DNA from: Thermoleophilia bacterium
Lineage (GTDB): Bacteria; Actinomycetota; Thermoleophilia; Miltoncostaeales; Miltoncostaeaceae
Reading direction: 5' to 3'
Length of the DNA stretch: 64,000 nt
Assembly (NCBI GenBank): GCA_017882545.1
Contig: JADGPG010000087.1
Span: 1 to 64,000 of the forward strand
In this document: positions 1-64,000 of the stretch, one piece after another
Position numbering within the stretch: the stretch's first letter is position 1
Layout: each line of letters opens with the position of its first letter
Translations under genes and position numbers: made by a program
Notes under the pieces: model-generated
Told to the model about the DNA's origin: nothing
What the model saw: only the letters and a program-made list of their open reading frames with translations
Database searches by the model: none

Positions 1-56
1 CACACGGACGACGACGGCGTTTGCCGTCGCTCGTCCGTGCTGGTGACGGGCGATCA

Positions 57-1187
57 CTATCCGGTGAACCCGCCCGGCGAGACGACCGCCCTAGCGCACG
101 CCCGAAAGCGAAACGCAAGCGATGCAGGCGGTACGCTGTTCGTAAAGGTGACGCGAGCGACAACGGTGCGAATCCCCGGAGTCGGCTTGACCAGCGCGGT
201 GAACGGCGCCCGACCGCGACGAGCGATCACGCGACCACCGACCGAGAACACGACACGTCGAATCCGGAGGCCTCGGACGGCAACGCGGAAGTTGCCCTTG
301 ACGCAAACGCTCGTACCGAACCGTGCGACCTGCCGAGCGACCCGCGCAGGAATCGTCGTCATGACCGCAGTGCCCGTGGGCCGAGCGCTCCCGGTTCCCC
401 CGCCGCCACCCGTTCCGCCTCCGCCCCCACCGGTCCCGCCCGGTGCACAATGCGCGGCGGTGATTCTGTCGTCAATCAGTGTGACCGCACCGTTGCGCGC
501 CAGGGCCCGCCCCGACAGCACGACGCCGCGATTTACCGAGATCGATGTCAGGGCGAGAATGTTGCCGGCGAACGCTGTTGTCGTGCCGAGCGTCGCGGAG
601 CTCCCCACCTGCCAGTAGACGTTGCAGGCGTGGGCTCCGTTGATGAGCCTCACGCGGCTCCCAGACGCCGTGGTCAGCGTCGATCCAGCCTGGAACACAA
701 AGACGGTGTTTGGATCTCCTTGGGCGTCGAGAGTAAGAACGCCGGTCAGCCCAAGCGACGACTTGGACTTGTAGACCCCGCCCGTCACGGTAAGTCCACC
801 GAGGTCGCCAGAGACCGCGAGGGGTGGCGTTCGCCCAGCGGCATCGACGTAGGCGACGGTGAGGTCGCTCTTGGCGTTGCCAGCCACGCCGTCGGCCTTA
901 TGGATCGTCCCGTTCACCTTGCCGGGCGGAAAGCCCGTGACCGCGGTGCCGGGACTCAGTCCGAGGTTGCCGTTGATCGTTGACGCACCGGTGTTTGTCA
1001 CCGTCGAGCCGGCCAGGACGGCAAAGCTTTCGGCCGTCCCGAGGCCAACTGGCGCCTGCGCCGAGAGCGCGGCGACGACGGGTACCGCCAATGCCGCGGC
1101 TCCCGCAACGACAACCAGCCCGACCCTCCGAGCCCGAGGTCTTGAGTACGACGACGAGCGAGGGCGCATTCGAGTTTTGAATAGCAC
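57..1187 (-). CDS. Secreted ice-binding-like (DUF3494) protein
   Basis: A 376-residue exported protein. An Arg-rich N-terminus and a hydrophobic run (VGLVVVAGAAALAVPVVAAL) form a signal peptide. Residues about 45-245 match the DUF3494 ice-binding beta-solenoid family: LGTAESFAVLAGSTVTNTG at its start, then INGNLGLSPG, a FVFQAGSTLTT strand and a CNVYWQVGSSATLG turn. A Gly/Thr linker (GGTGGGGGGTGG) leads to a basic domain of about 100 residues that is probably Ig-like and may hold the protein at the cell surface. The GTG start is supported by AAGGAGG eight bases upstream. Family members bind ice or act as adhesins; ice binding here is inference. Confidence 0.85.
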   Translation of the reverse strand: MLFKTRMRPRSSSYSRPRARRVGLVVVAGAAALAVPVVAALSAQAPVGLGTAESFAVLAGSTVTNTGASTINGNLGLSPGTAVTGFPPGKVNGTIHKADGVAGNAKSDLTVAYVDAAGRTPPLAVSGDLGGLTVTGGVYKSKSSLGLTGVLTLDAQGDPNTVFVFQAGSTLTTASGSRVRLINGAHACNVYWQVGSSATLGTTTAFAGNILALTSISVNRGVVLSGRALARNGAVTLIDDRITAAHCAPGGTGGGGGGTGGGGGTGSARPTGTAVMTTIPARVARQVARFGTSVCVKGNFRVAVRGLRIRRVVFSVGGRVIARRGRAPFTALVKPTPGIRTVVARVTFTNSVPPASLAFRFRACARAVVSPGGFTG

Positions 1188-1856
1188 GGCAGGGACCTCC
1201 TTGTCCCAACGCGCGACGAGCCTCGATGCTCATCCATGCGTTGCGTTGGTGCACCTCCAGAGGGTGTGTCACCTCCAGTTCGTGCGTCGATACATCACCG
1301 GGGTCGATGCGATCCCCAGCGCACGCACAAAACACATTTTTGCACTCGTGTCAAATGTCACAAAACGTGGTGACCAGATGCCTTCTCCACATCATCTCAA
1401 TCGATGCGGCGAAAGAGAGGCCAAAAACGCAATCCCAGGCCTTTCGCCGTCGCGCAGGCCGTTCGCTCTCCCCGCCTGCGGCGTTTGCGGGATGCGGGTC
1501 CGAGGCGATCCGGGGGGGGCACCGTCGACGGGTGCCACCTCGTCGACACCCGCCAACGTTTCGGCATGAGCTGAACCGCCCTCCTGGGCGACCTGCTGCG
1601 CTGGGGGGGCGGGCCCTTCAACCTGTTGGGGCCCGCCGCTCGCGCTCCGCGTCGCCCCGTCTGCGCGACGGCCCACGCCACCACTGGCGGCCGCCCCGGA
1701 TTCACGGGCGCGGGGTCTCGCAGCACGCGTCGCCACCCCGTGGCCGCGGAGCACGCGCACCGCGTCTGACCGCGGATCAACGGCCGCACAGCTGCTTGAC
1801 ATGGGACGCGGGCCCCTGCACCGTTGGGCAGCCACGGCCGACGCGAGGAGCCTCCG
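1188..1856. other. Intergenic region, about 670 bases, no convincing gene
   Basis: Divergent spacer between the ice-binding-like gene and a small membrane protein. The ORF-track entries here are Arg/Pro-rich shadows. On the minus strand a TTGACA lies at 1349-1354, about 160 bases before the left gene, with a poor -10 after it. CACCTCCAG occurs twice (1252-1260 and 1270-1278), and a GGCGAAAG/CTTTCGCC inverted repeat lies near 1407-1450. I recognise no known riboswitch. Confidence 0.5.
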
Positions 1857-2126
1857 GTGCCGTTCATTCCGTTCGCAGCATCCGTCTTCCTCGCGGTCTT
1901 CGGGCTTGTCGCCGCAGTGACCGTCGCCGCGCCGCTCTGGGCATACGTGCCGATCCTCCTGGTCCCGGCCATCGGCGCGTCGATCGGGATCATCGTCTGC
2001 CTGGCATCGCGGACCGCGATTCCGGCGGAATCGCGCCGCAGGACGATCCTGTCGCTCGCGGGCGCGGCGATGGTCTTCGTCCTGCTGGCCGGAGCGGTCT
2101 GCGCGTTCCTCCTGATCGCGGCGTAA
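1857..2126 (+). CDS. Small three-helix membrane protein, unknown function
   Basis: About 89 residues. I start it at the GTG at 1857 because GAGGAG sits six bases upstream; the ORF track extends to an upstream ATG with no such site. The protein is almost entirely three hydrophobic segments (FAASVFLAVFGLVAAVTVAA, YVPILLVPAIGASIGIIVCL, LSLAGAAMVFVLLAGAVCAFLL) joined by a short loop (ASRTAIPAESRRR). No family recognised. It faces the lipoprotein gene at 2161 tail to tail across a hairpin terminator. Confidence 0.65.
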   Translation: MPFIPFAASVFLAVFGLVAAVTVAAPLWAYVPILLVPAIGASIGIIVCLASRTAIPAESRRRTILSLAGAAMVFVLLAGAVCAFLLIAA

Positions 2127-2151
2127 CCGGGGGACACCCTGACCCCCCCGG
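2127..2151. terminator. Bidirectional hairpin terminator
   Basis: CCGGGGG and CCCCCGG form a perfect 7-bp GC stem with an 11-base loop between two convergent genes. There is no clear U-tract on either side. Confidence 0.55.
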
Positions 2152-2160
2152 CAGTCGTGC

Positions 2161-2727
2161 CTAGCCGAGCAGAGACGACGCGTACGACTCGACCTTGCTC
2201 AATGGCGCGCTCGCCACCAGCAAGACCGTTTTCGTGCCCTTGATCGCGTAGATCGCCTTCGCGTCGACGCTCCCGAACGTCGTCGACCCGGAATAGGCCG
2301 CATCGCCGATCCCGGATACCGCCTTCCCGCCGCCGTTGCCCAGGCCGCCGGACAGCGCTTGCAGCCGCGACCTCACGGCGCTCTCGGAGCCACTCGGCGC
2401 CACTGAATACGTCAGCAATACCCCACCCCGACCGCTTGCCGAATACGAGCACTCGATGCTCGATGAATCGGGCGTCAGGGTCTTCGTCAGTGTGAAGCTC
2501 GATCCGAGCGCAGCCGTCACCTGTGCGGCGGTCGGGCATGCCGAGGTTGACGCCGTTCCTCCACTCGAGGCGCCGGTCGAAGTTCCGGCGGACGATCCGC
2601 TCGTGGTGGTGCTCGATGCGACAGTGCTCGACGAGCTCGACGACGAGGACGAACTGCTGCCGCAGGCGGTCATCGCAACAGTTGCGCCGACGGCAACTAC
2701 GGCGAGTGCAAGGTGTGTCGGTCTCAC
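2161..2727 (-). CDS. Ser-rich lipoprotein, unknown function
   Basis: 188 residues from the GTG at 2727, which has GGGAGG just upstream; the longer ORF-track start is not supported. A lipobox (AVGATVAMTAC) predicts lipid anchoring at Cys. A serine tract (about ten Ser) and a Ser/Thr/Gly linker follow, then a compact domain of about 115 residues beginning ACPTAAQVTAALGSSF with one more Cys (SIECSYS). This resembles actinobacterial lipoproteins of the DUF3558 type (surface-anchored small domain after a flexible linker), but the family is not certain. It is monocistronic between a terminator and the His-rich gene. Confidence 0.7.
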   Translation of the reverse strand: MRPTHLALAVVAVGATVAMTACGSSSSSSSSSSSTVASSTTTSGSSAGTSTGASSGGTASTSACPTAAQVTAALGSSFTLTKTLTPDSSSIECSYSASGRGGVLLTYSVAPSGSESAVRSRLQALSGGLGNGGGKAVSGIGDAAYSGSTTFGSVDAKAIYAIKGTKTVLLVASAPLSKVESYASSLLG

Positions 2728-2939
2728 GGGGCCTCCCGGTTCGGCGACGGCCGGGCGCCACACCACGACGGCGCGACACCCATTGACGCCAAATATCCCC
2801 CTGCAATCACAGGGGTTTTCGGGGCCAACGTACCAGAACGGGGCGCGTGCATGATCGCGACACCCACCGCGAGGGCACCCCGGCAGACAGTGACCCGCCG
2901 CCGCGGCCGCGGCGGCGGGTCACGCTCGCGACGCTCGGC

Positions 2940-3260
2940 CTACGAGCAGCGCCCGCGCGGCGCGGCCAGCACGCCCACGATCACGATGACAATCGCGATG
3001 ACTGCGAGAAGTGCCCCGCCCTTGCACGGGCATCCCCGGCCCGACCGGTGGCTCCCGCCGTGGCAACCGCACCGGCAGCCGTGATGGCAGCCCCCGCCAT
3101 GACCGTGATGACACGAGCAGTGCTCGTGGTGATGCTTGCGGCCGTGCCCACACGAGCCGTGTTCGTCGTCATGCTTGTGGCCGTGGCCGCAGCCGCACTG
3201 GCCCTCGGCCGCCTCGTCAGGACCGTCGGAATGACCGGCTTCCGGTTCGGGTGCGCTCAT
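2940..3260 (-). CDS. His/Cys-rich tail-anchored membrane protein
   Basis: 106 residues from ATG 3260, chosen because AAGGAG lies eight bases upstream. Residues about 1-20 are acidic. About 21-80 are dominated by His, Cys and Gly (QCGCGHGHKHDDEH, SCHHGHGGGCHHGCRCGCH), a composition typical of metal-binding segments. A single C-terminal helix (GALLAVIAIVIVIVGVLAA) with a short basic tail suggests tail anchoring with the metal-binding part in the cytoplasm. No family recognised. A storage, buffering or sensing role for Ni, Zn, Co or Cu is inference only. Its 5' end faces the amidase gene. Confidence 0.72.
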   Translation of the reverse strand: MSAPEPEAGHSDGPDEAAEGQCGCGHGHKHDDEHGSCGHGRKHHHEHCSCHHGHGGGCHHGCRCGCHGGSHRSGRGCPCKGGALLAVIAIVIVIVGVLAAPRGRCS

Positions 3261-3389
3261 CGATGGATCTCCTTCGGGCGGGACAATGAGATCCAGAGTA
3301 GCGCGATCCCCAGGTCCCACGCCGACGCCGACGCTGGCGGACGTCGGGCGGGCCGCCTAGCCTTCAGACACCGCGACGATCGGGACGCT

Positions 3390-4250
3390 ATTCCACCGCA
3401 CGACTCCAGCCGCTCCCCCGGGCGCACCGCACCACGCCGACTGCTGCTTGTCGGCGCCGCTGTCGTGACTGCGGGAATCGTCGGCGCCGCGGTACTCGCG
3501 TCCGCGGGGACCCACCGCCCCGCTCTGGTCCCCACGACACCAACAGCGACGCCGCGCTCGTTGACGTCGGCCCGCCTGCGTCCGATCGTCTACATCCAAG
3601 CCGGTCACCAGCCCCCCGGCGAGCCGGGGTATACCGCCCAGACGGGCGCCAGCGGCGGGCCGTTCGGAACCGAGGTCGCATTCAACGTGCGACTCGCCCG
3701 GGCGCTGTCGGCGCGTCTTCGGGCGTCCGGGGTGATCGTGCGTCAGACGCCGGCGAAAGTCACCCCCTGGGGAGCCCGAGGCGCCGTCTTCATCAGCCTG
3801 CACTTCGATGCCGCCGGCGGGAGCGCGGGGATCGGGTACGCAGTTCACCAGCGCGGTCGCGGCGAGAACTACTACCAAGGTGAGGGCTCGGGCACCGCCC
3901 GTCCCGTGCCCTACCCCAACTCGGCACCCCACCGCAAGGCGACCGCGGTCACGACGGCTGTCCAGCAGAGCTCCCTGCGGCTCGCGCGCGACCTCGCCGC
4001 CACGTTCGGTCCGATCCATACCCGCGCCAACGGCGCCCGCGGGCGGTTCCGGGGTGTCGAACCCGGCGCGCGCGGCAACGTCCGCATGCAGTTCTTCTAC
4101 GGCTACTACCGCGTCAATACACGGGCGCGGGTGCTCATCGAGTGCGGTGCGGCAGACCTCGACTCCGCTTTTCTGGGGCGCGTAAGTTTGATCGCCGGTG
4201 CAATCGACAAGGGCCTTGTCGCCTATCTGCATCAGACCAAGCAACTCTGA
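3390..4250 (+). CDS. N-acetylmuramoyl-L-alanine amidase (Amidase_3), exported
   Basis: Zinc amidase that cleaves the lactoyl-Ala bond in peptidoglycan. The Amidase_3 ligand set is visible: AGHQ (His), GTEVAFNVRLA (Glu), SLHFDA (His) and the late IECGA (catalytic Glu). A hydrophobic segment (LLLVGAAVVTAGIVGAAVLAS) precedes a Thr/Pro linker, so the enzyme is exported or signal-anchored. The start is uncertain: no ATG lies in frame between the divergent His-rich gene and the hydrophobic segment. I placed it at an ATT giving a basic N-terminus; the GTG at 3465 is the alternative. The ORF-track start at 2847 is not credible because it crosses the gene on the other strand. Confidence 0.8.
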   Translation: MPPHDSSRSPGRTAPRRLLLVGAAVVTAGIVGAAVLASAGTHRPALVPTTPTATPRSLTSARLRPIVYIQAGHQPPGEPGYTAQTGASGGPFGTEVAFNVRLARALSARLRASGVIVRQTPAKVTPWGARGAVFISLHFDAAGGSAGIGYAVHQRGRGENYYQGEGSGTARPVPYPNSAPHRKATAVTTAVQQSSLRLARDLAATFGPIHTRANGARGRFRGVEPGARGNVRMQFFYGYYRVNTRARVLIECGAADLDSAFLGRVSLIAGAIDKGLVAYLHQTKQL

Positions 4251-4381
4251 TGTAATCCACCGCTGCGATGCACCCACATCGCGCCATCTGGCCGCCCACC
4301 GGCCCTATTGTTACGGGACCGTGCTGCCGAGGTGACCGCCGTGTCGGTCGCGGCGCCACCAACCCCGATGGAGCCGTCCCG

Positions 4382-5827
4382 ATGGGAATCCGAGGTCTTG
4401 TCGCTACCGTGTTTGTCGCCGCCCTCGCCTCGGCGACGGCCGGCGTCGGTGTCGCCACCGCCGCGGGGACCTCACCCTCACGCAACATCATCCAGCAGCC
4501 CGGGCCGGGCGGGGTCACGCCGCTGATCATCGGCGGCCATGATGCACGCGCCGCCACGTGGCCGTACCTGGCATCGGTGATCAGCACGGAAGGTCTCTGC
4601 ACCGGAGAGCTCGTGGGCGCGCGGTGGATCCTCACCGCACGGCATTGCGTCACGTCCTCCACCGGGGCGGTGTTCTCTGCCGCAAGCATGCGCATCGCCA
4701 TCGGTGTCGGACCCCTGCTCAGCCGCCGCAGCTGGCTGATACCCGTGCGCATCGTCTCGTTCCCGGGATATCACCCTGTGACCAGCACGGGTGATCTGGC
4801 GCTCATCGAGCTTCCCGCACCGACCACCCGCCAGACCGTCGAGCTCGCGTCGACGAGTCCGGACCCCACCCAAAGCGTGCCGGCACGCATTGCCGGTTGG
4901 GGGCTGACCAGCGACAACGCAACGACCACGCCCAACTTCCCTCAGGAAGCATCGACGATGGTCTGGCCGCAAACGTACTGCTCGCAGTCCGAACCGTCGG
5001 TGTACGACACGGCGACGGAGATCTGTGCGGGCGGCCCCGATCCGACCCAGACCCGCCAGTACCCGTCGGTCTGCAACGGTGACTCCGGCGGGCCGCTCAC
5101 CGTGCCGGGCAGTGGCGGTCCGTGGACGGACCGGCTTGTCGGCATCACCGACTTCGGTTCGGACGCCGGCTGCGACGCCGCACCGAACGCGTTCCAGAGC
5201 ATTCCGGCGCACCTGGGCTGGATTCTGCGCACGACCGGGATCGGCACCGTCCCGATCCTGCGCGCCCACCAAACCGCGGCGGGCCACTCCAACGCCGTGA
5301 TCACGGTCTCCCTGCGGGCATCACAGGCACGAACGACGGTCCTGATCATCGGCCCGAACGGGCAGGCGATCGCCTCCCGCCGCGTGCAGGCATGGCACCA
5401 AAGGCCGCTGCGGATCACCGTCGCCGGGCTTGTCCCAGGCCTGACGGTCCGCGGATACCGGGTCATCACCGCCAACGCCTACGGCACCTCACGGGCGATC
5501 GGCGTGGTACTTGTGACACACCCGGTCCCGTGCGTGCTCGCCGCGCATGGCGCGTGCCCGGCCCGCAATTTGACGGGGCGCAACCTGTCGGGGCGCAACC
5601 TTGCCGGGACCGATCTCCGCGCCGCAAACCTCGCCCACGCACGGCTGGTCGGAACACGCCTGGCGCGAGCGCGCCTGACGTTCGCCAACCTTACCGGCGC
5701 CAATCTCACCGGCGCGACGCTGGCAGGCGCCCAGCTATCGGGGGTTGTCTGGTCCCACACCACCTGCCCCGACGCCACCGACAGTTCCACGAACACGACG
5801 GCGCCGCCCAGCTGCGTCGGGCACTGA
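4382..5827 (+). CDS. Secreted trypsin-fold (S1) protease with C-terminal pentapeptide repeats
   Basis: 481 residues from ATG 4382. A signal peptide (LVATVFVAALASATA) is followed by a short propeptide ending ...TPL, then IIGGHDA, the usual mature N-terminus of S1 proteases. Catalytic residues are His88 (TARHC), Asp138 (STGDLAL) and Ser235 (CNGDSGGP). The residue six before the catalytic Ser is Ser229, the chymotrypsin-like S1-pocket choice, so large hydrophobic P1 residues are expected. A middle beta domain (about 285-385) precedes about 12 pentapeptide repeats (NLTGRNLSGRNLAGTDLRAA; later ANLTGANLTGATLAGAQL). An S1-pentapeptide fusion is unusual. The next gene, 12 bases on, encodes a probable inhibitor. 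Confidence 0.88.
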   Translation: MGIRGLVATVFVAALASATAGVGVATAAGTSPSRNIIQQPGPGGVTPLIIGGHDARAATWPYLASVISTEGLCTGELVGARWILTARHCVTSSTGAVFSAASMRIAIGVGPLLSRRSWLIPVRIVSFPGYHPVTSTGDLALIELPAPTTRQTVELASTSPDPTQSVPARIAGWGLTSDNATTTPNFPQEASTMVWPQTYCSQSEPSVYDTATEICAGGPDPTQTRQYPSVCNGDSGGPLTVPGSGGPWTDRLVGITDFGSDAGCDAAPNAFQSIPAHLGWILRTTGIGTVPILRAHQTAAGHSNAVITVSLRASQARTTVLIIGPNGQAIASRRVQAWHQRPLRITVAGLVPGLTVRGYRVITANAYGTSRAIGVVLVTHPVPCVLAAHGACPARNLTGRNLSGRNLAGTDLRAANLAHARLVGTRLARARLTFANLTGANLTGATLAGAQLSGVVWSHTTCPDATDSSTNTTAPPSCVGH

Positions 5828-5839
5828 CCGGAGCGCGCG

Positions 5840-6265
5840 ATGAATGACGGCCGCCGCTCACCCCGATGGTCCCGCGCGACGCTTGCGGTCGTCGCCGCGG
5901 TCGGCGTCGCGCTGGTCGCCAGTGGTTGCGGATCGTCGTCATCCTCGTCGACGACGACATCGGCCGAGCTTCAGGTCACGCTCAATCAGTCTGGCGGTAC
6001 CGGGCCCGTTCAAACGTGGAGGGTCACCTGTCCGAGTGCGCCCCACGGTGTCGCATGCGCCAAGTTGATCGCCACGCCCGACGCATTCACGCCCCATCCC
6101 GCTGACTCCGCGTGCACGATGATCTACGGCGGGCCGCAGGTGCTGACCGTCGACGGGCACGTCGGTGACCGCCAGGTGAGCTACACGACCGGCCGGGGCA
6201 ACGGCTGCGAGATCGCAGATTTTGCGCGCGACATCGCGCTTGTCGCCCCGTTCCGGCGCGCCTGA
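5840..6265 (+). CDS. Subtilisin-inhibitor-like (SSI family) lipoprotein
   Basis: 141 residues. A lipobox (VGVALVASGC, Cys30) predicts membrane anchoring and a Ser/Thr linker follows. The rest matches Streptomyces subtilisin inhibitor: four Cys (64, 73, 92, 123) for the two family disulfides, the reactive loop SACTMIYGGP (SSI has CPMVYDP), then VLTVDGHVGDRQVSY and a late NGCEI. The P1 residue would be Met94, typical of inhibitors of subtilisin and chymotrypsin-like enzymes. It lies 12 bases after the S1 protease and is probably co-transcribed, suggesting an inhibitor tethered to the producer's membrane. Family assignment rests on recalled motifs. Confidence 0.72.
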   Translation: MNDGRRSPRWSRATLAVVAAVGVALVASGCGSSSSSSTTTSAELQVTLNQSGGTGPVQTWRVTCPSAPHGVACAKLIATPDAFTPHPADSACTMIYGGPQVLTVDGHVGDRQVSYTTGRGNGCEIADFARDIALVAPFRRA

Positions 6266-6274
6266 GCCCGACCG

Positions 6275-6700
6275 ATGGCCCGCCCAGGCCTCAGTCCGGC
6301 CGACGTCGCCGGCCACATCGCCACACGCGGAAACTGGACGTACTCTCGCTCGGGTGGACCGGGCGGCCAGCGGCGCGACCACGTCGCCACCGAAGCCCGG
6401 CTGGAGGTGACCACCGACGCGCTCGTTGGACTCCCGGAACCGGTGGTGCGGCGGCTGGTGCGGGGGCTTGGGCTCAGCGACCGCCCGCTACGGCTGCGGT
6501 CCGGCACCGAACGCCTACGTGAGCACAACCGTGAGCGCGTGCTTGCCCGCCTGACCGCTCGTGTCGCTCAGGCGCTCGCTCCCGCGCCGCCGTCACGTCG
6601 GGCGACGCGCCCCTCGCGAGCGGCCGTCGAGCGCCGCCTGTCCGGCAAACGCCGCCGGGCGGCCACCAAGGCGAAACGGGGAACGCCGGACCCCGACTGA
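6275..6700 (+). CDS. ArfB/YaeJ-type peptidyl-tRNA hydrolase (ribosome rescue)
   Basis: 141 residues. The N-terminal half is a release-factor catalytic domain with the GGQ motif in its usual setting (TYSRSGGPGGQRRDHVATEARLEV). The last 60 residues are strongly basic (RRLSGKRRRAATKAKRG), like the ArfB tail that enters the empty mRNA channel of stalled ribosomes. It lacks the codon-recognition domains of RF1/RF2. It follows the inhibitor gene by nine bases, probably in the same transcript, though no functional link is obvious. The unusual His after GGQRR is within family variation. Confidence 0.87.
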   Translation: MARPGLSPADVAGHIATRGNWTYSRSGGPGGQRRDHVATEARLEVTTDALVGLPEPVVRRLVRGLGLSDRPLRLRSGTERLREHNRERVLARLTARVAQALAPAPPSRRATRPSRAAVERRLSGKRRRAATKAKRGTPDPD

Positions 6701-6709
6701 CCGACGCGA

Positions 6710-7660
6710 TCACGTTGTGAGGTTGACCCCGAACCCGCGGACCCGCAGGTCGCCCAACATCGCCTCAAGCGCGGCCCCATGCCCGCTGAACGCCCAGCTT
6801 GAGAAGTCGACGGTGGCATTCCACAGGCGCTGGTGGAACAGCGTCGACACCGACCATGGCGGCAGATGCGTCTCGCCGCGCCCGATGCCGACCATGATCT
6901 TTGGTGGTCGCGCCTGGCGGTAGAAGCTGCCAGAGCTCGGAAAATCGCCGAATTGGTCGGCGTAGGAATCGGAGATGAACACCGGCTTCGGGTTTGCATG
7001 CACGAATGCCCGACCGCTGTTGACGGGCGTGCGACCGCCCGAGAAGATCAGGTAGGCATCGATCCGGTTGTCACGGTAGCGGCGATTGAAGGCCATGTCG
7101 GCGACAGTGCACCCGCCGTCGCTATGGCCGGCGAGGGCGATCCGAGCCCGGTCGGGCACCACACGCAGGCGACTGGCAAGCACATCAGTGAGCACCACCG
7201 GGAGGTCTCCGGCCTGGCGCATGCTGGCGGCCCCCTGCGGCAGGAGGCCGGGTCCGCGCGCCATCCCGGGGCTCGTCGGCGCGATCACCAGAAACCCGGC
7301 CGACGCCCAGCCGCGCAGCATGGCCGCGTAGACGCGCGGGTTGCTATGCCAACCGTGGGCGAACTCCATGACCGGGACGACGACGCCCGCGGAGACCTTG
7401 GGCGTCACAATCATCGTCGGCAGTATCCGCGCGCCCCGCCGATAGGTGACCCAGCGCGTGCTCGTACGAAAGTTGTGGACGTGCGACAGCGTCAGCACGA
7501 CCGGCGGCTTTGAGGTCGATCCGGCGCCATCGGCGACGGTCGCCGGGCCGGCGGCCGTCGCGGCGGCGATGGTCGCGGCCACCGCCACCGCAAGCCGTAC
7601 CCGGCGGCGGCGTGCCCCGCGCGGAGCCGTCCCGGACGATTGCGTACATCCCTGTGACAT
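6710..7660 (-). CDS. Exported alpha/beta hydrolase
   Basis: 316 residues from ATG 7660, with GGAG five bases upstream. An Arg-rich N-terminus and VRLAVAVAATIAAATAAGPA form an export signal. The hydrolase core shows the oxyanion region MEFAHGWHSNP, nucleophile elbow AGHSDGG and late GETHLPPW (probable catalytic His). The layout resembles the dienelactone-hydrolase, chlorophyllase and cutinase-like group; the substrate cannot be told. It converges on the ArfB-like gene with only nine bases between stops. Confidence 0.82.
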   Translation of the reverse strand: MSQGCTQSSGTAPRGARRRRVRLAVAVAATIAAATAAGPATVADGAGSTSKPPVVLTLSHVHNFRTSTRWVTYRRGARILPTMIVTPKVSAGVVVPVMEFAHGWHSNPRVYAAMLRGWASAGFLVIAPTSPGMARGPGLLPQGAASMRQAGDLPVVLTDVLASRLRVVPDRARIALAGHSDGGCTVADMAFNRRYRDNRIDAYLIFSGGRTPVNSGRAFVHANPKPVFISDSYADQFGDFPSSGSFYRQARPPKIMVGIGRGETHLPPWSVSTLFHQRLWNATVDFSSWAFSGHGAALEAMLGDLRVRGFGVNLTT

Positions 7661-7743
7661 GGGGGCTCCGATCCGAGGATGCTTCACGGCGTGCTATGGC
7701 GGGTCGTGGCAATCGCCTAGGAGCCTGCCGGAGACTCGGCCCC

Positions 7744-8099
7744 ATGGCAACCATCTCGACACTCGCCGATCACACCGGTTCACCGCCGCGACTCGCACAG
7801 CCGACCCACCTGGTCCGCATCGCGGTCGCCGTCCCGGTGATGCTGATGGCACTCATCGGCGCCGGGGCAGGGTCGTCTGAGGGCCTGCATCCGTTGGGAC
7901 GGGCTCGGGTGGCGGGTCCGGCGGAGCTCCGGGGGCGCCGCCCTCCGGGACGACCGGCACGGCGCGATTCCCGAGCCGATCGCGCGGATACGGTGCGCCG
8001 CGGTCCGCAGGTGCCACCGGCTCGGGCCGGGCCCCCGGACAATTGGGCGCCACGGGTATCCAGACGCCGCCCGCGGGGTACCCCGGCGCGTCCGGTTGA
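7744..8099 (+). pseudogene. Possible frameshifted small membrane protein with Gly/Pro-rich tail
   Basis: From ATG 7744 the frame encodes a leader and one hydrophobic segment (VRIAVAVPVMLMALIGAGAG). After about 7878 that frame becomes Arg-rich and poor. The frame one step back instead reads GPASVGTGSGGGSGGAPGAP..., a plausible surface-protein linker, and ends at TGA 8099. A single-base loss near 7870-7880 would explain both halves. The intact protein would be about 118 residues. A sequencing error is equally possible. Confidence 0.3.
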
Positions 8100-8121
8100 C
8101 CCGGCCGGCGGCCGCGGTGCA

Positions 8122-8628
8122 CTAGGTCGTCGTCGTCACCGGGACGCTCGTGACGGCGGGGCATGCGGCCCCGTCGTCAGCGCCGGGAAGTCGACCGAGA
8201 AGCGACACGAGCTGATCCAGTTCGGCGCCCGAGAAGCGCTCGCCAAACAGCGCCACCAGACCCGCCAGGTGCGTCTGGGCGGTCGCACGGAGCACGTCGC
8301 GTCCGCTGTCGGTGATCACGGCATACGTCACGCGATGGTCGCTCGTGCAGCGGTGCTTGCCGACCAGCCCGGACTGCTCTAGCCCCTCCAACAGGCGCGT
8401 TATCCCGGACGGCGTCACGCCCACCGCATGCGCCAGGTCGATTCGGCGCATGCGACCCTCGGAGGCGTCGGCGAGCCGCCGCAGCACCTCAAAGTCGGTC
8501 ACCGTGATACTGCCGGAGGCCTGAAGCTCCTGGTTGAAGGCGCGTTCCATCGCCGCGTGAGCGTTGGACAGGCGCACGAAGGCGGTCAGCGCGTTGGGAA
8601 CGTGGTCGGTCAAAACTTGATTACTCAA
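8122..8628 (-). CDS. MarR-family transcriptional regulator
   Basis: 168 residues, starting at a TTG. Winged-helix DNA-binding core: VTDFEVLRRLAD, then the helix-turn-helix RRIDLAHAVGVTPSGITRLLEGLEQSGLV and the wing DHRVTYAVITDSG. The TTG start has a TATCGA hexamer seven bases upstream, the same spacing as other apparently leaderless genes here. It is divergent from yceI across about 60 bases holding two TTGNNTACTCAA sites, one of them over its own start codon, so it probably represses both itself and the yceI unit. The ligand is unknown. Confidence 0.85.
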   Translation of the reverse strand: MSNQVLTDHVPNALTAFVRLSNAHAAMERAFNQELQASGSITVTDFEVLRRLADASEGRMRRIDLAHAVGVTPSGITRLLEGLEQSGLVGKHRCTSDHRVTYAVITDSGRDVLRATAQTHLAGLVALFGERFSGAELDQLVSLLGRLPGADDGAACPAVTSVPVTTTT

Positions 8629-8659
8629 TCATTGCTCGATATTCTCTTTGCGTACTCAA
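8617..8659. promoter_or_regulatory. Paired MarR operator candidates
   Basis: TTGATTACTCAA (8617-8628) and TTGCGTACTCAA (8648-8659) share TTGNNTACTCAA; the first is a near-palindrome. Their starts are 31 bases apart, about three helical turns, so bound dimers would sit on the same DNA face. They lie between the divergent MarR gene and yceI. Confidence 0.5.
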
Positions 8660-8686
8660 CTATATCCCAAAGGGAGCCCCGTGACT

Positions 8687-9220
8687 ATGAGCAATTCCAT
8701 TCCGGTAGGTACCTGGACCAGTGACAAGGTCCACAGCACGTTTGATTTCTCCGCCCGTCACATGGTCGTCGCGACCTACCACGGCAAGCTCAAGGACTTT
8801 GATACAACACTCGTCGGCAACGCGGACGGGACCGCATCCCTCACCGCCGCGGCCCGCGTCGGGAGCGTCGAGACGGCCGAGGACAACCTGACGGGCCACC
8901 TGCTGTCGCCGGACTTCTTTGACGCCGAGCAGTACCCCGAGGTCACCTTTACCTCATCGGACATCACGCGTGACGGGGACCACGTCGTGGTGCGCGGCGA
9001 GTTGACCGCAAAGGGCATTACCAAGGACGTCACCCTGCACGGGGAGATCGCCGGCCCGTCGACCGGTTTCGAGGGCGCGGAACTCCTCGGGCTGACGCTC
9101 GAGGGAACGATCGACCGCCGTGATTTCAACATGGTCTGGAATGCCACCCTCCCGACCGGCGGCCTCGTCCTGGGTCACGACGTGAAGCTCGTCGCGAGCC
9201 TCGAGCTGGCCAAGGTCTAA
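8687..9220 (+). CDS. YceI-family lipocalin-like protein
   Basis: About 177 residues. Typical YceI signatures: GTWTSDKVHSTFDFSARHMVV at the start, LTGHLLSPDFFDAEQYPEVTFTS in the middle and GELTAKGITKDVTLHGE, which build a beta-barrel that binds isoprenoid-like lipids. No signal peptide is seen, so it is probably cytoplasmic. AGGGAG at 8671-8676 serves either GTG 8681 (four bases) or ATG 8687 (ten bases). An FMN-reductase gene follows by four bases, making a likely two-gene unit under the divergent MarR regulator, possibly a quinone or oxidative-stress module. Confidence 0.9.
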   Translation: MSNSIPVGTWTSDKVHSTFDFSARHMVVATYHGKLKDFDTTLVGNADGTASLTAAARVGSVETAEDNLTGHLLSPDFFDAEQYPEVTFTSSDITRDGDHVVVRGELTAKGITKDVTLHGEIAGPSTGFEGAELLGLTLEGTIDRRDFNMVWNATLPTGGLVLGHDVKLVASLELAKV

Positions 9221-9224
9221 TCAG

Positions 9225-9776
9225 ATGATCGTCCTCGGCATCTCCGGCAGCCTCCGCCAGGATTCGTTCAACACGAAGCTCCTGAGGGAGGTCGCCACGG
9301 AGCTTCCGGACGGTATCGAGTTCCGACTCTATGACGGGTTGCGGGACGTGCCGCCATACGACGAGGACATCGACCTCGAGCCCGTCCCGGAGCCGGTCGG
9401 CCGCCTACGGCGTGAGCTGGCGGGCGCCGACGCGGTCCTGTTCGCCACTCCGGAGTACAACTTCTCGATTCCGGGGCAGCTCAAGAACGCCATCGACTGG
9501 GCGTCGCGGCCCGCCGGTGCCGGCGCGCTCCGGTTCGTCCCGGTGGCGGTCATCGGGTCGAGCACAGGCGCCTACGGCGCGGTCTGGGCCCAGGCCGAGC
9601 TTCGCAAGGTCCTCGGGGCATGCGGCGCGCGGGTCGTGGAGGGCGACGTGACCCTGGGACATGCCCGGGAGGCATTCGCAACGACGGCACCGCTGTCGGA
9701 CGAGCACCGTGCGCAGGCACGGGAACTGCTCGCAGAACTCATCGGTCACGCCGAGCGGCGAGCGGCGGCGGCGTAG
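9225..9776 (+). CDS. NAD(P)H-dependent FMN reductase
   Basis: 183 residues, flavodoxin-like fold of the SsuE/ArsH/chromate-reductase family. The phosphate-binding GISGSLRQDSFNTKLL is at the N-terminus, the family motif ATPEYNFSIPGQLKNAIDW is at about 78-96, and VIGSSTGAYGAVWAQ is at about 109-123. It reduces FMN or quinone-like substrates with NAD(P)H. It is co-transcribed with yceI and ends before a strong hairpin. Confidence 0.9.
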   Translation: MIVLGISGSLRQDSFNTKLLREVATELPDGIEFRLYDGLRDVPPYDEDIDLEPVPEPVGRLRRELAGADAVLFATPEYNFSIPGQLKNAIDWASRPAGAGALRFVPVAVIGSSTGAYGAVWAQAELRKVLGACGARVVEGDVTLGHAREAFATTAPLSDEHRAQARELLAELIGHAERRAAAA

Positions 9777-9781
9777 TACTC

Positions 9782-9823
9782 GCGATGCTCGCGGGACCGG
9801 CACGCCGGTCCCGCGAGCATCGC
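9782..9823. terminator. Perfect 19-bp inverted repeat, bidirectional terminator
   Basis: GCGATGCTCGCGGGACCGG, a CACG loop, then the exact reverse complement. It fills the gap between the convergent FMN-reductase and DEAD-box helicase genes, a typical place for a shared terminator. No T-run follows on either strand. Confidence 0.75.
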
Positions 9824-9828
9824 AGCAC

Positions 9829-11094
9829 TCAGGAGGACGTCTGGCGCGAGCCGCGCTTGATTCGCCCGCGCGGTGCCGTGCGGTGCAGCGGCTGGGCCCC
9901 ATTCGGACCTCCGGTCGCCTTCGACGAGAAGTGCCCGCCACGACGCTTGGATGCGTAGAGCACCTTCGCCTGGCCGACCGGCAGACCGGTCGCCGCCCAT
10001 TCGGCGTCGAGACCGAGGGACACCGCCATGCGGCTGACCTTCGGTGCGTCTGCGGGTGGCACGAGCGTCAGCGCGTGCCCCGTCCGTCCGGCACGCGCGG
10101 TCCGGCCGACGCGGTGGGTGTAGTCGGACTGGTCGTTCGGCGGGTCGTAGTTGACGACCAGCGCAACGTCCTCGAGGTCGATGCCGCGCGCGGCAACATC
10201 GGTCGCGACCAGCACGCGGCACTGCCCCTTACGGATGCGCCCGAGCGCGCGCTCGCGCTGGGACTGGGACAGGTCACCGTGCATGGCCACGGCATCCATC
10301 CCGTGGCGCCCGAGGTTTGTCGCCAGGCGGTCCGCACCGCGCTTGGTGCGGGTGAACACCAACACCAGCCCTGGCTCGGTGGTGAGCTCGTCGACGAGCA
10401 TCGCCATACGTGCCTCGCCCTGGGTCACCGCGAAGCGGTGGGCCACGCCGGTCACCAGCGGCTCGGTGCCAAGCCGCAGCTTGACCGGGTCACGCGTCAG
10501 CTTGCGCGCCAGATCGGCGACCTCGCCCTCCAATGTCGCCGACAGCAGGAGCGTTTGGCGGTCGTCGGTGAGCCGGGCGACGATGCGGTCGACCTGCGGG
10601 GCGAAGCCCATGTCGAGCATCCGGTCGGCCTCGTCGAGAATGAGGATCTCCACGTCGCCCAATGACAGGAGCTTGCGCTCGATCAGGTCATTGAGGCGTC
10701 CGGGCGTGGCCACCACGATGTCCGCGCGCGCCGCCTTTTGGGCCTGGCGCGGGATCGGTACGCCGCCATAGCAGCTGGCGATCCGCAGTCCGGCCGCCTG
10801 GGCCGCATCCGCGAGTTCGTCGGTGATCTGCACCGCAAGTTCGCGCGTCGGCGCCAACACGAGTGCCCGTGGACCGCGCCCTCGGCGCAGGCCGCTGACG
10901 CGCTCGATGGTCGGGAGCCCGAAGGCGAAGGTCTTTCCTGAGCCGGTCGGAGCCCGCACCAGCAGGTCCGTTCCCGCGATGGCCTCGCGGATCATCAGCT
11001 CTTGGACTTCGAACGGGGCGTGAATGCCGTTCTTGGCCAAGGCATCGCAGACCGCCGAACTCACGCCGAGTTCGGCGAACGTCGTTTTCGTCAA
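9829..11094 (-). CDS. DEAD-box ATP-dependent RNA helicase
   Basis: 421 residues from the TTG at 11094, chosen because AAGGA lies eight bases upstream; the track start at 11175 lacks a site. All helicase motifs are present: the Q-motif region, APTGSGKT (I), APTRELA (Ia), TPGR (Ib), DEAD (II), SAT (III), TRTK (IV), ATDVAARGIDLEDV (V) and HRVGRTARAG (VI). The C-terminus is short and basic (GGHFSSKATGGPNG...RGRIKRG), as in RhlE-type helicases that remodel rRNA or mRNA. It stands alone, divergent from the nuclease pair. Confidence 0.92.
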   Translation of the reverse strand: MTKTTFAELGVSSAVCDALAKNGIHAPFEVQELMIREAIAGTDLLVRAPTGSGKTFAFGLPTIERVSGLRRGRGPRALVLAPTRELAVQITDELADAAQAAGLRIASCYGGVPIPRQAQKAARADIVVATPGRLNDLIERKLLSLGDVEILILDEADRMLDMGFAPQVDRIVARLTDDRQTLLLSATLEGEVADLARKLTRDPVKLRLGTEPLVTGVAHRFAVTQGEARMAMLVDELTTEPGLVLVFTRTKRGADRLATNLGRHGMDAVAMHGDLSQSQRERALGRIRKGQCRVLVATDVAARGIDLEDVALVVNYDPPNDQSDYTHRVGRTARAGRTGHALTLVPPADAPKVSRMAVSLGLDAEWAATGLPVGQAKVLYASKRRGGHFSSKATGGPNGAQPLHRTAPRGRIKRGSRQTSS

Positions 11095-11300
11095 TTCATT
11101 TCCTTGCCGGCCCAGTGGGCTCGATCGAGTGGGGAGGACTCCGCCTTCCCCGCACTCGCGGCATGATGACGACATGTCTCCCGAGGGAATCGGCGGAAAT
11201 GCCGCCCTCGCGCTGCAGCGTAGCGTACTCAGGCGTGATCACGTGTCGACGGACGGCACCGCGCCCGGTGACAGCGAGGGTCGGCGCTAGTATCGGGCCG

Positions 11301-11321
11301 ATGACGCACGTGTCCATCTAG
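11301..11321 (+). CDS. Possible leaderless six-codon minicistron (MTHVSI)
   Basis: ATG at 11301 lies seven bases after TAGTAT, the spacing seen at other apparently leaderless genes here. It ends at TAG 11319-11321, whose last two bases open the AGAGG site of the nuclease gene starting at 11330. It may couple translation of the nuclease to the transcript's 5' end. This is inference from sequence only. Confidence 0.25.
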   Translation: MTHVSI

Positions 11322-11329
11322 AGGCGATC

Positions 11330-12466
11330 GTGGTTCGCCTCCTGCATTCTGCCGACTGGCAGATCGGCATGACACGACACTTTCTCGCCCCGGAAGCGCA
11401 GAGCCGCTATTCCGAGGCGCGGCTCGAGGCGATCCGGCGCATGGCCGTGATCGCCGCCGACGCGTCCTGCGACGCCGTCGTCGTCGCCGGTGACATCTTC
11501 GAGAGCAATCTCGTGGACCGCCAGGTCGTCGCCCGCGCCCTGGATGCGCTGGCGGACTTCACGGTTCCGGTGCTCCTGCTGCCCGGAAACCACGACCCCC
11601 TGCTCGGTGCCGGATCGGTCTGGGACGCGGCCGCGTTTGTCTCCCGGTGCCCCTCCCGGGTCACGGTGTTGCGGGACGCCACCCCCGTCCCGATCGCCGA
11701 CGGGGCGGCCGAGGTGATCGGTGCGGCATGGCCATCAAAGCGCCCGCTGACGGATCTCGTCGGTGCCGTCGTGGCGGACCTCCGACCCGCCGGGGTACCG
11801 CGGATCGTGGTCGGACACGGCGCGGTGGACCGCGGGAGCCCAGACCCCAATGACCCCTCGCTGATCGGACTCGACATCATCGAGCGGGCCATTGCGGCGG
11901 GCAGCGTGCAGTACGTCGCGCTCGGGGACCGGCACTCGATGACCGATGTCGGGACGAGCGGACGCGTCTGGTACCCGGGCACGCCCCTGGTGACCGACTA
12001 CGCGGAGGACGCGCCCAACACGGCGCTCCTCGTGGAACTCGACGAGGGCTCGGTGACCGTCACCCCGGTGCCGGTCGGGGACTGGACGTTCGTGCGGTCG
12101 GCGGTCGATCTGTCGGACGACGTCGATGTCGGGGCGCTCGAGGCCTGGCTCGCCGCGCGTCCGGACAAGCGGCGCTGCGTCGTCAAGCTGAGCTTCACCG
12201 GGGCCGTTTCGCTCGCCGCCAAGCTCCGGCTCGACGCGGTTCTGGATGCCTATGCGGACGTATTCGCCGGTCTTGAGGTCTGGGACCGCCGGACCGATCT
12301 CGTCGTCGTGCCCGACGACGCGGACTTGGCCGAGATGGGCGCGACCGGCTTCCTGGCCGCGGCGGTCGACGACCTCAAGCTCATCGCCGCGGCCGGCGGA
12401 CCCGACGGTGAGACCGCACAGGACGCCCTGTCACTGCTCTACCGACTGTCCCGGAGTGGCGGATGA
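11330..12466 (+). CDS. DNA repair metallophosphoesterase, YhaO/SbcD/Mre11-like
   Basis: 378 residues from GTG 11330, with GAGG five bases upstream. Calcineurin-type phosphoesterase motifs: LLHSADWQIG, VVVAGDIFESN, LLPGNHDPLLG and late IVVGHGAVD and ALGDRHS, the metal ligands of the Mre11/SbcD nuclease family. Its stop overlaps the start of the ATPase gene (ATGA), so the two are translationally coupled and probably form a nuclease-ATPase complex that trims DNA ends. I prefer the YhaO label to SbcD because the partner resembles YhaN. Confidence 0.85.
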   Translation: MVRLLHSADWQIGMTRHFLAPEAQSRYSEARLEAIRRMAVIAADASCDAVVVAGDIFESNLVDRQVVARALDALADFTVPVLLLPGNHDPLLGAGSVWDAAAFVSRCPSRVTVLRDATPVPIADGAAEVIGAAWPSKRPLTDLVGAVVADLRPAGVPRIVVGHGAVDRGSPDPNDPSLIGLDIIERAIAAGSVQYVALGDRHSMTDVGTSGRVWYPGTPLVTDYAEDAPNTALLVELDEGSVTVTPVPVGDWTFVRSAVDLSDDVDVGALEAWLAARPDKRRCVVKLSFTGAVSLAAKLRLDAVLDAYADVFAGLEVWDRRTDLVVVPDDADLAEMGATGFLAAAVDDLKLIAAAGGPDGETAQDALSLLYRLSRSGG

Positions 12467-15147
12467 AGATCCTGCGCATCCGGCTGCGCGACTTCAAAGG
12501 CGTGGCCGACCGCGAGGTCACCTTCGCCCCGGACGGGGTCACCATCGTCGAAGGCCCCAACGAGGTCGGCAAGACGAGCCTGGGCGAGGGACTCAGGCTC
12601 CTGCTCGAGCACCTGGACTCGTCATCGCGTGCCGAGATCCGTGATGCCAAACCCGTCCATCGCGACGCCGGACCATGGGTCGAGGCGGAGATGACGACCG
12701 GCGACTATCACCTGATCATTGAGAAACGCTGGCTGCGCTCGCCCATGACGCACCTGAGGGTTCTGGCGCCCCGCGCCGAGGAACTGACCGGGCGCGAGGC
12801 TCACGAACGCCTGAGGGCGATCCTCGACGAGACGCTCGACCAGCAGCTGTTCTCGGCGCTGCACTATCTCCAGGGGGTCGACATTTCCCAGGCCGCGGTC
12901 GGCGACTCGCTCAGCCTCGCGACGGCCCTCGATGCCGCCGCGTCCGGGCAATCCCCGGCTGCACAGGCGGATGCCGGACTCATCGATCGCGTCCGGCAGG
13001 AGCGCGCCCGCTATTTCACCCCCGGGGGCAAAGCGACCGCCGACAGAAGCCAGCGCGGGGCGGCCGTCGACGGACTCCGCCGTGACGCGGACGCCGTCTC
13101 CCAGCGGATCCGCGAACTCGACGACCTCGCCGAGCGGTTCCGGTCGCTGACCGCAGAGCGCAGCCGCCTGGACGAGGAACGCGCGACCGCCGAGCGGCTC
13201 CTCGGCGCCGAGACGATCGCGTGGCAGGCGGTCCAGGAGGCCCGCCGCACCGTTGCCGAGGTGACCGTGCGCCACGATAGCGCCATCGCGGCGGCGACAG
13301 AGGCCGAGCGCCGCGTCCTCGCGCGCGGCGACCTGCGGCGGGCGGAGACCGAAGCCGCGGATCGGGCGGCGGCGTCGACCGGCCGTGTCGATGCGCTCCG
13401 TCCGGGCGCCGACGCGGCCGAGGCCGCACTGGCGGGGGCGGCGACGGCACGGGAGACCGCCCGGACGGCACGCATCGCGGCGACTGCCGCCCTGCGCACC
13501 GCGCGCGACGACCACGAGTACGCGCGCCGCCTGGTCAGCCGCGATCTCTGGGGCGAGCGCTTGGCCCGGGTCCGGACGGGACAGCACACGCTCGCGACGA
13601 CGGCTGAGGTGATCGCCGGCAACCGTCTGGATGCCGAACTCCTGGCCACGCTCGAGGCGGCGGCGAGCGCCGTGACGGCGGCGCGCGCGCGGCTCTCGGC
13701 AGCGTCGGCAGGAATTTCCGTAACCGCGCTCCGCGACGCGACGATCATCGTCGGTGACGACCCCCGGCACCTGGATGCCGGCGAGGTGATCGAGGCGCGC
13801 GTCGACGGGACGCTGATCGTTGGCATCGGCGACCTGGCGCGGGTCACCGTGACGGGCGGAGCGCCCGAGCGCTCGCTACGCGACGCGCTCAATGCCGCCG
13901 AGCACGACTTTGAATCGCTGCTGGTCGACTCCGGGCTGCCGGACCGGGCGACGATCGCCGAGTGCCGCATCGCGGCGCAGGCCCGGCGCGACGCGCTCGC
14001 CCAGCAGGCCGAGGCCCGCCGGCTGATCGAGGAAAGCCTGCGTGACCTCACCGTCGAACGGCTTGAGCAGGAGGTCGCCGACGACGAGGAATACCTGCGT
14101 GCCTACGTGGTGCGCCACGGGCTGCCCGAGCCCGCTCCGGAGGTCGACGCTGCCAAGGCGCGCATGGATCGCGCCGAGATCGTCGCGGGAGCCGCCGGCA
14201 CCGCGGACGACGACGCCAGCAGGGCATACGACGCCGCCAGCGCGCATCGCGAGGAGGTCCAGCGGGCGCTGACCGAGACCCAGACCGCGCATCAGGTGGC
14301 GGTCGCGCTCCACCGCAGCGCGACCGACGCGCTCGAACTCGCCAGGGCAGAGTGTGACGACGACGCCCTTGACCGGGTCACCGTCGGCGCCCGGGAGGCC
14401 GAACTTGCTGCCACCGCGGCGCTCGCCGATGCCACGGCCGCGCTTGCGGATCTGGATCCGGACTCCGTCGAGGCACGCCGCACGAACCTCGAAGGACACG
14501 CGGTACGCCTGACCGCGGAGGCGAACGTGCTCCAGCAGGAGCTTGTAGCCATCCGAACCGAACTGGTCATCCGTGGGGACGAGGGACTGCACGACCGCCG
14601 TGAGGACCTTGAGGCCCGCTGGGCACGGCTGGCCTCCGAGCACGAGCGCGTCGAGCGCGCGGCGGCGACCGTCGAGCTGCTGTGGTCCCGGCTCGAGGCG
14701 CATCGGGACGCCGCGCAGCGCTCATACGTCGCTCCGTACCGCGCGGAGATCGAGCGGCTCGGGCGAATCGTCTACGGACCGTCGTTCGCGGTCGAGATCC
14801 ACCACACGACCCTGACGATCGCCAGCCGGACGCTCGACGACCGCACCGTTCCGTTCGGGCAGCTCTCCAGCGGCGCCCGCGAACAACTCTGCGTGCTCTC
14901 CCTGCTGGCGTGCGCCGGAATCGTGGCCGGCGACGGCCGCGATGGCGTGCCCGTCATCATCGACGACGCCCTGGGTTGGAGCGACCATGACCGTCTGGAG
15001 CGGCTCGGCGCGGCCTTCGCGGCCGCTGGCCGTGATGCCCAGGTGATCGTGCTGACGTGCGACCCCGCCCGGTACCGGGCCGTCGGGTCGGCCACGGTCC
15101 GACGCCTGCGACCCGAACTGTCACCGCCCCCCGGGGTCGACGCCTAG
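12463..15147 (+). CDS. YhaN/SbcC/Rad50-like SMC-type ATPase
   Basis: 894 residues. Walker A GPNEVGKTS at about 31-39, long Ala/Glu/Arg-rich coiled coils from about 180 to 780 interrupted near 420-490, then the signature LSSGAREQL and Walker B VIIDDALGWSDHDRL near the C-terminus: the head-coil-head layout of Rad50-type proteins. No CxxC zinc hook is visible, and the GPNEVGKTSLGEG form fits YhaN rather than SbcC. With the upstream phosphoesterase it should form an ATP-gated nuclease. Its last four bases overlap the end of recD on the other strand. Confidence 0.85.
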   Translation: MKILRIRLRDFKGVADREVTFAPDGVTIVEGPNEVGKTSLGEGLRLLLEHLDSSSRAEIRDAKPVHRDAGPWVEAEMTTGDYHLIIEKRWLRSPMTHLRVLAPRAEELTGREAHERLRAILDETLDQQLFSALHYLQGVDISQAAVGDSLSLATALDAAASGQSPAAQADAGLIDRVRQERARYFTPGGKATADRSQRGAAVDGLRRDADAVSQRIRELDDLAERFRSLTAERSRLDEERATAERLLGAETIAWQAVQEARRTVAEVTVRHDSAIAAATEAERRVLARGDLRRAETEAADRAAASTGRVDALRPGADAAEAALAGAATARETARTARIAATAALRTARDDHEYARRLVSRDLWGERLARVRTGQHTLATTAEVIAGNRLDAELLATLEAAASAVTAARARLSAASAGISVTALRDATIIVGDDPRHLDAGEVIEARVDGTLIVGIGDLARVTVTGGAPERSLRDALNAAEHDFESLLVDSGLPDRATIAECRIAAQARRDALAQQAEARRLIEESLRDLTVERLEQEVADDEEYLRAYVVRHGLPEPAPEVDAAKARMDRAEIVAGAAGTADDDASRAYDAASAHREEVQRALTETQTAHQVAVALHRSATDALELARAECDDDALDRVTVGAREAELAATAALADATAALADLDPDSVEARRTNLEGHAVRLTAEANVLQQELVAIRTELVIRGDEGLHDRREDLEARWARLASEHERVERAAATVELLWSRLEAHRDAAQRSYVAPYRAEIERLGRIVYGPSFAVEIHHTTLTIASRTLDDRTVPFGQLSSGAREQLCVLSLLACAGIVAGDGRDGVPVIIDDALGWSDHDRLERLGAAFAAAGRDAQVIVLTCDPARYRAVGSATVRRLRPELSPPPGVDA

Positions 15148-16961
15148 ACAACGCCCCACAGCCGATCGCGCAGCCCTGAGGCCCGCGCGATCGGACGGCG
15201 CACGGCAGCTCGGATCGCATCCTCGGAGCCGACCAGGATCAGGCGCTCCCGCGCCCGCGTGATCGCCGTATACAGAAGCTCGCGCGTCAGCAGCTGCGAG
15301 GCGGAGTCCGGCACGACGACGACCGCCGCCTGGACCTGGCTTCCTTGGCTCTTGTGGATCGTCATGGCATGGACCGTTTCCGCGGCGCCCAGGCGCGATG
15401 CGCCGACGGTCACGACGCCGCCTGCCCGCGCGAACGCGACCTCGACCCGACCGCCGTCACCGACGACGACGACGCCGGAGTCGCCGTTGAACAGGCCCGT
15501 TGCGTAATCGTTCTCGGTGACAAGAACCGGCCGGCCGATGTACCACTCGCGGTACAGCGCATACCCGTCGATCGCGTCCCGGAGCCACGACTCGGAGATC
15601 GCGTTCCACACCTCCACGCCGCCGGGCCCACGACGGTGAGCGCACAGCACCCGGACGTCGCCACTCGCCGCCAACGCCGCGACGGCATCCCCGGCCGCAG
15701 CGGCCTCGTGGACCCGGCGGCCCGCAGCAACCACGACGTCCGCGACAATCCCGTCGCTGCGCGCGGCCTCCCCCGCCGTAGTCCACGCGACGTGCCCGTC
15801 GCCCCCACCCAGGCGATCGATCACCTCGTCCTCGGCGCCCGCGCGGACCGCATCCGCCAGCGCCCCGATCCCGGGCCCGAACCGGTGCGCTGTCCGCAGG
15901 ACCGCGATCCGCCCGCCGAGGGCCCCCGGCGCCGGAGCCGCGGCGGCCGGTCCGACGATGTCGCCGAGCACGGCGCCGGCCTCAACGGAGGCGAGCTGCG
16001 CGGCGTCGCCGACGAGGATAAGACGGGCGTCGTCCCGCAGCGCTGCCACCAGGCGGGCCATGAGCGCGAGCGAGACCATCGACGCCTCGTCGACGACGAC
16101 GACGTCGTGCGGCAGGGGCGCGTCACTGTCGTACGACACGCCGGTCGGCCGGACGCCGAGCAGGCGATGGAGGGTCACCCCTTCCAGGCCGGCGAGCGTG
16201 TCGCGGACGCCGTCGCGGACAGCAAGCACGGCGGATTGGGCGGCGATCGACTCGCCGAGGCGCTCGGCCGCCTTGCCCGTCGGAGCGCTGACCGCAATCC
16301 GCGGAACGGGTGCGCCAAGGACCTCGGCCTGCTCGCACAGCAGCGCCAGGACGGCGGCGACCGTCGTCGTCTTTCCTGTGCCCGGACCACCGCAGATGAC
16401 CGTAAGGCGCCCCGTCACCGCGATGCGCGCGCCCTCCTGCTGGAGCGGGTCTCCCGTGGGGCCGAACAGACGCAGCAGGCCGCCGTCAAGCGCCGCGGCG
16501 TCGACCGTCGGGCTACCCGCCGCGACGCGAGTGGCGACGGCCTCGGCCACCGCGAGCTCGTCGGCATAGCAGCGGCGCAGGTACATGCGAGCGCCGTCGA
16601 CGATCACCGGTCGCGCCGGCACCGGCGACGCCGGCACGGCGGCGAGCGGGCTCGCCGCCATCGACGCACGCCACGCCGCCGCCTCCGGCCACGGCAGTGC
16701 GGCGACGTCGACGGCCGCGTCGGAGTCGACCGACACCGTCGCGGCGATGTCGACGAGATCGATGCACACGTGCCCCATCCGCGGCGCGCGCGCCGCCAGC
16801 GCAGTCGCTAGCAGGACCGCGGGGTCGGCCTCGCCGAACAGCGCGCCGAGGCGCACCGCCAGCTGCACGTCGCCGGCGTGGAGCACCCCGGCGTCGTTAA
16901 ACGCGCCGAGCAGGCCATCGGCACGCAGGGCCCGATCGGCTCCGGAGGAGTCCCGGGTCAC
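15144..16961 (-). CDS. recD: Exodeoxyribonuclease V alpha subunit RecD
   Basis: 605 residues, close to E. coli RecD (608). Superfamily 1B helicase: Walker A CGGPGTGKTTT, Walker B VVVDEASMVS, a glutamine motif GDAAQLASVE, and late ALTIHKSQGS-like (AMTIHKSQGSQ) and YTAITRARERL motifs. It is the 5'-3' motor of RecBCD. Third gene of the recC-recB-recD operon; its GTG overlaps the recB stop (GTGA). Confidence 0.93.
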   Translation of the reverse strand: MTRDSSGADRALRADGLLGAFNDAGVLHAGDVQLAVRLGALFGEADPAVLLATALAARAPRMGHVCIDLVDIAATVSVDSDAAVDVAALPWPEAAAWRASMAASPLAAVPASPVPARPVIVDGARMYLRRCYADELAVAEAVATRVAAGSPTVDAAALDGGLLRLFGPTGDPLQQEGARIAVTGRLTVICGGPGTGKTTTVAAVLALLCEQAEVLGAPVPRIAVSAPTGKAAERLGESIAAQSAVLAVRDGVRDTLAGLEGVTLHRLLGVRPTGVSYDSDAPLPHDVVVVDEASMVSLALMARLVAALRDDARLILVGDAAQLASVEAGAVLGDIVGPAAAAPAPGALGGRIAVLRTAHRFGPGIGALADAVRAGAEDEVIDRLGGGDGHVAWTTAGEAARSDGIVADVVVAAGRRVHEAAAAGDAVAALAASGDVRVLCAHRRGPGGVEVWNAISESWLRDAIDGYALYREWYIGRPVLVTENDYATGLFNGDSGVVVVGDGGRVEVAFARAGGVVTVGASRLGAAETVHAMTIHKSQGSQVQAAVVVVPDSASQLLTRELLYTAITRARERLILVGSEDAIRAAVRRPIARASGLRDRLWGVV

Positions 16962-19900
16962 GGCCGCACCTCATCCAAGGCATCGCTGAGTGACGGCACC
17001 AGTCCGGCCGGTGGGCGCCACGCCCAGATCCCGCAGCGACCGCCGTCCCAGACCGGGGTTCCGGCACCCGTCATGCCACGCAGAAAGACGTAGCCCGCCC
17101 CGCGGAGGTCACGATCGGCGTCGTACCCCGGGACCCGCCAGCGCAAGAACCGGTGCAGCGCGATCAGGTAGAACAGCGCCTGTAACGGGTAGTCGGCCTC
17201 ATGCATTGCCGACACGATCGCATCGGGTCGGTAGTCCCACGCCGAGGGGGTCCGTGCCGTGGGTCCGAGGCGATTCGTCTTGTAGTCGATCACCGCGTAA
17301 CCGCCGTCCGGAAGGCGGACGACGACATCCATGAAGCCGTTCAGGAATCCGCGCAGCGCGATCCCGCCGACGGGTGACCGTGCCAGCCGTTCGGCGTATC
17401 CGGCCATGGGATCAGCGGCGGACACACCGGCCGCCAGGACCTCGGCCAACCGTCGCACCGCCAGCCCGCCCGCGGGCCGGTCACCCCCGGCAAGCGGCAG
17501 CTCGAATGCCATCTCGTCGATGCGGTCAGCCCGCCCGAGCCCTGCCAGCGTAAACGCACCAAACGGACCACCCAGCGGCGTCGCAAGGCTGCTCGCAAGC
17601 CCGGCCGCGACATGACCGGGATCGCCGACATCGATCCGGTGGCGCGGGAGCTGCCGCTCGAGCTCGTGGCGCAGCGCCAACGTGAGATCGGGGGCAGCGA
17701 AGTCGGTTCCCTCGAGAACCTCGTGGATCAGCGAGCCCACCGCCGCACCCGCCGGCATGCCCCCGAGGGCCAACGGCCGGTCGGCAAAACCGGCATCGGG
17801 GACATCCGGACCACCAATCCCGGACTCGTCGTCATCGCCGCTGCCACCGCGGCGGTCATCGTCGGCGACCCCGGCGCGATCCCGGGCCGCCGCGGTGATG
17901 CCGCTGTAGGAGGTCCTGCGCCACGCGGTGTCGAGGTCGCGATCAAGCACGTCGGTCTCCAGGGACGCGGCGCTCGTCGGGGCAGGGGCCAACCGGCCGC
18001 CGCCGCGTGTCGGTGCGCGCTCAACCCCGATCGCGCCCGGTGCATGCTGGGCGAAGCGGACGAGGTGCGCGGTCGCGGCATCGTCCGGCGGCGGCGGGCC
18101 GTGCCCGGTTGTTCCGATCGAACCGTCGGCCTCCTGCGCGAACAGCAGGCGCCCGAGCGGCGACTGGGCGGCGTCGCGGGTGGCAGCCCACCAGATCACC
18201 AGCTGATGACGCGCGCGGGTCATCGCGACGTACAGCAGCCGTAGCTCTTCTCCGCGTTGCTCGTCGCGGGAGCGACGCCAGTCATCGTCGTACCCCGGCC
18301 CGCTCGGGCCGCCGACGACCAGGCGCCGTGCTCCGGAAGCCGTATGAAACACCGGAAACGCATCCGCATGGCCCTGTTGGGGAATCCACCCTTCCTCCCA
18401 CAGGTACGGGCAGTACACGACCGGGAATTCCAGGCCTTTGGCCGCATGGACCGTCACGACCTGGACCGCGTCGGCGTCGGAGTCGAGACGCCGGCTGCGC
18501 TCATCGCTGTCGGAGTCGCCGGCGGCCGTGCGGATCTGTTCGGCCAGCCAGCTCGCCAGCCCTCCGGCGTCGAGCTCGACCGCAGCGGCGTGGAGCAGTT
18601 CGCCGACATGGCGCAGGTCGGTCAGCTCACGCTCGCCGTCGGGACGGGCGAGGACGCGCGCCGGAAGGTCCTCGCCCGAGGAGATCACGCTCAACATGGC
18701 GGCGATGCCGTGGCGTCGAAGCACGACCCCCCATCCCGCGATCGTCTCGTGCAGAAGTTCCCAGGTGCGATCGTCTGCGGCCGCGACTGCATCCGCATCC
18801 CACCCGCAGAACGCGGTCAGCGCCGCCGCCGTCACCCCCGGGCGTGAGCTGGGGCGCTCGACGGCCTCAAGGAGGCGCAGCCATTCGGCCGCGACGGCGG
18901 TGTCGAATACGCTGCCGACTCGGTTGATGACGGCGGGCACGCCCGCCGCCCGTAGCGCGTTCCGGACCAGGGTACTGTGGCTGCGTTTGCGGACCAGCAC
19001 CGCGATGTGCTTCGGCTCCACGTCGGCGTTCGACGTGAGCAGGCGCACGATGTCGGATGCAAGGTCGTTCGCGACGATCTGTCGAGCTCGTGGCGCCAGT
19101 ATCGTCGGCGCTTTGCCTCTGGTCAGGTCAGCCGCCGGAAGGTCGTCGCGGTGGAGAATGCGCACTCGGACCGGCGCTCCGTCGGGCAGACCAGCAGGGC
19201 GGAGCTGCACGGGATCGGCCGTCGCCTCCAATGCCCGATAGGCGATCTCCCGATGACCCAGCCTGGCGTGGCGGAACAGCGCATCACAGCCGCGCAGAAT
19301 GCCGGCATCCGAACGCCAGCTGACATTCATGCTGCGCCGGTCGGTCGCCGCGTGGGCCGCGGTCAGATAGGCCTCGATATCGGCCCCCCGGAAGCCGTAG
19401 ATCGCCTGCTTAGGATCGCCGATCATCACCACGGTCGCGCCCGTCTTGACGAACGCCAGGTCGACGATTTGGTATTGGACCGGGTCGGTGTCCTGAAACT
19501 CGTCGATCAGCACGACCCCGAAGCGCTCACGCAGACGGGCGGCGACGACACCGCCCCGGTCCGGGGTGATCAGGACGTCGCGCAGCCGGCCCTGGAGGTC
19601 GTCGTAGGTCATCACCCCCGACTGCCGCTTCCGCCGATCGACTTCCGCACGTACCTCGAACGCGAAGGCGATCCGACAGTCGGCCTCGGTGTGCGGGTGG
19701 GGCGGATGGGCACCAAGATCCGCAAAGGGGTCGTTCAGCGCTGCCTTCCGGCCGACCCGCCGCGCGGTCGCATGGTCGAACGGCGGCACGCTGCCGACCG
19801 GCCCGTAATCCCGGAGATAGAGGTCGTCGACGACTTGATCGACCAGGAGCTCGAGATCGTCGACAAAGACGGCACCGGGGTCGACGTCCGCGGCAACGCC

Positions 19901-20305
19901 GAGCCCGCGCAGGACCTGGTGACAGAAGCTGTGGGTCGTGGCCACGGTCACGGCGTCGAAGTTCGCAACCGCGGCGCGCAGCGCGTCCAGTCGCGCCCCG
20001 ATCCGGGCCGCATCGCCCTCCCGCAGGCACGCAACCACATCATCAACGTTGTCGTCGTCGTCGGCCTCGAGCGCATCCCGGGCCGCCACCAGCGCCGACC
20101 GCAGGCGCTCCCGTAGCTCGCCGGTGGCCGCGTTGGTGAAGGTCATTACCAACAGCTGGTCGGGCCGGAGCCCGTCGGCCAGGTAGCGGACGGCGAGCGC
20201 CGTGATCGCATACGTCTTCCCTGTTCCCGCGCTCGCCTCGAGCACCGTCACGGCGTCGGGCAGCGGATCGCGGATCGAGAACACCGGCGGCGGCGTGGTC
20301 GTCAC
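16958..20305 (-). CDS. recB: Exodeoxyribonuclease V beta subunit RecB
   Basis: About 1115 residues from GTG 20305, which forms a GTGA overlap with the recC stop; the track's longer start is unnecessary. UvrD-like helicase motifs: EASAGTGKTYAI (I), TFTNAATGELRERL (Ia), LIDEFQDTDPVQ (II), GDPKQAIYGFRGAD (III), VVTVHAAKGLEFPVVYCPYL (V) and LLYVAMTRARH (VI). The C-terminal nuclease has LIHEVLEG and the catalytic VIDYKTNRLG. It is the 3'-5' motor and sole nuclease of RecBCD, processing double-strand breaks for RecA. Somewhat shorter than E. coli RecB (1180). Confidence 0.94.
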   Translation of the reverse strand: MTTTPPPVFSIRDPLPDAVTVLEASAGTGKTYAITALAVRYLADGLRPDQLLVMTFTNAATGELRERLRSALVAARDALEADDDDNVDDVVACLREGDAARIGARLDALRAAVANFDAVTVATTHSFCHQVLRGLGVAADVDPGAVFVDDLELLVDQVVDDLYLRDYGPVGSVPPFDHATARRVGRKAALNDPFADLGAHPPHPHTEADCRIAFAFEVRAEVDRRKRQSGVMTYDDLQGRLRDVLITPDRGGVVAARLRERFGVVLIDEFQDTDPVQYQIVDLAFVKTGATVVMIGDPKQAIYGFRGADIEAYLTAAHAATDRRSMNVSWRSDAGILRGCDALFRHARLGHREIAYRALEATADPVQLRPAGLPDGAPVRVRILHRDDLPAADLTRGKAPTILAPRARQIVANDLASDIVRLLTSNADVEPKHIAVLVRKRSHSTLVRNALRAAGVPAVINRVGSVFDTAVAAEWLRLLEAVERPSSRPGVTAAALTAFCGWDADAVAAADDRTWELLHETIAGWGVVLRRHGIAAMLSVISSGEDLPARVLARPDGERELTDLRHVGELLHAAAVELDAGGLASWLAEQIRTAAGDSDSDERSRRLDSDADAVQVVTVHAAKGLEFPVVYCPYLWEEGWIPQQGHADAFPVFHTASGARRLVVGGPSGPGYDDDWRRSRDEQRGEELRLLYVAMTRARHQLVIWWAATRDAAQSPLGRLLFAQEADGSIGTTGHGPPPPDDAATAHLVRFAQHAPGAIGVERAPTRGGGRLAPAPTSAASLETDVLDRDLDTAWRRTSYSGITAAARDRAGVADDDRRGGSGDDDESGIGGPDVPDAGFADRPLALGGMPAGAAVGSLIHEVLEGTDFAAPDLTLALRHELERQLPRHRIDVGDPGHVAAGLASSLATPLGGPFGAFTLAGLGRADRIDEMAFELPLAGGDRPAGGLAVRRLAEVLAAGVSAADPMAGYAERLARSPVGGIALRGFLNGFMDVVVRLPDGGYAVIDYKTNRLGPTARTPSAWDYRPDAIVSAMHEADYPLQALFYLIALHRFLRWRVPGYDADRDLRGAGYVFLRGMTGAGTPVWDGGRCGIWAWRPPAGLVPSLSDALDEVRP

Positions 20306-23300
20306 GCCGAGCACTCCTCGACCGCCAACAGGTCGCCCCACAGCCGGCTCGCCGCGGTCCGAAGCGCGTCCCCGTGGCGTTCCCAGAGTTCGTCGAATGA
20401 AAGTCGCCCGCCCAGCACCAGCACGTGGGACGGGTCCTCATTCTCTCCGGGAACATCGGATCCGAATTGCCGCTCCCACTCGGCGGTCAGTGCGCGGGTC
20501 CCCTTGCTGGCCGACGACACCGTGCCGGCCGCCCACGCTGCCGAGGTCCGCGGGTAGATCGTGGGAACCAAGCGCATGCCCTCGTCGTACAGCTCAATCA
20601 GCCGATCAAGGGCACCGCGTGCGATCGACGCATCGAGCGGATCGACCGACGCCGTCCCGTTTCTGGCACGGTTCGCCGTGGGATTGCGTCCGACGACGAT
20701 CGAACGGAATCCGATGCCGGAGTCCGCGGCCGTCAGTGCCAAGAAGTAGACCCAGGCCCGCAGCCGAAGTCGGGGCCCGAGGCGGGAGTACGACGCCAGC
20801 AGAATAAGTTCGTCGAAGACCTCTGGCACGGTGCCGACGAGGCGGCGGCCGGTGTCCATGCGCACGTCCACGGCAACCGCCCGCGGCTGCCGGGCACCCT
20901 GGAGCGCCCGCGCCTCAATCGCGATCTCGTCGACGGACGGTGCGACGGCCTCCAATGCGCGCAGCCCGAGTTCACCCGGTGGGAGCATGCCCCGGGCCCG
21001 TTCCCCCGCGACCCACCGCCCGCGGTCGACGCCCCGACGGACCGCGCGCAGCATTCGGTCACCGACCGACCAGCGGCCCCACGGGTCGAGGTCGACCGGG
21101 ATCCCGTCCGGGAGCTCATCGCCGATGTCTCGTAACGCGAGACCGAGCCTCGCCCGCAGGAACTCGCGGATCGGATGCTCGACGAAGCGCACGAGCGCCG
21201 CGAGGTCAACGGTCTCATCAGCCGGGACAGCTATGGGATGCCGCAGAAAGACGGCGGGCCGCCGGTCCGTGGCGACCAGTGCGCGCGCGCCGTCGGCCGC
21301 GGTGGGATCGAATCCCCACACCGTTCCATCGACGAGAGCTCCACGCTGGAAGTTCTCCGGGTCGAACGGCTGCAGCGGATGGGTGATGCAGACCCGTCGG
21401 TCCAGTACCCCGTCGACCGTGCGGCCGAGGACATCAATCAGCTCCGCGACGGGCACTGACGGTGCGCGCTCACTGTTGGTCCGCTCGTCGCGGCCGGAGT
21501 ACGTGATCAGCACCGCGTCGGACGCGGCCAGCACCGCGTCAAGCAACTGCTGGACGTCATCGCCACGGGGGTCTCGGTCGCCGACGCGGGGATCCCGCAG
21601 GGTGATGTCGTCGCCGTCACGGCCGGGGGCCCGTGGAAAGTCACGGTCGTCGAGCCCAAGCAGACACACCACCCGGTGCGGGACGCCGCGCAGCGGCACC
21701 ATGCTCGACGCGGTGATGCGCCCGGTGCGATACCGCGCCGATGCCCCACTCGCGCCGAGTCCGAGCTGGACGATCCCTCGCATTTCGGCAGGCGTCACGT
21801 CGATCGCAACGTCGCCTGCGGCGACGACAATGTCTCCGAGGAGATCCGTGAGCTGGAAGCGCTGCCAGGCGTGCTCGGCATCGACATCGGTCAGCAGATC
21901 GGCCGTGTCGGAGATCGCGTCGGCCCAGGCAGCGATCGATTGCGGGGTGCGCAGACGCTCCGTCACGACGGTCAGCCGGTCGATGAACTCGGCCAGCCGC
22001 CCGACCAGGTCGATCGACCCCGTGTCAAGTCCGTCCAGCGGCGTGACGTCAGCGATCACGCAGTCGTCGAGTTCCCCCAGGGCGATGCCCAACAGCATCC
22101 TGTCGATGCCGCTTCGCCAACTGTTCGCCGACAGCACTCCGAGTCCAAACCGCTCGCGATCGGCCGCACCAAGGCCCCACCGTACGCCGGCGTCAACGGA
22201 CAGCTGCTCCATCCGCGCGAGGTCAGTGTCGTCGAACGCGAACCGGCGGCGGACGGGTTCCAGCGCCGCCAGTTCCAACACCTGGGTCAGGGTCGCCCGC
22301 TCGTCGGCAACCGCCATAACCCGGTCGACGACCGCGATCACGGGGTTGCCCTCGCGAAGTGTCCTGTCGGCGATCTCGACGCGCAGCCCGGGCCCCGGGA
22401 ACGCCCCGACCAGATCCGGATCCCACGCCGGGCCAGGCCCGAAGGCGGCTTCAATCAGCGGCGCAAAGCCCTCGATGTCCGGGCTCAGGATCACCACGTC
22501 CCGCGGTTCGAGCGTCGGGTCGCCGACGAACAGGTGCATCAGCGCGTCGCGGAGCACCTCGACTTGGCGGGTGCGCCCGTGGCACGAATGGATCTGGACC
22601 GACCGGTCGTCGGGCGACAGGACATGCGGCGGTGCGGCGGCCGGCGCACGATTGGCGCGAATGTCGCCCTGGAGACGGCCCAGCAGCAGCCCGCGCCGGT
22701 CCGGTCGCGGGTCGGGCAGATGGTCAACCTCGCGTCCGATCGCAATCTGCAGCTCACGCGCATCCCGGCCCCATGACGACAACAGCGGGTTGCTGACGAG
22801 GGCACCGGAGGTGTCGTCGGCGCGGCGCGTGCCGCGCGGCGGCCGACCGGCGACGGCTACGGCGTCCCAGAGGCGAGCCGAGGGGTGCAGAATGAACATG
22901 TCGACCGTCCGGCGGTGGCCGATCGCCTCGAGGACGCGCAGGTAGGTCGGCGGCAATCGCGACACGCCCACGAGGGCCAGCCGCGCCGGCAGCTCGACCG
23001 CGTCGGGATGATCGGTGATGCGTTGGCACTCGTGCTCGAGGCGTTCGGCCAATCCCGGACGCGCGATCCGGTCGCGAAGCAGGCGCCACAGGTACGGCTG
23101 CCAGGCGAGCTCCTGCGGAAGCTGCCGGCCGTCACCGTCGTCGGACCGTCCCACGGCCCACGCCGCGACCATGTCGGGCCGGTACATCGCGTAGCGATCG
23201 AAGAGGTCCGCGACGTGTCGCAACGTCCGGTACCGACGGGCGCGGCGCAGATCGGTGGGATGCGACATATGCCCCGACCCGATGTGCTCTGCGAGCACGG

Positions 23301-23646
23301 CGAGCTCGGGCCGGTCGCCCTCCCGCTCCAAGAGGTCGACCAGCGCCCACACCGATGCGTCCGGGCGCCACGGATCACGCTCCGGATCTTCGCCCGGCGA
23401 CGCGAGCGCACGCTTGACGATCCATCCCGGGAAGCGGAATTCGACCCGTGCCGTCACCCCGTCGCGCCGCCCCGATCGCGCCCCGAGCCGCTGGGCCAGC
23501 TCCTGCGAGAGCCATCGCTCGACTCCGCGGGTCGGCACGCCGATCACCTCGGCGGCGAACGGGTCCTCGCCTGGGGTGCGCAGCAGTTCGGTCAGGGGAG
23601 CGACGAGTGCCGTCGCCTGGGACGCCAGATGGATGCGCAAGGGCAT
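20302..23646 (-). CDS. recC: Exodeoxyribonuclease V gamma subunit RecC
   Basis: 1114 residues, close to E. coli RecC (1122). Family marks include VIGVPTRGVERWLSQELAQRLG at about 36-57, the FRFPG region, DRYAMYRP, a SCHGRTRQVEVLRD segment, RFEHPIREFLRARLG-like (RFVEHPIREFLRARLGL) and LDGR-type C-terminal strands. RecC splits the duplex and recognises Chi in E. coli through inactive helicase and nuclease folds. First gene of the operon; a weak GACAAT lies six bases before the ATG, suggesting leaderless initiation. Confidence 0.93.
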   Translation of the reverse strand: MPLRIHLASQATALVAPLTELLRTPGEDPFAAEVIGVPTRGVERWLSQELAQRLGARSGRRDGVTARVEFRFPGWIVKRALASPGEDPERDPWRPDASVWALVDLLEREGDRPELAVLAEHIGSGHMSHPTDLRRARRYRTLRHVADLFDRYAMYRPDMVAAWAVGRSDDGDGRQLPQELAWQPYLWRLLRDRIARPGLAERLEHECQRITDHPDAVELPARLALVGVSRLPPTYLRVLEAIGHRRTVDMFILHPSARLWDAVAVAGRPPRGTRRADDTSGALVSNPLLSSWGRDARELQIAIGREVDHLPDPRPDRRGLLLGRLQGDIRANRAPAAAPPHVLSPDDRSVQIHSCHGRTRQVEVLRDALMHLFVGDPTLEPRDVVILSPDIEGFAPLIEAAFGPGPAWDPDLVGAFPGPGLRVEIADRTLREGNPVIAVVDRVMAVADERATLTQVLELAALEPVRRRFAFDDTDLARMEQLSVDAGVRWGLGAADRERFGLGVLSANSWRSGIDRMLLGIALGELDDCVIADVTPLDGLDTGSIDLVGRLAEFIDRLTVVTERLRTPQSIAAWADAISDTADLLTDVDAEHAWQRFQLTDLLGDIVVAAGDVAIDVTPAEMRGIVQLGLGASGASARYRTGRITASSMVPLRGVPHRVVCLLGLDDRDFPRAPGRDGDDITLRDPRVGDRDPRGDDVQQLLDAVLAASDAVLITYSGRDERTNSERAPSVPVAELIDVLGRTVDGVLDRRVCITHPLQPFDPENFQRGALVDGTVWGFDPTAADGARALVATDRRPAVFLRHPIAVPADETVDLAALVRFVEHPIREFLRARLGLALRDIGDELPDGIPVDLDPWGRWSVGDRMLRAVRRGVDRGRWVAGERARGMLPPGELGLRALEAVAPSVDEIAIEARALQGARQPRAVAVDVRMDTGRRLVGTVPEVFDELILLASYSRLGPRLRLRAWVYFLALTAADSGIGFRSIVVGRNPTANRARNGTASVDPLDASIARGALDRLIELYDEGMRLVPTIYPRTSAAWAAGTVSSASKGTRALTAEWERQFGSDVPGENEDPSHVLVLGGRLSFDELWERHGDALRTAASRLWGDLLAVEECSA

Positions 23647-23808
23647 CCGCCCATTGTCGTCGACGGTCCGGCCGGCGCCGCGAAACGGCCCGCACCTGCT
23701 CCACGGGCTGACGCATGGCGTTTACGGATGCCTCACGGCAGAGGTTCGTATCCGTCACAGGGGGCCCGGACCCGTCTCCGGTGACCGACGGTCCGGAAGG
23801 AGCATTTC

Positions 23809-24866
23809 GTGTACACGTTCCGTTCGCTGGCCGCGTCAGACGGCTCGGTCCGTTCGCTGGCGCCGTGGCACTGTCGATCGGCCCCGGACTCGGTGCAGTC
23901 GCAGTCGGCGCCGTCTCCACGGGCCCACGACGGCGACATCGCCGTCGCCGACGGACGTCGCCGTGACCGGTGCGGTCACACTCGTCGACAGCGGCGGCCT
24001 GCCCATCACGACAACCCGATCCGTCAGCGGCGTCGCCGTCGGGGGCACACGGCACAGACCGACCCGCTGTACGACGCCACCCACGCGACCACCGGCGGCG
24101 GCACCGGGCCGGTAGTGATCGGTCCGTTCGTTCGGCCGGGCACGGTCGCCTGCAGCAACGAAAGCTGGCTCCCCACGATGGAGGACCTCGTTGCGGTCCG
24201 CCCCACTCGTGGGCGGGTCTCGACGGAACGGGGCACAGCGGCGACGCCGCGCAACCGGACATCGCCCCGATCGGGGGCGATGTCATCACCAGTCCGGCCG
24301 GCCCGTACCGTCGCCGGCGGGCGGTACGGCAATGATCGACTCACAATGGACCAGGCACGTCCGCCTGACGCCGCGCTCGCTGGGCGTGCGCTCGCGGGCG
24401 TCGCATCGGCGGGTCGCTTCCGCGTTGGGAACCGGCGACGTACGCAGCCACGGAGCGCATCGTGCACGCAAGCGCGTCGCACCCGTTCATCGGCATCCAA
24501 GGCGCTGTGGCCCTCGTCGACCTGGGTGGACCGCGCACCCGGGTGACCCTCGTGGGACCGCGAGTCCCGTCCGCGAGGCACTTCCCCCGTGCCGGCGACG
24601 ACGCCCTCCACGTTCCCCTAACGCAGCACAGCGGGCGATCACCGATCGTCATCGGTCCGCGCGCGCACGATCTTCGACGAGCGCGGAGGCCGCGACGCGC
24701 CGGGGGCGCCGGCGTCCGCCGAAACCCGGTCGAACACACCCCGACCCTCGTGTTCTCCTCGATGCGTCCGGCCGGGAGCGGAGAGGTCTTCTCGACGATG
24801 CGCGGACGGATGCCGATCGTGTCGTTCGAATTCGTCACGGAGATCGATTGGTCCATTGCCGCATGA
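23809..24866 (+). pseudogene. Frame-broken gene for a secreted protein (probable pseudogene)
   Basis: A strong AAGGAG six bases before GTG 23809 opens a gene, but the credible coding sense moves between frames. Read in order: MYTFRSLA; then VRRLGPFAGAVALSIGPGL (signal-peptide-like); then DVAVTGAVTLVDSGGLPITT; then DPLYDATHATTGGGTGPVVI and VACSNESWLPTMEDL; then AAQPDIAPIGGDVITSPAG; later YAATERIVHASASHPFIGIQ and GAVALVDLGG; finally FSTMRGRMPIVSFEFVTEID ending WSIAA* at 24866. Most steps go the same way (-1). The intact product would be about 350 residues. I do not recognise the family. Heavy decay or local sequencing error are both possible. Confidence 0.45.
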
Positions 24867-25016
24867 CGGCCGGTTCCCGGGGACGCCCCCGTTGCAATGG
24901 CCAGGACCCGGCACCCGCGTTGCGACTGGCCGTACGGCGGGTTCACGGCAACGCGCCAACCCGCCACACTGTTGCGCACGCCCGCCTGCCCACCTTGCAA
25001 GGACTCCCGCGTCACG
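24867..25016. other. Spacer before the first Ig-domain secreted protein
   Basis: 150 bases with no credible ORF. It includes CAAGGA at 24997-25002, twelve or more bases before the ATG at 25017, which is far for a ribosome-binding site. Confidence 0.4.
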
Positions 25017-26636
25017 ATGTTCGCACGACGTACCCCGACACAGATTCACCGATGGTCCCGAATACCGCCCGGCGCCCTGCTTGTCGCCGGGTTGTTGGCG
25101 TTTTGGGCGCCTGCGGCACATGCTGCGACGCGAGTGGCCCATCACTGGGGGCCCGTCCTTCGGCGCGGGACGGGATCCGCAATACCGCTGATACAGGCCG
25201 GCGGGACGAGTCCCCAGGTGACGACCGGGACGCTCACGTACGGCGGCGGCGGCGGCGTCACCGGTGTGGTGACGGGCGCCCCGAAGGTCTACCTGGTCGT
25301 CTGGGGCCCGGGCTGGGGAACATCAAGCGACGGGCACAGCTTCTCCGGCGATCCGCAGAATGAGGTGCCGCGGCTGGCCCAGTTCTTCTCGGGGCTCGGG
25401 ACGAACGGCGACCAGTGGAGTCGCGTCGTGACGCAGTACTGCGAGTCGGGCCCGACCGTGCGCGAACCAATCAACGCATCAGGCTGTGCCGCCGGCACGA
25501 CGCCGGTAGGCTCCCCGGGCGCGGGCGCCCTCGCCGGGATTTTGCAGGACGCCTCGGCACTGCCGAGCCAACGACCGACGGCGACCGACCTGGCAAAGGA
25601 GGCACAGGCGGCCGCAGTACACGTCGGCGACCTGTCGGCAGACGCGGTCTACGTGATCCTCTCGGCGCCCGGCACCCAGCCCGACGGATTCAACTCCGGG
25701 TCCGCCGGCGACAACTTTTGCGCCTGGCACGATTTCACCCGCGACACGTCCCAGGGGATCGACACCACCGGTTCCGCACATGGTGAGGTGAACGTCGCGT
25801 TCATCAACATGCCGTACGTCACCGACGCGGGTTTCGCGTGCGGGTCGGGTGCGGTCCATCCCGGCTGGAGCGGGTTCGGTGACGGCATCTCTATCGTCGC
25901 AGGTCACGAATACGCCGAATGGCTGACGGACCCCTTCCCCGGCGGTGGGTGGTCGAATGGGGCCACCGGTGATGAGGCCGGCGACGAATGCATGTGGATT
26001 CTCCCCGGCCACCAGGGCGCGATGACGGACCTCACGCTGACGACGGGCACGTTTCCCGTGCAGTCCATCTGGAGCAACCGCGGCAGCGCCTGCGTCACCC
26101 AGGCCTCGACCGTCGTCCGGATCGCGCCGGCACGCAGGATCAATTCGCGGCAGTCGCTCTCGGTCACATTCGGCTTCCGCGCAAGCGGACCGGCTGGTCG
26201 GGTCCTGGTGTTCAGCGCCACCGGCCTCCCGCATGGCATGCGCATCGATCCACGTACGGGGCGTATTAGCGGACGGCCGACCGGCGTCGCCGGCACCTAC
26301 ATCGTGCGGGTCACCGCGACCGACACGTTCGGCCCGCCGACCACGCGGGCGCTGACGTGGCACATCACCCCTGCGATCCTCCTCTGGCGTCCGGCGACGC
26401 TGGTCACGGCGCGCTTTGGGTCGGTGTCCGTCCTGATGCGGGCCCGCGATCTCGTCGCGCACCGTCATCTCCGCTACCGCGCCAAAGGCTTGCCCCCCGG
26501 CCTGCGGATCGCCTCCGGGACCGGTCGGATCGCCGGCACGGTCATCGGGCATGGCGGCGCGTACCTCGTACGGATCTTGGCGTCAGACAACGGTGGCGCG
26601 TGGACGGCGATGCGCTTTACCTGGCGCGTGCGCTAA
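25017..26636 (+). CDS. Large secreted protein with HEYAEW motif and two putative Ig (He_PIG) domains
   Basis: About 539 residues from ATG 25017; the track start lies in non-coding sequence. Signal peptide ALLVAGLLAFWAPAAHA. A catalytic-looking domain of about 300 residues follows: VTGAPKVYLVVWGPGWG, FFSGLGTNGDQWSRVVTQYC, DGFNSGSAGDNFCAWHDF, NMPYVTDAGFAC and VAGHEYAEWLTDP ... GDEAGDECMWI. The HE..E pattern hints at a metal site, but I cannot assign a peptidase family; plant EXORDIUM/phosphate-induced proteins share some of the layout. Two putative Ig domains close the protein (FSATGLPHGMRIDPRTGRIS; YRAKGLPPGLRIASGTGRIA). It is a paralogue of the next gene. Confidence 0.72.
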   Translation: MFARRTPTQIHRWSRIPPGALLVAGLLAFWAPAAHAATRVAHHWGPVLRRGTGSAIPLIQAGGTSPQVTTGTLTYGGGGGVTGVVTGAPKVYLVVWGPGWGTSSDGHSFSGDPQNEVPRLAQFFSGLGTNGDQWSRVVTQYCESGPTVREPINASGCAAGTTPVGSPGAGALAGILQDASALPSQRPTATDLAKEAQAAAVHVGDLSADAVYVILSAPGTQPDGFNSGSAGDNFCAWHDFTRDTSQGIDTTGSAHGEVNVAFINMPYVTDAGFACGSGAVHPGWSGFGDGISIVAGHEYAEWLTDPFPGGGWSNGATGDEAGDECMWILPGHQGAMTDLTLTTGTFPVQSIWSNRGSACVTQASTVVRIAPARRINSRQSLSVTFGFRASGPAGRVLVFSATGLPHGMRIDPRTGRISGRPTGVAGTYIVRVTATDTFGPPTTRALTWHITPAILLWRPATLVTARFGSVSVLMRARDLVAHRHLRYRAKGLPPGLRIASGTGRIAGTVIGHGGAYLVRILASDNGGAWTAMRFTWRVR

Positions 26637-26940
26637 CGACAGGCCGCTACGCGCTCCTCGACGGGCATCCGCGGGGGCGACCACCCAGACGGGCAGGGGT
26701 ACCGGCGGCGCGGCATCGCGGACGTGCCGGGGAGATACCGCCAAGAAATCTCCCGAAAGTGCTCAAGTCCCGCTGTTTATGCGACGAAGGAGACATTGAC
26801 GGCCGGCTCCGGTCGCATAGCTTCATGGGAAACGTCGTCTCCCGCCTCTCTGAACGTTCAGGGCATCCGCGCAGTCCGCCCGGGTCCCCCCCCAGGCCGC
26901 GAGCACGCCTCCGCGCCTGGGACGTGGAAGGGCTCTTGCC
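26637..26940. other. Intergenic region, 304 bases
   Basis: No credible gene. It contains a perfect 12-base palindrome CTGAACGTTCAG (26850-26861) about 80 bases before the next start, a possible regulator site, and GGAAGG near 26926 as a weak ribosome-binding site for GTG 26941. Confidence 0.4.
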
Positions 26941-28665
26941 GTGTCGCTCACGAGCCGCAACCTCTCCCCGACACCCGCCCGGGCGCGGCTCCGGACGACG
27001 GCCGCGAGCGCTGTCGTCGGGATGGCACTGCTCGTAACCGCAGGCCTCGCCCGGGCGACCCCCATTCCCGCCACCGGGGACCCGAGTCTCGGCCACGGCC
27101 TGATGCCGATCCGCACGGCGACGGCTGCGGCCGGTGGCGCCGCGTCCAACGGCGAGCAGCGCAACGCCGGCGGATCGGTCGGCACGGGGGCGGCGACAGC
27201 GACCGGGCTGCTCGGCTACGACGGCGGTGTCGCTGGCACCGGCGTGGTCACGGGCCCGCCGAGGGTGTATCTGGTGTTCTGGGGCAGCCAGTGGGGTGCC
27301 CAGGGCACAGCGACCCTCGACGGCTCGCTCTACGCCGCGTTCGGCGGCGACCCGGCGGCAATGGCCCCCGTCCTCCAGCGCTTCTATGCCGGCCTGGGGA
27401 CCAACGGTGAGACCTGGAGCGGTATCGCCACCGCGTACTGCCAATCGAGTGCAGTCGCCACCGTTCGTGTCGGCGCCACGTCGTGCCCGGCCGGTGCGAC
27501 GCACATCGCGTACCCGGCCGGCGGCGCGCTCGCCGGCGTCTGGGAAGACGCCCAGGGGTCGGCACCCGCATCGGCAACCCTGGCGCAACTGGCCGCTGAG
27601 GCCGAGCGGGCCGCGGCGCACTTCAACCGCGCGGGCGCCAGTTCTGGCGTCCAATTCGTGATCGTGTCGCCGCACGGCACCACCCCAGACGGGTTCAATA
27701 CGCCGACCAGCGCGTTCTGCGGATGGCACGACTTCACGACCGGGGCCAACGGCGTGACCTCGGACGCGTCGTCGGTGCTGTTTACCAACATGCCCTATGT
27801 CCCCGATGCCGGATATTCGTGCGGTGCCAACTACGTCAACGCCGGCAGTCAGGGAACGCTTGATGGCGTCTCGGTGATCGCCAGCCATGAATACGTCGAG
27901 ACGCTCACGGATCCGTATCTCGGTTACGGCTGGTACAACACGGGGTTTGGCGAGGCCGCGGACCTGTGTGCGTGGGCCCCCCTGTCCGCTGGCGGCGGCG
28001 CCAACCTCGACACATCCCGCGGCAGCTTCCCCGTCTCGGGTGTCTGGGACAACGCCGCCAACCACGGCAGCGGCGGCTGCATCCTCAGCCATGACGTGTT
28101 GGCCAATCGCACCATCACGATTGCCAACCCGGGAGCGCAGCGCGGAACCCTTGCCAGCCCGGTCACGCCCGTCCCCGTCCGCGTCGTCGATTCCGGCGCC
28201 GCGCCCGGCGGTGGGATCACACCGTCGGTGCAACCGACCCTCCGGTTCCGGGCGATTGGGCTTCCCGTCGGCCTGACCATCGATCCGACGACCGGCCTGA
28301 TCAGCGGATCACCGCGCACGGCCACCTCGGCGCGGGTCACGATCATCGTCACCGACTCCCTTGGTGGATACGGCACGATCCACTTCACATGGACCATCCG
28401 GAACCCGATCGCGATCACCCATGTCGCCCCCGTCCGCTCACGCCGGGGTGCGCGCGTGCGCGTCAGGGTGCGTGCAACCGACTCCCGGGGGCATCGCGTC
28501 CGGTTCACGGCGACCGGCTTGCCGCCGGGCGCCGCGCTCGACCCCGCCACCGGCCTGATCACCGGGCGGGTCACGGGGCACCGCGGCACGTACCGGGTGA
28601 CGGTCCGCGTCTCGGGCGCCGGCGGGGTTCACGCAACGCTTCAGTTCATCTGGATCGTCCGGTAG
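26941..28665 (+). CDS. Large secreted protein with HEYVET motif and two putative Ig (He_PIG) domains
   Basis: 574 residues, paralogue of the preceding gene. Signal peptide SAVVGMALLVTAGLARA; a Gly/Ala-rich stretch to about 95; then VTGPPRVYLVFWGSQWG, FYAGLGTNGETWSGIATAYC, VIVSPHGTTPDGFNT, FCGWHDF, NMPYVPDAGYSCG and IASHEYVETLTDPYLGYGW...ADLCAW. C-terminal repeats AIGLPVGLTIDPTTGLISGS and ATGLPPGAALDPATGLITGR are He_PIG-type Ig domains. The pair probably arose by tandem duplication. They lie next to the frame-broken gene and a membrane protein, and the function is unknown. Confidence 0.75.
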   Translation: MSLTSRNLSPTPARARLRTTAASAVVGMALLVTAGLARATPIPATGDPSLGHGLMPIRTATAAAGGAASNGEQRNAGGSVGTGAATATGLLGYDGGVAGTGVVTGPPRVYLVFWGSQWGAQGTATLDGSLYAAFGGDPAAMAPVLQRFYAGLGTNGETWSGIATAYCQSSAVATVRVGATSCPAGATHIAYPAGGALAGVWEDAQGSAPASATLAQLAAEAERAAAHFNRAGASSGVQFVIVSPHGTTPDGFNTPTSAFCGWHDFTTGANGVTSDASSVLFTNMPYVPDAGYSCGANYVNAGSQGTLDGVSVIASHEYVETLTDPYLGYGWYNTGFGEAADLCAWAPLSAGGGANLDTSRGSFPVSGVWDNAANHGSGGCILSHDVLANRTITIANPGAQRGTLASPVTPVPVRVVDSGAAPGGGITPSVQPTLRFRAIGLPVGLTIDPTTGLISGSPRTATSARVTIIVTDSLGGYGTIHFTWTIRNPIAITHVAPVRSRRGARVRVRVRATDSRGHRVRFTATGLPPGAALDPATGLITGRVTGHRGTYRVTVRVSGAGGVHATLQFIWIVR

Positions 28666-28735
28666 CGCGACGCTGCGGCCGCACCACGGTCGCACCGGCC
28701 CCACGCGACCCGTGGGCTATCGTGGCGCAACCGCG

Positions 28736-29992
28736 ATGAGCACCCAGCCACCCGCCCCACATCACCAGCCCGCCACCACCGGACCACCGTCGCCGGTTCC
28801 GCGCTGGTACGCGCCGGCGAGCGCCGCCCTGGTCATCGCGATCGGACTCCTTGTCGGACTCCGCGGGTACCACCACACGGTACTCGCCTGGGGTAGACCG
28901 TTCTGGGATGTCACCTATGGGAGCGGGTTCATCCGCCGCGGCCTCGTCGGGACGATCTTCCAGGCCGTGTTCGGCAGCGCCAGCTACGCCACCCAGACCG
29001 GTCTGGTGATTGCGATCACGGTCACTGTCGCCATCGGGCTGCTGTGCGGACTGGCGATGTGGGTGGCGATCCTCGTGGCTCGCGCATCGAGTCGCGGCAA
29101 CGCCGTGCGGCTGGTGCTGCTGTCCCTGCCGATCGTGGCGTCGTCACTGTTCTCGATGCTCATCTTCACGACCGGCTATCTCGACGGCCTACTGCTGGCG
29201 ATCACCGCCGTTGCGGCCGTACTGCTGGCCCGCGGCTGGCTCTGGCCGGCGGTGGCGGTGGCGTGCGTGGCGCCCTTCGTCCATGAACTGTCGGCCTACC
29301 TGTGGGTCCCCGTCGCGGTGTTCGGCTACTCGGCGATCAGCCGCCGCGTGCCACCCCGCCGCCAGTGGGAGACGGTGATCGCACTCTGCCTGCCGCTGGT
29401 CGTCGCCATCGCGATCACTCGCGTCGGCTCCCGCACCGCCGTCCAGCACCAGATCACCGCGCACGTCCAGGGCACGCCCGGATTCAAGGCGACGCTCTTT
29501 CACTGGGAATTCGGCCAAACGTTCCCGTCCGCCCTGCACCACATGGACCAGTTGCAGCGGCTCTACTGGTGGCCGACCGAGCCCGCTGCGCTCGTCTACT
29601 TTTGCTGGCCCGCGCTGCTGGCGATCACCGTGTACTTGGTGTGGCGCTGGCGGCTCCTGGACCGAGCCGCGCGCGTCGCGCTGATCCTTGCGATCGCGGC
29701 GCCGTGGTCGGCCCTGATTCTCGCGTGGGACTTGTCGAGGCTCATCCTGTTGGCCAACGCAATGAGCCTGATCGTGATCCTTTCCATCGAGACGACCCTC
29801 GATACACGTCACAGCGCGCCGCCGAGTCGAGCGATCGACGTCGTCCTGGGGGGAGCGACCGTGCTCGCGATGAGCCTGCCGTTCATGTACGTGTACTTCG
29901 ACCTGGGATTCTACGTGCACCACGGACCGATGCAGTGGAGTCTGTGGCCGGTGCTCCACCCCGCCCTGGCCAACCTGTTCCGACTGCGCTGA
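28736..29992 (+). CDS. Multi-pass membrane protein, possible GT-C/EpsG-like
   Basis: 418 residues from ATG 28736, with TATCGT 12 bases upstream. After a Pro-rich cytoplasmic start there are about nine to ten hydrophobic segments, with a large loop (SRTAVQHQITAHVQGTPGF...YWWPTEPAAL) between two of them. The FWDVTYGSGFIRRGLVGTIF segment near the N-terminus recalls EpsG or GT-C type membrane proteins that polymerise or transfer sugars, but no catalytic motif is certain. Monocistronic; it converges on the YCII/peroxiredoxin pair. Confidence 0.6.
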   Translation: MSTQPPAPHHQPATTGPPSPVPRWYAPASAALVIAIGLLVGLRGYHHTVLAWGRPFWDVTYGSGFIRRGLVGTIFQAVFGSASYATQTGLVIAITVTVAIGLLCGLAMWVAILVARASSRGNAVRLVLLSLPIVASSLFSMLIFTTGYLDGLLLAITAVAAVLLARGWLWPAVAVACVAPFVHELSAYLWVPVAVFGYSAISRRVPPRRQWETVIALCLPLVVAIAITRVGSRTAVQHQITAHVQGTPGFKATLFHWEFGQTFPSALHHMDQLQRLYWWPTEPAALVYFCWPALLAITVYLVWRWRLLDRAARVALILAIAAPWSALILAWDLSRLILLANAMSLIVILSIETTLDTRHSAPPSRAIDVVLGGATVLAMSLPFMYVYFDLGFYVHHGPMQWSLWPVLHPALANLFRLR

Positions 29993-30038
29993 GCCCCGGC
30001 ATGACAGCCGGCCGCGACGCCCGGCGGCGTGCGGCTGC

Positions 30039-30326
30039 TCAGCCCTGGAGCACCTCGGCGCCCGGACGGATCGCCGCGATCGTGTACTCGCGAATGTCAT
30101 ATTGGGCGAGCCCGTGCACGTGGTACGGGTCATCCTTGATCCAGTCCGCCAACTGCTCGCGCGTCACCCCGACCGCGACGGCGATACCACCCTGGAGCGG
30201 CACCTCGGGGCCAGCGGCGATGAAGTGGCCGGCCTCGATGTGCCCGCGGGCCCAGGCGCGGTGCGCCTCGGCCTGATCGACCATTTGATCGGGCGGCACC
30301 GTGTAGCGGGTGATCAGCAGAAACAT
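30039..30326 (-). CDS. YCII-family protein
   Basis: 95 residues with the ferredoxin-like YCII fold: MFLLITRYTVPPDQMVDQ..HRAWARGHIEAGHFIAAGP, then the family signature IKDDPYHVHGLAQYDIREY, which carries the conserved Asp/His pair. Proteins of this family are small dimers with possible isomerase or hydrolase-like roles. It starts on the last base of the peroxiredoxin stop codon (TGATG), so it is translationally coupled to it. Confidence 0.88.
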   Translation of the reverse strand: MFLLITRYTVPPDQMVDQAEAHRAWARGHIEAGHFIAAGPEVPLQGGIAVAVGVTREQLADWIKDDPYHVHGLAQYDIREYTIAAIRPGAEVLQG

Positions 30327-30784
30327 CAGATCTTGCAGGCCGACAGCGACGCGATAAGCCGGTCCACATCAGGGGTGTCCAGCGGGACCACCTGGTCGAC
30401 GTCACGGATGACGCCGTCGGCGTCGAGCACAAAGGTCGCGCGTCCGGCGATGCCGGCCTGGTCGAGCCACACGTCATACAGGCGAGCCACCTCACCCTTC
30501 GGGTGGAAGTCGGCGAGAAAGGTTACGTGGTCTGCCCCGAGCTCCCGCTTGAACGCCGCAAGGCTGGCCTTGTTGTCGACGCTGACACCCACGACGTGGG
30601 CGCCTTCGAACGGCGTCTGGTCCTCGACAATCTTTGCAAAGTAGGGCCCGCAGACGCCCGAGAAGGCCGCCGGGAAGAAGTTCAGGTACACGGGGGTCCC
30701 GCGCAGATCAGACAGCGTGACGCTCGATCCATCCGAGGCGGTCAGGGTGAAATCCGGCGCTTGGGTTCCGGCGTCGAGGGCCAT
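30326..30784 (-). CDS. Peroxiredoxin (AhpE/BCP-like)
   Basis: 152 residues, thioredoxin fold. PDFTLTASDGSSVTLSDLRG is followed by the active-site stretch FFPAAFSGVCGPYFAKI with the peroxidatic Cys; typical family sequences have T at the Ser position. A second Cys occurs only at the C-terminus (SACKI), so it may be one-cysteine like AhpE or use that Cys for resolution. It reduces H2O2 and organic peroxides. AGGAG five bases upstream supports ATG 30784. Confidence 0.87.
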   Translation of the reverse strand: MALDAGTQAPDFTLTASDGSSVTLSDLRGTPVYLNFFPAAFSGVCGPYFAKIVEDQTPFEGAHVVGVSVDNKASLAAFKRELGADHVTFLADFHPKGEVARLYDVWLDQAGIAGRATFVLDADGVIRDVDQVVPLDTPDVDRLIASLSACKI

Positions 30785-30865
30785 TGGTGCTCCTGATGGT
30801 TGAAGATCACGATCGCCACGAGGCTACCGATTCTCGCTCAGCGGCGTCCCGGTACCGCGGCGAAC

Positions 30866-32020
30866 CTATTTCAGGATCCGCGCCGCCGCCTGCGCGACAG
30901 CCTCAAGGCCCTCCGCATCGGCAACGCGGCGACGTGCCGGATCCGCCTCGACCGGGGTCTCGTCGCGGACCCCCGCCGGAGGCTCGCCCCCCAGCGCGAG
31001 GCGCGCCGCGTCCCGCCAGGCGTCCGGGAGGTCGTCAGCCACCGGACGCCCGGTCAGCGCGGCGAGCTGAAGCACCCAGAGGCGGCCGAGAGTCATCGGG
31101 TTGTAGCCGCCCCCGGCGATGGCCAGCAGGCGCCCCTCGCAGACCTCGTCCGCCAGCGCCACGAGCCGGGCGTAGACCTCCTCGAGGGCGGAAATCGTGA
31201 CTTGGAGATGCGCCAGCGGGTCCGCGTGATGGACGTCCGCGCCGAGGTGGACAACGAGCGCCTCCGGAGCGAACGCCCTGACGGCCGGGACGATCACGTC
31301 GCCCACCGCCGCCAGGTACGGAGCGTCACCCGCAAACGGCGGGAGCGGGACATTGAGCGTGGCTCCCTTCCCCTCGCCGGCGCCCGTCTCATCGAGGCCG
31401 CCCGTCCCGGGAAAGAAGCCATAGGCGAACTCGTGCACGGAGACCGACAGGACGCGGGGATCCGAGTAGAAGATCCACTGCACTCCATCCCCGTGATGGG
31501 CATCGACATCGACGTAGGCGACACGGCGCGCGCCTGCGTCGAGTAGCTCGCGTACCGCCAGCGCGCAGTCGTTGTAGATGCAGAATCCGGACGCCCGGTT
31601 CGCCATCGCGTGGTGGAGCCCCGCGGGCGCAGGGCAGAATGCGCGGCCCGGGCCCTCCCAGACCGCCTGCGCACCGGCAATCGCGGCACCGCACACGTCG
31701 GCGGCCGCCTCATGCATTCCTTCCCGGGCGACGGTGTCCATGCCGGGAACGAACCCCCACTGGCCGGCCTCCCACTCCATCGCGCGCCGCGGGTCGTGCG
31801 AATACCGCTGCACGGCGCGGATGTAGGCGCCGGCATGCACCCGCTCCAACGACGCCACGTCGGCAGTCGGAGGGTCGAGCGTCACGACACCCGGCCCGTC
31901 GAGCGACCCCGTATGTAACAGCAGGTCCCATGCCAGGCCGCGTCGCAGCGGACGCTCGGCGTCCTCAGACGGGTTATAGGCCTGCAAACGGGGGCTCCAC
32001 GGGACGATTACGTCGGCCAT
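30866..32020 (-). CDS. acuC: Histone-deacetylase-fold protein, AcuC-like
   Basis: 384 residues from ATG 32020, with AGGAAG eight bases upstream; the track start at 32146 has no support. Zn-dependent deacetylase motifs: PAGLHHAMANRASGFCIYND with the active-site His pair, VDVDAHHGDGVQWIFY with metal-binding Asp/His, and LGADVHHADPLAHL with the second Asp. AGGGYNP near the end matches the AcuC glycine-rich loop with catalytic Tyr. AcuC deacetylates acetyl-CoA synthetase or polyamines in other bacteria; the substrate here is unknown. A second homologue lies at 44320. Confidence 0.88.
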   Translation of the reverse strand: MADVIVPWSPRLQAYNPSEDAERPLRRGLAWDLLLHTGSLDGPGVVTLDPPTADVASLERVHAGAYIRAVQRYSHDPRRAMEWEAGQWGFVPGMDTVAREGMHEAAADVCGAAIAGAQAVWEGPGRAFCPAPAGLHHAMANRASGFCIYNDCALAVRELLDAGARRVAYVDVDAHHGDGVQWIFYSDPRVLSVSVHEFAYGFFPGTGGLDETGAGEGKGATLNVPLPPFAGDAPYLAAVGDVIVPAVRAFAPEALVVHLGADVHHADPLAHLQVTISALEEVYARLVALADEVCEGRLLAIAGGGYNPMTLGRLWVLQLAALTGRPVADDLPDAWRDAARLALGGEPPAGVRDETPVEADPARRRVADAEGLEAVAQAAARILK

Positions 32021-32166
32021 TGCGGTGTCTTCCTGGGGCGCGAGCAGAACGGCTTTGCGACAGCAAACCACGACCGGGTTCGATGCGCCCGCCTCGAATC
32101 CGCCGATTCGCCGACGCCATGCGTACGATTTGGGTAGCGAATGCACCTGTACGCAAGGAGACGTTC

Positions 32167-32403
32167 TTGGCGCACCACCTGTTCGACGTCCGGGAGTCGG
32201 CGACTCACGACCTCGTAGCCCAGCAACTGCGCGACCTCGCCGAACAGTTCGCGGCGGGCTCGGTTGACCTCGCCTACGACGAGTGGCAAGGCGGCATCGA
32301 GGTGATCGACCCAGTCAACGTGGTCGTGGACCTCAAGAGGAGTGGTCATTCAATGGACCTTGTTGTCCACCTCACCTGGCCGACCGCGGGCAGCCCCGCC
32401 TAG
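32167..32403 (+). CDS. Amphi-Trp domain protein
   Basis: 78 residues. I start it at TTG 32167 because AAGGAG lies six bases upstream; the in-frame ATG at 32119 has none. The sequence shows the two-part amphi-Trp layout: a helix (ATHDLVAQQLRDLAEQFAAG), the short strand GSVDLAYDEWQGGIEV, and VNVVVDLKRSGHSMDLVVHLTW, where a Trp ends an amphipathic strand. Function of the family is unknown. Divergent from acuC; it ends two bases before the stop of the APH-like gene. Confidence 0.75.
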   Translation: MAHHLFDVRESATHDLVAQQLRDLAEQFAAGSVDLAYDEWQGGIEVIDPVNVVVDLKRSGHSMDLVVHLTWPTAGSPA

Positions 32404-32405
32404 GT

Positions 32406-33215
32406 TCACGCTCCCCCGGGTCCCGCCCCGGACATCTCTGCAACCAGCTGCGCAGCGTGCGCCCTCAGGCGCGCGCTGCGGGCCGCATCGCCGAGCGCGG
32501 CGTACCAGCCGGCGATCCACAAGGCCATGAACGGCCGCCAGGCCGTTGCGCGCGCTGCCGTCGTGGCGTCGGCCCCATACCCGGCGAGCAGGTCGTCGAG
32601 CGCCGGCGGCGGGAGTGCGTCCATCGCCGCCAGATACGCCAAGTCCTCGGCCGGTTCGCCATCCCGCGCGAACTCCCAATCGACGAGCAGCGGGCCGCGG
32701 GCGCCCCAGACGACGTTCCCGCTCCAGGGGTCGCCGTGCAGGAGTACCGCACGACCCCCCGCGGGAGCCGGCAGCGCCGCGATCGCCCGTGCCGCCAACG
32801 GGCGATCCGCGTCATCGACCCGTGCCACCACCTCGGCGGTGCGGTCCGCCCAGGCGCCGGGGACCGCGTCGGCGCTGGACAAGTTCGGCGCGACGGACTC
32901 GTGCAGTCGCCGCAGCAGCGCACCGACCGCGCGGGCGTCGGCGGCGGACCAGTGGGTGGCGGGGCGGACGTCGCCGGCGATCCGCTCCGTCACCACCACG
33001 CCGTCGCCCGAGGCGACAAGGCGCGGGGCAACACCGGCGCCGGAGACCGCGTCGAGCGCGCGGGCCTCTCGGTCCGTGCGCTCGTGCGCGGCAACCTTGA
33101 CGGCCCACAAGCCCCCGGGCGTGGCAATTTCCCAGACCGCCGCACCACGACCTCCGCCGAGTCGGCGTGGCGGCGCCGAATCGCGATACATGCCTGCACG
33201 AGTGTCATCCGCCAA
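32406..33215 (-). CDS. Aminoglycoside-phosphotransferase (APH)-family kinase
   Basis: 269 residues from TTG 33215, supported by GGAGGA six bases upstream; the track extends 81 codons into unlikely sequence. The C-terminal lobe has the APH catalytic loop VLLHGDPWSGNVVWG (HxDxxxxN) and the metal-binding LLVDWEFA. The N-terminal lobe AVWEIATPGGLWAVKVAAHE supplies the ATP-binding Lys. Such proteins phosphorylate fructosamines, choline, homoserine or aminoglycosides; nothing here points to resistance, and YniA-like fructosamine kinase is a fair guess. Confidence 0.8.
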   Translation of the reverse strand: MADDTRAGMYRDSAPPRRLGGGRGAAVWEIATPGGLWAVKVAAHERTDREARALDAVSGAGVAPRLVASGDGVVVTERIAGDVRPATHWSAADARAVGALLRRLHESVAPNLSSADAVPGAWADRTAEVVARVDDADRPLAARAIAALPAPAGGRAVLLHGDPWSGNVVWGARGPLLVDWEFARDGEPAEDLAYLAAMDALPPPALDDLLAGYGADATTAARATAWRPFMALWIAGWYAALGDAARSARLRAHAAQLVAEMSGAGPGGA

Positions 33216-33458
33216 CGGTGTTCCTCCGCAATCCGCGGCATGTCCCGGCCGCCGAGCTCCCCGCGCCTTCGTCGCCGACAGGCGACAAAACGCTAGTGAA
33301 CTGGCAACATAGTCGGTGCACATGGTGGTGTTGCACATGCGCCCATACCGATTCGGGCCAGCGGGACGGGTCCGGTCGCGTGGCCACAACGGCTGGTACA
33401 GCGCGTACACCGCGCGGGGTGATCCCCGCGTCGTGTCGTGTTGCCCGGAAAGGTGCAC
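33216..33458. other. Divergent spacer with a leader hairpin before the thiamine-type operon
   Basis: 243 bases between the kinase and the transporter operon. I looked for a TPP riboswitch (CTGAGA and ACCTGATCTGG blocks) and found neither. A perfect hairpin CGCGGGG-TGAT-CCCCGCG occupies 33413-33430, about 28 bases before the first start codon. Confidence 0.45.
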
Positions 33459-33761
33459 ATGCTCGTCGAGATTCAGGTGCTCCCCACCCCGACAGGGGCA
33501 CCACCTGACACCTACTCACACGTTGACGCCGCGATCGCGGCGATCGCGGCAAGCGGGGCCCGCTACGAGGTTGGCGCGCTCGGAACGACGATTGAGGGCA
33601 CCGCAGACCAGGTCTGGCCGGTGCTGCGCGCGGCTCACGAGGCGTCGTTGGCGGCCGGTGCCGACCAGGTGGTCACCGTCATCAAAGTAGCCGAGACGTC
33701 CGGCGGTGATGAGCGCCTGACGATCGACGGCCTGACCGCCCGCCACCGAGCCGTGCGATGA
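33459..33761 (+). CDS. MTH1187/YkoF-type thiamine-binding protein
   Basis: 100 residues from ATG 33459; the track start lies seven codons upstream. Ferredoxin-like fold of the thiamine_BP family: MLVEIQVLPTPTGAPPDTYSHVDAAIAAIAASG, YEVGALGTTIEGTADQVWPVL, AAGADQVVTVIKV. Such proteins bind thiamine or its HMP moiety in the cytoplasm. Its stop overlaps the start of the binding-protein gene (ATGA), tying it to the transporter that follows. Confidence 0.85.
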   Translation: MLVEIQVLPTPTGAPPDTYSHVDAAIAAIAASGARYEVGALGTTIEGTADQVWPVLRAAHEASLAAGADQVVTVIKVAETSGGDERLTIDGLTARHRAVR

Positions 33762-34846
33762 GCCCGGCACAACCTCGCCGTCGCGGTGTGTGCGCGGCCG
33801 CCGCCGCGGCGCTCGTCGCGGTCACCGCGCTCGTCGCCGGCTGCGGCGGATCCGGGAGCGGCACGGCATCGACGGCGGGATCGGCAGTGACGACGACCCC
33901 CGCACCGGCCACCGTCACCGTCGCGCTCGACTGGGTGCCGAACACCAATCACACCGGGATCTACGTCGCCAACGCGCTCGGCCTCTACCGACACGCCGGC
34001 ATCAACCTGCACGTCCTGCCGTACGGAACGACGGCCCCCGAGACGCTCGTCGCCGCCGGTAAGGCCGATTTCGGGATCTCGTACGAGGCGGGCACGATCT
34101 TCGCCCGCGCCGCCGGAGAAGACGTCACCGCGGTATTTGCGATCCTCCAACACGACGCCTTGCAGGTCGGGGTCCGCGCGACGAACACCGCGATCAACTC
34201 GCCGAAGGATCTCGACGGTAAGACGTATGCCGGATTCGGCACCCCGGATGAGGGCCCGACGCTCAAGTACGTCATCCGACGTGACGGCGGCACCGGATCA
34301 TTCACCACCGTCGACCTCAACACGTCGGCATATGACGCAGTCTGGACGGGCAAAGCCGATTTCACGCTCTCGTACACGACCTGGGAAGCCATCCAGGGTC
34401 GCCTGGCCGGGAAGCCGTTCAAGTCCGGATTCGGTCTGACCCAACTGGGCCTTCCGGACAACTACTCCACCCTCATGATCTCCAGCAACCACTTCCTGTC
34501 CGGTCACGGCGACGTTGCTCGGCGATTCCTGGCCGCGACGCAGCAGGGGTACGAGTACGCGGCCGCACATCCGGCTCAGGCGGCCCGCATCCTGATCGCC
34601 GCCGACCCCAACGGGCTCGGATCCCAGACGACGCTGGTCGAGGAAAGCGCCGACCTGTTGGCGCGGAACTACTACCTCGATGCATCCGGGGTGGCCGGGC
34701 CGGAGACGACCGACACGTGGGCGGGCTACGGCAACCTGCTGTTCGACGCCGGCGCGCTGGCGAACTCCAACGGCGCCAAGCTGACCACGCGCCCCGAATG
34801 GTCGACCTACTACACCAACGCCTACCTCCCGGCCGGCGCAAAATGA
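33758..34846 (+). CDS. ABC substrate-binding lipoprotein, ThiY/NMT1-like
   Basis: 362 residues. Lipobox ALVAVTALVAGC; mature protein has the NMT1/THI5 signature VALDWVPNTNHTGIYVANALGLY, followed by PYGTTAPETLVAAGKADFGIS. This group binds pyrimidine precursors of thiamine such as formylaminopyrimidine. Together with the upstream thiamine-binding protein this predicts uptake of a thiamine precursor. Overlaps both neighbours by four bases. Confidence 0.88.
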   Translation: MSPAQPRRRGVCAAAAAALVAVTALVAGCGGSGSGTASTAGSAVTTTPAPATVTVALDWVPNTNHTGIYVANALGLYRHAGINLHVLPYGTTAPETLVAAGKADFGISYEAGTIFARAAGEDVTAVFAILQHDALQVGVRATNTAINSPKDLDGKTYAGFGTPDEGPTLKYVIRRDGGTGSFTTVDLNTSAYDAVWTGKADFTLSYTTWEAIQGRLAGKPFKSGFGLTQLGLPDNYSTLMISSNHFLSGHGDVARRFLAATQQGYEYAAAHPAQAARILIAADPNGLGSQTTLVEESADLLARNYYLDASGVAGPETTDTWAGYGNLLFDAGALANSNGAKLTTRPEWSTYYTNAYLPAGAK

Positions 34847-35655
34847 GCACGGCCCGCAGGCCCGGCGCCACCGCCGACCCCCGGCCACTCGGGCGGTTCG
34901 GCTGGGTGCCGGCGCTGGCGATCATCGCGGCCGCCATAGCGACCTGGCAGATCTACGCGATGCGCAGCGGGGTGAGCCCCCAGATCCTCCCCTCTCCGGC
35001 GCGCGTCGTCGACGCCGGCTGGGCCGCACGCGACGCGCTGTGGACCAACACCGTCGCGACGCTCGAGGAGACGGCATTCGGGTTTCTTGTCGCCGTCGTT
35101 CTCGCACTGGGCCTGTCGCTGCTCATCGACGCCTCCGGCATCCTGCGGACCGCGCTGATGCCGCTGCTGATCGGCTCCCAGACCCTGCCGCTGGTCGCGA
35201 TCGCGCCGCTGGTGATCATTTGGTTCGGCTTCGGACTGACGCCGAAGGTGCTGCTGGTGGCGCTGCTGTCGTTCTTCCCGATCACGGTGGCCCTCCTGGA
35301 GGGGTACCAGGCAACCGACCCCGATGTCGAGCGCCTCCTGATGTCGATGGGGGCCGGTCGCTGGCGCCGATACCGCTCCGCGCGCCTGCCGACCGCGATG
35401 CCGTTCTTTTTCGCCGGCCTCCGCATCGCGATCACCTACTCGATCGTGGTCGCAATCTTCGCCGAGTACGCCGGCGCCAGCTCGGGGCTGGGGATCTACA
35501 TCGAGCAGGAGACCCATGTGTTCCGCACGGATCTCGTCTTCGCAGCAGTTCTGGTGACGACATTGCTGACCATCACGCTGTTCGCGGCGACGTACCTCCT
35601 CGAGCGCCTGCTGATCCCGTGGTACCGGATATCGCGCAGGGTGGACCGCCGGTGA
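34843..35655 (+). CDS. ABC permease of the ThiX/SsuC type
   Basis: 270 residues from ATG 34843 (ATGA overlap). Six hydrophobic segments typical of BPD_transp_1 permeases, with the EAA-type loop SMGAGRWRRYRSARLPTAMPFFFAGLRIA that docks the ATPase. The N-terminal linker IYAMRSGVSPQILPSPARVVDA matches sulfonate/nitrate/pyrimidine importers. Part of the thiamine-precursor operon. Confidence 0.9.
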   Translation: MSTARRPGATADPRPLGRFGWVPALAIIAAAIATWQIYAMRSGVSPQILPSPARVVDAGWAARDALWTNTVATLEETAFGFLVAVVLALGLSLLIDASGILRTALMPLLIGSQTLPLVAIAPLVIIWFGFGLTPKVLLVALLSFFPITVALLEGYQATDPDVERLLMSMGAGRWRRYRSARLPTAMPFFFAGLRIAITYSIVVAIFAEYAGASSGLGIYIEQETHVFRTDLVFAAVLVTTLLTITLFAATYLLERLLIPWYRISRRVDRR

Positions 35656-36455
35656 CCTCGCAGCCGACGACCGCGCCCCGTCGCACCGACGGCGGGACGC
35701 CGAAGCTCCGGCTGGAGGCCGTCCACCACGCCTATCGCGATGTCAAGGTGCTCGACGGCGTATCGCTCGAGCTCGCGGCGGGCGAGTTGGTGACGATCCT
35801 CGGACCGTCGGGCTGCGGGAAGTCCACCATCTTCTCGATCTTGACCGGTACGACCGCACCGGCCGCCGGCATCGTCCTGGTCGACGGCGCACCGCTCGGC
35901 GCCAGCAGCGAACGGTTCGCGGTCATGCCGCAGACCGACGCGCTGCTGCCCTGGCGCCGGGTGATCGACAACGTGACACTTGGGCTTGAGGTCCAGGGGG
36001 TGTCGCGCCGCGACGCCCGCGCCCGGGTCACCCCGCTCTTGGAGACCTTCGGGCTCGACGAGTTCACCCGGGCCTATCCGTTCGAACTCTCGGGCGGGAT
36101 GCGCCAGCGCGCGGCACTGCTGCGGACCGTCGTCCAGGACCGCTCGGTCATGCTCCTCGACGAGCCGTTCGGCGCGCTCGACGCCCTCACCCGCACCGAC
36201 ATGCAGACATGGCTCGAGAGCGTCTGGGGCACGTTCGGCGCGTCGGTCCTGCTGATCACCCACGACATCCGCGAGGCCGTCTTCCTGTCGGACCGCGTCT
36301 ACGTGCTGTCGCCGCGCCCGGCCCGGGTCGTGGCCGAGGTCACCGTCCCGCTCGCGCGTCCACGCCGCCTCGAGGACGTCGGCAGCTCGATGTTCGTCGA
36401 CATCGAGATCGAACTGCGACAGATTCTGGCCGCGATTCGCGGCCGCCACGCCTAG
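35652..36455 (+). CDS. ABC ATPase of the ThiZ/SsuB type
   Basis: 267 residues from GTG 35652 (GTGA overlap). Walker A GPSGCGKST, Q-loop MPQTDALLPW, signature LSGGMRQRAALLR, Walker B VMLLDEPFGALD and switch His ITHDIREAV. The MPQTDALLPWRRVIDNV segment is typical of taurine/nitrate/thiamine-pyrimidine importers. Last gene of the four-gene operon. Confidence 0.92.
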   Translation: MTSQPTTAPRRTDGGTPKLRLEAVHHAYRDVKVLDGVSLELAAGELVTILGPSGCGKSTIFSILTGTTAPAAGIVLVDGAPLGASSERFAVMPQTDALLPWRRVIDNVTLGLEVQGVSRRDARARVTPLLETFGLDEFTRAYPFELSGGMRQRAALLRTVVQDRSVMLLDEPFGALDALTRTDMQTWLESVWGTFGASVLLITHDIREAVFLSDRVYVLSPRPARVVAEVTVPLARPRRLEDVGSSMFVDIEIELRQILAAIRGRHA

Positions 36456-36586
36456 CGTCCGGGCCGGCGCCGGCGGGGCGATGCGCAGACGATGCCCGCC
36501 ACGGCGATCGGTACGATCATCTCCGCGATGACGATCACCACAACTGCGACGACTGCGACAGCTCCGACCGCCGCCCGAGCCCACCG

Positions 36587-37672
36587 GTGACCGCGTTCGC
36601 CGGCATGTCGCGCGGCGAACGGATCCTCCTCGCGCTCGCGACCGCACTGACGCTCGCAGCCGGGGTGGCCGAATTCTCCGGCGCGCCGGGAGTGCTGCGA
36701 TTCGTCGTCTCCGGGGCGGCGCTCGGCGCCGTTGCCTGGGTCGTCGGCTTCGCGACCGAGGTCGTCGGAACCCGGTTCGGTCCCGGGATCACCGGGGTCC
36801 TGCAGTCGACGCTCGGCAACCTGCCCGAGTTCTTCGTGGTGGTGTTCGCGCTCGGCGCCGGGCAGACCGTCGTCGCCGAGACGTCGATCTTCGGGTCGAT
36901 CTTCTCCAACGCACTGCTGATTCTCGGGATTGCGATCATCGTCGGCTCGCGCGCATCGTCGGACGGCGTGATGCGCTTCAGCCACCGGCTACCGAATGAC
37001 ACCGCCACGCTGATGCTGATGGCGGTCTTCATCATCACACTGCTGGGAATCTCCGGGTACGCCAACGACCGGGCGAGCCATCATCAGCTGGCGATTTCCG
37101 TCGTTGGCGCTGTCTGCCTCCTCGCCGTCTACGCCGCCTGGGTGATCGCCTACCTGCGCCATGACCTGCGCATCCACACGCCTCCGGACAAGCTCGTCCA
37201 TCCCGAGGCCGCAGCGGTGTCGTTCCGGACCGCGATCGTACTGTTGGTTCTCGCCGGGACGGCCGCCGCACTGGTGTCGGAGTGGTTCGTCTCCGCGATC
37301 GACCCGGCGGTGCAGGCCCTGCACCTGTCGAAGGCCTTCGTCGGTCTGGTGATCGTCGCAATTGCGGGCAACGCGGTCGAGAACGTCGTCGGGATCCAGC
37401 TGGCGGCCAAGCACAAGTTCGATCTCGCGCTGTCGGTGATCAAGAACTCAATCTCCCAGATCGCCGTCTTTCTTTACCCGCTGCTGGTGCTCGTCTCGCT
37501 GCTGTTCGCCGACCACCTGACCTTTGCGGTCTCCGGCATCCTCATCGGCGGACTTGCGCTCACCGCGATCAGTATCTGGCAGATCACCGGTGATGGGGAG
37601 GCGGCCGCGTTCGAGGGCTGGGCGCTCGTCGCGCTCTATGTGATCATCGCGACGCTGTTCTACTTCGAGTAG
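36587..37672 (+). CDS. CaCA-family cation/proton antiporter (Ca2+/H+, ChaA/CAX-like)
   Basis: About 361 residues from GTG 36587; ATG 36605 is an alternative. Eleven hydrophobic segments and the two inverted alpha repeats of the family: STLGNLPEFFVVVFALGAGQ and AIAGNAVENVVGIQLAAKHK with the conserved Glu residues that bind Ca2+. It exports calcium or related cations in exchange for protons. It follows the transporter operon by 130 bases without a ribosome-binding site of note. Confidence 0.87.
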   Translation: MTAFAGMSRGERILLALATALTLAAGVAEFSGAPGVLRFVVSGAALGAVAWVVGFATEVVGTRFGPGITGVLQSTLGNLPEFFVVVFALGAGQTVVAETSIFGSIFSNALLILGIAIIVGSRASSDGVMRFSHRLPNDTATLMLMAVFIITLLGISGYANDRASHHQLAISVVGAVCLLAVYAAWVIAYLRHDLRIHTPPDKLVHPEAAAVSFRTAIVLLVLAGTAAALVSEWFVSAIDPAVQALHLSKAFVGLVIVAIAGNAVENVVGIQLAAKHKFDLALSVIKNSISQIAVFLYPLLVLVSLLFADHLTFAVSGILIGGLALTAISIWQITGDGEAAAFEGWALVALYVIIATLFYFE

Positions 37673-37692
37673 GGCGGTGCGGTCACGCCGCC
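37673..37692. terminator. Compact hairpin at convergent gene ends
   Basis: GGCGGTG and CACGCCGCC form a 7-bp stem (one G-U pair) starting right after the antiporter stop and overlapping the last codons of the HtrA-type gene on the other strand. Confidence 0.35.
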
Positions 37693-38834
37693 GGACCCGA
37701 TGCGAGCGTGATCGATGAGCCGTGGTGGTGCCCGTTCGTATCCATCCAGGTGAGCTGCACGGTCTGACCGGGGCGCAGACGCCCCATTTCCGCTGTCAGC
37801 TGCGTCGGTGTGCTGACGACAACGCCGTCGACGGACAGAATCACGTCAGTGGGCTGCATACCGAGCGCCTGCGCCGGCTGGCCGTCGATGACCTCGGAGA
37901 TCACGACGCCCGGCGACCCGCCGTTCTGGTCGATCGCGATCTGGACTCCGAGAAACGCGACCGGACCGACGTGGACGTTCCCCGACGAGGTACCCTGCTC
38001 GATCTGGTTCGCGATCTGGAGGGCCCGGTTGATCGGGATGGCGAATCCATCGGTGGCCGCTCCCGACCGGGCGCGCGCGCGCGCCGAGGCCGCGGTGTCC
38101 ATGCCGATGACGCTGCCGCCCGCATCGACCAGTGGACCACCCGAATCGCCGGGCTGGATCGCCGCGTCGGTCTGGATCAGCCCGTCGAGATTCTCCGAGG
38201 TCTGCGTGACATCGTCGAACGCGGTGATCGACTGACCGAGTCCGGTGACGTGCCCAGAGGCCACGCTCGGGGTCCCGCCGACGCCGCCGGCATTACCGAA
38301 CGCGGCGACCGAGTCGCCGACGGCGACCCGTGAGGAATCCCCGACCGAGACGGTGCTCAGTCCCGATGCATTCTGCAGCTGCAACACGGCCACGTCGTCC
38401 GCGCGGTCGGTTCCGACCACCGTGGCCGTATAGGTCCGCCCGTTGCCGACATCGACGACCTTGACCGATGTCGAGCCCGCGACCACGTGGTTGTTGGTCA
38501 GCACCTCGCCCGTCGCGGTGAGCACGATTCCCGTCCCTGCCGCGCCGCCTTCGCTGAAGCCGAGATCCGAGTTCACGTCGACAATCGCGGGGTTGACGCG
38601 ATGGACCACCGTTGTGACGTTGATCGGTGCTTTGGGGGACGTGTGGGTGACGTAGTTCGCACCGACGGCGATCACACCGACAACCGCGGCACCGATGAGC
38701 GCACTGCGCACGAACCGGCTCGTGGATCGACGTCGCCGGGGGCGGCGCGGCGGGGGGGGCGGAACCGGGTCCGGCCAGCGCGGCAACTCCGTCGGAGGCG
38801 CGATGTGATCGTCGAATGGCGAGGGCGAATCCAT
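37683..38834 (-). CDS. Membrane-anchored HtrA/DegP-type serine protease with PDZ domain
   Basis: 383 residues from ATG 38834, with GGAG eight bases upstream. A Pro-rich cytoplasmic part (PVPPPPPRRPRRRR) precedes one transmembrane segment (ALIGAAVVGVIAVGANYV). Trypsin-like domain with catalytic His (TNNHVVAG), Asp (RADDVAVL) and Ser (QPGDSGGPL). A C-terminal PDZ domain spans about 285-380 (VISEVIDGQPAQALGMQPTD). It matches the actinobacterial HtrA/PepD layout for periplasm-side quality control. The 5' end faces the cobalamin riboswitch. Confidence 0.92.
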   Translation of the reverse strand: MDSPSPFDDHIAPPTELPRWPDPVPPPPPRRPRRRRSTSRFVRSALIGAAVVGVIAVGANYVTHTSPKAPINVTTVVHRVNPAIVDVNSDLGFSEGGAAGTGIVLTATGEVLTNNHVVAGSTSVKVVDVGNGRTYTATVVGTDRADDVAVLQLQNASGLSTVSVGDSSRVAVGDSVAAFGNAGGVGGTPSVASGHVTGLGQSITAFDDVTQTSENLDGLIQTDAAIQPGDSGGPLVDAGGSVIGMDTAASARARARSGAATDGFAIPINRALQIANQIEQGTSSGNVHVGPVAFLGVQIAIDQNGGSPGVVISEVIDGQPAQALGMQPTDVILSVDGVVVSTPTQLTAEMGRLRPGQTVQLTWMDTNGHHHGSSITLASGPAA

Positions 38835-39112
38835 GTGTGTGCTCCATCTTTCCACCAGAAGGATGGCCGGGCCATCCTGACGGGTGGGCACACCGCTCGC
38901 CATACCCAAACGTACGGGATCGCATGCGTATCACGGCGGGGCGCCGATCCCCGCCAGGATCCTGCGGGTCGCGGTGTTCGCCAGCGACGGCGCGACGTCG
39001 GCGTCCAAGGAGGCGTCGCTCTCGGCGACGATTCACGGTCCGAGCGGAGCCGCGTCGGCGCACGGTGATGGGCCGCCTTGCATGGGCTCGGACCGGGCTG
39101 TAGACATCTCAC

Positions 39113-39235
39113 TGCCCGGCACACACCGGGTGGCACAGATGCCAGCGAAGCCGGTGCGACTCCGGCGCTGTCCCGCAACTGTGATGCCCCCGGGTATAGG
39201 GGGACAAGCCAGGTCGCCTGCGCTGTGCCGACAGT
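39113..39235 (+). promoter_or_regulatory. Cobalamin (B12) riboswitch aptamer
   Basis: The conserved core is plain: GAAGCCGGTGCGACTCCGG, then GCTGTCCCGCAACTGTGA, then AAGCCAGGTCGCCTGC, the B12-box region. GGCACAG (39132-39138) pairs with CTGTGCC (39223-39229) to close the fold. It lies upstream of the btuFCD operon, so adenosylcobalamin or a relative should repress B12 uptake. Ends are approximate. Confidence 0.93.
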
Positions 39236-39265
39236 TAGTCCTCGGGTGAAGGGCTGCTTGTCGGC

Positions 39266-39321
39266 GGAGGCTTCCCCCCGCTCTCGAGCTTCCTTCATCC
39301 TCCACATCCCTGGAGGATGAA
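39266..39321 (+). promoter_or_regulatory. Riboswitch expression platform hiding the btuF ribosome-binding site
   Basis: TTCATCCTCCA (39294-39304) pairs perfectly with TGGAGGATGAA (39311-39321), an 11-bp stem with a CATCCC loop that buries GGAGG, the btuF ribosome-binding site. An earlier GGAGG (39266-39270) could pair with the same CCTCC and free it. This indicates translational control; which form B12 favours is inferred. Confidence 0.7.
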
Positions 39322-39322
39322 C

Positions 39323-40225
39323 GTGACCAACCGTATTTCCCGCCGCATCGCCGCACTTGCGGGCGTCGCAGCGGCCGCAGTTCTGGCCGTCCTCGTCGCC
39401 GCGCCGCTCGTCGGCCACGCCACCGCGTCCGGGGCATCGTGCCCGCGACGCATCGTCTCGATCTCGCCCACCGCGACGGAATCACTGTTTGCGATCGGCG
39501 CGGGTCACCAGGTCGTGGCCGTCGACAGCGACTCCAACTTTCCGTCCACCGCCCCGCGCAAGTCGGGACTCATCGCGTACTCGCCGAGCGGCACGGCGAT
39601 CTACAGCGACTACCGCCCCGACCTGGTGGTCATCTCCTACGACGCCAACCACGTGATCGAGGAGTTGCGCGCGGTCCACGTACGCGTGCTGTATCAACCC
39701 ACCGCCGCCAGTTTGCGCGTGGCCTATCAGCAGATCCGCAACCTCGGCATCGTTACATGCCATCGGGCGCAGGCCACCCGCCTCGTGCAGTCCATGCAGG
39801 GCAAGCTCACCGGAATCCGCCACGCGCTCGGGACGCGGGCCCACGGATTGCTGACGTACGTCGAGATCAGCGCGCCCCCCTCGCTCTACGCCGCATCGTC
39901 ACGATCGTTCATCGGCCAGTTGTTCGGCACGCTCGGGATGCGCAACATCACCACCGACCCCTCGGGATTCCCCGCGCTCAGCCAGGAGCAGGTGATCGCC
40001 GCGAGTCCGCAGCTGATCTTTCTGACCGACCATCTGGCCAAGGATGGCGGCGTCACCGCCCACACGGTCGCGACCCGACCGGGCTGGGGGTCCATCAGGG
40101 CGGTCAGGGCGCACGCGATCTACCCACTCAACGACGACGCCGCATCCCGTTGGGGACCTCGCATCACGGTGCTGCTCCAGCAGATCGCCCACGACGTGCT
40201 GGTCTACCGGGCCCACCACCGCTGA
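39323..40225 (+). CDS. btuF: Cobalamin ABC transporter binding protein BtuF
   Basis: 300 residues. I prefer GTG 39323, six bases after GGAGG; ATG 39317 would touch the site itself. Signal peptide AALAGVAAAAVLAVLVAAPLVGHA, no lipobox. Class III periplasmic-binding fold: RIVSISPTATESLFAIGAGHQVVAVDSDSNFP, then YRPDLVVISYDANHVIEEL and a late TRPGWGSIRAVRAHAIYPL. The setting under a B12 riboswitch and before btuC and btuD fixes the role. Confidence 0.92.
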   Translation: MTNRISRRIAALAGVAAAAVLAVLVAAPLVGHATASGASCPRRIVSISPTATESLFAIGAGHQVVAVDSDSNFPSTAPRKSGLIAYSPSGTAIYSDYRPDLVVISYDANHVIEELRAVHVRVLYQPTAASLRVAYQQIRNLGIVTCHRAQATRLVQSMQGKLTGIRHALGTRAHGLLTYVEISAPPSLYAASSRSFIGQLFGTLGMRNITTDPSGFPALSQEQVIAASPQLIFLTDHLAKDGGVTAHTVATRPGWGSIRAVRAHAIYPLNDDAASRWGPRITVLLQQIAHDVLVYRAHHR

Positions 40226-40229
40226 CGCT

Positions 40230-41315
40230 GTGACGACCGCGCCCGTCCACGAGTTCACCGACGCCGACCCCGTGGTCCTGCCGCGGGGTCGTGCGCGGGA
40301 TGCCATGTGGCTCGCGGCGGCGGCGATCATCCTGGCCCTGAGTCTGTTGGCGGGGCTCTTCATCGGCGATGTCAGCGTCCCCCCCCAGGACATCCTCCTC
40401 GACGTGCTGAGTCGGGCTCCGCTGCTGCACATCCACTCGCCTCTGAGCGCCGTCGATTCGGCGATCGTGTGGCAGCTCCGCTTGCCGCGCGTCGTCCTCG
40501 CGGCACTGGTCGGCGGCACACTCGCGCTCTGTGGGGCCGCCTATCAGGGAATCTTCCGCAACCCGCTCGCCGACCCGTACCTGCTTGGCGTCGCTGCGGG
40601 CGCGGGACTCGGCGCGACGATCGCGATCGTCGAGGTCGTCAACCTGACCGTCCTCGGCGTACACGCATTGCCGTTGTTTGCTTTTTGCGGTGCACTGATC
40701 GCTGTGGGCCTCGCGTATGGGGTCGGCCGGTCCGTCGGCGCGGGCCGAAGCTCGACCACGCTCATCCTGGGCGGCGTGGCGGTTGCGGCCTTCCTGACGG
40801 CAATCCAGACCTTCCTGCAGCAGCGGCACACCGACCAGCTCGCGGTGATCTACAACTGGATCCTCGGCTCCGTCGCCACCGTGGGCTGGAGCCAGGTGCT
40901 TACGATGCTGCCGTACGCACTCGTGGCGATGGTGGTAATCCTGATTCACGGTCGGCTGCTCGACGTCATGGGGCTCGGCGACGACGCCGCCCGCGGCCTG
41001 GGGGTCCGCACCGGCCAGGTCCGCCTCGTGGTGATCGGTGCCGTCACGATCGGCACCGCCGCGGCGGTCGCGGTCTCCGGGCTGATCGGATTCGTCGGTC
41101 TGATCGTCCCGCACTTCGTACGCCTGCTCGGCATCCGGTCGCACCGCATGCTGCTCCCCCTGTCGCTGATGCTCGGGGCGGCGTTCCTGGTCCTGTGCGA
41201 TCTCCTCGCGCGCACCGTCGTGTCGCCGTCGGAGCTTCCGATCGGCGTCGTGACCGCGATCATCGGTGCTCCCGCGTTCGCGGTCGTGCTCCGCACGAGC
41301 CGGGTGCACGGATGA
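40230..41315 (+). CDS. btuC: Cobalamin ABC transporter permease BtuC
   Basis: 361 residues from GTG 40230, four bases after btuF. FecCD-type permease with about ten hydrophobic segments and family motifs RLPRVVLAALVGGTLALCGAAYQGIFRNPLADPYLLGV, GLIGFVGLIVPHFVRLLGIRSHRMLLPLS and LARTVVSPSELPIGVVTAIIGAP. Overlaps btuD (ATGA). Confidence 0.93.
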   Translation: MTTAPVHEFTDADPVVLPRGRARDAMWLAAAAIILALSLLAGLFIGDVSVPPQDILLDVLSRAPLLHIHSPLSAVDSAIVWQLRLPRVVLAALVGGTLALCGAAYQGIFRNPLADPYLLGVAAGAGLGATIAIVEVVNLTVLGVHALPLFAFCGALIAVGLAYGVGRSVGAGRSSTTLILGGVAVAAFLTAIQTFLQQRHTDQLAVIYNWILGSVATVGWSQVLTMLPYALVAMVVILIHGRLLDVMGLGDDAARGLGVRTGQVRLVVIGAVTIGTAAAVAVSGLIGFVGLIVPHFVRLLGIRSHRMLLPLSLMLGAAFLVLCDLLARTVVSPSELPIGVVTAIIGAPAFAVVLRTSRVHG

Positions 41316-42118
41316 GCCGCATCGCGCTCGATCGCGTTAGCGTGGCGCGGGGCGACCGGACCGTCGTCCACGACATCAGCCTGAAGATCGATGCGGGCGG
41401 GTGGCTGTGCCTGATCGGCCCGAACGGTGCGGGAAAGACGACGCTCCTGCACGCACTGGCGGCCCTTCTGCCACACACGGGCCGGATTGCGCTCGGTGAC
41501 CAGCCGCTGTCCGACATGACCCGACGCGATCGTGCCCGACGGATTGCGCTGGTCCAGCAGGACGCCGCTGTGCCACCGGGGGTGCGCGTCGCCGACTACG
41601 TCATGCTCGGTCGTACGCCGTATATCTCCTACTTTGGCCGCGAGGGTCGAGATGACCGACGCGTCGTCGGGGATGTGCTTGCCCAGCTCGACCTCCTCGA
41701 GCTCGCCGGCCGGCCGGTCGATCACCTGTCCGGGGGGGAACGGCAGCGGGTGGTCGTTGCGCGCGCGCTCGCCCAGGCGCCGTCGATTCTGTTGCTCGAT
41801 GAGCCCACGACCGCGCTGGATCTTGGCCGACAACTCCAGGTCCTCGAGCTCATCCGCGCCCAGCAGCGGGCCCACGATCTGACCGTCGTGTCCGCCACCC
41901 ATGACCTGACGCTCGCGGCCGCCTACGCCGATCGTCTCGCGCTGATATCGCTCGGGCGGTTGGTCGCCGAAGGACGGCCAGAGCACGTGCTCACCACGGC
42001 CACGCTCGGCGAGCACTACGGAGTTCCGCTGCGGGTCCTCCATGATGGGGATGGCGGCGTCGCGGTGATCCCGCTCCGGGCGACCGGCGCCGGCCCGCAA
42101 CCCGACCATGGGCTCTAG
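41312..42118 (+). CDS. btuD: Cobalamin ABC transporter ATPase BtuD
   Basis: 268 residues. Walker A GPNGAGKTT, Q-loop LVQQDAA, signature LSGGERQRVVVARALAQ, Walker B ILLLDEPTTALD and switch His SATHDLTLAAAYADR. FepC/BtuD subfamily. Its last four bases overlap the end of pabC on the other strand. Confidence 0.93.
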   Translation: MSRIALDRVSVARGDRTVVHDISLKIDAGGWLCLIGPNGAGKTTLLHALAALLPHTGRIALGDQPLSDMTRRDRARRIALVQQDAAVPPGVRVADYVMLGRTPYISYFGREGRDDRRVVGDVLAQLDLLELAGRPVDHLSGGERQRVVVARALAQAPSILLLDEPTTALDLGRQLQVLELIRAQQRAHDLTVVSATHDLTLAAAYADRLALISLGRLVAEGRPEHVLTTATLGEHYGVPLRVLHDGDGGVAVIPLRATGAGPQPDHGL

Positions 42119-42921
42119 GAGGCCGACCCGGCGCTGGTCTCGGCCATGACCCGGGCTCGGAAGGCGGCGGCAAGGCGCGTCGTGACGGGTCCCGGCAGCC
42201 CGTCACCGACCGGCTCGGCGTCGAGCACCACGATTGCCGTCACGCCCCGCACTGCGGACACGATGAAGACCTCGTCTGCGGTTCGCCACAGCTCGGGCTC
42301 CGGTGCGCGCTCGACGACGTCGCCCTCCATTTCGATCACGACGCGGCGTCCGATACCGGGGAGGATGCCGGCAACAGGAGCCGTGTGGATGGCGCCGTCG
42401 CGCATCACGAAGACCGCCGCGCGACTGCCCTCCCCCAGCCGTCCCCGAGCGTCGGCGGCCACGACGACGTCGGCATCCCCGGCGACGGCTTCGGCCGCCT
42501 GCCACTTCGCCCGCTCGGTGCGCTTGTGGGCATCGGCGACATTCCTGGGGTCCCAGAGCCCCGGGAGCACGCGCGCCGTCGCCGAGGCCGGGACCGTCGG
42601 CAGCGGGGCCACTGGGCCTGCTTCGACCAGCAGCACCCCGCTGCGCCCGGCAACGAGTCGTACCATCAGATCGCCTGCGCCGGCGGACGCGACGACCGCA
42701 TCGAGCGCCGCGGCCACACGGCCCGGACCGGCGGCCTCGCGATATCCGCACGCCGCGACCGAGGCGGCCAGCCTGGCAACGTGCAACCTACGATGGGCGA
42801 TCCGGCCATTGCGGGCACGCATCGTCTCAATCAGGCCGGGACCCACCGTCGCTGCGAGCTCGTCCGCGCCCGGAACCGCGTCGTCGCGCCACTCCCGGTC
42901 GTCGATCCGGACTACGCGCAT
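42115..42921 (-). CDS. pabC: Aminodeoxychorismate lyase-type class IV aminotransferase (PabC)
   Basis: 268 residues from ATG 42921, overlapping the pabB stop by ten bases; the 602-residue track ORF is mostly pabB antiframe. PLP fold type IV: GPGLIETMRARNGRIAHRRLHVARL, the catalytic Lys region DPRNVADAHKRTERAKW, and DVVVAADARGRLGEGSRAAVFV (usual form ...GxVxEgsxsNvF). It should release pyruvate from aminodeoxychorismate to give p-aminobenzoate for folate. Placement after pabB supports this over branched-chain transamination. Confidence 0.83.
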   Translation of the reverse strand: MRVVRIDDREWRDDAVPGADELAATVGPGLIETMRARNGRIAHRRLHVARLAASVAACGYREAAGPGRVAAALDAVVASAGAGDLMVRLVAGRSGVLLVEAGPVAPLPTVPASATARVLPGLWDPRNVADAHKRTERAKWQAAEAVAGDADVVVAADARGRLGEGSRAAVFVMRDGAIHTAPVAGILPGIGRRVVIEMEGDVVERAPEPELWRTADEVFIVSAVRGVTAIVVLDAEPVGDGLPGPVTTRLAAAFRARVMAETSAGSAS

Positions 42922-44180
42922 CCCAACGCCTCCAGGAACGGGCGGGCCTTCGCCATCGCCTCGGCGTACTCGTCCGACGGCACCGAATCCCAGGTCACGC
43001 CGCCACCGCTCCAATATGCGACCCGTCCGTCGGCGAGCCACGCCGTCCGGATGAGAACACTCGCGTCGCAGCGGCCGTCCGTCGTCGCAACGACCATGCT
43101 CCCAAATGCCGGGCCGCGCCCGACCGGCTCCAGCTCCGCGATCGCCGACATGGCGGCGAGCTTCGGGCACCCCGTGATCGATCCCGCCGGGAACACCGCG
43201 CGCAGCACATCGGCCACGGTCACATCCGGCCGAAGTCGCGCGGTGACATCGCTCACCAAGTGCTCCACATAGCCGGTGCGCAGCGGTGCCATGAGACGCG
43301 GGACCGCTACTCCGCCGGGAATGGCGACCCGGCCGAGATCGTTGCGGACCAGGTCGACGATCATGATGTGCTCGGACCGGTCCTTCTCGCTCGCGGCGAG
43401 CGCGAGCGCCGATCCCACCGGGGCTGTGCCCTTGATCGGAGAGCTGGTGGCCAGACCGTCGCGGATCGCCAGCAGACGCTCCGGTGACGCCGAGACCAGC
43501 ACGCCCTCGGGGCCGGCCGCGTACGTGCGATGTGCGGCCGGTCCGGCGGCGGCCCACAGGCGTTCGGCAAAGGCGAGGGGCGCGCCACTCCAGTCGGTCT
43601 CCAATCGCTGGACAAGGTTCACCTGCGAGTAGTCGCCCGCGGCGATCCGGTCGACGATCGTCGCCACACGACCGGCATATGCGGACGCATCGAGCGAGGA
43701 GATGGGCGCCACCGCAGCCAGATCGGGCCCCGCGTGGGCCGCGGAGTAGCGGGCGGCGAGACGGATGAGCACACGCGCACGCGTCCCCCGACCCCACACC
43801 AGGCACTGGCCGTCGGGAAAGAACTGGGCGATCGCGTCGTACCGGGCGATAACGGATGGCGAGGCCGCATCCGACCGGATCGACGACCGCTCCGAGCCCG
43901 GGTATCCGACATAACCGATCCACGCGTCGGCAAGCGGTGCGGGCGCCCCGTCTGAAGGGATCGCCAGGGCATCCCAGATTCCCGGACCGGCCACGACCTC
44001 AACCGGGTCCGCTGCCACGAGGATCGTCCCGAAGAAGCCGGCCATCACCGGGTACGGTCGGTTCACCACCTGAGCCAGCAGTGCCGACGGACCGGACGGT
44101 CGCGCCACGACATGCGCCGCGGCGGCGCGGCGGCGGCGAGCGGCGAGCGCCGACAACGTACGATGCGGGAGACGCGGCAT
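42912..44180 (-). CDS. pabB: Aminodeoxychorismate synthase component I (PabB)
   Basis: 422 residues from ATG 44180; TAGCCT lies seven bases upstream, pointing to a leaderless mRNA. Chorismate-binding core: AGDYSQVNLVQRLE, RTYAAGPEGVLVSASPERLL, SPIKGTAPVG, ASEKDRSEHIMIVDLVRNDLGRVA and VFPAGSITGCPKLAAMSAIAELE. PIKGT with Lys is the PabB/ADC-synthase form. It aminates chorismate in the folate branch; the glutamine amidotransferase (PabA) is not in this window. Confidence 0.9.
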   Translation of the reverse strand: MPRLPHRTLSALAARRRRAAAAHVVARPSGPSALLAQVVNRPYPVMAGFFGTILVAADPVEVVAGPGIWDALAIPSDGAPAPLADAWIGYVGYPGSERSSIRSDAASPSVIARYDAIAQFFPDGQCLVWGRGTRARVLIRLAARYSAAHAGPDLAAVAPISSLDASAYAGRVATIVDRIAAGDYSQVNLVQRLETDWSGAPLAFAERLWAAAGPAAHRTYAAGPEGVLVSASPERLLAIRDGLATSSPIKGTAPVGSALALAASEKDRSEHIMIVDLVRNDLGRVAIPGGVAVPRLMAPLRTGYVEHLVSDVTARLRPDVTVADVLRAVFPAGSITGCPKLAAMSAIAELEPVGRGPAFGSMVVATTDGRCDASVLIRTAWLADGRVAYWSGGGVTWDSVPSDEYAEAMAKARPFLEALGCA

Positions 44181-44187
44181 CGGCCCG

Positions 44188-44193
44188 AGGCTA
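44188..44193 (-). promoter_or_regulatory. -10 box of leaderless pabB promoter
   Basis: TAGCCT on the minus strand, seven bases before the ATG, with no Shine-Dalgarno sequence. Confidence 0.45.
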
Positions 44194-44319
44194 CCGGAAC
44201 CACACGCGGGGTCGGTTCCGCGCGCACGCAGCGCCCCAGGCGGCGTTTCGTCGTAGAGTGGCCACAACCCACCGGCAGCGCGCGACCGTGCGCCCCGCCC
44301 CAACCGCACCGACGCCCGG

Positions 44320-45498
44320 ATGACCCCTCTGGAACTGCTTGTCGTCCACCAGGACGACATGGGAATGCGCTTTGGCGGAGACCACCCGACCGATCAGCGA
44401 CGCCACCAGCTTGCGATCGCCCTGTGCCGCGAGACCGGTCTGTTTGACCAGACGGGGGTCGTCTGCCAGCCGCCGCCACCACCGCTGACAGACGAGGACC
44501 TCGCGCGCGTCTTCGCGCCGGCGTTCATCCGCGCTGTGCACCGCTACAGCGACAACCCCATTCTCGCCGCGGCCCCGGAGGCGGCACAGTGGGGGATCGG
44601 CGGCGACAACAACGCCTACCACGAGATGCACAACGACTCGGCGATCGTGTCGGCCGCGGCCGCGGCGGCGGCGGCGGCCGTCGGCGGCGGGCGGGCACGG
44701 CGGGCGTTCGTGCCGGCGGCGGGCGCCCACCACGGCACCCACAACCGCGCGTGGGGGTTCGGGATCTACAACGAGACTGCGATCGCGGTCCAGTGGCTGC
44801 TCGATGCCGGCCTCGAGCGGGTCGCCTACATCGACCTGGACGTGCACCACGGCAACGGGACGCAGTGGATCTTCTATGAGAACCCCCGGGTGCTGACCGT
44901 GTCGGTCCACGAGTCCGGGCGACATCTGTTCCCGGGCTCTGGGTTTCCCCAGGAGACGGGGGCCCCCGGCGCCGAGGGGACCTCGGCAAACCTGGCACTG
45001 CCCCCGTTCTCGGGCAACGATGCCTATCGCCGGGCCATGGCCGAGTTTGTCGTGCCGGTGGTCCAGGCATTCGCCCCCGACGCCATCGTCACCCAGTGCG
45101 GGGTCGACCACCATCACGCCGACCCCCTCGCCCACATGCTGACCACGATGGAGCTCTACCCGGAGTTGTGGGACGGGTTGGCCGGTCTCGCCGACGACCT
45201 GTGCGACGGACGCTGGGTCGCGCTGGGCGGAGGGGGCTACAACCCTTGCGTGGCGCCGCCCCGGGCGTGGGCGTCGCTCGCCCACCGCATGGTCGGCGGC
45301 ATCACGACGGACCCCCTGCCGGAGCGTTGGCGCACAACCGCGCTCGTGCTCGGGTGTGCGGAGCCGGCCCGTACCTGGTCCGAGGACACGCCGCCGGAAC
45401 CGGACGCCGACCGCGATCGCCAGGTCGCGGCCCAGGTCGACGAGGCCATCGCCCGCTCACGCCTGTGCCTGAGCCCCTTCTGGCCGAGTCTGCGCTAG
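44320..45498 (+). CDS. Second histone-deacetylase-fold protein, AcuC-like
   Basis: 392 residues. Zn-dependent deacetylase motifs: PAAGAHHGTHNRAWGFGIYNE with the His pair, YIDLDVHHGNGTQWIFY with Asp/His ligands, QCGVDHHHADPLAHML with the second Asp, and LGGGGYNP. It differs from the acuC copy at 30866 by an N-terminal VVHQDDMGMRFGGDHPT entry and by GTHNRAWG in place of AMANRASG near the active site, suggesting a different substrate. Divergent from pabB; the last 42 bases overlap the hydrolase on the other strand. Confidence 0.87.
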   Translation: MTPLELLVVHQDDMGMRFGGDHPTDQRRHQLAIALCRETGLFDQTGVVCQPPPPPLTDEDLARVFAPAFIRAVHRYSDNPILAAAPEAAQWGIGGDNNAYHEMHNDSAIVSAAAAAAAAAVGGGRARRAFVPAAGAHHGTHNRAWGFGIYNETAIAVQWLLDAGLERVAYIDLDVHHGNGTQWIFYENPRVLTVSVHESGRHLFPGSGFPQETGAPGAEGTSANLALPPFSGNDAYRRAMAEFVVPVVQAFAPDAIVTQCGVDHHHADPLAHMLTTMELYPELWDGLAGLADDLCDGRWVALGGGGYNPCVAPPRAWASLAHRMVGGITTDPLPERWRTTALVLGCAEPARTWSEDTPPEPDADRDRQVAAQVDEAIARSRLCLSPFWPSLR

Positions 45499-46296
45499 CC
45501 AGTCCGTCGCCGCCGGCCGTGCCGCGACGACGACGCGCGCGGTCTCCTCGGGCGCGTCCCACATCAACACGTGACCCGCATCGATCCCGACCTCGGTCAG
45601 CATCGGGCCGCAGGCGTCGCGAAGCATCGCGCGCAGCGCGTCGGTGACATACGGGTCGCGCTCCGCCGTGATGAGCGTGACCGGGCCACGCCACGCGCCC
45701 AGACCGACCACGGGGCGGGCCATCTCGCTCCATGCGCCGATGGCCGCCGCCCGCGAGAATTGCAGCCGGTAACGACCATCGTCGCCCCGCACCAGGAACG
45801 CCGCGAGGTCCTCGTCGCGGGCCCAAAGCCCCGACGGCGGCCGTGCCGCGCTCCAGGCCTCCTCGGCCTCGCCACGGGTCAACCAGGACGACGCCCGCCC
45901 ATCGCCGGCAAGGTCGGCGGCGGCCGCGGCGGCGCAGACCTCGGGGTTCAGGCCCGCCGCCGGGTCCAGGAGCGTCAACGACCGCACCCGCGTTGGCGCT
46001 GCCGCAGCGACCCGACAGGCAACCAGGCCCCCGAACGAGTGCGCGACGATCTCCACAGGCTCCCGCACGCCAAGGGAATCCAGGGTCTCGAGCACGTCTG
46101 CCACGTGGGTTCCGACGTCCCACGGCGGCTCCCAGCCGGATTGCCCGTGCCCGCGCAAGTCGGGGGCGACCACGCGGGACCCCACAAACGCATCCGCCGC
46201 CAATCGCCGGAATCGCCTGCCGTGGTTGCGGACGCCGTGAAGGGCCAGGACCGGAGGTCCGTCGTCGGGTCCGAACAGGTGTGCAGCGAGGACCAC
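45457..46296 (-). CDS. Alpha/beta hydrolase
   Basis: 279 residues from GTG 46296, 11 bases after the aminotransferase stop; the track start runs into that gene. Core motifs: LALHGVRNHGRRF (oxyanion), VVAPDLRGHGQSG, nucleophile elbow AHSFGG, ERDPYV (acid) and IDAGHVLMWDAPEET (catalytic His). Epoxide-hydrolase/lipase-like family; substrate unknown. Last gene of the kinase-trp unit. Its 3' end overlaps the deacetylase gene by 42 bases. Confidence 0.8.
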   Translation of the reverse strand: MVLAAHLFGPDDGPPVLALHGVRNHGRRFRRLAADAFVGSRVVAPDLRGHGQSGWEPPWDVGTHVADVLETLDSLGVREPVEIVAHSFGGLVACRVAAAAPTRVRSLTLLDPAAGLNPEVCAAAAAADLAGDGRASSWLTRGEAEEAWSAARPPSGLWARDEDLAAFLVRGDDGRYRLQFSRAAAIGAWSEMARPVVGLGAWRGPVTLITAERDPYVTDALRAMLRDACGPMLTEVGIDAGHVLMWDAPEETARVVVAARPAATDWLAQTRPEGAQAQA

Positions 46297-46307
46297 GGTG
46301 GCGCCGG

Positions 46308-47492
46308 TCAGACCCGCCGCGGCAGGAGCTCGAGTGCGTTGCCGATCCGGTGCACCGCCTCCCGCAGCCGCTCGGTCGGCTGCGTGTACGCGATCCGCAG
46401 ATGCTGTCGCGGCGCGGCGTCGCCGAAGTCGCGCCCCGGTGTCAACGCAACCCCCGTTTCCTGCAGCAGCCACGCGGCAAACGCGAAGCTGTCCGCGGTG
46501 AACGCGGAGACGTCGCAGTAAATGTAGAACGCCCCGGACGGACGCGCCCGGATCGCGAACCCGATCTTGGGCAGTTCGTCAAGCAGCACGTCGCGCCGCC
46601 GTCCGAGCTCGGCGCGCCGCTCCTCAACGACGGCCAGGCCCTCGTCCGAGAGCGCGGCGAGGGCTGCGTACTGCGCGGGAGTGGGCGCGCTGATGTAGAG
46701 ATTCTGCGCGACCTTTTCGATGTCGCGCGTCGCCCCCTCGGGGACGACCAGCCAGCCGAGGCGCCAGCCGGTCATCTGGAAGTACTTCGAGAAGCTGTTG
46801 ACGACCCACACGTCGTCGGCGACGGCGAGGACCGTCTCGGCCGGGCCGTCGTAGACAAGGCCCTGGTAGATCTCGTCGGCGATCAGGACGCCGCCGCCGC
46901 GCCGGCAGACGTTGGCAAGGTCCGACCACTGGTCGCGCGTCAAACAGGTCCCGGTCGGGTTCGACGGCGACGCGGCGATCGCCGCGCGGGTGGTCGGTCC
47001 CCAGGCCGCCGCGGCCAGGTCGGCCGTCAGCTGGTACGCGTGTTCAGGCCCGCACGGGACCAGCACCGGCTCGGCGCCAAGGTACCGGACGAGGTTGCGA
47101 TTGCAGGGATACCCCGGATCGGACATCAGCACCCGGTCACCCGGGTCGACGAGGGCACCGAGCGCCATCACCAGCGCCGCGCTCGAGCCGGACGTCACGA
47201 TGATGCGCTCCGCCGGCACCTCGACGCCGAACGCGCGCCCATACCACCCGGCGATCGCCTCGCGCAGCTCCGGCATGCCGACGGCCGACGTGTAGAACAT
47301 CGGGTGCGCATCAAGCGCCGCGTGAGCGGCTCGGATCACGGGCGCGGGCGTCGGGAAGTCGGGCTCGCCGACCTCCAGATGGATGACGTCCCGCCCGGAC
47401 GCCTCGAGCCGGCGGGCGGCGTCGAGAACTTCCATGACTTCGAACGGCGCAATCTGTGCCATGCGCGCCGCGAGCGTCCGCACATCGCCCAT
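46308..47492 (-). CDS. Class I/II PLP aminotransferase
   Basis: 394 residues from ATG 47492. Fold type I: HLEVGEPDFPTP, TSGSSAALVMALGAL, ASPSNPTGT, the DEIYQGLVYDG turn and the PLP Lys in NSFSKYFQMTGWRLGW; late LRIAYTQPTERL holds the substrate Arg equivalent. Groups with aspartate/aromatic aminotransferases. Its place right after trpA fits amino-acid metabolism, possibly the transamination step of an aromatic pathway, but the substrate is unproven. Confidence 0.87.
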   Translation of the reverse strand: MGDVRTLAARMAQIAPFEVMEVLDAARRLEASGRDVIHLEVGEPDFPTPAPVIRAAHAALDAHPMFYTSAVGMPELREAIAGWYGRAFGVEVPAERIIVTSGSSAALVMALGALVDPGDRVLMSDPGYPCNRNLVRYLGAEPVLVPCGPEHAYQLTADLAAAAWGPTTRAAIAASPSNPTGTCLTRDQWSDLANVCRRGGGVLIADEIYQGLVYDGPAETVLAVADDVWVVNSFSKYFQMTGWRLGWLVVPEGATRDIEKVAQNLYISAPTPAQYAALAALSDEGLAVVEERRAELGRRRDVLLDELPKIGFAIRARPSGAFYIYCDVSAFTADSFAFAAWLLQETGVALTPGRDFGDAAPRQHLRIAYTQPTERLREAVHRIGNALELLPRRV

Positions 47493-47550
47493 CACGCGCT
47501 CAGCGCGGGAGCGCCACGCGTCATGACTGCCGATCCCGGAAGGAGGGCCA

Positions 47551-48354
47551 CTACGCCGCCCGCACGACCCCGGCGAGCGCGGACGCCAACTCGGCGCCGT
47601 AGCGGTCAAGCGCCGCAAGGGCGGCGTCATGGCCGCCGGCCTCGTCGATCAGCCGGATCAGGTGACTCGCGATCACGACCCCATCGGCAAACGCCCCGAT
47701 CGCGCGGGCGTGCTCCGGGGTCCGGATGCCGAAGCCCACGGCCAGCGGGCTGTCGATGGCGCGCCGCGCCCGGGCCACAAACGCCCGCAGCTGGTCGTCG
47801 ACCGCCACCTCGCCGCCGGTGACCCCGGCAACCGAGACCAAGTAACAGAACGCGTCCGTCTGGCGTCCGATGGCCTCCAATCGCGTCTGGCTCGTCGTCG
47901 GCGCCGCCAGCGGCACGATCGCCACGCCGAACCTGCGCGCGGACTCCCGGATGGCCCCACCCTCATCGAGCGGCAGGTCCGGGATGATCGCGCCGGCGAC
48001 CCCCGCGTCCGCGGCCCTCGAGAAGAACGCGTCGGGGCCCGCCGCGAGCACCAAGGTGACGTAGGTCATCACGACCACCGGCGGACCGTCGCGCAATGAC
48101 GCCGCGATGTCGAACACGTCCGACGGGCGCGTGCCCGCCTCAAGCGCCCGCTGGCCCGCCGCCTGGATCGTCGATCCATCGGCAAGCGGGTCCGAGAACG
48201 GGATTCCAAGCTCGAGGATGTCGGCATACGGCGCCAGGATGTGGGCGAAGTCGCGGCTCTCGGCCACGCTCGGGTATCCGCCCATCACGTATGGGATCAG
48301 GGCGGGTCGTCCGGCCGGGAACGCGGCGCGCAGCCGCAGCGGGCCGTCAGACAT
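47551..48354 (-). CDS. trpA: Tryptophan synthase alpha subunit
   Basis: 267 residues. [15 protein letters not shown], the catalytic Glu in [15 protein letters not shown], the catalytic Asp in [23 protein letters not shown] and phosphate loop [10 protein letters not shown]. It cleaves indole-3-glycerol phosphate and passes indole to TrpB. Overlaps trpB by eight bases. Confidence 0.95.
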
Positions 48355-49531
48355 CGATACCGAGGGCCGCGCCGGCCTGTTCGACGTCCTTGTCGCCTCG
48401 ACCGGACAGGCAGACGACGACCGGTCCGGCGCCCCCGAGGTCGGTCCCCTCCCGGGCCAGCAACGCCAGCGCGTGCGAACTTTCCAAGGCCGGGATGATG
48501 CCCTCGCACCGGCTCAGGGCGATGAATGCCTCGAGCGCCTCCGTGTCGGTCACCGCCTCGTACCGAACGCGGCCCGTGTCACGCAGATAGCTGTGTTCCG
48601 GACCGACACCGGGATAGTCCAGGCCCGCTGAGATTGAATGGGCTTCAGCGATCTGCCCGTCATCGTCTTGGAGCAGGTAGCTGAGCGATCCGTGCAGCAC
48701 GCCGGGCCGTCCGTGCCCCAGCGACGCCCCGTGGTGACCGGTCGCGATCCCCTCGCCTGCCGCCTCGGCGCCGACCAGGGCGACTTCGTCGTCGCCGAGG
48801 AAGCCGCGAAACATTCCGATCGCGTTGGAGCCGCCGCCCACGCACGCGACAACGGTGGCCGGCAGGCGCTCAGCGATGTCCAGGATTTGCGCACGGGTTT
48901 CACGGCCGATGACGGTCTGCAGTTCGGCCACGATCTCCGGATATGGGGCGGGACCGACCGCGGATCCGATCACATAGTGGGTGTCCCCGACGTTGGTCAC
49001 CCAGTCCCGGATCGCCTCCGAGGTGGCGTGTTTGAGCGTTCCGGTACCCGCATCGACCGGCCGGACCTCGGCGCCGAGCATCTTCATCCGGATCACATTG
49101 AGCCGCTGCCGGTGCATGTCGGTGCGCCCCATGTACACGCAGCACCGCATGCCGAAGAGTGCCGCCGCGGTCGCGGTCGCCACGCCGTGCTGACCGGCAC
49201 CGGTCTCGGCGATGATGCGCTCCTTGCCCATCCGGCGAGCGAGCAGGACCTGGCCGAGGGCGTTGTTGATCTTGTGTGCCCCGGTGTGGCAGAGGTCCTC
49301 CCGCTTGAGATACAGCTCGTCGATTCCGTACCGCGCACCAAGGCGCTCGGCACGGTAGAGGGGCGTCGGGCGACCGACGAACGACGACAGCAGCCCGTCG
49401 AGTTCGGCGACGAAGTCAGCGTCGTCGCGGAACCGCAGATATGCCTCGCCCAGCTCGTCCAGTGCGCTGATCACGGTCTCGGGAACGTATCGCCCCCCGT
49501 ACGGGCCGAATCGTGACGCCAGTTCAGGCAC
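48347..49531 (-). CDS. trpB: Tryptophan synthase beta subunit
   Basis: 394 residues. [30 protein letters not shown] with the PLP Lys, [41 protein letters not shown] and the [12 protein letters not shown] region. It condenses indole with serine. The trpF stop overlaps its start by eight bases. trpE, trpD and trpC are not in the window. Confidence 0.96.
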
Positions 49532-50153
49532 TGCGTACCGCCGTCATGAATGCATTCACCTTGTCATGGTCCTTGATGCCGGGCGACGATTCCACGCCGC
49601 TGGAGACGTCCACAAACGTGGGGCGCAGAAGCCGAATCGCCTGCGTAACGTTATCCGGTCGCAACCCGCCGGCGACGCCGAACGCAAACCGCGGCCTGGC
49701 TGCGGCCAGCGCCGCCCAGTCGAGACGGACGCCCGTGCCGCCGTGCCGGCCGGGCACCGCGGCGTCGAACAGCACCAGGTCCGGGTCCTGTGCGGCAGCG
49801 GACGCGATCACCTCGACCCCAGTAAACGGAACCGCGAGAATGACCGGTAGGCCGGTCGCATCCCGAGCGCCGGCGACGTCGGCGATGCCGTGCAGTTGCA
49901 CGTGGGTCAACCCGATCCGACCGGCGATGCGCGCCAGATCGGCCGGCCGGACGTCGACGAAGACGCCGACGCGGGCGACCGCGTCCGGGACTCCGGCCAG
50001 CACCTCGGTCGCCCGCTCCACATCGACGTAGCGGGGACTCTCTGGCGCGAGTATTACCCCCACGCCCCACGCGCCGGCGTTGACACACGCCTCGGCCTGG
50101 CCCGGCGTCGTCAGTCCGCAGAACTTGACGTCCACCACACTACGACCCGGCAT
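49524..50153 (-). CDS. trpF: Phosphoribosylanthranilate isomerase
   Basis: 209 residues. [20 protein letters not shown] with the catalytic Cys, [23 protein letters not shown] and [19 protein letters not shown] with the catalytic Asp, then AGGLRPDNV. Starts inside the last 14 bases of the histidine-kinase gene, so it is tightly coupled to it. Confidence 0.93.
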
Positions 50154-51243
50154 CGTCGGCGTCGGGCGGGCTCCAGCGCGGCAGAAAGATCGTCACGGAG
50201 CACCCGCCACCGGGCGCACTGACGATGTCGAACCCGCCGCCGAGCATGGTCGTCCGATCGCGCATCCCGAGCAAGCCGAAGCGGGCAATCGATGATCCGG
50301 GCACCGGCTGTGAGAAGGGCGCCGGATCAAATCCCGATCCGTTGTCGACCACCACGAGCCGCGTGCCGGTCTCGTCCTCGCGGAGCCGCACGTGGATCTC
50401 GGTCGCCTGCCCGTGGCGCTGGGCGTTCGAGAGTGCCTCTTGGAGGATCCGGTAGAAGGTGATCCGCTGGGTCACCGAGACGCCGTCGACGGCGAACTCG
50501 CTCTCGGCGCGGAAGTCGACGTCGATTCCGCTGCGCGACTCGAACGACACGACCACGTCGGTGAGAATGTCGTCCAGACGACGCCCTTGGAACCGGACCG
50601 GGCGCAAATAGCCGATCAGCTCGCGCATCTCGGTCAGCGCGCCGCCGAGCGTTTCGTAGATGCGTTCGACCGCGGACTCCAGGCCCTCCGGCAGCACGAC
50701 CCCGGAAGCGACGACATCGCTGAGCTTGGCCTGCAACAGCTGGATTTCCAGCAGCCCCACCGACAGGTGCTGGGTGGGTCCGTCGTGGATGTCGAGCCCG
50801 ATGCGCCCGACCAGCCGCTCGTCTGACTCGAGCATTCTCGCCAGCGTGCCATCGAGGTCCACCCGCAGTCGCGCGGAGCGGATCGCCTCCGCCGCCCGGG
50901 TCGCGACGAGCCCAAGCGCAAGCGTTTGTGCTGGCGTCGGCGCGGCGCCGTCGAGCGGCACCGCCGTCGCGACCACCGGCAACGGTCCCACCGCCGCAAC
51001 GGTCCACTCCGACGGATGACTCAGGCGTGCCGCCGCATCGGCGTCGGACGCCCACTCGGCACGGACCGGGTCCGCACCGCCCCCCTCGCACACCAACACC
51101 GCCGCGACGCCGATGGCCGATGCGGCGACGCGGCACAACTCGCCAAGTCCCTCAGACGGGGCGGACTCGGCAACGTCGCAGTCGACGATCGACTGGATCC
51201 ACGAGATCGGCACCGTGTTCGGGTGTGAAGGGAATTCAGGCAT
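50140..51243 (-). CDS. NarL-type sensor histidine kinase with N-terminal GAF-like domain
   Basis: 367 residues, cytoplasmic (no membrane segment). About 20-130 looks like a GAF sensor. The dimerisation/phosphoacceptor helix is GRIGLDIHDGPTQHLSVGLL with the phosphorylated His; the HATPase has QEALSNAQRHGQATE (N box), VVVDNGSGFDP (G1) and GLLGMRDRTTMLGG. This HisKA_3 class usually pairs with NarL/LuxR regulators, and two response-regulator genes lie just across its promoter. The ATG has TACTAT eight bases upstream and no ribosome-binding site, suggesting a leaderless mRNA that continues into trpFBA. Confidence 0.9.
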   Translation of the reverse strand: MPEFPSHPNTVPISWIQSIVDCDVAESAPSEGLGELCRVAASAIGVAAVLVCEGGGADPVRAEWASDADAAARLSHPSEWTVAAVGPLPVVATAVPLDGAAPTPAQTLALGLVATRAAEAIRSARLRVDLDGTLARMLESDERLVGRIGLDIHDGPTQHLSVGLLEIQLLQAKLSDVVASGVVLPEGLESAVERIYETLGGALTEMRELIGYLRPVRFQGRRLDDILTDVVVSFESRSGIDVDFRAESEFAVDGVSVTQRITFYRILQEALSNAQRHGQATEIHVRLREDETGTRLVVVDNGSGFDPAPFSQPVPGSSIARFGLLGMRDRTTMLGGGFDIVSAPGGGCSVTIFLPRWSPPDADDAGS

Positions 51244-51251
51244 ACGGTCGA

Positions 51252-51257
51252 ATAGTA
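51252..51257 (-). promoter_or_regulatory. -10 box of the kinase-trp unit
   Basis: TACTAT on the minus strand, eight bases before the kinase ATG. Confidence 0.45.
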
Positions 51258-51407
51258 CCGGCGGTTGGTCGTGATGCGATCACGCGTCGTCCGGTGAGCT
51301 TCGTACGGACAAATCCTTGACCCCCGTATAGCAGCGAATCACCGCTGACGCGCGTAGCGTTATTGCAAACGATGAACCTCTTGCGCTCGCCCGCCCCAAA
51401 GGTCCAA

Positions 51408-51827
51408 ATGACGGCCAATGCACCTATTCGCGTGATGATTGTCGACGATAATCCGCGCTTCCGTGAGTTACTGCGGTCGCTGCTGGAACGCGACGACCAG
51501 ATCGCCGTCGTGGCCGAAGCCGAGAACGGCGACGCGATCGTCGAGGTCACCGAGCTCACCACCCCCGATGTCGTGCTGATGGACCTATCCATGCCCGGTG
51601 TGGACGGGCTCGAAGCCACGCTCCAGCTCAAGAATCGCTTCCCGGGGATCGAGGTCGTGATGCTCTCGGCGACCGACGACGACCACGCCATCGGCGCGAT
51701 GCTCGCCGGCGGCGCCTCACGATTCCTGCACAAGTCCACGCCGGCCGCAGAAATCGTCCGGGCGCTCAAGCAGGGGACGCGCGCCGGGCTTCCGGACTCC
51801 GCCCAGGCGCCGTCCGAGACCGACTAA
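51408..51827 (+). CDS. Stand-alone response-regulator receiver domain (CheY-like)
   Basis: About 139 residues from ATG 51408, with AAAGG five bases upstream; ATG 51372 is an alternative. Receiver fold with acidic pair (MIVDDN), phosphoacceptor Asp (VLMDLSMPGVDG), Ser/Thr switch (MLSATDD) and Lys (FLHKSTPA). No output domain: the chain stops after a short tail (GLPDSAQAPSETD). It may act as a phosphate sink or adaptor for the divergent kinase. Confidence 0.88.
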   Translation: MTANAPIRVMIVDDNPRFRELLRSLLERDDQIAVVAEAENGDAIVEVTELTTPDVVLMDLSMPGVDGLEATLQLKNRFPGIEVVMLSATDDDHAIGAMLAGGASRFLHKSTPAAEIVRALKQGTRAGLPDSAQAPSETD

Positions 51828-52190
51828 GGCACGCCAGCTCCCATCCCGCGCGGGTGTGTGAGATTTCTGCGCGGTGATGGCTATCCGATTGTCTAGGTCG
51901 TAGAATCGGACTGTCCGGCGGCCCCGCGGGAATGCGTTCGGATGGCGCCGCCGATTGGCCCCGACTGGCGCCCCCCCGCATTCCCGATGAGCAGGAAGGT
52001 GGATGATCGTGGATCACCGCGCGGCGTCATCGCCGAGCGCCGTCTACGTCGCCGCCACGCCCGGATCCGCCGAGCCCGGACGTCGCCCGGGCGGGCCGCC
52101 GCGGTCCGATCTTCGACCCGGCAGTGTCCGGTGCGGCCTCGCGCGCCCCCAAAGGTCAAGACCGGTGCCGATCCTCCCGATAGCACCCGC
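51828..52190. other. Spacer of 363 bases with one possible small ORF
   Basis: Lies between the two response-regulator genes. It contains one small ORF with a ribosome-binding site (listed separately). I see no known RNA element. Confidence 0.4.
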
Positions 52191-52194
52191 ATGA
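52003..52194 (+). CDS. Possible 63-residue ORF coupled to the response regulator
   Basis: ATG 52003 follows AGGAAGG closely, the frame has mostly G/C third bases, and the stop TGA overlaps the response-regulator ATG (ATGA). The product is Pro/Arg-rich (VYVAATPGSAEPGRRPGGPP) with no fold I recognise. It may be a coupling leader rather than a functional protein. Confidence 0.3.
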   Translation: MIVDHRAASSPSAVYVAATPGSAEPGRRPGGPPRSDLRPGSVRCGLARPQRSRPVPILPIAPA

Positions 52195-52862
52195 GTACGA
52201 CTGCGCCGGACCCCAGCACTCCGCTCGGCAAGCCGCCGATGCGTGTCGCAATTGCCGACGATCATCGCCTGATGCTCGACGGCATCAAGCGCGCACTCGA
52301 GACGGCGCCGGACATCGAGGTCGTGGGAGAGGCGATGACCGGTCAGGACCTGATCGAACTCGTGCCGCGCGTACGGCCCGATGTCGTGATCCTCGACATG
52401 CGCATGCCCAAGGGCGACGGTCTTGCCACCCTGCAGGAACTGCAGAAGACACACCCGGAGCTCAAAGTCATCATGCTGTCGATGTTCGACGACGCCGAGA
52501 ACATCGAGAAGGCGCTCGACTACGGTGCCTCGGGATACGTGGTCAAGTCGATCAACCCGCTCGATCTGCCCTCGACCATTCGTGGCGTGTTCGAAGGAAC
52601 GGTGTATCACCCCCGCGGATCGTCCAGTGGCAACGGCACATCCGACGCGACCCCGCGGCCGCCCAACGGCGGATTGACGAACCGCGAGCTGGCGATTCTC
52701 AAACTGGTCGCCGAGGGGCTCTCGAACCTCGACATCGCGGGCCAATTGTTCGTGACCGAGCAGACCGTCAAGTTCCACCTGTCGAACATCTACCGCAAGC
52801 TCGGGGTCGGGAATCGGACCGAGGCAACCCGGTACGCCTACAAGAACGGCCTCATCGACTGA
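52191..52862 (+). CDS. NarL/LuxR-family response regulator
   Basis: 223 residues from ATG 52191. Receiver: VAIADDHRLML, phosphoacceptor Asp in VVILDMRMPKGDG, MLSMFDD, Lys in YVVKSINP. DNA-binding C-terminus: LTNRELAILKLVAEGLSNLDIAGQLFVTEQTVKFHLSNIYRKLGV, the LuxR helix-turn-helix. It is the likely cognate of the NarL-type kinase at 50140, with genes separated only by the receiver-only protein. Confidence 0.93.
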   Translation: MSTTAPDPSTPLGKPPMRVAIADDHRLMLDGIKRALETAPDIEVVGEAMTGQDLIELVPRVRPDVVILDMRMPKGDGLATLQELQKTHPELKVIMLSMFDDAENIEKALDYGASGYVVKSINPLDLPSTIRGVFEGTVYHPRGSSSGNGTSDATPRPPNGGLTNRELAILKLVAEGLSNLDIAGQLFVTEQTVKFHLSNIYRKLGVGNRTEATRYAYKNGLID

Positions 52863-52937
52863 TCGGCCGTACCGCGGTCGGCGAGTAGCACCCCGGTGGC
52901 ACCGCGTTGCCACCGGACGGGGGGTCCGGCGAGTCTC

Positions 52938-52943
52938 TAGGAT
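52938..52943 (+). promoter_or_regulatory. -10 box of leaderless HIT-family gene
   Basis: TAGGAT, eight bases before ATG 52952, with no ribosome-binding site. Confidence 0.45.
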
Positions 52944-52951
52944 TCGCCTCG

Positions 52952-53476
52952 ATGAGCCACTCCGCCGAAGGCCCTCCCGGCCCCGACATCATGTGGGCCC
53001 CGTGGCGGATGGCATACGTGGGCGCCGAACACGACAAACAGCACGACGGACCGGCATGCGTCTTCTGCCGTCTCCCGCTGCTCGGGGACGACGCCCGCAG
53101 CTACATCCTGTATCAGGGCGAGCGGTGTTTTGTGGTGCTCAACCGCTATCCGTACAACAACGGGCACCTGATGGTCATCCCCTACGCCCATGTCGACTCG
53201 CTGCTGGACGTTGACGACCCGACCACCACCGAAATGCTCCTGCTGGTGCGCCGCAGCCAGCGGGTGCTGATCGACGCCATGGGCCCGCAGGGTTTCAACA
53301 TCGGGGTCAACCAAGGGCGCGCCGCAGGTGCCGGCATCGCGGACCACATCCACATGCACGTTGTTCCCCGTTGGGCGGGCGATACGAACTTCATGCCCGC
53401 ACTCGGCAACGTGCGCGTCATGCCCCAGCATCTCGACGACACCTACGCCGCCCTACGTGGAGGGTTCTCCCAATGA
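52952..53476 (+). CDS. HIT-family nucleotide hydrolase/transferase (Ap4A phosphorylase-like)
   Basis: 174 residues from ATG 52952. The N-terminal MWAPWRMAYV and CVFCRLP zinc-binding start match actinobacterial HIT proteins such as mycobacterial Ap4A phosphorylase. VVLNRYPYNNGHLMVIPYAH precedes the catalytic triad ADHIHMHVVPRW (HxHxH). Splits dinucleoside polyphosphates. Its stop overlaps the phosphomannomutase start (ATGA). Confidence 0.9.
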   Translation: MSHSAEGPPGPDIMWAPWRMAYVGAEHDKQHDGPACVFCRLPLLGDDARSYILYQGERCFVVLNRYPYNNGHLMVIPYAHVDSLLDVDDPTTTEMLLLVRRSQRVLIDAMGPQGFNIGVNQGRAAGAGIADHIHMHVVPRWAGDTNFMPALGNVRVMPQHLDDTYAALRGGFSQ

Positions 53477-54843
53477 CGCTCGATCCCGGAGTCTTCAAGG
53501 CCTACGACGTCCGCGGGCTGTACCCGTCGGAAATCGATGAGGAAGGCGCGCGCGATCTGGGCCGTGGATTCGTCGAAGTCGTCCGTGCCGCCACCCCGGG
53601 CGTCGCCGCGCCGCGGATCGCCATCGGACATGACGTCCGCCTGAGCTCCCCCAGCATCGCGGCGGCGGTGACCGAGGGCGCCGTGGAGGCCGGCGCCCAC
53701 GTCACGGAACTCGGGCTGACCGCGACGGAGATGGTGTACTTCGCCGTCGCCGACGGGGGCTTTGACGCCGGCGCGCAGATCACCGCCAGCCATAACCCGC
53801 CGCAATACACCGGCGCCAAGCTCGTGCTGGCCGGAGCCCTGCCACTGTCCGGAGACACCGGGATCTCGGAAATCGGCCGGCTCGTCGCGGCCGGCGAGAC
53901 GGTGCGCCGCCCCGGCGGGACGCGGGATCGCGACCACGGGCTGCTCGACCGCTTCGTCGACGCGGCGATGACCTTCATCGACCCGGCCAAGGTCCGCCGC
54001 CTGCGCGTGGTCCTCGATGGCGCGAACGGCATGGCCGGGCTGTTCTTGATCCCGGTGCTCGCACGCTTGAACCTCGACGCCGTCGAGTGCTTTCTCGATC
54101 CCGACGGTCGCTTCCCCAACCACGAGCCGAACCCGCTGCTTCCCGAGAACCGCGAGTTCATCGAGGGCAAGGTCCTGGCGGAAGGCGCCGACCTCGGGAT
54201 CGCTTGGGACGGGGACGCAGATCGGTGCTTCTTCATCGACGACCGCGGCGAGTTCGTGCCGGGAGACTTCCTCACCGCAATGCTCGCCTCGCACCTCCTC
54301 CGCCGCAGCGGCCCCGCCGACGTTATCTACGATCTGCGGGCGTCGTGGGCGGTACCGGAGGCGATCATCGCCGCCGGCGGCCGGCCGCACGAGAACCGGG
54401 TCGGACACGCGTTCATCAAGCGCCGGATGCGCGAACTGGATGCCCTGTTCGCTGGAGAGGTATCCGGCCACTACTACTTCCGGGAATTCTCCTACGCCGA
54501 CACCGGCCTGATCCCCGCCCTGCTCGTGCTCGAGATGCTGTCCCAGGCCGACACGCCGCTGTCGGAGGTGATCGACGCCTATCGCAGCCGATTCCACATC
54601 TCGGGCGAAATTAACTCGACCGTGTCGGACCCAGCGGCCGTCTTGGCCGAGCTGCGGACGCGGTACGCGGACGGGCGCCAAGCGGACCTGGACGGCCTGT
54701 CGGTGGCCTACGACGACTGGCACTTCAACGTGCGCTCGTCGAACACCGAGCCCCTGGTGCGCCTCAACCTCGAATCACTCGTCTCCGAGGCGGACATGGA
54801 AGCGCGACGCGACGACGTGCTGGCGATCATTCGTGGCCACTGA
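53473..54843 (+). CDS. Phosphomannomutase/phosphoglucomutase
   Basis: 456 residues from ATG 53473. FKAYDVRGLYPSEI, phosphoserine loop ITASHNPPQYTGAK, metal loop AWDGDADRCFFID, sugar loop GEVSGHYYF and phosphate-binding RSSNTEPLVRLNLE. Interconverts mannose or glucose 6- and 1-phosphates for cell-envelope sugars. Sits in a four-gene overlapping unit with the HIT and ABC genes. Confidence 0.92.
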   Translation: MTLDPGVFKAYDVRGLYPSEIDEEGARDLGRGFVEVVRAATPGVAAPRIAIGHDVRLSSPSIAAAVTEGAVEAGAHVTELGLTATEMVYFAVADGGFDAGAQITASHNPPQYTGAKLVLAGALPLSGDTGISEIGRLVAAGETVRRPGGTRDRDHGLLDRFVDAAMTFIDPAKVRRLRVVLDGANGMAGLFLIPVLARLNLDAVECFLDPDGRFPNHEPNPLLPENREFIEGKVLAEGADLGIAWDGDADRCFFIDDRGEFVPGDFLTAMLASHLLRRSGPADVIYDLRASWAVPEAIIAAGGRPHENRVGHAFIKRRMRELDALFAGEVSGHYYFREFSYADTGLIPALLVLEMLSQADTPLSEVIDAYRSRFHISGEINSTVSDPAAVLAELRTRYADGRQADLDGLSVAYDDWHFNVRSSNTEPLVRLNLESLVSEADMEARRDDVLAIIRGH

Positions 54844-55486
54844 CGACGCCGGCCCGGGTGCAGCCGGAAGCCCGGCACACGCCGGGATCGTCGTCACGAA
54901 CCTGGCGGTGCGCTACCAGGGGACCCCCGAACCCGCGATCGGGGACGTCAGCCTGGATGTAACACCCGGCCACGGGGTCTGCATTACGGGTGGCGAGGGG
55001 TCGGGGAAGACGACCCTTGTCAGGGCCCTCGTCGGCCTCGTCGCCCCCATCCGGGGGATAGTCCGGGTCGCCGGCGCGAACCCGCTCGCTGCCGACGTCC
55101 GCCGTGGCATCGGGTACGGGCCGGAGCGCATGCCCTTCCCGCGGGGCCTTCGGGTCATCGATGCGGTCCGGCTGGTAGCGGCGGTCCGCGGCACGGACGA
55201 GTCGCCGGGTGCGGCGCTGGAGCGGGCGGGCCTGCGGCCCGACGACCGGCGCCTGATCACGCGTCTGGAGCTCGGCGACGTGCGCCGCGCCAGCCTGGCC
55301 TGCGCGTCGGTCGGCAATCCGGACGTTCTGGTTCTCGACGACCCGTGGGAATACCCGGAGACGGTCGAGGTCATTCGCACCGCCCTCGGCGCCGGACGGG
55401 TGGTCGTCGTGGCCACGCCGGATCCCGGCGGCTTCCCCGACATCCTCGGCGCCCGCCTGGACCTCACCGTCGAGGTCGCCGAATGA
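54833..55486 (+). CDS. ABC transporter ATPase with degenerate signature
   Basis: 217 residues from GTG 54833, overlapping the mutase by 11 bases. Walker A GGEGSGKTT and Walker B VLVLDDPWEYPE. The expected LSGGQ signature is replaced by ELGDVRRASLACAS, and the catalytic Glu after Walker B is Asp (LDDP). The switch His is not evident (VVVATPDPGG). It may hydrolyse ATP poorly, or need a partner. Coupled to the permease (ATGA). Confidence 0.8.
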   Translation: MATDDAGPGAAGSPAHAGIVVTNLAVRYQGTPEPAIGDVSLDVTPGHGVCITGGEGSGKTTLVRALVGLVAPIRGIVRVAGANPLAADVRRGIGYGPERMPFPRGLRVIDAVRLVAAVRGTDESPGAALERAGLRPDDRRLITRLELGDVRRASLACASVGNPDVLVLDDPWEYPETVEVIRTALGAGRVVVVATPDPGGFPDILGARLDLTVEVAE

Positions 55487-56304
55487 GCACCGCGGCCGCC
55501 GCCACGATGTTTGGCGTGGATCTGAAGATCCTGGCCCGCCGCCTATGGATCCAGCTCGCAGTCGTTGTCGGGATCGGGTGGATTACGATCGCAACACTGG
55601 TGGCCGCGGGCGAGTCGGGACGGACCCGCATCGACACCCTCGAGACCAACGGCGCGTCGCTGCTGCTCATCGGGGGCCTCCTGGTCGCGGTCGGCCTCGG
55701 CGGTGGGGCATTCTCCCGCGATGCATCCTCGGGCTTCCTGGGCCTGCTGGTCGGATCCGGGGCGACTCCGAGCCGGGTCGGCCTGGTACGCCTGCTGGCG
55801 CGCCTGGCGGCGATGGTCGGCGTCCTGGCGATCTGGGCCGCCGCCATGCAGGCCGGGAGCCTCGCGCTCGGCCACGGCGTCGACGGTCCGCTGGCGGTCC
55901 ATGCCGGGGCCTGGGTCATCAACTGCGCGCTGGTGCTGTGCGCCAGCGCTGCGCTGGCGTCGGTCATCGGGCCGGTGGCGGCCGGTGTGTTCGGGCTGAT
56001 GGTGTTCGTGTGTGCCCAGGCGGTCGTCAACCTGAAGGCCGACCTCGACCAGGGTGCGATATCGCGCAGTTCCCGGTCATTCATCGATTCGCTGTACAGC
56101 ATCTTCCCGCGGGCAATCGTCTCGCCCATGCTCGAGAGCCTGCAGCGGCGCGGCGTCGCCGGGCCCGCGGCCCCGGACATCAACATCAACGGGCTCACAG
56201 TGATCGTTCCGGCCGCGCACACCGTCGACATCTTGTGGACCGTGCTGTGGATCGTGATCTTCGCCGCGCTCGCGACCTACGGCGTACGACGGCGCCAGCT
56301 GTAG
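55483..56304 (+). CDS. ABC-2-type membrane permease
   Basis: 273 residues from ATG 55483. About six hydrophobic segments (LAVVVGIGWITIATLVAA, LLLIGGLLVAVGLGGGAF, LAAMVGVLAIWAAAMQAG, INCALVLCASAALASVIG, TVLWIVIFAALATYGV). FSRDASSGFLGLLVGSGATPSRVGLVR after the second segment is typical of ABC-2 exporters. Partner of the preceding ATPase; the cargo is unknown. Confidence 0.8.
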   Translation: MSTAAAATMFGVDLKILARRLWIQLAVVVGIGWITIATLVAAGESGRTRIDTLETNGASLLLIGGLLVAVGLGGGAFSRDASSGFLGLLVGSGATPSRVGLVRLLARLAAMVGVLAIWAAAMQAGSLALGHGVDGPLAVHAGAWVINCALVLCASAALASVIGPVAAGVFGLMVFVCAQAVVNLKADLDQGAISRSSRSFIDSLYSIFPRAIVSPMLESLQRRGVAGPAAPDININGLTVIVPAAHTVDILWTVLWIVIFAALATYGVRRRQL

Positions 56305-56310
56305 CCATGT

Positions 56311-56339
56311 TGCCGGGGGTGTCCGTCGCTCCCCCGGCA
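56311..56339. terminator. Bidirectional hairpin terminator
   Basis: TGCCGGGGG and CCCCCGGCA form a perfect 9-bp stem with an 11-base loop between the convergent permease and mqnE genes. Confidence 0.7.
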
Positions 56340-56353
56340 CGCGGGCAGAATCC

Positions 56354-57436
56354 CTAGCTGGGCACCGACGGGCTGAGACGCGCGTAGAGCGTGTCGCGCT
56401 CGACAGGCACCTTGCCGCCGTTGCGGATGAGCTCGCTCATCCGGTCCTGCGAGAGCCCGAGCGGCGTCTGCACCGTGGTGGCGTGGGCGATCCGCTCTTC
56501 GATCAGCGTCCCCGACAGATCGTCGAGCCCGTAGCTGAGCGCGTCGGTTGTGATGTCCTCGCCGAGCATGACCCAATGCCCCTTGACGTGGGCGAAGTTG
56601 TCCAGAAACAGACGTGCGGTTGCGATCGTCCGCAGCTTTTCTTCCCGATTCGGACCGGGCAGGTAGGCGAAGTCGGTGTTCCCCGGCAGGAATGGCAGTG
56701 GGATGAACGCCTGGAACCCGCCGGTGTCGTCCTGCAGTTCGCGCAGGCTGCGCATGTGGTCGACCTGCTCCTCGGGCGTCTCGAAGTGCCCGAACAAGAG
56801 GGTCGCGTTGGTCCGCAGTCCCTGCGCGTGTGCTTCGCGGTGCACATCGAGCCACGTCTCGGCGGGGACCTTGCGATCGGCGATGATGTCACGGACACGC
56901 TTGGAGAACACCTCAGCGCCACCGCCGGGCATGGTGTCGTGCCCGGCGGCCCGCGTCCGCTCGAGCGCCTGCGCGTGGGAGACCTTCGAGATTCGCGCGA
57001 TGAAGTCGATCTCCACCGCGGTGAGCGCCGTCAGCGCCACGTGGGGATACTCGGCCTTCAACTCGGAGAACAACTCCTCGTAGTACGGGAGGTCGTACTC
57101 CTTGGTCATGCCGCCGACGATGTGCAGCTCGGTGATGCCGTGGCCGACCAGTTGTCCCGCGCGCTCGACGAGCTGGTCGACGCTGTATGCGTATGCCCGC
57201 TCGTCTTTTTCGGTCCACACCGCGAACGCGCAGAATCCGCAGCCGACCACGCAGATGTTGGTCGGGTTGAGATGCGCGTTGACGTTGTAGGTGATCTCAT
57301 CGCCGTAGCGCCGCCGCACCACCTCGTCCGCCGCCGCGCCGAGGTCCTCAAGCGGAGCGGTGTCGTACAGGAGCAGGGCCTCTTCGGGGGTGATCCGTTC
57401 CCCGTCTGCGGCCCGCGCAAGGATCTGATCAGTCAT
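56354..57436 (-). CDS. mqnE: Aminodeoxyfutalosine synthase MqnE (radical SAM)
   Basis: 360 residues from ATG 57436. Radical-SAM cluster CVVGCGFCAF (CxxxCxxC) preceded by ITYNVNAHLNPTNI; then ELHIVGGMTKEYDLPYYEEL, DTMPGGGAEVFSKRVR, RTNATLLFGHFETPEEQVDH, QDDTGGFQAFIPLPFLPGNT and WVMLGEDITTDALSYGLDDL. The TGGFQAFIPL block favours MqnE over MqnC. It joins SAM and chorismate-derived enolpyruvyl benzoate in the futalosine menaquinone pathway. TAGCCT seven bases before the ATG suggests a leaderless transcript. Confidence 0.92.
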   Translation of the reverse strand: MTDQILARAADGERITPEEALLLYDTAPLEDLGAAADEVVRRRYGDEITYNVNAHLNPTNICVVGCGFCAFAVWTEKDERAYAYSVDQLVERAGQLVGHGITELHIVGGMTKEYDLPYYEELFSELKAEYPHVALTALTAVEIDFIARISKVSHAQALERTRAAGHDTMPGGGAEVFSKRVRDIIADRKVPAETWLDVHREAHAQGLRTNATLLFGHFETPEEQVDHMRSLRELQDDTGGFQAFIPLPFLPGNTDFAYLPGPNREEKLRTIATARLFLDNFAHVKGHWVMLGEDITTDALSYGLDDLSGTLIEERIAHATTVQTPLGLSQDRMSELIRNGGKVPVERDTLYARLSPSVPS

Positions 57437-57443
57437 GGACACA

Positions 57444-57449
57444 AGGCTA
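57444..57449 (-). promoter_or_regulatory. -10 box of leaderless mqnE
   Basis: TAGCCT on the minus strand, seven bases before the ATG. Confidence 0.45.
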
Positions 57450-57490
57450 TCAATGCGACAGGCGTCGGGCGGAACGGATCGGCATCCCGG

Positions 57491-57496
57491 TACGAT
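57491..57496 (+). promoter_or_regulatory. -10 box of leaderless DUF1802 gene
   Basis: TACGAT, six bases before ATG 57503. Confidence 0.45.
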
Positions 57497-57502
57497 CGGC
57501 GC

Positions 57503-58075
57503 ATGTCTTTGGCGGCACTCAAGGAATGGGCCGTGACCTGCGAGGCGCTCGCGGCCGGCGAGCAGGTCGTGATCCTGCGCAAGGGCGGCATCGGCGAGAA
57601 GCGCTTCGAGCTCCCCCACCCCGCGTTCTTCCTGTTCCCCACCTATGCCCACCAGCGGCCCGACCTCGTCCAACCGGATGCCGCGGCGCGGTATGCCGAC
57701 GCACTCGGACGTCGCCACGACCCCGACCACCTGCCGCTCACGCTGTGGTGCGAGATCCACGACTCCTTCCCGATCCGTGATCCCGAGGCGCTCAATGCGA
57801 TCGGGGACCTGCAGATCCTGACCGGCGACTACGCCCACGAGCGCCTGCGCTGGCGGCGCACCCAGCCGCTCTGGGCGGTCGTCCTGCGCGCGTGGCGGGT
57901 CGCCGACCCGCCGGTCCTGGACGTCACCCCAGCGCATGGCGGCTGCGTGAGCTGGGTGGACCTGCCGGCGTCGATCACCCTCGGACGGCGCGAGGCAGCA
58001 CTCGACGATGCCAAGTTCGCGGCCGCCGCCGCCCGGGTGGCCGCTGCGCTCACGCCGTTCGTCGCGTCGGCATGA
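57503..58075 (+). CDS. DUF1802-family protein
   Basis: 190 residues from ATG 57503. Matches DUF1802 in layout: LKEWAVTCEALAAGEQVVILRKGGI, RFELPHPAFFLFPTYAHQRPDLVQP and LWAVVLRAWRV. No catalytic motif is known; some members sit near nuclease-like folds. Divergent from mqnE with only 66 bases between starts. Confidence 0.82.
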   Translation: MSLAALKEWAVTCEALAAGEQVVILRKGGIGEKRFELPHPAFFLFPTYAHQRPDLVQPDAAARYADALGRRHDPDHLPLTLWCEIHDSFPIRDPEALNAIGDLQILTGDYAHERLRWRRTQPLWAVVLRAWRVADPPVLDVTPAHGGCVSWVDLPASITLGRREAALDDAKFAAAAARVAAALTPFVASA

Positions 58076-58099
58076 CCGGGACCCCCCGCATTCAGCTGG

Positions 58100-58105
58100 T
58101 ACGGT
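58100..58105 (+). promoter_or_regulatory. -10 box upstream of the 108-residue protein
   Basis: TACGGT, seven bases before ATG 58113. Confidence 0.4.
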
Positions 58106-58112
58106 TGGCCGC

Positions 58113-58439
58113 ATGAGCCACGTCGCATCGTTCGACTCCGTCGTCGCCGAACTTCCCGGCGACTGGTCGTCCTTCGAGGCCTTCGTGGCGCTCGACGACT
58201 CGGCACGCCTGAACGAGGCCCGCGTCGCGCTCGCGCGTGCGAACGCCCGCCCCCTGTACGGACCGGGCAATCACGACTTCTCGATCACGATCGCCAACAC
58301 CCAGGGCCGCGGCGCCCGCGTGGGCGTCGTGCGCTCGGCGCTGCAGCTGCTCGACGACCTGGCGATCACCGGACGCACCTGGTCCGGCGCGGTAGCCGAG
58401 CAGACGCGGCCGGCGCCGGCGCACCGCTACGGCCCCTAG
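58113..58439 (+). CDS. Small conserved-looking protein, unknown function
   Basis: 108 residues, soluble. A helix-rich first half (EAFVALDDSARLNEARVALAR) is followed by strands (HDFSITIANTQGRGARVGVV) and a Pro-rich tail. No motif recognised. The MarR-like gene follows by five bases, so the two are probably co-transcribed. Confidence 0.6.
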   Translation: MSHVASFDSVVAELPGDWSSFEAFVALDDSARLNEARVALARANARPLYGPGNHDFSITIANTQGRGARVGVVRSALQLLDDLAITGRTWSGAVAEQTRPAPAHRYGP

Positions 58440-58444
58440 CCGCG

Positions 58445-58891
58445 ATGTACCGCAGCGATGATGACATCGCGCTGCTGACCGAGCTCGCGGGGATCCTCGA
58501 CCAAACGGTCGCCGCCGCGGGCATGTCTGCGGGCAGCTACCTGCTGCTGCGTGAACTGGTCCGCACCGACGACAACGCGGCGGTCGCGATCACCGACCTC
58601 GCGGCGCGCCTGGGCGCCGACGGCGACGAGATCGCCGAGCTGACCGGCCGCCTCGTCCAGGATCAGCTCGCGGTGGTCCGGCCGAACGGCGTGGCGGCGA
58701 CCGTCCTCGGCCGTGCCCGCGTCGCGACGCTCGAGGACGACGCCAACACCGCGATTCGCGCCTACGTCATGGAGCGCCCGCATACCGCCACGATTTACGG
58801 CCTGGTCGCCTCGATGCAGGCCGGGCGCTTTACGATCGAGGACCTGCTCGCATTCATCGCCGAAGGGCCGACCGACGACGAGCACGGATGA
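58445..58891 (+). CDS. Winged-helix (MarR-like) protein
   Basis: 148 residues. SAGSYLLLRELVRTDDNAAVAITDLAARLGADGDEIAELTGRLVQDQLAVVR has the helix-turn-helix and recognition-helix spacing of MarR-type domains, and NGVAATVLGRARVA stands where the wing should be. No basic wing is obvious, so DNA binding is less sure. ATGA overlap with the following small membrane protein. Confidence 0.65.
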   Translation: MYRSDDDIALLTELAGILDQTVAAAGMSAGSYLLLRELVRTDDNAAVAITDLAARLGADGDEIAELTGRLVQDQLAVVRPNGVAATVLGRARVATLEDDANTAIRAYVMERPHTATIYGLVASMQAGRFTIEDLLAFIAEGPTDDEHG

Positions 58892-58998
58892 GCGCGACGG
58901 GAATCTTCCCGCTCGTCGGGGTCGGGGTGATCATCCTGCTGTTCATCGGGATGGTGATCGGAAAACGACGGGCCCAGCGGATGCGCGGTGAGCGCTAG
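58888..58998 (+). CDS. 36-residue single-span membrane protein
   Basis: Too short for the ORF track. ATG 58888 overlaps the previous stop (ATGA). The product is one hydrophobic span (IFPLVGVGVIILLFIGMVIG) and a basic tail (KRRAQRMRGER), giving an N-out orientation. It ends at TAG 58996-58998, interleaved with the dehydrogenase stop on the other strand (CTAG). Confidence 0.6.
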   Translation: MSATGIFPLVGVGVIILLFIGMVIGKRRAQRMRGER

Positions 58999-60086
58999 AT
59001 CACCGCAGACTCGCCGAGCGAACTCCAGACATCGAGCTTGGTCCGGACTCGCTTGATCACCTCGTCGGTGAACTCCTCGGTAGCGCAGTGGCCACCGAGG
59101 TCGGCCGTCCTCGAGCCGTCGGCGACCGCTTCAAGCGCCGCCTCATAGATCCCTCGGGAGACCATCGACGCGACCGGATCGCGCATGAACCCCAGGAGCG
59201 CGGCGCCGGCCAGGATCATCGCCAATGGGTTGGCGATGCTCTTCCCCTCGAGACTCGGAGCCGTCCCGTGCGGGGCCTCGGCCATGGCCGTCGTCACCGT
59301 CAGATCGCCGTCGAACGCGAGCAGCAGCGATTCGGCGCCCGCGATCGATCCGAACAACTGGAGCACCATGTCCGACAGGCAGTCGCCGTCGCGGTTGAGC
59401 GCAGGAACGACGAGCGCATCGCCGGTGTGTGTGATGAGACCGGCGTAGGCCGCATCGATCAGCACCGGACGGTACCGGACGTCCGGATGGCGTTCGGCAG
59501 CCGCGTCGAGTTCCTCTTTCATCATTCCCTCGTACACCGGCGAGACGGTCCACTTTGGGCCCCCGAATACCGTCGCGTTCATGCGCCGGGCCTGGATGAA
59601 GGCGAACTCGGCGACTGCGCGGCAGGTCCGGCGCGAGATGTGCTCGGTCCGCCAGGCAACCTCATCGAGCCCGGAGCCCTCACGGTGCTCCTGAGCACCG
59701 TAGGCGTCGTCAACGGCCATCCGCACGACAGAGATCGGAGCATGAATCCCGGCGATCGGCCGCACGCCCGGAAGCCGCCGGCCGGTGCGGATGATCACGC
59801 GCCCGTCGATCTCTTCGCGCAGCAGGGCATTGGGGCTGCCGACGTCCCCGGTCTCTTCGGGGGTAACGGTGGCGGCCTTGAGCCCGTAGCCGGCGACACG
59901 CATCGCCTTGGCGGCGTCGTGCACGACCTCGTTGCCGGTTCGCCGGCGCGAGTCCAGCGACAGGTCAAAGTGTTGGAACTCGAGCGGCAGACCCGTGACG
60001 TTCGGATCCAACACGCGCAGAGACTCGACCAGCAGTTCCTGACCGGTCTGGTCGCCATCCATGACGACGATAGTTGCGGGCTCCAC
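58995..60086 (-). CDS. Isocitrate/isopropylmalate dehydrogenase-family enzyme
   Basis: 363 residues from GTG 60086, with TATATT nine bases upstream. Family marks: VVMDGDQTGQELL (GDGxG region altered), SPNALLREEIDGRVIIRTGRRLPGVRPI, an EFAFIQARRMNATVFGGPKW stretch in place of the usual hydroxyacid/Lys segment, MVLQLFGSIAGAESLLLAFDGD and EAPHGTAPSLEGKSIANP, the nucleotide loop. Oxidative decarboxylase of a 2-hydroxyacid; NAD(P) choice and substrate cannot be told. Several conserved positions are altered, so it may not be leuB or icd. Confidence 0.75.
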   Translation of the reverse strand: MEPATIVVMDGDQTGQELLVESLRVLDPNVTGLPLEFQHFDLSLDSRRRTGNEVVHDAAKAMRVAGYGLKAATVTPEETGDVGSPNALLREEIDGRVIIRTGRRLPGVRPIAGIHAPISVVRMAVDDAYGAQEHREGSGLDEVAWRTEHISRRTCRAVAEFAFIQARRMNATVFGGPKWTVSPVYEGMMKEELDAAAERHPDVRYRPVLIDAAYAGLITHTGDALVVPALNRDGDCLSDMVLQLFGSIAGAESLLLAFDGDLTVTTAMAEAPHGTAPSLEGKSIANPLAMILAGAALLGFMRDPVASMVSRGIYEAALEAVADGSRTADLGGHCATEEFTDEVIKRVRTKLDVWSSLGESAVI

Positions 60087-60095
60087 GGGGTTGAG

Positions 60096-60101
60096 AATAT
60101 A
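60096..60101 (-). promoter_or_regulatory. -10 box of the dehydrogenase-family gene
   Basis: TATATT on the minus strand, nine bases before GTG 60086; no ribosome-binding site. Confidence 0.45.
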
Positions 60102-60132
60102 CGGGCCAGGTGGGGCATGCCCCGACGGAGCG

Positions 60133-60444
60133 TTACGCCGACGCCCCCCCGTCCCGCGAAATCCGGTGCTGATCTTCCATCACGTAGGTCCGGACGCGGG
60201 TCGGCTTGCCCATGAGCTCGCCCAATGCGGCGACCTCGGTGGCAACGTCCGGGTGCGCGATGTAGGCCGTCGCGTCGTCCGCGGTCCGCCAGACCGCCAG
60301 GCACCCGTAGTCGCCGGCGGCGTCATCGAGAAACAGCACGTGCTCGACCGACGCGGGCGCGAGTCGGGCGAGACGTCCGGCGATCGACCGCGCCTGGTCG
60401 CCGGACCCCGGGGCCAGCCGAAACGCAATCTCGGTGCCAATCAT
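60133..60444 (-). CDS. Antibiotic-biosynthesis-monooxygenase (ABM)-like small protein
   Basis: 103 residues, ferredoxin-like. EIAFRLAPGSGDQARSIAGRLARL, HVLFLDDAAGDYGCLAVWRTADDATAYIAHPDV and RVRTYVME follow the ABM/YgiN dimer layout. Its ATG overlaps the stop of the gene upstream (ATGA). Function unknown. Confidence 0.7.
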   Translation of the reverse strand: MIGTEIAFRLAPGSGDQARSIAGRLARLAPASVEHVLFLDDAAGDYGCLAVWRTADDATAYIAHPDVATEVAALGELMGKPTRVRTYVMEDQHRISRDGGASA

Positions 60445-61175
60445 CGTGAACCACCGGGCAATACGACCAGCGCCGCGACAATCTCGTCCGCGGCCTGCCC
60501 GGCGGCACCGACGGCGCCCCCGAGACGGTCGGCCAGCCGTGCCCCAAGGCCGGCGGCAATGGCCGCGCGCTCAAAGGCGCCGAGCGCGGCCGTCAGTTCG
60601 GCATCAAGCGTGTCCTGGCCGGCCACCAGCGGCTCAGACGCCTGAACGAATCGGGCATATTCGCGGGTGGCCCGTTCGTGGAGGGCAAACAGCACGTCGA
60701 CCTGAACCAGGGACGCCGTCGCCCGAAGCGGCGACACCCGCCATGCGAGCATCGCCATCACGTGCTCCGCAGTGGCGGCAATGGCGGCACACATCGGGGC
60801 CGGGGCGTCGGTCAGCGCGAGCACGCGTCCCGCGGTCTCGGCGACCTCCTCCATCCGCGTGACGTCGACTTCGGCCTCGAGTTGCTCCCACACGAGGCTC
60901 ATCGTGGCGACCCGGTGGACGACGTGCTGTGCGGATACGACCTCGCCGCGCTCGTCGACGCACAGGAAGGCAGGTCCGTCGAACGCGCACAGGTAGGCGC
61001 GGTCCCCCGGGGCGAGTTCGACCTCACGAAGACCGAGTGGCGGACGCCCCGCGCTGGCCGCGGCGACATCACGGGCCCGCTCCAGGCGGGAGACCAGCAC
61101 CATCAGCGCATCGTCTAGCGCCGGCCCTTCCGGGTCGGCGCTCATCTCCAACCAGGCGTCGGGGCGGCGGGGCAT
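60441..61175 (-). CDS. Helical protein of unknown function
   Basis: 244 residues, no signal peptide. An N-terminal domain (DDALMVLVSRLERARDVAAA ... DRAYLCAFDGPAFLCVDERG) precedes long amphipathic helices (LVWEQLEAEVDVTRMEEVAE; RATREYARFVQASEPLVAGQ). No family recognised. TACACT lies six bases before the ATG. Co-transcribed with the ABM-like gene and divergent from the Nudix gene across 44 bases. Confidence 0.68.
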   Translation of the reverse strand: MPRRPDAWLEMSADPEGPALDDALMVLVSRLERARDVAAASAGRPPLGLREVELAPGDRAYLCAFDGPAFLCVDERGEVVSAQHVVHRVATMSLVWEQLEAEVDVTRMEEVAETAGRVLALTDAPAPMCAAIAATAEHVMAMLAWRVSPLRATASLVQVDVLFALHERATREYARFVQASEPLVAGQDTLDAELTAALGAFERAAIAAGLGARLADRLGGAVGAAGQAADEIVAALVVLPGGSR

Positions 61176-61181
61176 TGGCCG

Positions 61182-61187
61182 AGTGTA
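61182..61187 (-). promoter_or_regulatory. -10 box of leaderless helical-protein gene
   Basis: TACACT on the minus strand, six bases before ATG 61175. Confidence 0.5.
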
Positions 61188-61207
61188 GACCGGGCCTGTT
61201 GGACGCG

Positions 61208-61213
61208 TACACT
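61208..61213 (+). promoter_or_regulatory. -10 box of leaderless Nudix gene
   Basis: TACACT, six bases before GTG 61220; mirrors the box of the divergent gene. Confidence 0.5.
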
Positions 61214-61219
61214 CGCACC

Positions 61220-61822
61220 GTGCCCGGCGATCCGACAGCCCCGCCCCTGCCTCGGGCGCTCGAGCTGGCGTCGGCGCTGCACGCGGTGCTGGCGTCCCGG
61301 ACGCGCCGGGTGCTTGATCAGCCCGGCCAGGCTGCAGCCGTCCTGATCCCGATCTACGACCGCAACGGCCAGCCCCACCTGATCCTCACCAAGCGGACCG
61401 CCGACCTGCCCGCACACCCCGGCCAAATCAGCCTCCCTGGCGGACGCCGGGACCCGACGGACCGCGACTTGCGGATGACCGCACTGCGCGAAACCCACGA
61501 GGAACTCGGCATCGAGCCGTCTGCGATCGAGATCGTCGGGGAGCTCGACGATGTCGCGACCTTTCAAAGTCAGTACATCGTCACCCCGGTGATCGGCGTG
61601 CTCGCCGCGGCCCCGCAGACTCGGCCCAGCCCCCACGAGATCGACCGTGTCATGGAGGTCGCCGTCGGCGACATCCTGACGCTCGATGCCGTCCTGCCGG
61701 CGCGTCCCACGCTCGGCGAGCTGCGCTATCGGCTCGACGGCGAGGACGTGTGGGGGGCGACCGCCCGCATCCTCAGGACGTTTGCCGCAGTCACGCGCAC
61801 GGCCATCGACGCCGGACGTTGA
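61220..61822 (+). CDS. Nudix hydrolase, CoA pyrophosphatase (NudL)-like
   Basis: 200 residues from GTG 61220. HLILTKRTADLPAHPGQISLPGGRRDPTDRDLRMTALRETHEELG contains the Nudix box (GX5EX7REXXEEXG) and the HPGQISLPGG prelude of CoA pyrophosphatases. Hydrolyses CoA to 4'-phosphopantetheine and 3',5'-ADP in that family. Confidence 0.87.
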   Translation: MPGDPTAPPLPRALELASALHAVLASRTRRVLDQPGQAAAVLIPIYDRNGQPHLILTKRTADLPAHPGQISLPGGRRDPTDRDLRMTALRETHEELGIEPSAIEIVGELDDVATFQSQYIVTPVIGVLAAAPQTRPSPHEIDRVMEVAVGDILTLDAVLPARPTLGELRYRLDGEDVWGATARILRTFAAVTRTAIDAGR

Positions 61823-61831
61823 GTTCCGCTG

Positions 61832-61846
61832 CCGGGCGGCGCCCGG
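61832..61846. terminator. Short hairpin between convergent genes
   Basis: CCGGGC and GCCCGG form a 6-bp stem with a GGC loop between the Nudix and the 89-residue gene ends. Confidence 0.35.
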
Positions 61847-61854
61847 GCGGCGGC

Positions 61855-62124
61855 TCAGTGCGCTGCGGGTGGCGTAAGCGTCAGCGAGGCCCGCGGCGGG
61901 AGATCCACGGGTCCGGTGCCCGGTTGACCGTCATCGGCCAGCTCGTCCAGACGCGCGAGATGCCGGGTCAGTTCGGCCTGGCGCGGGTGGTCTGCGGGAA
62001 GCGCGTCCGCGTACTCGGCGACACGGGCGCGTATTTGCAACGCGAAGTGTGGGACCGCCGCCCCGACAAGCATCGCAAGCTCATCGTCCGACGGGATGCC
62101 GTAAATGTGCTCGAGGACCGTCAT
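61855..62124 (-). CDS. Small protein, unknown function
   Basis: 89 residues with TAGCCT seven bases before the ATG. MTVLEHIYGIPSDDELAMLVGAAVPHFALQIRARVAEYADAL looks like a short helical domain; the C-terminus is Pro/Leu-rich. No family recognised. Divergent from the WYL regulator. Confidence 0.6.
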   Translation of the reverse strand: MTVLEHIYGIPSDDELAMLVGAAVPHFALQIRARVAEYADALPADHPRQAELTRHLARLDELADDGQPGTGPVDLPPRASLTLTPPAAH

Positions 62125-62131
62125 GGCCGGA

Positions 62132-62137
62132 AGGCTA
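62132..62137 (-). promoter_or_regulatory. -10 box of leaderless 89-residue gene
   Basis: TAGCCT on the minus strand, seven bases before ATG 62124, identical in sequence and spacing to pabB and mqnE. Confidence 0.5.
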
Positions 62138-62237
62138 CCAGCCCCAACGTCCGTGACGAGATCGGCGGGATTGTCCCAGAATGCCCCGAGGGCGGGCTAT
62201 CATTACCTACACTGTCCCGCCCCCGGCCGGAGCACGC

Positions 62238-64000
62238 ATGGCAATGAGGGACGACGACAAACTGGTTCGGCAGCTGTCGCTCGTGGCCTATCTCATGTCC
62301 CAGCAGCGACCCGTTACCGCTGACGAGATCCACGAGTCGGTCGAAGGCTATGGCGGCATGAGCGACCAGGCGTTTCTGCGCCGCTTCTATGCCGACCGCG
62401 GAGAGATTGAGGCGATGGGCCTCAAGCTCGCCGTCGAGCGCCCGACCGACGATCCGTTCCAGGGCGACCTCTACGCGCTGCCGCCGGAGAACTACTACCT
62501 CCCGCAGATCGATTTCGACGAGCGCGAGCTCTCGGCCCTGCACACCTGCCTGTACCTCCTGGAGGGCCAATTCGCGTATGCCGAGCCGCTGCGCCTTGCC
62601 CTCCAGCACCTGACCCTCGGCCGGCCGAGTCCGCTCGACGACCACGCCGCGCGCACCGTGTCGGTGAATCTCTTGGGTGGCGACTATTCGCCCGAGGTCG
62701 CGGCGCACCTGTCGAAGATCGAATCGGCGATCAGCCGACGCAAGACGATCCGGTTCACCTATTACTCGATCGGCCGTGACGAACGGAGCGAGCGTGAAGT
62801 CGACCCCTATTCGCTCCTCTACCTGGGCGGCAATTGGTACATGGTCGGCTACGCCCACGAGCGGGATGCGACGCGCATCTTCCGCCTGTCGCGGATCGAG
62901 GGCCGGATCACCTTCAAGACCCGTGCCGAGCACGATTTCGCGCCGCCCCGCAACTTCGACGTGTCCCGCTACCGGGATCGCGCACCGTGGCAGCTCGACG
63001 ACGACGCGCGGACGGCCACCGTCGCGTTGTCGCCGATTGTGGCGTGGTGGGTGGAGCAGATGTTCGGGACCTATGGGGTCTGCGAACTGCGTCCGGACGG
63101 GTCGGGGCTGTTCTCCACCGAGTACACGTCGGCGAGCGCCCTGCTGACGTGGGTGCTGAGCCTCGGCGCGCACGCCGAGATCCTCGGCCCCGATGACCTG
63201 CGCACCGCCGCCCACGACGCCCTGGTCACCGTCGCCGCCCGCCACACCGTGGCCCCCCAACTCCCGCCGGCCGTCCCCGTCGACCCGGACGATAAGATCG
63301 AGGCGCCCGTCGCCGACCGCAGTTCGTTGGCTCCGGACAAGGTCGTCCCGGCGGAGCGGTTCGCCCGCTTGCTCGCGCTGATGACGCGGCTGCTGGCGGC
63401 ATGCGGCGACGCGACCCAGACGACCGTGCCGGTCAGCGAGCTGCGCACCGCCCTCAACATCGACCGCAAGGTGCTCGACGAGGACCTGACGCTGCTCAAC
63501 CTGATCAACTTCGGCGGCGGCTGCTACGCGCTGTACGCCAAGATCGAGGGCGACGCGGTCGCGGTGACACGCGAGACCTACGGCGACCGGTTCGCGCGCC
63601 CAGCACGGTTGTCGCCGCTCGAGGCCAAGGCGCTGTTGTGGGCGCTGGAATTCATCGGCGACCGCCTTCCCGTCGAAGCCGACGACGCGCTGACGTCCGC
63701 GCGCACAAAGGTCGAACAGGCCATCGGCACCGACAACCTGCCGGAGGTCGAGATCGGCCGCGTCCAGAACGCGAACGCCGAGGTCTCGATGGCGATCAAC
63801 CATGCGCTTCGCGACGACCGCAAGCTCGAGATCGACTACTGGACCGAGGCCCGGGGGGCGCTGGCGACGCGCACCATCGAGCCACACCTGCTGGTCAACC
63901 TGCGTGACGCCTGGTATCTCGTTGCCTACTGCCATCAGGCCGCCGACCAGCGGACGTTCCGGGTCGACCGGATCCGGAGCGCGACCGTCCTGGCCGCGCA
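62238..64000 (+). CDS. pafBC: Fused PafB-PafC-like WYL transcriptional regulator, 5' part
   Basis: Absent from the ORF track because it runs off the window; the long minus-strand ORF there is its shadow. At least 587 codons from ATG 62238 (GGAG five bases upstream). Two consecutive units: a winged-helix start (KLVRQLSLVAYLMSQQRPVT) with a WYL domain (IRFTYYSIGRDERSEREVDP...LLYLGGNWYMVGYAHERDA), then a second unit ending in another WYL core (KLEIDYWTEARGALATRTIE...LLVNLRDAWYLVAYCHQAAD). PafB and PafC are normally separate partners that switch on DNA-damage genes in mycobacteria; a natural fusion is known in some actinobacteria. TATCAT and TACACT lie 24-40 bases upstream. Confidence 0.85.
   Translation, partial: MAMRDDDKLVRQLSLVAYLMSQQRPVTADEIHESVEGYGGMSDQAFLRRFYADRGEIEAMGLKLAVERPTDDPFQGDLYALPPENYYLPQIDFDERELSALHTCLYLLEGQFAYAEPLRLALQHLTLGRPSPLDDHAARTVSVNLLGGDYSPEVAAHLSKIESAISRRKTIRFTYYSIGRDERSEREVDPYSLLYLGGNWYMVGYAHERDATRIFRLSRIEGRITFKTRAEHDFAPPRNFDVSRYRDRAPWQLDDDARTATVALSPIVAWWVEQMFGTYGVCELRPDGSGLFSTEYTSASALLTWVLSLGAHAEILGPDDLRTAAHDALVTVAARHTVAPQLPPAVPVDPDDKIEAPVADRSSLAPDKVVPAERFARLLALMTRLLAACGDATQTTVPVSELRTALNIDRKVLDEDLTLLNLINFGGGCYALYAKIEGDAVAVTRETYGDRFARPARLSPLEAKALLWALEFIGDRLPVEADDALTSARTKVEQAIGTDNLPEVEIGRVQNANAEVSMAINHALRDDRKLEIDYWTEARGALATRTIEPHLLVNLRDAWYLVAYCHQAADQRTFRVDRIRSATVLAA

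Follow-up and report, generated by a model that had tools for sequence, protein, structure and literature searches.

Adjacent genes for a secreted S1A protease and an SSI-family predicted lipoprotein, a possible cognate pair, in a Thermoleophilia bacterium

In the window, the 64,000-nucleotide stretch of a Thermoleophilia genome analysed here, the gene of a secreted serine protease with intact catalytic residues is directly followed by the gene of an SSI-family inhibitor with a lipobox and a reactive loop that aligns with that of SSI, and the same adjacency is present in a sister species. The two products may form a cognate pair that protects the producing cell; the evidence leaves this reading evenly balanced. 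The initial annotation had proposed such a matched pair, together with a pocket type, an activation site and a P1 residue that would fit each other.

Gene run and conservation in the genus

Four genes form a run on the plus strand of the window:

3330..4250, plus strand: N-acetylmuramoyl-L-alanine amidase-like gene (Amidase_3), upstream gene; PF01520 weak at E 0.005, below the cut-off; coordinates give the conserved part
4382..5827, plus strand: secreted S1A-type serine protease, 481 aa, with signal peptide, short propeptide, catalytic domain, beta domain and pentapeptide tail
5840..6265, plus strand: SSI-family (I16-like) inhibitor, predicted lipoprotein, 141 aa (profile, PF00720 in relatives, fold search)
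6275..6700, plus strand: ArfB-like peptidyl-tRNA hydrolase, next gene in the run; PRK09256 (ArfB) at E 2.8e-22 and 78.9 bits, below the cut-off of 100

The ATG at 4382 was taken as the start of the protease gene, not that of the longer open reading frame from 4268, because the homologue in the sister species starts there with a similar signal peptide. The gaps are short, 12 bases from protease to inhibitor (about 17 in the sister species) and 9 bases from inhibitor to ArfB-like gene. A scan detected neither a sigma-70-like promoter in this region nor a terminator separating the protease gene from the inhibitor gene; this would agree with one transcript, as weak evidence in a high-GC organism. 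Protease, inhibitor and ArfB are likely part of one transcription unit.

The order of protease, SSI lipoprotein and ArfB is kept in the sister species (G003, Thermoleophilia MAG Chersky_126), with a full-length protease homologue of 59% identity and an inhibitor of 60% identity. The synteny extends over about nine genes, from the amidase to a DEAD-box helicase, thus the adjacency of protease and inhibitor alone says little. The gene immediately upstream of the protease is an amidase homologue in G003 (68%) and in a third congener, G002 (73%), where the amidase and a truncated protease start are located at a contig end. The fourth congener (G001, 99% complete) has kept ArfB and the next gene and has neither protease nor inhibitor. 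Its best amidase match reaches only 52% identity, so that the missing segment may be larger; the amidase orthologue is probably absent as well, and the joint absence was for this reason set aside as proof of a functional pair. Apart from this run, the window encodes a secreted ice-binding-like protein (PF11999, 6e-66; positions 57-1187, minus strand), and the name of the sister MAG suggests a cold site. The host was characterised as a soil-type bacterium.

The protease

In Pfam, the protease matched PF00089 at 1.1e-32, and solved S1 enzymes were matched by its sequence at 1e-20. The model of the catalytic domain has the chymotrypsin fold, with a TM of 0.87 to delta-chymotrypsin (1dlk) in a fold search of the PDB. 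Family match and fold together assign the enzyme to peptidase family S1A. The following sites and regions were located:

4523..4528, plus strand: zymogen activation bond Leu48 to Ile49 (sequence); Tyr to Val in G003, Tyr to Ile in G002
5066..5068, plus strand: Ser229, position 189 of the S1 pocket (alignment); Asp in most relatives
5084..5086, plus strand: catalytic Ser235 (position 195) in GDSGGP, invariant in the alignment
5186..5188, plus strand: Asn269, position 226 of the pocket (alignment); Gly in most relatives
5288..5515, plus strand: beta-rich middle domain, residues about 303-378, of low model confidence (AlphaFold2 secondary structure)
5567..5824, plus strand: pentapeptide repeats (about 12) and Cys-containing C-terminal cap (W..TTCPDAT...C), from PF00805 and register count

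The triad is intact: H88, D138 and S235 aligned on His57-Asp102-Ser195, and I49 on Ile16. A Ser six residues before the catalytic Ser had been taken as the sign of a chymotrypsin-type pocket. This Ser is residue 229, and the S189 protease of this genus is the sole one of its kind seen in its family in the alignment. The pocket type was borne out in part: Ser189 and Gly216 are present, but Asn stands in place of the Gly226 of an open chymotrypsin-type pocket, and Asp in place of Ser at position 214, in both species of the genus. With Asn226 and Asp214 the pocket departs from the standard chymotrypsin type; judged from its residues, the enzyme could prefer Met, Leu or Tyr. The lineage-specific changes beside the intact triad, at residues 87, 257, 258 and 269, are A56R (Gln in G002), S214D, W215F/Y and G226N; positions 56 (Arg/Gln) and 215 (Phe/Tyr) also differ from the relatives.

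The activation point after Leu48 was confirmed, with TPL48 followed by IIGG. The residue before this bond is Leu, Tyr and Tyr in the three congeners and Arg in 21 of 28 relatives with Asp at position 189. The hydrophobic series would be compatible with self-cleavage by an enzyme with hydrophobic preference. Leu48 by itself was rejected as proof of self-activation, since two of the D189 relatives (L049 and L052) also have Leu there.

About 12-13 pentapeptides were counted in register (PF00805, 1.9e-11), in agreement with the about 12 repeats noticed at the outset. The full architecture occurs in the window genome (G000) and G003 only, among 399 genomes of the class, with the truncated start in G002, and a literature search of open-licence papers found no pentapeptide-trypsin fusions. 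Pentapeptide tails with a Cys cap are common at the C-terminus of other secreted proteins from relatives; at L050, L054, L056 and L059, pentapeptide modules ending in a TTCP(D/N)GT..T.C-type cap form the C-terminus of secreted proteins or lipoproteins.

The SSI-family lipoprotein

Searched alone, the inhibitor gave no usable family match in Pfam or NCBIfam, PF00720 remaining below threshold, and phmmer related it to SSI at 1e-3. A profile of 26 relatives (alignment A1) matched SSI structures at 5e-8, and PF00720 was matched by 19 of these 26. The structure model has a pLDDT of about 95 in the core; its 14 best fold matches in the PDB were all SSI-family proteins, with probabilities of 0.87-1.00 and TM values of only 0.34-0.53, and the fold matches included the SSI complexes 2sic and 4hx2. 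Profile and fold search secure the membership of the lipoprotein in the SSI family (MEROPS I16). Two sites are of importance:

5927..5929, plus strand: lipobox Cys30 (VASG then C30) with a Ser/Thr-rich linker after it (sequence); kept in G003 and many relatives
6113..6136, plus strand: reactive loop C92-T-M94-I-Y-G-G-P99 with P1 Met94 (codon 6119-6121), from the alignment with SSI

Cys64, Cys73, Cys92 and Cys123 are invariant in the 26 relatives, in line with the four cysteines that form two disulfides in the SSI family. In the alignment, C92-T93-M94-I95-Y96 corresponds to C71-P-M73-V-Y75 at the reactive site of SSI, which places Met94 on the P1 Met73 and Cys92 at P3. The signal peptide ends in a lipobox Cys, preceded by VASG here and by VISA in G003, and a lipobox is present in most relatives, thus a lipoprotein is predicted. 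Profile, lipobox and loop alignment uphold the earlier description as an SSI-like lipoprotein with P1 Met94 in CTMIY. Two SSI-like domains in tandem within one reading frame (about 270 aa) were observed at L005 and L024 (G008 and G017).

Genome contigs were scanned for SSI relatives with a subset of alignment A1, which as a whole was too diverse. When species genomes were scanned for CTxIYGGP[EQ], a pattern that fixes the flanks and leaves P1 free, 179 relatives were obtained, of which 80 were analysed; the named ones among them are all Actinomycetota. Ten residues occurred at P1 (Q 20, E 18, K 15, M 11, D 6, L 3, H 3, F 2, A 1, R 1), and the unselected set A1 had the same contrast of fixed flanks and variable P1. 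Canonical inhibitors under changing target pressure keep their scaffold constant while P1 is hypervariable, and this pattern points to protease inhibition as the very likely molecular function of these lipoproteins.

The proposal that Met94 fits the protease pocket was supported only partly. Of 24 relatives from other genera of the class, 20 have Glu or Gln at P1 and 2 have a hydrophobic residue; within the class, Met is confined to this genus, where both paired genomes have it. Because of this rarity, Met94 is still suggestive of a pocket match, but Asn226 and Asp214 alter the pocket, and Met, Leu or Phe is found at P1 in 16 of the 80 members of the wider family (about 20%).

Protease and inhibitor genes across genomes

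In the window genome (2.27 Mb), a single S1 gene of the classical type is full-length (E 1.8e-33), and it adjoins the only SSI gene; the other six PF00089 matches are at 1e-14 or weaker and cover the domain partially. Chance adjacency of a given S1-SSI pair amounts to about 1 in 1000, for a pair that was chosen after the fact. SSI lipoproteins are encoded in 111 of the 399 class genomes; at the threshold applied, 92 of these have no classical S1 gene. In the 19 genomes with both, adjacency was seen in G000 and G003 only, and over the class as a whole the two families co-occur weakly (odds ratio 1.9, p 0.055, without correction for descent).

No S1/S8 signature was present at 77 of the 80 SSI loci, searched up to 7 kb on each side (1.0 Mb in total). 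At the three loci with such signatures, the nearest one was each time the immediate neighbour: L077 is the window pair, L146 (1-1759, a Nocardioidaceae MAG) has an S8 subtilase directly upstream of an SSI lipoprotein with P1 Gln, and at L151 (1-7562) two S8 subtilase genes and one S1 trypsin-like gene cluster with the SSI gene. The recurrence of immediate protease neighbours favours, as far as gene order can tell, a cognate reading in those lineages. The pair had been expected to be conserved in relatives; this holds for G003 with the same order at 59-60% identity, but G001 lacks both genes, and outside the genus an SSI gene beside an S1 gene was found among the 80 loci only in the mixed cluster of L151. 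In a sister genus (L007, L009-L014; G011, G024, G028-G031, G035, G038), the SSI lipoprotein gene is situated within about 1 kb of one to four genes for chagasin-family inhibitors (PF09394, I42), at least one of them a predicted lipoprotein; these arrays occur in eight genomes. No I42 gene was found in the window genus.

Proposed function and alternatives

As a cognate pair, the two proteins would act as follows. The protease would leave the cell as a zymogen and mature by cleavage behind a hydrophobic residue, with self-cleavage probably contributing. It would then serve as an extracellular digestive enzyme whose pocket is a modified version of the chymotrypsin type. The SSI-family lipoprotein would be a standard-mechanism inhibitor, lipid-anchored on the outer face of the cytoplasmic membrane, and would present Met94 to serine proteases reaching the membrane. 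The neighbouring protease would most likely be its main target, so that newly exported enzyme would be kept off the cell envelope.

The inhibitor may instead serve as a general surface shield against foreign proteases of predators, competitors or grazers, its place beside the protease reflecting neighbourhood history. We consider this rather unlikely, though several observations speak for it: the class genomes with SSI lipoproteins mostly lack a classical S1 gene, nearly all SSI loci are free of S1/S8 signatures, ten P1 residues between fixed flanks are as expected for shifting targets, and the SSI gene is found in the chagasin-family arrays of the sister genus. However, such an I42 partner was not found in the window genus, the change from Glu or Gln to Met coincides with the one protease of its family that was seen to have Ser189, and serine-protease neighbours are immediate where they are present.

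Control of another protease of the same cell, e.g., of the two secreted S8/S53-like enzymes encoded elsewhere in the genome, appears improbable. SSI-type inhibitors classically bind subtilisins, and we take 2sic and 4hx2, which were among the fold matches, to be complexes of SSI-type inhibitors with subtilisin; at L146 and L151, SSI genes adjoin S8 genes. Secreted sedolisin-like proteases with S53-type motifs were detected at L204-L206, on contigs C35 and C13 of G000 and C66 of G003, and none in G001 and G002 at E 0.001, so that by co-occurrence they are equally good targets. Their motifs, GGTSxxAP and an E...D pair, are of the sedolisin type, not those of the classic subtilisin target, and their genes are on contigs other than that of the SSI gene. 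A role of the lipoprotein as substrate or receptor, with the protease cutting the Ser-rich tether and freeing a soluble inhibitor, is very improbable. An exposed linker does extend from Cys30 to the folded domain at about residue 42, with low model confidence, and Listeria Mtz/Tim offers a precedent (PMC8235301), but the linker SSSSSSTTTSAEL has few hydrophobic P1 sites.

For the cognate pair, then, the matched-pair claim was supported in part by the conserved order in G003, by the sole S1 and sole SSI genes adjoining, by Met at P1 in both paired genomes and by Leu, Tyr and Tyr at the activation bond, but was weakened by the syntenic block, by Asn226 and Asp214, by unpaired SSI genes elsewhere and by the other possible targets. 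We infer inhibition of the neighbouring protease, and with it self-protection, from this combination. A tentative extension, for which we see somewhat less than an even chance, is that P1 switched from Glu or Gln to Met when a tethered SSI gene became coupled to an S1 protease without Asp189, the tether making the surface immune to the own enzyme.

Relation to known systems

To our knowledge, SSI of Streptomyces is soluble and its gene is not beside a protease gene, whereas in the present case a lipoprotein is predicted, and its gene adjoins that of the protease. Inhibitor family, P1 Met and a serine protease secreted by the same cell are common to both systems; inhibition of this endogenous protease, SAM-P20, by SSI is the subject of Taguchi 1995 (as cited in PMC5994538). 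AprA/AprI of Pseudomonas likewise combines a secreted protease, a serralysin, with a nearby gene for an envelope-held inhibitor thought to protect the producer, but the enzyme is a metalloprotease and the inhibitor is unrelated and periplasmic, not lipid-anchored (PMC4070987). Protease and inhibitor genes are also coupled for staphopain/staphostatin and SpeB/Spi (PMC3462683), unlike the present pair cysteine proteases with cytoplasmic inhibitors. In Listeria Mtz/Tim, adjacent genes encode a secreted protease and an inhibitor-fold lipoprotein, reported as likely cleaved by the protease; these are a metzincin and a TIMP-like protein (PMC8235301). The locus L146 resembles the present pair in that an SSI lipoprotein gene lies directly downstream of a serine protease gene, and differs in the subtilase instead of an S1 enzyme and in P1 Gln. 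Coupled genes for secreted proteases and cell-held inhibitors are thus already known; an S1 enzyme together with a tethered SSI in one gene run is new, and so is the picture of tethered SSI proteins as a family whose P1 varies. A literature search of open-licence papers found no earlier description of an S1 protease paired with a tethered SSI.

Self-protection from own proteases has so far mostly been studied with cytoplasmic or periplasmic inhibitors. If the two proteins are cognate, they would illustrate how a bacterium with a single membrane can protect that membrane from the serine protease it secretes. The tethered SSI inhibitors of Actinomycetota lend themselves to the question of which proteases, the cell's own or foreign ones, such inhibitors track.
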